This document shows, in pieces, positions 1 through 17,936 of a stretch of DNA of 17,936 bases. The translations under genes and the position numbers were made by a program. The stretch spans positions 1 through 17,936 of the forward strand of contig JALPMN010000553.1 in NCBI GenBank assembly GCA_024243835.1, in the 5' to 3' direction. The notes below the pieces were generated by a model. That model was not told the origin of the DNA and searched no databases. It saw only the letters and a list, made by a program, of their open reading frames with translations. Every line of letters begins with the position of its first letter. The first letter of the stretch is position 1. The stretch is from Enteropsectra breve. Taxonomy: Eukaryota; Microsporidia.

Positions 1-369
1 CTCAGGAATTAAACTTGTTCTTTTAAAGGAATAATTGAATGCACTGATGCATCTGTCAATCGTTGACTTAGATACAGTGAGTCCAAAATCAGCCTCTACT
101 TTTTCAGATAAGGACTTTAAAGATAGGGCACAGTCTGCGTCAATCCAACTTCTGATCGCAGTGCGCATTTCATCAGTCAGCTTTCATTCTCTCACGCCAC
201 CGCGTGGTGATGCAATCACTCTACCTTCGCTATTGAATACTCGGATTACTTCCGAGACTGTGGTACGCCTGATTCCCATGATATTTGATATCTGTGAAGC
301 AATATGACCATTGAGGTAAAGGTTCACAATTTGCTGCCTCTCTTCATTAGTCAAAGTTCTATTCACCAT
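1..369 (-). pseudogene. IS630/Tc1-mariner-type transposase, broken 5' part
   Basis: The minus strand from the ATG at 369 encodes an N-terminal helix-turn-helix of the kind that binds transposon ends (LTNEERQQIVNLYLNG, then RRTTVSEVIRVF about 25 residues later). A basic RGG linker follows. An in-frame TGA at 184-186 stops this 61-residue ORF, but the same frame stays open to the window edge and encodes a second helix-turn-helix-like block (KLTDEMRTAIRSWI, then GLTVSKSTIDRCI). This paired-HTH layout, with the linker leading directly into the second domain, is typical of IS630/Tc1-mariner transposases (family knowledge). The DDE/DDD catalytic domain would lie beyond the left edge. One nonsense codon and no visible frameshift suggest a fairly young dead copy. 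The exact subfamily cannot be assigned from this fragment. Confidence 0.75.
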
Positions 370-740
370 GAATATGTACTGTAGACGAATGCATGTTTAA
401 TGAATAATTTAATTTATTGTCTTCTCTGGTCATCCCCAGATATTCTTAAGTTTTTAAATACTTGTGTATTAGTGATCAAATCACTAATACACAATAAAAT
501 GGCTTGATCAGGAGTGGTACAAGCCTCTCCTGGCCACATGTACATTTAAGTTTTTTTATCATTTTGGCGGGAATTTTATCTGACGCAATTTTTTTAATAT
601 TAAAATCAATAGATTATTTGAATTTTTTATGCGTAGTCTATCGCCAGACTACATTAATTCTGTGAAAATAGTAATAAATTGTTGTTTTTTTTGAACTTTT
701 AATTATATTTAGTGGCAACACGAATATTTTAAAATTTGGC
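370..740. other. Non-coding stretch next to the transposase start
   Basis: No supportable gene lies here. It probably includes the 5' leader and terminal repeat of the neighbouring transposon, since the transposase starts at 369 and reads leftwards, but the other end of the element is outside the window and the repeat cannot be matched. A perfect hairpin at 462-494 is listed separately. The rest is AT-rich with homopolymer T runs. Confidence 0.5.
462..494. repeat. Perfect 15-bp inverted repeat with 3-bp loop
   Basis: The arms at 462-476 and 480-494 (TTGTGTATTAGTGAT and its exact complement) flank the trinucleotide CAA. Fifteen uninterrupted pairs around so short a loop are unlikely by chance in about 18 kb. 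It lies about 100 bp upstream of the transposase start, so it could belong to the transposon end, act as an RNA hairpin, or be a scar of excision. Function is unknown. Confidence 0.7.
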
Positions 741-887
741 TTGACGAAATTGAATGAGAACTTGACAAACTTGAATGAGAACTTGACAAAATTGTCTGAG
801 AAGCTGACAAAATTGAATGTGACGCTGACAAAATTGAATGTGACGTTGACAAAATTGAATGTGACGTTGACAAACTGGGATGAAAAA
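741..887 (+). repeat. Seven 21-bp tandem repeats reading as leucine heptads
   Basis: Seven consecutive 21-bp units differ from one another by a few bases. On the plus strand they read as heptads of the form LTKLNEN or LTKLNVT, with leucine at positions 1 and 4 of each unit, as in a coiled coil or leucine zipper. The frame is open from 678 to the TAG at 900-902 but contains no ATG, and several stops precede 678. It may be the remnant of a coiled-coil gene that lost its 5' end. The antisense frame is also open, as expected for stop-free repeats, and gives a serine-rich sequence with no family features. Confidence 0.8.
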
Positions 888-1107
888 TGCTATAAGAGGT
901 AGACATTATTATTCAAAAAAGAATAATGCTAATATAATTCCTTTAAAGCCATGTTTGAGTGCGGAATATCGCAATATGCTGCATTAAAGATAAGTGTTTG
1001 AAGCGCAAAATTGGGGAAAGCATATATAATTCCTTCAATAAATTAAACCTAAAACAAAGCATTTATTTTTAGAATATTATTCACATAAATATTTAATTGA
1101 AATAGGC

Positions 1108-1332
1108 TCATTCTTCAGCCTTAAGCATGTCGCAAATATTCTCTCTCACCATGCATGTGATATATCCATTAGACCGCGGACATCCTTCAGAGAAAAGTTT
1201 TTTGCACATCGCTACCAGCGCCTTTACTTTTTCATCGTCTACATAGGCCGCGCTTCCAACTGAAATGAGTATAGCTAGGCACAGCACACATAAAAACATG
1301 AGTTTAATAGTCATTGAGCATCCAGTCAACAT
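1108..1332 (-). CDS. Small secreted four-cysteine protein, copy 1
   Basis: This 74-residue protein has a clear signal peptide: a hydrophobic core at about residues 11-25, ending in a small-residue stretch near GSAA at 26-29. That leaves a mature chain of about 45 residues. The mature part has four cysteines (43, 51, 60, 67) with spacing C-x7-C-x8-C-x6-C, and ends in an acidic, probably helical tail (CDMLKAEE). The start at 1332 is favoured because a CCCC run lies four bases upstream of the ATG (GAGCCCCTTATATG). A later Met at residue 7 is possible. Two further genes on the same strand (1406-1624 and 2771-2995) share the layout. I do not recognise the family. A secreted effector or surface peptide is an inference from size, signal peptide and cysteines. 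Confidence 0.7.
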   Translation of the reverse strand: MLTGCSMTIKLMFLCVLCLAILISVGSAAYVDDEKVKALVAMCKKLFSEGCPRSNGYITCMVRENICDMLKAEE

Positions 1333-1336
1333 ATAA

Positions 1337-1340
1337 GGGG
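1337..1340 (-). promoter_or_regulatory. CCCC start-proximal motif of small secreted gene 1
   Basis: On the minus strand the bases before the ATG read GAGCCCCTTAT. CCC or GGG runs just upstream of start codons are a described microsporidian expression signal. The second small gene has a similar but weaker form (GAGCCTTA before its ATG). Confidence 0.5.
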
Positions 1341-1405
1341 CTCAATTGACTTCCACCTAAAAATTTTATATGTGATCATTGAAAAATTCATATTTATCAT
1401 TAATT

Positions 1406-1624
1406 TTAATTAACTTCTTGTTTCAAAGCATCGCATACCAACTTCTCTAGTGAACATGATATAATTGAAGTGCAACTCACTGTACTTCCTTCTCGGCACC
1501 ATTCAATAAACTTTCGTAATTTAGTCGCGCTTATGCGGGCAGCAGGTGAAGCTAGTGCTGTAAAAGCTGTTGCTGCTAAACATATGAGAAATAATATCAT
1601 TATCGTCTTGTGCAAAGCACTCAT
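1406..1624 (-). CDS. Small secreted four-cysteine protein, copy 2
   Basis: This 72-residue protein starts with a signal peptide (hydrophobic core at about residues 8-24, likely cleavage after ALA at 24-26), leaving about 46 mature residues. Cysteines at 43, 51, 57 and 64 give C-x7-C-x5-C-x6-C, matching copy 3 exactly and copy 1 except for three extra residues in the middle loop. The C-terminal block EKLVCDAL resembles ENICDML of copy 1. The gene lies 73 bp from copy 1 on the same strand, which suggests tandem duplication. The leader reads GAGCCTTA immediately before the ATG, close to that of copy 1. The overlapping plus-strand ORF has no signal peptide and is judged a shadow. Family and function are unrecognised. 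Confidence 0.7.
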   Translation of the reverse strand: MSALHKTIMILFLICLAATAFTALASPAARISATKLRKFIEWCREGSTVSCTSIISCSLEKLVCDALKQEVN

Positions 1625-2770
1625 TAAGGCTCTGAATAATAATTGTTTTATTCATATCAACGATCAAATTAAAATTAATGAAAATTAAATTTCTGGGCAA
1701 AATATCATACATCACCACATGTTAATCTTTATACTCATTTTTATGCAAATATAGCTTTATTCGATCATCTTTAAACATACACGAAAAACAAAGATGGAAT
1801 TTTTCAATGATTTACTGAATCTAAGGAAAAAAATCTATAAAATCAAGGAAAAATTTCTTGTTATCATTATTTAATTTGATTGTAATTTATTCTACATGGC
1901 TTGCGTTTTATGCACATAAAATACAATTACATACTAAGATTAATGTAAAAGCCTATTCACAATTAAAGGATGAACCAAGCAACAAGCATTTTCCGATAAA
2001 AAAGATCCAGTAAAGTAAGATATAAAAATAAAAAAGTTGTACGGTCCGTTATTAAAGCCGCTTATCAAAGCAAATTTAAGTTTAAATGTTCCTAACAAAC
2101 ATTATTGAACGACAAAAAGCTGTATTAATTGCTATCTGAGAATTAAATTGCTTATTTAACTAATAATCCTTGAACTACGGTTTCAGAATCAATATATGCA
2201 TCTAATTAAAGCATGGCTATATACACACCGATAAAGTACATTTAAAAATATGTATCATTTATGCAGAAGCATTAGCTAAAATGTATTTTTCAGTTTAAAT
2301 CTTTGATATTGTGCTGAACCAAAATTCTGTGAGTTTAAGTGAATGTGAATCGTTTTCTTTAAATGGTCATTATCTATAAAATGATGCTATCGACACACAG
2401 CTTGATCAATTGCTCTGAGTAAATTTTGAGAAACAATAAAATATTGTTTATTACAGGCATCTTACTACGCCTTATTTTCCTATCAAAATTCGAGTTTAAG
2501 GCGATAAATCTACGTTTCTTTGCCGTTACATTTAATAATCATTCCATCCGTTCTCGCAAAGCTGCGTTAGTTTTCTTATAACGGACTGTTGCAGGAAGCA
2601 TTAAAATAAAAGTGCTGGCTGCAAAAGAATGGCCATAAAAGCCAAATAATTGACGTGTACAATTCGGTAATATTTTAAAATAAATGCATTATGCTCTTAC
2701 TTGAATATTCATGACTGCCAGTTTTGAAAAAAAATAAACGGAATGTAAAAGGATTTAATTATTTGCTCTA
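1625..2770. other. Gene-poor AT-rich interval
   Basis: About 1.15 kb without a supportable ORF, RNA gene or strong repeat. A short element resembling GTCCGTTAT occurs at about 2044 and in inverted form at about 2577-2586, but it is too short to interpret. The region presumably includes the leader of the small secreted gene ending at 1624 and the 3' side of the one at 2771. Confidence 0.6.
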
Positions 2771-2995
2771 TCAATAGTTTGTCTCCATATTCTCACGAAG
2801 ATTGCTGCACCAAATTTTCTTTTCCCAGCACTCTTGAACCTCACGGCATTTTGTAGATAAATAATGCTTGCAGTTGCCCGAGTCATACACTCTCTTGGCA
2901 GCTTCATAGACCAAGCCGTTGCTGCATACACAGAGTGCGAGCAGAGATATCAATAATATAGCCATAACTAGCATATTTATTGATATGCTAGACAT
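2771..2995 (-). CDS. Small secreted four-cysteine protein, copy 3
   Basis: This 74-residue protein has a strongly hydrophobic signal peptide (residues 8-23, likely cleavage near CVCS at 22-25) and a mature part of about 48 residues. Cysteines at 42, 50, 56 and 63 give C-x7-C-x5-C-x6-C, the same as copy 2. The block EKKIWCSNL at 58-66 lines up with EKLVCDAL of copy 2. Other residues differ widely, so only the cysteine frame and a helical pattern are conserved, as expected for a fast-evolving secreted family. It lies 1.15 kb from the other two on the same strand. Its leader (GATCCATG) has only a weak C run. The family is not recognised, and the paralogy rests on the shared cysteine spacing. Confidence 0.65.
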   Translation of the reverse strand: MSSISINMLVMAILLISLLALCVCSNGLVYEAAKRVYDSGNCKHYLSTKCREVQECWEKKIWCSNLRENMETNY

Positions 2996-4388
2996 GGATC
3001 AGTTATTTAAACGATTTTTATAGTTGAAATTAAATTTTATTAACGGCTCAAATTCTGGCTGCAAACTTCGGAAACAAATGTTGTTACACTATTTGTAAGA
3101 TTCTTTATTGCATTCCAGTACCATATTTATAGGGCTTCTTGTGATATATTCCTGTGCAATACTGGTAGCAACAAATTTTATAAAAATTTTAATTTGTGAT
3201 AAAATATCATTAGCATCTGATATATGCACATATTTACTGTGCATTATCTCATTAGACCCCGCTTCTGACGCTTAATAGAGATACAATGGGTTTTATTAAG
3301 ACTACGCAAAGCTTTTTTTATTCTGCAAATGAATTTAACTTACTATTTCACACTTCTGCGGCTAAAACTACATATATCATGCAAATTGCATAAAATATCC
3401 TGTCTTTGCAATCTGAAACTGAAAATTTGTAGATGTTTTAACAGTATTATTCGGCGCACACCCTTCTATAAAGCAGAGGATGGATTATTTTTTGAATTAA
3501 AATGTACAGCACTTCTTCACTATTCTATCTCTTTTCTGGGGAGCTTAATGACTGCTTTGGCATACAATATGCGTCTGTTTACAGTATGAGAGCTTTATTT
3601 ACAGTGCATCTAAATACGTGCGAAGTAAAATATGCCTGCTGTTCTTAGATGATATTTCGAGGGACAAGGCTCTTGTGAGAGTTGGAGCACCATGATTTAT
3701 CACAAGAATTTGTTTTCATTACAAATAATAACGAATGGTTTATATATTTTTATAGTTTACACAACTCGTTAGAACTTAATCTGTCAATAAGTTATGTGGG
3801 TTTTATTTTTAGATTTTGAGACCGTATATGGACATTTGTAATTATTTTAAGAGTGTTTATACAGTGCGTGGAATGTAATACTATTTGTTGAAAGGAGACC
3901 GATGAAAACGAAAGGGCAGTTTAATTAAATATTTATATGGCCCTTATTATAAACTCATTTGACTTTATACTTTTATTCGTCGAATATCTAAATATTGTTT
4001 TTTTGGTGCGGAGAAAGGCTGCATGGCCGTCCCAGGACGAATTTTAAGGCCAAATGTTTCTTTGTTCAGCAGAAAAATGCTTATAACATTGCGAGATCTT
4101 TCGCTTTTTATTTGAGTTTTTATGCCAACATCATTATAGGCAATAATTTCCCCCACATTCTTCATGTGACAGCTTGTTTCTTCTTTCCATAGTATGATAG
4201 CCCTGATAAAACTTTAAATTTGTGGCAAGAAAGTTAATTTAGCCATTTTTTGAGGGGGTGTCCTGTTATTATGCGGGGCTGTATAAGACCATCTTAATGA
4301 TATTTCCCATATATTAGCACCCCTTATTCATTTCACTGCCTACTGTTAAACCCCTTTTAAAAATTAAATTGATTGAAAATTTTTGCCG
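2996..4388. other. Gene-poor interval with only weak ORFs
   Basis: About 1.4 kb without a well-supported gene. A plus-strand frame at 3329-3589 encodes an 86-residue cysteine-rich basic sequence but has no signal peptide and no C/G start motif. A minus-strand frame ending at 3965 is open for about 80 codons but resembles nothing I recognise. The sequence just before 4389 should hold the promoter of the plus-strand gene. Confidence 0.5.
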
Positions 4389-4838
4389 ATGATTTTTGGA
4401 AAAACCGATTTACTACTGGCATTTATTGCTTATTACAGATGCATAAGCGATAGTGAAGGAAACATCTCCGGTGCTGGAGGTGAGTTCGTAGACATATCAA
4501 AACGAGGCTTAGTGGATCCACACAGCGACTTAAAGTCAGTTACGAACGGCCAGAATACTGCTACTGCCGGAGACAATCAAGTAAATGGAGAGAAATTTAA
4601 ACATTCAGATGCTACAACATCGCGTCATACAAAAGATATTGATGCCGGTGCACACGGCCTGCAAACAAGCAATCCCAAAGTTAGCCATAAGCATTTAGAA
4701 AAAGATAATGATCTATTCCACCAAGAAGCGCCACTATCTGACAATGGACCCAGCCCTTTTATTAATCGGATAGTTTTTGATCGTAAGAATAGACGCTCTG
4801 ATCCAATTGGAGAGTGCACAGAAAATTTAACAAAATAA
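4389..4838 (+). CDS. Secreted hydrophilic protein, in frame with the next ORF
   Basis: The first ATG is at 4389, and the frame upstream offers only a TTG. The 149-residue product begins with a signal peptide (hydrophobic residues at about 7-17, MIFGKTDLLLAFIAYYRC). The rest is hydrophilic and probably disordered, rich in Ser, Asn, Asp, His and Lys. The short leader GCCG touches the ATG, a weak form of the C-run start signal. The TAA at 4836-4838 is followed, in the same frame, by 17 sense codons and then the ATG of the 494-residue ORF. This ORF may therefore be the N-terminal part of one longer gene, giving a product of about 660 residues with a signal peptide at one end and a membrane segment at the other. 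No known family is recognised. Confidence 0.55.
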   Translation: MIFGKTDLLLAFIAYYRCISDSEGNISGAGGEFVDISKRGLVDPHSDLKSVTNGQNTATAGDNQVNGEKFKHSDATTSRHTKDIDAGAHGLQTSNPKVSHKHLEKDNDLFHQEAPLSDNGPSPFINRIVFDRKNRRSDPIGECTENLTK

Positions 4839-4889
4839 TATAAACAACTAGGAAGAATTTTAAAAGAATGGAAGAAGCTTAACTTTAAA

Positions 4890-6374
4890 ATGGATGACAT
4901 GCAAGAACTCATAGTTGTAAAAGCATTTGATTTTACAAGTGCAATAGATACTATCCTGAATAAGATCACTACAAAAGATGCATCCGATGAACAGAAATGC
5001 CAATATTTCAATATGCTAGTCCAGCTGGATAAGCTTCTCGTTAGTATATTTAATAATACTTCGACTTTACTTGAGGAGACAAAAAAGAAAATTAATGAAA
5101 CAACTGACTCTCGGGAGGAGAAGATAGAAAAATTAAAACTATCAATTCTCTACAATAAAAATGAATGCATTAAAGACTTAATATTTAGAATATTAATTAC
5201 AATAATAAGTAATTATAGACAAACGATGGATAAATATGCTGAAAACTATAGATGGTCATTAGAGCCTTCAGATAACTTATATGAAGAGTTTAGGCAGATA
5301 GCAACGGATAGTTTTTTTTCATCCTCCTATAGAGATTTTTATGGAGTGCAGGAGCAAAAGTTTAAAGCATTATATGGAAAAAGTAATACTGAGCAGATGC
5401 ATGAATGGAATGAATCCGTGAAGCAATATATTTCTGATTCAGCTAACGCTAGAGCAAAAGAAAGATATGCTTTTAATGAAAATAAATTCAGCACTGGAGA
5501 TGATAGACAACATGCTGCTAGAATAAAAACAACCCATTTAGAGCCTACAAAAACAAGCGAAAGTGTTGTCATCGATGTGTGTGACAATCCTCCTAAAAAT
5601 AAACATAAACGCGACGAAGTGTTCAATAGCACAGATGATGAAACAAAACAGAGAAAGCCTCAAAAAATAAGTACAAAAAATAAGTACAACTTTGTCAATG
5701 GTAGTTTTGGGACTGGCTATATTGTTACTAGCCCTTTAAATAACAGTCACTTAAATCAAAGTCACTTAAATAACACTCATTTAAATCAGAGTCATTTATA
5801 CCACAGCCCTAGAGTTGAGGGTCCTAAAGCTGAGGGTCTTAAAATGAGTGACGAAAATACTGCGAATGGTGGTTTCAAAGCTGGCCGTTTAGATGAAGGT
5901 AAAAGCACTAAACAAGGTATTGAGGCTCAAAGTATCGAAAACCATAGGTCAGAGGAAGATTCTTTTGAGACTAGTATTATTGAGGAACATCTGGATAAAA
6001 AAGATCAAAACATAAAGCATGATAGAAAGGTTGAAGATTTTAGCGAAGATAGTAGCAAAGAAAATATTCTTGGCAGCGATGCCACATGTGAAGGTGAATT
6101 GAGTGATGGTTCTTCTAAAACAAATACTCCGAAAGGACAAGGAACTCCTGATACTCCAAAAGGACAAGGAACTCCTGATACTCCAAAAGGAAAAGGAACT
6201 CCTGATAATGAGAAAGGACAAGGAACTCCTGATAATGAGAAAGGACAAGGAACTCCTGATAATGAGAAGGATAATACTGTCGAGAGTAAAAACTACTATA
6301 AAGAATGTGCAGCGGTTGCTATTGCAGCAATTGTGATATGTGCTGCTATCTTTGCTTTTTTCAAAGCGCAATGA
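4890..6374 (+). CDS. Repeat-containing protein with C-terminal membrane segment
   Basis: This 494-residue ORF has a helical N-terminal region (about residues 5-200, with heptad-like Leu/Ile spacing near 45-110). A long charged, probably disordered middle follows, containing basic clusters (KNKHKRD, KQRKPQK). It has two repeat tracts: five five-residue units of LNxSH type at about 283-307, and five nine-residue units containing GQGTPD at about 413-457. One hydrophobic segment of about 20 residues (472-492) lies three residues from the C-terminus, so the protein is either tail-anchored or, if joined to the upstream secreted ORF, a single-pass surface protein or one with a GPI-type tail. The ATG at 4890 lacks any CCC/GGG motif, and the frame is open back to the TAA at 4836. 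Both facts favour one interrupted gene. The gene converges with the M16-like gene, 224 bp away. The family is not recognised. Confidence 0.65.
   Translation: MDDMQELIVVKAFDFTSAIDTILNKITTKDASDEQKCQYFNMLVQLDKLLVSIFNNTSTLLEETKKKINETTDSREEKIEKLKLSILYNKNECIKDLIFRILITIISNYRQTMDKYAENYRWSLEPSDNLYEEFRQIATDSFFSSSYRDFYGVQEQKFKALYGKSNTEQMHEWNESVKQYISDSANARAKERYAFNENKFSTGDDRQHAARIKTTHLEPTKTSESVVIDVCDNPPKNKHKRDEVFNSTDDETKQRKPQKISTKNKYNFVNGSFGTGYIVTSPLNNSHLNQSHLNNTHLNQSHLYHSPRVEGPKAEGLKMSDENTANGGFKAGRLDEGKSTKQGIEAQSIENHRSEEDSFETSIIEEHLDKKDQNIKHDRKVEDFSEDSSKENILGSDATCEGELSDGSSKTNTPKGQGTPDTPKGQGTPDTPKGKGTPDNEKGQGTPDNEKGQGTPDNEKDNTVESKNYYKECAAVAIAAIVICAAIFAFFKAQ
5736..5810 (+). repeat. Five 15-bp repeats encoding LNxSH units
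   Basis: In-frame tandem units of 15 bp encode LNNSH, LNQSH, LNNTH, LNQSH and a degenerate LYHSP. N/Q and S/T alternate from unit to unit, as if a 30-bp pair had been duplicated. The tract lies in the disordered middle of the 494-residue protein. Confidence 0.8.
6126..6260 (+). repeat. Five 27-bp repeats encoding GQGTPD-type nonapeptides
   Basis: Five near-identical 27-bp units encode nine residues each. The first three begin TPKG and the last two NEKG, and all continue with [QK]GTPD. A partial sixth unit follows. Near identity at the DNA level indicates recent expansion. The repeat has no stops in another plus frame or in one antisense frame, which produces long shadow ORFs there. Confidence 0.85.
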
Positions 6375-6445
6375 GCCAGATATCTATTAAAGTAAGTTAC
6401 TTAAAGTTATACGTGTTTCTTAAAGTTGAAAGTTATCAAAAATTC

Positions 6446-6451
6446 AATAAA
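6446..6451 (+). terminator. AATAAA polyadenylation-type signal
   Basis: An AATAAA lies about 72 bp after the stop of the plus-strand membrane protein gene, in the 224-bp gap between convergent genes. It is the obvious candidate 3'-end signal, though AATAAA is common in AT-rich DNA. Confidence 0.35.
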
Positions 6452-6591
6452 ATTTTATAGAGAATGCTATATTTCAATAGAAATACAGTATTTAAAACGA
6501 GCTATAATTTATGTTTTATGAGTGATAAAAAAAGACTTTACACTGGTGCCCTTGATTCTGAAAAATATAGTGTGTACGATGATAATCAAAC

Positions 6592-6597
6592 TTTATT
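6592..6597 (-). terminator. AATAAA one base after the M16-like stop codon
   Basis: On the minus strand the stop TAA of the M16-like 3' ORF (6601-6599) is followed by A and then AATAAA. Polyadenylation-type signals very close to or overlapping stop codons are reported in compact microsporidian genomes, and this fits that pattern. Confidence 0.4.
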
Positions 6598-6598
6598 T

Positions 6599-7387
6599 TT
6601 AGTCAAACGCAGTTACAGATAGCGATGCATCAGAAACAACATAGCAATGATCGTCTTTCTGTAGGATATGCGTAATAAAGCTGTCTAACAGAGCGATAAT
6701 CCCATTAATTTCAGTTCCAGCAATCTTAGGATCTAAGGTAATAAGAGAGGTGATATGCTCGTGGCTAGAAACTGTTTCTTTGCATTCTTGCAGAAATCCA
6801 CTAATTGCATTATTAATCTCTACAGAGCTCTTGTAGCTCTGAACCCCAAAGAGTAAATGCCCGCTGCTCAGTTCGCTGTTTGTGCTGACATACATAATCC
6901 CATTGTCTCCAAGAAGCTCATTGCATATAAAAACGTTAAGAAAACTATCTCTGAAAAAGCGCACAAAATATTTGGCTCCAGCGATATGCTCCCTTGCAAG
7001 TTGTGTAATGCGAACAATACAGCAAGTTGAAGAGTTTAAATACTGCACCTGGTGTATCTTTTTTGCTGACAAAAGGCTCATCTTATTTTCCTGTTTGTTC
7101 TTCTCGGTCGCAGTGTTCTGCAGCTTGAAAATATTAATTTGCTTTTCGTACATGCTAAGTATTTTATGGACATGCGAGATGTTGCGGCTTTCCATTAGTA
7201 CCCGTACGCCCGTGTGGATATAAACATCCATTGCCTCCAGCGTATGAATAGATTTCACATTGTCAAATTCGTTTTTCTGAAGATTCATATTAGGACTGTA
7301 GATAGACTTGATTAAATTCTCTAATGTGCCAGAGCTATACATCTCATTAGAAAGAAGATTTGCAAAATACTGCTTTGCATATTCCAT
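6599..7387 (-). CDS. C-terminal part of insulinase-like (M16) protein
   Basis: This 262-residue ORF carries the last M16 domain of an insulin-degrading-enzyme-type protein. The block around residues 155-200 (CNELLGDNGIMYVST, then LLFGVQSYKSSVE) lines up with the family's C-terminal signature, where a conserved R-x-x-E-Q-L-G-Y is followed by a strand with an invariant QS. Here the Arg/Gln/Tyr positions are changed. It is in the same frame as the ORF ending at 7391 and separated from it by one TAG and one GAA codon. It lacks a signal peptide, and its ATG has no CCC/GGG motif. The simplest reading is that it is not an independent gene but the 3' end of a gene of about 1,004 codons, the normal length for this protease type. 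It could be expressed only if the TAG is read through, is an assembly error, or if translation restarts at 7387. Confidence 0.65.
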   Translation of the reverse strand: MEYAKQYFANLLSNEMYSSGTLENLIKSIYSPNMNLQKNEFDNVKSIHTLEAMDVYIHTGVRVLMESRNISHVHKILSMYEKQINIFKLQNTATEKNKQENKMSLLSAKKIHQVQYLNSSTCCIVRITQLAREHIAGAKYFVRFFRDSFLNVFICNELLGDNGIMYVSTNSELSSGHLLFGVQSYKSSVEINNAISGFLQECKETVSSHEHITSLITLDPKIAGTEINGIIALLDSFITHILQKDDHCYVVSDASLSVTAFD

Positions 7388-7390
7388 TTC

Positions 7391-9613
7391 CTAGTTGTAA
7401 ATATTTGAGCTCCCACATTCTCTTACTGAATGAAATTTATAGACAAGAATTGTGCAAATACTCGTGATATCCGCCTCAGCAGCCCTAATTCGTATTTCTG
7501 CCGTATTCAGATCCATGCGAAGCGACATCTCCAGAAAGTTCGCGCTTATCCTGCTCAAATACTGGTTTTCGAATCGCGTGTATGCAATAAATACGGCGAA
7601 CATTGTTGCTATTTTTGCGCTTTCCTCCTGAATCTCATCAAAATGCATTATAAACTTTATTTCTGGTGTTTCCGTGCTATTCGGGATTCTTATAAACTCG
7701 AGAGTTACACTGTTGTTGATTGAAGCTCTAAGGCACAGTGAGTCTTTGGTTACTTTTAACAGGTACTTCTTGTTATCATAGGAAGCAAGGAGCGAGTCCA
7801 TGTTTCGCTGATGACGTGCATTCGGAAGGCTCTCAAGGAACGTGATAATTTGCTTGCAAGTTTCTGCATGTGAGAATTTAATTTGTGGACTGCCAACCGT
7901 TTTAGGTAACAGCTCGATCTCGTGGGTTTCCGTGTTAAAAAAGCAGTGAAAATACAGCAAAACCGCTTTTTCTATTCTGGAAACATCCCACTCGTCCAGC
8001 GGACGTTTTTCCCTTGCATCTAGAAATACTTTTTGTCCCAGATGGTTGCACGGTTTCAGTGTTGGGCTGGTGCTGTAGTGCATCACCACCCAGCTGTTGC
8101 TCCAGCAAAGATTATCAAATACCTCACACACGAATGAATCTGTGATATCATTCTGCATCGGGTTTCCATTTATCAGGCACCCAATATTATGCACACTCTT
8201 CTCAACATCTGTGTTTTCAAAATAATGGGCGGTGCTGCTAAAAATATCGTGTAAAATACTTGGCGTGTATGAGGAATCCCTGCTGGTGGAGAATCTGCCC
8301 AAGCTCTTAGCCGCATTCTGATATGCCAGTTTGCAGCAGGAGTTTTTAAAGCCCCTAAGATTCCTCATAACAGCGCGCTTCAGCTGGATGAAAAGCGCCT
8401 GAAAAAGATACATTATTTTTTCAGGGCTTGTGTGAAAGCCATCTGGCCCCATGCTGATTTTAAGCCACAGCAGTGCGGGGCTTCTTTTAGATGATTCTAT
8501 TCCCATGGAAAAGTCATAGGCATATTTAAACTTCTTCAGGATATGGAGAATTGAGTCATGCTGGCTTTTCATTGATTTGTACTTTAATGATTTTTCCATA
8601 AAGATAGACTCTAAAAGAGAATACAAGCCAAGTTGTTCGCTGCTGTGTGCCTCGGGCAGCGGAATAACAATGAAGAGAATCTTTGGAGAAAGCACATCGA
8701 GCACATACAGATGGCTGTTGAAAAGCACAATTCTATTATGGAATTCTTCTCTCAGATCCCCTTTGAGAGTAACGGTATTTGGGAACTGAAAGGGATTTTC
8801 AGACGTATCCATATTTTCAGAGGATGAGCTCTTGCTGGGGAGATACTCGAAATAGCATTTGATTATCTCACATACTTCATAAGAATTCAGTGGGGTTATG
8901 ACCGTGATTGTGGTGTTCTCACGTGTAAAAAGCTTATTTCTATAGGCGCACAGATCTTTGTGTGACATATTTTTAAGCGTTTCTTGAGAGCCAATGAAGC
9001 GGTGCTGAAGATCGCTGCCGTCTTTTGCAAGAGACGGTAGCAGAATGCCCAGTAGCATCTGCGTATTGATCAGATTCTGGGTGCGCATCAGTTTGCAATT
9101 AAAAAGCGCTTTCCGGTGCTCAAGCTCATTTTCTGGAAAATTAAAGTCACAAAGGTGTTCAGCAAAGAGTCTCAGTATTTTTTCGAAATTATGGGTATCA
9201 CTGATAAACGAGCATTGTGTGCTGCCATTAGTGACGCAATATCTCATGTCGGAGTCGGTGGGTGTCAATAGAAAATTCAGGAGATTTTTATTCTCGCCTC
9301 TGGGGGTAGTTCTCATTATCTGCTCGGCGAAGAAGTGTGCCAGTCCAGGGAATTCATGCGGCGCGTCACGCATCCCCACACTGGTTGTTGCCGAAAAATA
9401 CGTTTTTGTGATTTTTGAATGCGTAAGAATGTTTACTCTGAGGCCTTCTATCGATGTTTTGGACATGTTGATTTTTGGTTCTTCATCACTTACTTTCGTA
9501 TCACTATTTACGTAGTTATGATCATGTAAAAATGTTTCATTTGCGCTCATGCATGATTTCACAAAGTAGTACACAAAGTGATACATCCTGAGGATGGCTT
9601 GATATTTCCACAT
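7391..9613 (-). CDS. Insulinase-like (M16) protein, catalytic site degraded
   Basis: The product is 740 residues from the first ATG at 9613; the frame upstream has only a TTG. CCC directly abuts this ATG, supporting the start. A weak hydrophobic leader at about residues 5-25 suggests secretion. The N-terminal M16 domain is recognisable: PGLAHF at 89-94 matches the block that contains the zinc motif HxxEH in active enzymes. Here it reads H93-F-F-A96-E97, so the catalytic Glu and second zinc His are both absent. The third ligand region remains (ELEHRK, Glu165). Later blocks match the second and third insulinase domains, for example LWLKISMGPDGFHTSPEKI. The frame ends at a TAG (7391-7393), and the missing fourth domain follows in the same frame. 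It is probably a non-catalytic homologue or a decaying gene. It lies between the repeat membrane protein and the large secreted paralogs. Confidence 0.8.
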   Translation of the reverse strand: MWKYQAILRMYHFVYYFVKSCMSANETFLHDHNYVNSDTKVSDEEPKINMSKTSIEGLRVNILTHSKITKTYFSATTSVGMRDAPHEFPGLAHFFAEQIMRTTPRGENKNLLNFLLTPTDSDMRYCVTNGSTQCSFISDTHNFEKILRLFAEHLCDFNFPENELEHRKALFNCKLMRTQNLINTQMLLGILLPSLAKDGSDLQHRFIGSQETLKNMSHKDLCAYRNKLFTRENTTITVITPLNSYEVCEIIKCYFEYLPSKSSSSENMDTSENPFQFPNTVTLKGDLREEFHNRIVLFNSHLYVLDVLSPKILFIVIPLPEAHSSEQLGLYSLLESIFMEKSLKYKSMKSQHDSILHILKKFKYAYDFSMGIESSKRSPALLWLKISMGPDGFHTSPEKIMYLFQALFIQLKRAVMRNLRGFKNSCCKLAYQNAAKSLGRFSTSRDSSYTPSILHDIFSSTAHYFENTDVEKSVHNIGCLINGNPMQNDITDSFVCEVFDNLCWSNSWVVMHYSTSPTLKPCNHLGQKVFLDAREKRPLDEWDVSRIEKAVLLYFHCFFNTETHEIELLPKTVGSPQIKFSHAETCKQIITFLESLPNARHQRNMDSLLASYDNKKYLLKVTKDSLCLRASINNSVTLEFIRIPNSTETPEIKFIMHFDEIQEESAKIATMFAVFIAYTRFENQYLSRISANFLEMSLRMDLNTAEIRIRAAEADITSICTILVYKFHSVRECGSSNIYN

Positions 9614-9616
9614 GGG
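9614..9616 (-). promoter_or_regulatory. CCC motif abutting the M16-like start codon
   Basis: On the minus strand the leader reads TTTACCC immediately before the ATG at 9613. It sets the start at this ATG rather than at the in-frame TTG seven codons upstream. Confidence 0.5.
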
Positions 9617-10310
9617 TAAACTTTTAATATGCAAATAATTAAAAAGATTTACAAATGAAAAATATTTTATTCTTGGATACTTATTAGAGCACTAAATAAT
9701 GCACGTGTTTACATCAGAATTCTGTAAAGCGCCATTTTATACATGATACTTCTTATAAGGTGATACAAACTCTTGGAAATAATTTTCATTTTGCATTCAG
9801 ACCGATGCTTTCTGTGCTAAGATATTGTTTATAAGGATATTGAGTCACATTTATATGCAGCATCAGTAAAGAAATATCGCCTTAATTGACAATAAAAACA
9901 TTTCAATTTTATTTGCTTAATGATCCACAAGATAATCGTAGTTTATACATAGTTTACGGCTCTTCTTTTATGGTGCATCCGCTAGCAATTAAATGGATTT
10001 GACTATTGTTGTATCAATATACGCTATCTCCGCTAAACAACAGCATTGCTTTTCTCCTTCTATGCTATTCATAAGAGATTTTAATTACCCATGGTAGCAA
10101 CTGAATACATAGGTGTTAGATGAAAATAATTTAAAGCCATGCAAGAGAATTATCGTTCGTTTTATCATTGAGTCGTACACAAAGAATGTAGATGCGCCGT
10201 TCATTGTTCTTTTGTGAATACTTCTTGATGGAAGTTTCGTTAAAGCTGAACGCATGCGTAGTGTACTGTATTCTATTTGTCTATAATGATCAGAATTAGT
10301 TAGAAGTAGC
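9614..10310. other. Intergenic region upstream of the M16-like gene
   Basis: About 700 bp of AT-rich DNA between two minus-strand genes. It holds the upstream region of the M16-like gene and the 3' flank of the 756-residue gene. A minus-strand frame at 10085-10363 overlaps the end of the latter but has no signal peptide or start motif. I see no RNA gene or strong repeat. Confidence 0.5.
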
Positions 10311-12581
10311 CTATAAATGTATTTTTTCAAATGCAGATTCATTATTCTCATCATAGAACACACATTCGATTCCTAGGGCTTTATCGTCTTCAATTTTATC
10401 ATCATAGACTTTCTCATAGTATTCTTTAAATCTTCTTGCCAAATCTTCATTCCCATTTTTTTCAGAGCTTCCTTGTCTTAGTTTTAGCTTAAGAGACACA
10501 TCATTTTGATTTTCAACCACATAGTCCTTAAAAAGAAAGCAAATATCAGGCAGTATGCACGCTTTAAACCCATGGTATTTGTCATGATCAAGCAAAGAAG
10601 CGGCATCTAAATTAAGGATTAAAGAGGAGTAGTTATTTCTAAACTGATTTAGAGAGACTGCCAACTCCTGCATGTCATAAGGCTGGAATAAAATAAGTTC
10701 TATTGTTTTAATTGATGAAATACTAGCTGAATCAAGCACTGTAATGTTTTTTACAAAATCCAATCCAGTATCGTGACATGTGATTAAACATCTGATTATG
10801 CAGTATCTAAGGACCTCTTCGGGTGATATTTCTTTAAGTGGTAAGACTGATGAATAGTTGTCTGCTCTTGGCTTGAATAGAGGATTGTTACAGATTCTGC
10901 GGCTGAATTTATTTTCCACGTAATAAAGTGTTCCTATCTCAACCTGCTGCTCAAACTTCACTTTGCAGGCCAGAGATTCTGCAATGAAATGATGCTTTAT
11001 CCTTTCAGTGTATTTTTCTTCATCCTCATAAAGCTTCGTGTGAAACCCGTATATTGACATATAAATACTTGCCTGCTCTATTGTGAACTTTCCGCGAAGT
11101 TTGCAAAAGAGCAGCAATGCACGCAGATGGCCGATGAAATGCGCGATACTGTTTTTTAGAGGACAATCCTCATCAAAAAGCCGGTGAATAACCAAAAAAT
11201 CAACGCTTCCGTAGTAGCCGCGCACCCCAAACTTATTTAGTGCTGTATTCTTAAGCAAGGGAACTAATTCGTCAGGAAATCTATTAAATCCATCGATAAA
11301 GAGTGAGTTTAGCCCACTAAGACTTTTTATTGCCGCTCTAACTGCAAGCACAAGAAGCCGATCCATTGTCTTGTCAGGCTCGTCTATTGATGGAATTTGG
11401 GCGAATTGCTCAAGCATCACGCTGTGAATATAAACCTCTGAAATCTCATTGAAAATACTCATAAAGGAAACATAGCGGTGGAATGACTGGACATAGTAGT
11501 CTTCAAGGTACTCAGGCACTGGGGCTGTAAGGAAGAATTCGGTGATAAAGAAGGGCAGGAGTATTTCCAGTCTCCTGTTCACGGTTGTTTTATTTATCGT
11601 ATTAAGCTCTGCAATGACATCGAGTTTTGAGGAAAGTTTTGTGGGAGTGCATTCATGCTGAAGAATTATAACCTTACTGTTTTGCTCATGAAGCAAGCCG
11701 TACATAAAATATTTAGAGCCAGATCCCAGGTATAGATGGCAAACATATCCTTGCTCGATTTCTAAATGCAGGAGGCTCATGAAGTGTGCAAGCGGCTCTA
11801 TTTTTTGTATTAAAGCCGTTATTCTCGCCTTTTTTGCATGGCTGCAGTTTATATCCGGTGTATCTCTATCCTCTGCATCTCTATCCGGTGTAAAATTTTC
11901 CAGTATATTCTTATCTGGCATTTTTTCCAAGACAGGCAAAAAAGAACGATAGTCTTCGACCTGCGTCTGCAAGAGGTACACAAAGTTGATGCAAAATAAA
12001 TTGATAGTTTTTATCCGCAAATGAAATGGTTTGCTATTTCGCTCCAAGAAAATATCAACCTCTTTGTCAGGGCTTATTTCTAGATAATCAAAGGCTTCTA
12101 AAATTTTCTCAATCTTTTCACTATTTAGAGAAATCTCTATTTCATTGCACCAGTTTGATAGTAACTGAAATATATCATGGACAGTTTCAAGATCAAAGGG
12201 AATGCTCAGGTCTAATATTTCATCAGGCGCAATTTTCTCGCCAAATAAATCATAGCAGCCGGAGCTCTGCAGTTTTTCTGTGATAAGATTCTGATGTCTT
12301 TCGAATGATTCGCTTGTGCAGCATTCTGTTTCTCGCAAGGCTTTCTCATAAAGATCATTCATTTTGAACAGAGAATCATAATACCTGTCACGACCTTTTC
12401 CGTACACTAGTGCATTCTCCAGAGGTTTTGACTTCAAAATATCTCGAAAATCAACCTCTCTGAATGACTCTTGTGTTCCGACTCTGATCCTGAATTGCTC
12501 TGCAAAGCACCGCGCGTGTCTGGACGCCTCTATTTTGGAAAATGCCCCACTTATCAGGAACAAAGCTACAGGGGTTTTCAT
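10311..12581 (-). CDS. Large secreted paralog A, 756 residues
   Basis: The ATG at 12581 is preceded directly by GGCCC and opens a signal peptide (VALFLISGAF at 5-14, cleavage near residue 20). Just after it comes the family's N-terminal motif, FAEQFRIRVGT ending in REVDFRDI (26-48). Further shared blocks are HLRIKTINLFCINFVYLL (187-204), YLGSGSKYFMY (284-294) with VIILQH, and the strongest block at about 419-490 (LFIDGFNRFP, NKFGVRGYYGSVDF, LKNSIAHFIGHLRALL). The latter spaces leucines in a leucine-rich-repeat-like way (inference). The protein ends in KIHL, like KTVHL of its minus-strand neighbour. There is no second transmembrane segment, so it is probably secreted. The paralogs lie at 12926-15187 and 15974-17920. 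I do not recognise a named family. A role at the parasite-host interface is inferred only from secretion and duplication. Confidence 0.8.
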   Translation of the reverse strand: MKTPVALFLISGAFSKIEASRHARCFAEQFRIRVGTQESFREVDFRDILKSKPLENALVYGKGRDRYYDSLFKMNDLYEKALRETECCTSESFERHQNLITEKLQSSGCYDLFGEKIAPDEILDLSIPFDLETVHDIFQLLSNWCNEIEISLNSEKIEKILEAFDYLEISPDKEVDIFLERNSKPFHLRIKTINLFCINFVYLLQTQVEDYRSFLPVLEKMPDKNILENFTPDRDAEDRDTPDINCSHAKKARITALIQKIEPLAHFMSLLHLEIEQGYVCHLYLGSGSKYFMYGLLHEQNSKVIILQHECTPTKLSSKLDVIAELNTINKTTVNRRLEILLPFFITEFFLTAPVPEYLEDYYVQSFHRYVSFMSIFNEISEVYIHSVMLEQFAQIPSIDEPDKTMDRLLVLAVRAAIKSLSGLNSLFIDGFNRFPDELVPLLKNTALNKFGVRGYYGSVDFLVIHRLFDEDCPLKNSIAHFIGHLRALLLFCKLRGKFTIEQASIYMSIYGFHTKLYEDEEKYTERIKHHFIAESLACKVKFEQQVEIGTLYYVENKFSRRICNNPLFKPRADNYSSVLPLKEISPEEVLRYCIIRCLITCHDTGLDFVKNITVLDSASISSIKTIELILFQPYDMQELAVSLNQFRNNYSSLILNLDAASLLDHDKYHGFKACILPDICFLFKDYVVENQNDVSLKLKLRQGSSEKNGNEDLARRFKEYYEKVYDDKIEDDKALGIECVFYDENNESAFEKIHL

Positions 12582-12586
12582 GGGCC
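12582..12586 (-). promoter_or_regulatory. GGCCC motif abutting the start of paralog A
   Basis: The minus-strand leader reads CCTGGCCC directly before the ATG at 12581, which supports that start. Confidence 0.5.
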
Positions 12587-12925
12587 AGGCAAAACTTTTC
12601 TTATTACAAAATCGTGTGAGTTTAAATATTTTTCAAAGCAAGAACACCTCGTTTTTTAGTCATAAAGTTTATTTTAGGTTGTAAAAGTAAGGCTATAAAT
12701 TTTTACCAAAAATCTTTTCAAACACGATATTCATGACCGCTAGTATTCTTATTTCAGAGAGTTTTAAATATGGAAGAATGCTGCAACATCTGCTGATTAA
12801 GCAAAAATAGCATTATTTTGCCTACAAGATACAGACGAATAAGTATAAATGAATCGAAGGGATATGTTTATTGAACTGAAATAATAAATGCCTTTAAGAG
12901 ACCAAGTAAAACCTGCGATGGTACC
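12582..12925. other. Intergenic region between paralogs A and B
   Basis: A 344-bp AT-rich gap between two genes read in the same direction, with the promoter side of A and the 3' flank of B. No ORF or RNA gene is supported. A TTTATT (minus-strand AATAAA) lies around 12867, downstream of the stop of B. Confidence 0.5.
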
Positions 12926-15187
12926 TTATAAATGCACTGTTTTTAGTGCGTCTCTTGTCTTATTTCTATAAGATACGGTTTTAACGCTGAACTTTTTAAA
13001 CATTTTAAAAGTATAATTTTCTTCTTTATATCTTTTTATGCAATATTCAATGAGCATTTTTCTAAGCTTTTCAGGATCAAAATTAAAGTTTATATTTTTT
13101 CTAGCAATCACTTCGATAGATAGTTCGTTGGAACTTTTAGGAATTATCCAATGCATAATGGCAGCTATGTCTTGACCGATTGAGCTAGCTATACAATACT
13201 GTTTATACTCGTTTTTGCTCAGAATATCGTTGATATCGTATTTTAATATCAGACATGAGTCGTTACACATAAAACGCTTGAGGTATCTTATGAAGGTATT
13301 AAAATTGATGTTTGCAGTCTTTTCATTCATAATAACTTCAAGTGTCTTAATAATTGAGTTATATCCTAGCTCCAGTCCGCCCATAGAGTTAATGTATTGG
13401 GCACCATTATCTGCATAGCTCATAAGTACACGGCTAAATGTCAGCGCTCTAAATATTTCCTGAGGCGGTATTTTTTCCAAATATGGATGCCCCTCCATGG
13501 ACGCATCTTGAGGCCTGTGTTTACATCTGTGTACGGGCTGATATTTACTTTCTGGATTATTAGGCTCAATCATGAACACTGGTTCCAAATACTCGAGAGT
13601 ACCAAGCTCTATTTTTTTGCTAAGAATCACTTCGCCGTTGAGTGAACCACCCGCAAAGTATTGCTTTATTTGCTCTTCATATTTTTTCTCATCGTCATAT
13701 AAGTCTAACCCAGGTTCTCTTATTAAATTAGAGACTTTTGCGCTTGTAATCTGCTTATCAGGAAGAAAGTTTGATATGAACTTCAGTGCCCGGCTTTGTC
13801 CCAAAAAGCATCGAATGCTCTTCTTAAGTGCGCATTCATCTTTTAAAATACGATACATAACGATAAAATCGACTTTGCTGCAGCAGCCCTGAACTCCGAA
13901 TGAATTCAGCTTTGTTTTTCTTAGTAACTCAAATAGGGGCTCAGGAAATTTATTAAATCCGTCAATGAGCAGAGAGCTGAGTCCAGGAGAGGTTCTAATG
14001 GCTGTATCAACTATTTCATCAAGAACCCGTTCCATAAATCTATTTAGATCGCCTTTTGTTGGCAGTGCGTTGAAGTACGGCATTGCACTGTGAATGTACA
14101 CTTCCGTTATTTTTCCGAGCACCTGCATGAAACAGAGGTAGGTAGTAAGTGCTTCGTGAAAATCTTTGGGAATTCCTTCAAAAAGCGGAGCATGCTGAAA
14201 ATAAGATTGTTCACCGAGAGGCAGGAAAATAGTGAGTCTTCTATTTGTAAATGTATCGCCGATAGTGTTAAGCTCTTCAAGGATGTTTACTCTAACTGCA
14301 TTCAATCTTTCAATTTCTTCTTTATTCAGCAAAAGGATTACCTTGGAGTTTACGTCATGGTGCATTTCGTATACAAATTGCCTAATTCCACTGCCCACAG
14401 ATATACTGCTCACAGAGTTGTCTTCCATTTGAATCTGAAGCAACTTAATATAGTAACGTAGAGGAAGAATTATGTCACATAACCAGTCTATGACGTTTCT
14501 AAGTGCATTGTTTTGAGGTTTTTCATCAATAGTCTGATATATCACCAAGAGATTGTTTATCTTCATAAGGTAGACAAAATTGATGCAAAAAAGACTGATT
14601 ATATTTATCCTGAGATGCAGCGGTTTCTTATCTTTCTTCAAGAAAAGATCAACTTCTTTTTTAGTGTCAAGTCCCAAATATTTGAAGGCTGGCAGAATTT
14701 TTTGAATCTTTACAGTGTCCAACTTAATCCTTAGCTCCGTGCACCATTCTGATGTCATTTTAAAAATATCACAGACAATTTCATACTCAAGGGGAATCAC
14801 TATATCTAATATTCTATCGGTCTCTCCATCTTTTAGAAAGTCTTTATAAACTGTGCTCTGCTGTAATTTGCTTTTCATGAGCTCTGCATGGCTTTCAAAG
14901 GTATCTTCTATGCTACATGCGATCTCCGTCAGCGCTTCTTCGTGACTTTCGCTCATCATTAAAAGACGTTCGAACGGCGAATACGAGAGTCTATTCTGTG
15001 CGCTTAGCTCAAGATAGAGCTTCTTCAATTCCACAGTTTTATAAATGTCTCTCATGTCAAACGTTCCCGCTTTGTCGCTAGTTGTCATTTTAACCTGAAA
15101 TTCGCGTGCTAAGATTCTTTGCTGTCTATTTGCCGTCAGTATAGAAAATGCTTTGCACACAAGCAGTAGGAGCATGCATCCTTCCAT
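12926..15187 (-). CDS. Large secreted paralog B, 753 residues
   Basis: The first ATG in the frame is at 15187; the open frame continues 15 codons further upstream but only to a TTG, and those residues are basic rather than signal-like. From 15187 the protein begins with a good signal peptide (CMLLLLVCKAFSIL at 4-17), and a GGGG run lies five bases before the ATG. Blocks shared with paralog A are MRDI (45-48), PLHLRINIISLFCINFVYL (189-207), VGSGIRQFVY (264-273) with SKVILL, RRLTIFLP (316-323), and the best-conserved region at 399-470 (LLIDGFNKFP, LNSFGVQG, VDFIVMYR, LKKSI). The N-terminal motif is the most diverged of the three. It ends in KTVHL, like KIHL of A. Cysteines and charged residues differ widely, indicating an old duplication or fast change. 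Function unknown. Confidence 0.8.
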   Translation of the reverse strand: MEGCMLLLLVCKAFSILTANRQQRILAREFQVKMTTSDKAGTFDMRDIYKTVELKKLYLELSAQNRLSYSPFERLLMMSESHEEALTEIACSIEDTFESHAELMKSKLQQSTVYKDFLKDGETDRILDIVIPLEYEIVCDIFKMTSEWCTELRIKLDTVKIQKILPAFKYLGLDTKKEVDLFLKKDKKPLHLRINIISLFCINFVYLMKINNLLVIYQTIDEKPQNNALRNVIDWLCDIILPLRYYIKLLQIQMEDNSVSSISVGSGIRQFVYEMHHDVNSKVILLLNKEEIERLNAVRVNILEELNTIGDTFTNRRLTIFLPLGEQSYFQHAPLFEGIPKDFHEALTTYLCFMQVLGKITEVYIHSAMPYFNALPTKGDLNRFMERVLDEIVDTAIRTSPGLSSLLIDGFNKFPEPLFELLRKTKLNSFGVQGCCSKVDFIVMYRILKDECALKKSIRCFLGQSRALKFISNFLPDKQITSAKVSNLIREPGLDLYDDEKKYEEQIKQYFAGGSLNGEVILSKKIELGTLEYLEPVFMIEPNNPESKYQPVHRCKHRPQDASMEGHPYLEKIPPQEIFRALTFSRVLMSYADNGAQYINSMGGLELGYNSIIKTLEVIMNEKTANINFNTFIRYLKRFMCNDSCLILKYDINDILSKNEYKQYCIASSIGQDIAAIMHWIIPKSSNELSIEVIARKNINFNFDPEKLRKMLIEYCIKRYKEENYTFKMFKKFSVKTVSYRNKTRDALKTVHL

Positions 15188-15191
15188 GATG

Positions 15192-15195
15192 CCCC
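15192..15195 (-). promoter_or_regulatory. GGGG motif before the start of paralog B
   Basis: The minus-strand leader reads CGGGGCATC before the ATG at 15187. GGG is the alternative form of the microsporidian CCC start-proximal signal, and its placement decides in favour of this ATG. Confidence 0.45.
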
Positions 15196-15968
15196 GTAAA
15201 TATTTTCTTTTAAAAATCCGATTTTTATGCAACCAATCATTGTAAAGTGCTGATTAATGCTACCAAATACAATGCGTCTTATTGGCAGGCTGTATACTGA
15301 TTAATTTCTGACATTGGATGTCATAAAGGAGTTCCCCCTTTAGTGTGATTAAGTAATTATTGAATTATAAATTACAAAAGGGGCGTTTACAGGCCAGTTT
15401 ATATTTTGTAGCTTCACCATATTACTCTAAAGATATTTCAATGCCATATGATACTAGATTACAAATATTTATCCTAAAAAGCCTAATATTAATCCTTTAA
15501 TACGTTAGTATCTTTATTTTTTATATGAACCTTTAAACTCGCAAAATAACGCTGTAGTGCTTAAATGGCTTTGCATAATTAATGATCAATTTAACACTTT
15601 CTTCTTTAAGCAAAGTGTAGCCATTCTGGCTTTATAGTAAAAGAAACCCTTGTTTGTACTATGAATAATTTTCCTTGTGAGCATGGCCTTACACATGAAG
15701 TCTCTGTATTTTAAGAAGTAAATCAATGTTTTGCATCATCTTGTTTAAGGGTCATTAACAAATGGCTATTTTGTGAAGTGAATAAGATCTTAAATGAAAT
15801 GAATAGATAGATAAATTGTTATTTTAAGGATCCGTATTCTTAGCTTACATTTGTTCATGACTTTAACAGTGTCTCAGACGAATCCTCTCGCAAGCTGACT
15901 GTTCATTTTAATGATTTTAATTTTTTATGATTAAAAGTTTTCCTGCCTATGATCATAAAATAATTCAA

Positions 15969-15971
15969 CCC
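15969..15971 (+). promoter_or_regulatory. CCC motif before the start of paralog C
   Basis: The plus-strand leader reads TTCAACCCTG directly before the ATG at 15974, matching the arrangement at the other two family members and the M16-like gene. Confidence 0.5.
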
Positions 15972-15973
15972 TG

Positions 15974-17920
15974 ATGAAGGGGATAACTTTTTTGGCAATT
16001 GCAAGCAGAGTATTTTGCAGATTAGATGCGAGAGAGCACAGGCGCCCATTCGAAAAGCAATTTGCAATCAAAGTAGGAACGGGTGATCAATGCCGAGAAA
16101 TTGATTTTAGGGATCTTTCTATGTCACAGTCGTTTAGTTCTATGCATAATTTTCCCAGATCACACGATGAACAAAATACGTCTGCCTTAGAGTGCTTAGA
16201 AAAGATGAATGAAGCATATGAGGATGCCTTGAGCAAAGTACAAAAATGTGCCTGTGACACTTTTAAGAAATTCAATGAGGCTGTAGTAAAACAACTTAAA
16301 GACGATGGGCAATATTCTTTATTTGAAAAAGACTGGGAATCTACTGAGTTTAATATTTCCACTGCAGATTCACCGCCCGAAATCCTCCACGCTGTTTTTC
16401 GTTTGATGTCGGGATGGTGCGAAAAATTAGACATTGCATTTGACTTGGAAAGTGCGGCAAAAATATTACGTGCATATGAGATTCTTGAAATATCGGGAGA
16501 AAAAGAAATTGATGTTTTTTTGATGAATGATGACAAACCGCATCATCTAAGAGTAAAACAGAATAGTCTTTTTTGCATTAACTTTGTGTATCTTCTCCAG
16601 AGAAATGAAGAACTTTATAATTCATGCTATAATCTGATTAGATTCACAGACAGAGAATATTTGACAAAGGATGGACATATTCAGATTAAACGCGACTACA
16701 ATATGGGTTTACTTGGAGATTGCAGCTCGCTGCCTCTTCTTCCTGTCTATGTAAACCTTTTGAGGATCGAAAAGGAAAATAAATGCGTTGAAAGCCTCTT
16801 TTTAGGAACAGGATCTAACTATTTCGTTTACAAAATGCAACCTGAAGAAAATTGCCTGGTGATACGTTTACAGCATAAAAATGATGAAGATAGTGTTTAC
16901 AAAAGACTAAATCTTATTGATATGCTTTGCACATCAAATAAGAGTGCAATAAACATAAGACTAGAAGTACTAGCACCATTTTTCGATACATCAGTTAAAA
17001 GAGAAAAGAGGTGGCGCTTGAAAATGCCTAGTGACTTCAAGCAAATATTCTATAGCAATCTTGATTTTATGGCGATTCCGCTTGGAACAACAGAAGTTTA
17101 CATCAATAACATGATGTCTGTTACACTTCCAGACGAAATGCTTCCAGGGGATGAATGTAGGTATGCATCTGTTGATGATGCAGGTGCTTATCTTGTTTTA
17201 ACTGTCAAGACAGCATTAAGTACAATTTCAGAACTGAGCGGATTGCTTATTCGAGGATTTAATCGGTTCCCGGAACAATTAGTTCCGCTTTTACAAAAGA
17301 CCAATTTGAGAAAGTTTGGGGCGATGAGTTTTTATGGTTGTGTTGATTATATAGTTATGAGTAAGCTTTTTAGAGAAGAAAGTCTACTTAAAAATAGCAT
17401 CAGACATTTTGTGGGGCACTATCGTGCTTTGTACCTCCTTTCTTATTTCTATAAAAATTGGAAAATTAAGGAGGCGACGCTTACTTGCGAACTGTTTGGA
17501 ATCGAAATGGAGTATTTTACGGATGAAAAGCAAGAGTGGGAGCGGATAAAAGCCCATTTCGAAAACACAGAACCACATCGAGACAATAAAGTGAAAATTT
17601 GGGATCGGATAGTAATAGATACTGTTTACCATCTGGATTCTGCCTTTTTAGCATTGCCCTTGCAAAAAAGCCTCTTCAGAAATCCATGTGAAGATCGCGT
17701 AGTTCAAAATAATAGATTTGATGTAGTCTTGCCGGAGGAAGTTCTTGAAAGATTTGAAATTGCTCACTTAGTTGTTAAAAACAAATCCAACTATCACTTT
17801 GAATTCGAAGAATATACAGTCCGTCGCAAAAGTTTAGCCCACCCCCTTTTTGCGGGTTTTGGGGGCAAATATTTCATTAAAAACTGTATCAAGCACATAT
17901 TTCTAGCGCATAAATCCTAG
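15974..17920 (+). CDS. Large secreted paralog C, truncated at the C-terminus
   Basis: The 648-residue product opens with a signal peptide (ITFLAIASRVFC at 4-15) and then the family N-terminal motif FEKQFAIKVGT with REIDFRDL (26-48), very close to paralog A. It shares HHLRVKQNSLFCINFVYLLQ (190-209), LGTGSNYFVY (277-286) and the main block at 416-488 (LLIRGFNRFP, LRKFG, YGCVDYIVM, LKNSIRHFVGHYRALYLL). Similarity runs to about residue 600 (VLPEEVLERF against ISPEEVLRYC of A). After that the sequence looks unrelated and stops about 110 residues short of A and B, without the final HL motif. The divergence point lies near C and G homopolymer runs (about 17841-17867), so a frameshift or a recombination junction is plausible. 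The window ends 16 bp after the stop. It is divergently transcribed from paralog B. Confidence 0.75.
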   Translation: MKGITFLAIASRVFCRLDAREHRRPFEKQFAIKVGTGDQCREIDFRDLSMSQSFSSMHNFPRSHDEQNTSALECLEKMNEAYEDALSKVQKCACDTFKKFNEAVVKQLKDDGQYSLFEKDWESTEFNISTADSPPEILHAVFRLMSGWCEKLDIAFDLESAAKILRAYEILEISGEKEIDVFLMNDDKPHHLRVKQNSLFCINFVYLLQRNEELYNSCYNLIRFTDREYLTKDGHIQIKRDYNMGLLGDCSSLPLLPVYVNLLRIEKENKCVESLFLGTGSNYFVYKMQPEENCLVIRLQHKNDEDSVYKRLNLIDMLCTSNKSAINIRLEVLAPFFDTSVKREKRWRLKMPSDFKQIFYSNLDFMAIPLGTTEVYINNMMSVTLPDEMLPGDECRYASVDDAGAYLVLTVKTALSTISELSGLLIRGFNRFPEQLVPLLQKTNLRKFGAMSFYGCVDYIVMSKLFREESLLKNSIRHFVGHYRALYLLSYFYKNWKIKEATLTCELFGIEMEYFTDEKQEWERIKAHFENTEPHRDNKVKIWDRIVIDTVYHLDSAFLALPLQKSLFRNPCEDRVVQNNRFDVVLPEEVLERFEIAHLVVKNKSNYHFEFEEYTVRRKSLAHPLFAGFGGKYFIKNCIKHIFLAHKS

Positions 17921-17936
17921 TGCATCTACATGTGTT

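Follow-up and report, generated by a model that had tools for sequence, protein, structure and literature searches.

A family of small four-cysteine peptides with hydrophobic leaders in the microsporidian Enteropsectra breve

Large lineage-specific families of secreted proteins of unknown function are common in microsporidia, as described in two studies (PMC5423893, PMC10393165); in Nematocida, enzymatic tagging is reported to have identified large families that are exposed to the host (PMC5423893). Such families consist of paralogues that are secreted as judged by sequence, partly clustered, devoid of a known domain and represented by at least ten members per genome. The peptides described here resemble them in these respects and differ in being only 68–81 aa long and in having a fixed four-cysteine frame. 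According to the methods of PMC10393165, proteins shorter than 100 aa were kept only when they had a UniRef90 or Pfam match, and a family of such small peptides could therefore be dropped there.

The window, that is the whole stretch of DNA analyzed here (17,936 nucleotides), is an entire contig, C153, of the 3,958,979-base, 155-contig genome. An earlier note, made from the letters alone, had pointed to three minus-strand ORFs of 72–74 residues with signal peptides and four cysteines each. The ORF list confirmed their positions and lengths, a recount gave the same cysteine spacings, and a 12-residue hydrophobicity window showed a hydrophobic N-terminus in each:

1108–1332, minus strand: peptide A, 74 aa, hydrophobic N-terminus followed by four cysteines spaced x7-x8-x6
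1406–1624, minus strand: peptide B, 72 aa, four cysteines spaced x7-x5-x6
2771–2995, minus strand: peptide C, 74 aa, four cysteines spaced x7-x5-x6

The start of ORF A is uncertain because a further in-frame ATG lies at codon 7. The parasite origin assumed in the note agrees with the SSU rRNA, whose best match is the Rfam microsporidia model (882 bits), five overlapping related families scoring lower; since that model also matches nine of the 14 control genomes of bacteria and archaea, the evidence lies in the competition among Rfam models.

Searches of the 3.96 Mb genome with single members retrieved at least 22 four-cysteine peptide loci on 10 contigs, among which those of C103 and C89 and those of C87 and C19 are near copies; this count is a lower bound because distant members, when used as queries, retrieve few others. 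Additional copies with the same spacing, the test proposed by the note itself, were thus found. At the DNA level, positions 1108–2995 matched four other places in the genome: C89 has three of them and C103 the fourth. C89 carries the A, B and C genes in the same order and on the same strand as in the window, and represents a diverged copy of the trio, while C103 carries genes C and B, with no gene A within the duplicated block. The homology of the window to C89 is a patchwork extending from about 1030 to 3288:

1030–1399, minus strand: gene A with flanks, 71% identity to C89:6015–6388
1389–2120, minus strand: gene B with upstream DNA, 65% identity to C89:7460–8165
2773–3288, minus strand: gene C with upstream DNA, 69% identity to C89:8569–9071

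C103 and C89 are in turn 91.5% identical to each other over 3.1 kb or more (pieces L006 6885–10000 and L007 3086–6212); the shared block ends before gene A and is either a segmental duplication of recent date or a difference between haplotypes. In protein searches, single members found relatives of type A on C89, C108, C87 and C19 and further members on C47 and C145; relatives of peptide C were found on C89, C103, C34 and C32. On C145, positions 18404–24838 hold a tandem array of eight members on one strand; in the two DNA pieces that cover C145:15000–33000, six of them lie in the first and one in the second, and the eighth (23844–24056) lies across the boundary. The clustering seen in the window trio recurs in the C89 copy and in the C145 array. 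Inside this array, two short minus-strand ORFs (L036 3785–3985 and 8347–8508) have hydrophobic leaders and only two cysteines; they are possibly decayed family members.

The frame C-x(6-8)-C-x(5,6,8)-C-x6-C fits all 22 members, and its final x6 is invariant. Five types can be told apart by their spacing:

Type A: x7-x8-x6
Type B: x7-x5-x6 or x7-x6-x6, the latter in the C89 and C103 copies of peptide B
Type C: x7-x5-x6
Type D: x8-x5-x6
Type E (the C145 array): x6-x5-x6

Sequence searches, with E-values calculated for one genome, linked peptide C to the C34 member (E 7e-4) and to the C32 member (E 0.001–0.003), and the C34 member to E1 (E 4e-4); the link between A and B is weak (E 0.013–0.014). 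Profiles of A+B (8 members) and of C+D+E (14 members), taken from 15 residues before the first cysteine onward, aligned in hhalign with a score of 22.7 and a probability of 67%. This score was reached by none of 210 column shuffles that kept the cysteines (maximum 19.0 in 40 runs and 21.4 in 170 runs). Because comparisons of single types with one another are weak (probability 0.2–32%), the case for common ancestry rests on the pooled groups, and we consider a shared origin of all types, as judged from these alignments, to be likely but not proven. With A+B and C+D+E joined by the profile score only, the 22 loci form a large gene family in the sense of at least ten homologous members per genome, as defined in PMC5423893 and PMC10393165.

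The remainder of the window contains the following features:

184–369, minus strand, within 1–369: 61-aa ORF with a helix-turn-helix domain, left over from a transposase-like gene (matches to HTH_28 at E 3.3e-7 and, below the cut-off, to the Sleeping Beauty HTH at E 4.4e-5)
721–888: about eight head-to-tail 21-base units, the minus strand of which holds an open, serine-rich 65-aa frame
4890–6374, plus strand: protein of 494 aa with a hydrophobic C-terminal segment and, near its end, short tandem repeats; tail-anchored in appearance by eye, with no Pfam match above the cut-off
6599–9613, minus strand: two ORFs (740 and 262 aa, same frame, with a single TAG between them) for an M16-like protease (Pfam Peptidase_M16_C, E 6.7e-5)
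10311–12581, 12926–15187 and 15974–17920: three members (about 650–775 aa) of a large secreted family
17811–17917, plus strand: last ~35 residues of the protein at 15974–17920, recurring alone on several contigs at up to 97% identity

The split M16-like ORFs represent a broken gene, a sequencing error or two products, and the 3′ end of the gene at 15974–17920 may run into a repeated element. The large secreted family is leucine-rich-repeat-like by eye and has no Pfam name. It gave 53 match rows on 36 of the 155 contigs, some of these rows being short fragments, and matches were present on 6 of the 10 contigs with four-cysteine peptides (P 0.011, with contig size uncontrolled and some short-fragment rows included). 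On C145 its matches are weak and lie at least 20 kb from the array. The neighbors of the array include genes that by eye resemble those for ABCE1 and a cation-efflux protein; a gene that by eye resembles one for a ribosomal protein lies near the C32 copy. This indicates that the four-cysteine family is not confined to contigs rich in transposons or in the large secreted family.

Selection was estimated from ten pairs of family copies within the genome. In nine of them dS was finite, and dN/dS was below 1 in all nine; the A_C108/A_C87 pair was saturated. Between the window and C89, dN/dS was 0.57 for gene A (pN/pS bootstrap 95% range 0.40–1.07), 0.34 for gene B (0.30–0.80) and 0.29 for gene C (0.24–0.68). 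Genes B and C are thus under purifying selection, and the range for gene A means that this gene alone is not distinguishable from neutral. Recent near-copy pairs gave 0.10–0.16 with wide ranges, and the C32/C47 pair gave 0.44. Comparison of pN in the leader and in the mature part, again between the window and C89, gave 0.20 versus 0.25 for gene A, 0.26 versus 0.21 for gene B and 0.31 versus 0.13 for gene C, so that only A leans, slightly, to a faster mature part. The peptides had been called fast-diverging in the earlier note; the paralogues do stand far apart, but the dN/dS values of the copy pairs (0.10–0.57) carry no sign of positive selection or of an arms race.

Could the ORFs have arisen by chance? 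Our control, 76,102 bases of fetched DNA, is a test of specificity and not of genome-wide frequency because this DNA was sampled for containing family members. It held 76 distinct ORFs of 60–100 aa, of which 26 had a hydrophobic N-terminus; 21 of these 26 showed the frame, and all 21 were family members (the 22nd member, spanning two pieces, lies outside this count). None of the 55 non-family ORFs carried the frame, unlike the refuting outcome named in the note, random ORFs with the same spacing and signal peptides at similar frequency. The frame appeared in 26 of 15,200 shuffled mature parts (0.17%) and in 201 of 44,000 shuffles with family composition (0.46%). For the genome, we estimate some 2,900 other ORFs in this size range, about five of which would show the frame by chance and about 0.4 of which would also have a hydrophobic N-terminus. 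A few chance occurrences are thus to be expected; however, the loci are similar to one another in sequence, dN/dS stays below 1 in every computable pair, gene order has been duplicated, and all 22 members have a hydrophobic leader in the 12-residue window. Chance is refuted for the family as a whole, and its probability is negligible. Microsporidian genes are described as having a CCC- or GGG-like start signal near the ATG (PMC2803860). Of 21 family genes, 14 have such a signal, exact or one base off, no more than 15 bp from the ATG, compared to 34% of the 2,950 ATGs that make up the background (binomial P 0.003); with near copies left out, the count is 12 of 18 (P 0.005). The signal is exact in five of the 21 (P 0.06, marginal against background), one base off in nine more and absent from seven, including gene C of the window. 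As the note had stated, no named family was recognized by Pfam or by PDB sequence: no Pfam family scored above the cut-off for A, B or C, and none recurred among 20 members. A database of 5.8 billion proteins gave no match to the peptides; the neighboring M16 protease found only itself there, so the database seems to be without close relatives and this absence says little about other microsporidia. The nearest candidate was SALO, the sand fly salivary anticomplement protein, in whose C-terminus an odorant-binding Pfam domain is reported (PMC5344329). SALO is longer than the peptides here (about 11 kDa), and its C-terminal C-x8-C-x8-C-x6-C resembles peptide A. A profile of 10 sequences matched PDB 9ekd and 9eke (E 0.004) and 5kx4 (E 0.014) over the four-cysteine stretch, but the 20-member profile lost these matches at E ≤10, its top match being a TMPRSS2 construct (E 0.013), and a profile of type A alone, which has the closest spacing, gave no match at E 10. 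Nor did the odorant-binding Pfam family (PF01395) match any of the 20 members at E 1. Membership in the insect odorant-binding or SALO group is therefore rejected and, as an explanation, very improbable.

Structure was modeled with AlphaFold2 using alignments of the three window sequences alone. The model of A shows helices at residues 5–21 and 29–44 (mean pLDDT 78.7), with the first cysteine in helix 1, the second just past it, and the third and fourth seven apart in helix 2. In the best of five models of C, helices span residues 2–13, 16–22 and 29–48 (mean pLDDT 79.0); two of the five were poor (53.7 and 44.6), and pTM was about 0.5 for both A and C. The helices suggested in the note are thus seen in both models with moderate confidence, and the predicted antiparallel helical hairpin would most likely have Cys1–Cys4 and Cys2–Cys3 bonds. 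Cystine-stabilized helical hairpins include the twin-CX9C (CHCH) proteins, the alpha-hairpinins and the kappa-type scorpion toxins. If the models and the predicted pairing are right, the peptides would share with them two antiparallel helices and two disulfides; they differ from them in having a hydrophobic secretory leader and in their spacing, x9 or x3 in those proteins and x6-8 and x6 here. Membership among the twin-CX9C proteins, which requires two C-x9-C motifs, is excluded by the spacing in all 22 members.

We give a probability of about one half to the reading that this is an expanded secreted family whose members enter the ER, fold as hairpins and act at the host interface with differing partners. 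The genes would be expressed, a signal peptide would direct each product into the ER and then be removed, and the mature part of about 40–55 residues would oxidize and fold as described. The mature peptide would be released or displayed at the parasite–host interface, where paralogues with different surfaces may bind different host partners. On this analysis, and by analogy with the tagged large families of Nematocida (PMC5423893), the most likely role would be that of secreted peptides acting on host molecules outside the parasite cell; such a role agrees with the lineage-specific secreted families known from microsporidia.

Given purifying selection, and no contrast between conserved leader and variable mature part, the serious rival is that the same peptides are structural components of the parasite itself, packed or cross-linked by disulfides at the plasma membrane surface, in the spore wall or in the polar tube, and have no host targets. 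Purifying selection suits a structural role, the mature part of C is its more conserved half, and a spore wall protein of Antonospora locustae with four conserved cysteines is reported (PMC5697631). On the other hand, structural components would not usually be encoded by an eight-member tandem array or by paralogues of such low identity, and we regard this explanation as less likely than the first. Unlikely, and clearly more so, is a function as secreted antimicrobial peptides directed at other microbes in the host tissue. Antimicrobial peptides are generally small, with a leader and disulfides, and the family agrees with that build in its size, its leader and its predicted pair of disulfides; yet net charge is mostly not strongly positive, lying within −2 to +3 in 19 of 22 members with extremes of −7 and +7.

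Taken together, these peptides form a genuine family, known in its general kind and unusual in its build, of which we found no description in the literature searched. They have fewer than 82 residues and a fixed cysteine frame, and a published annotation filter could discard proteins of this length (PMC10393165). Their size allows direct synthesis, folding and testing, and the frame provides a precise pattern with which to search other microsporidian genomes. We tentatively suggest, as a possibility only, that the family is a venom-like arsenal of disulfide-pinned hairpins delivered to the host, one scaffold bearing many surfaces, and that 100-aa filters may hide equivalents throughout the phylum.
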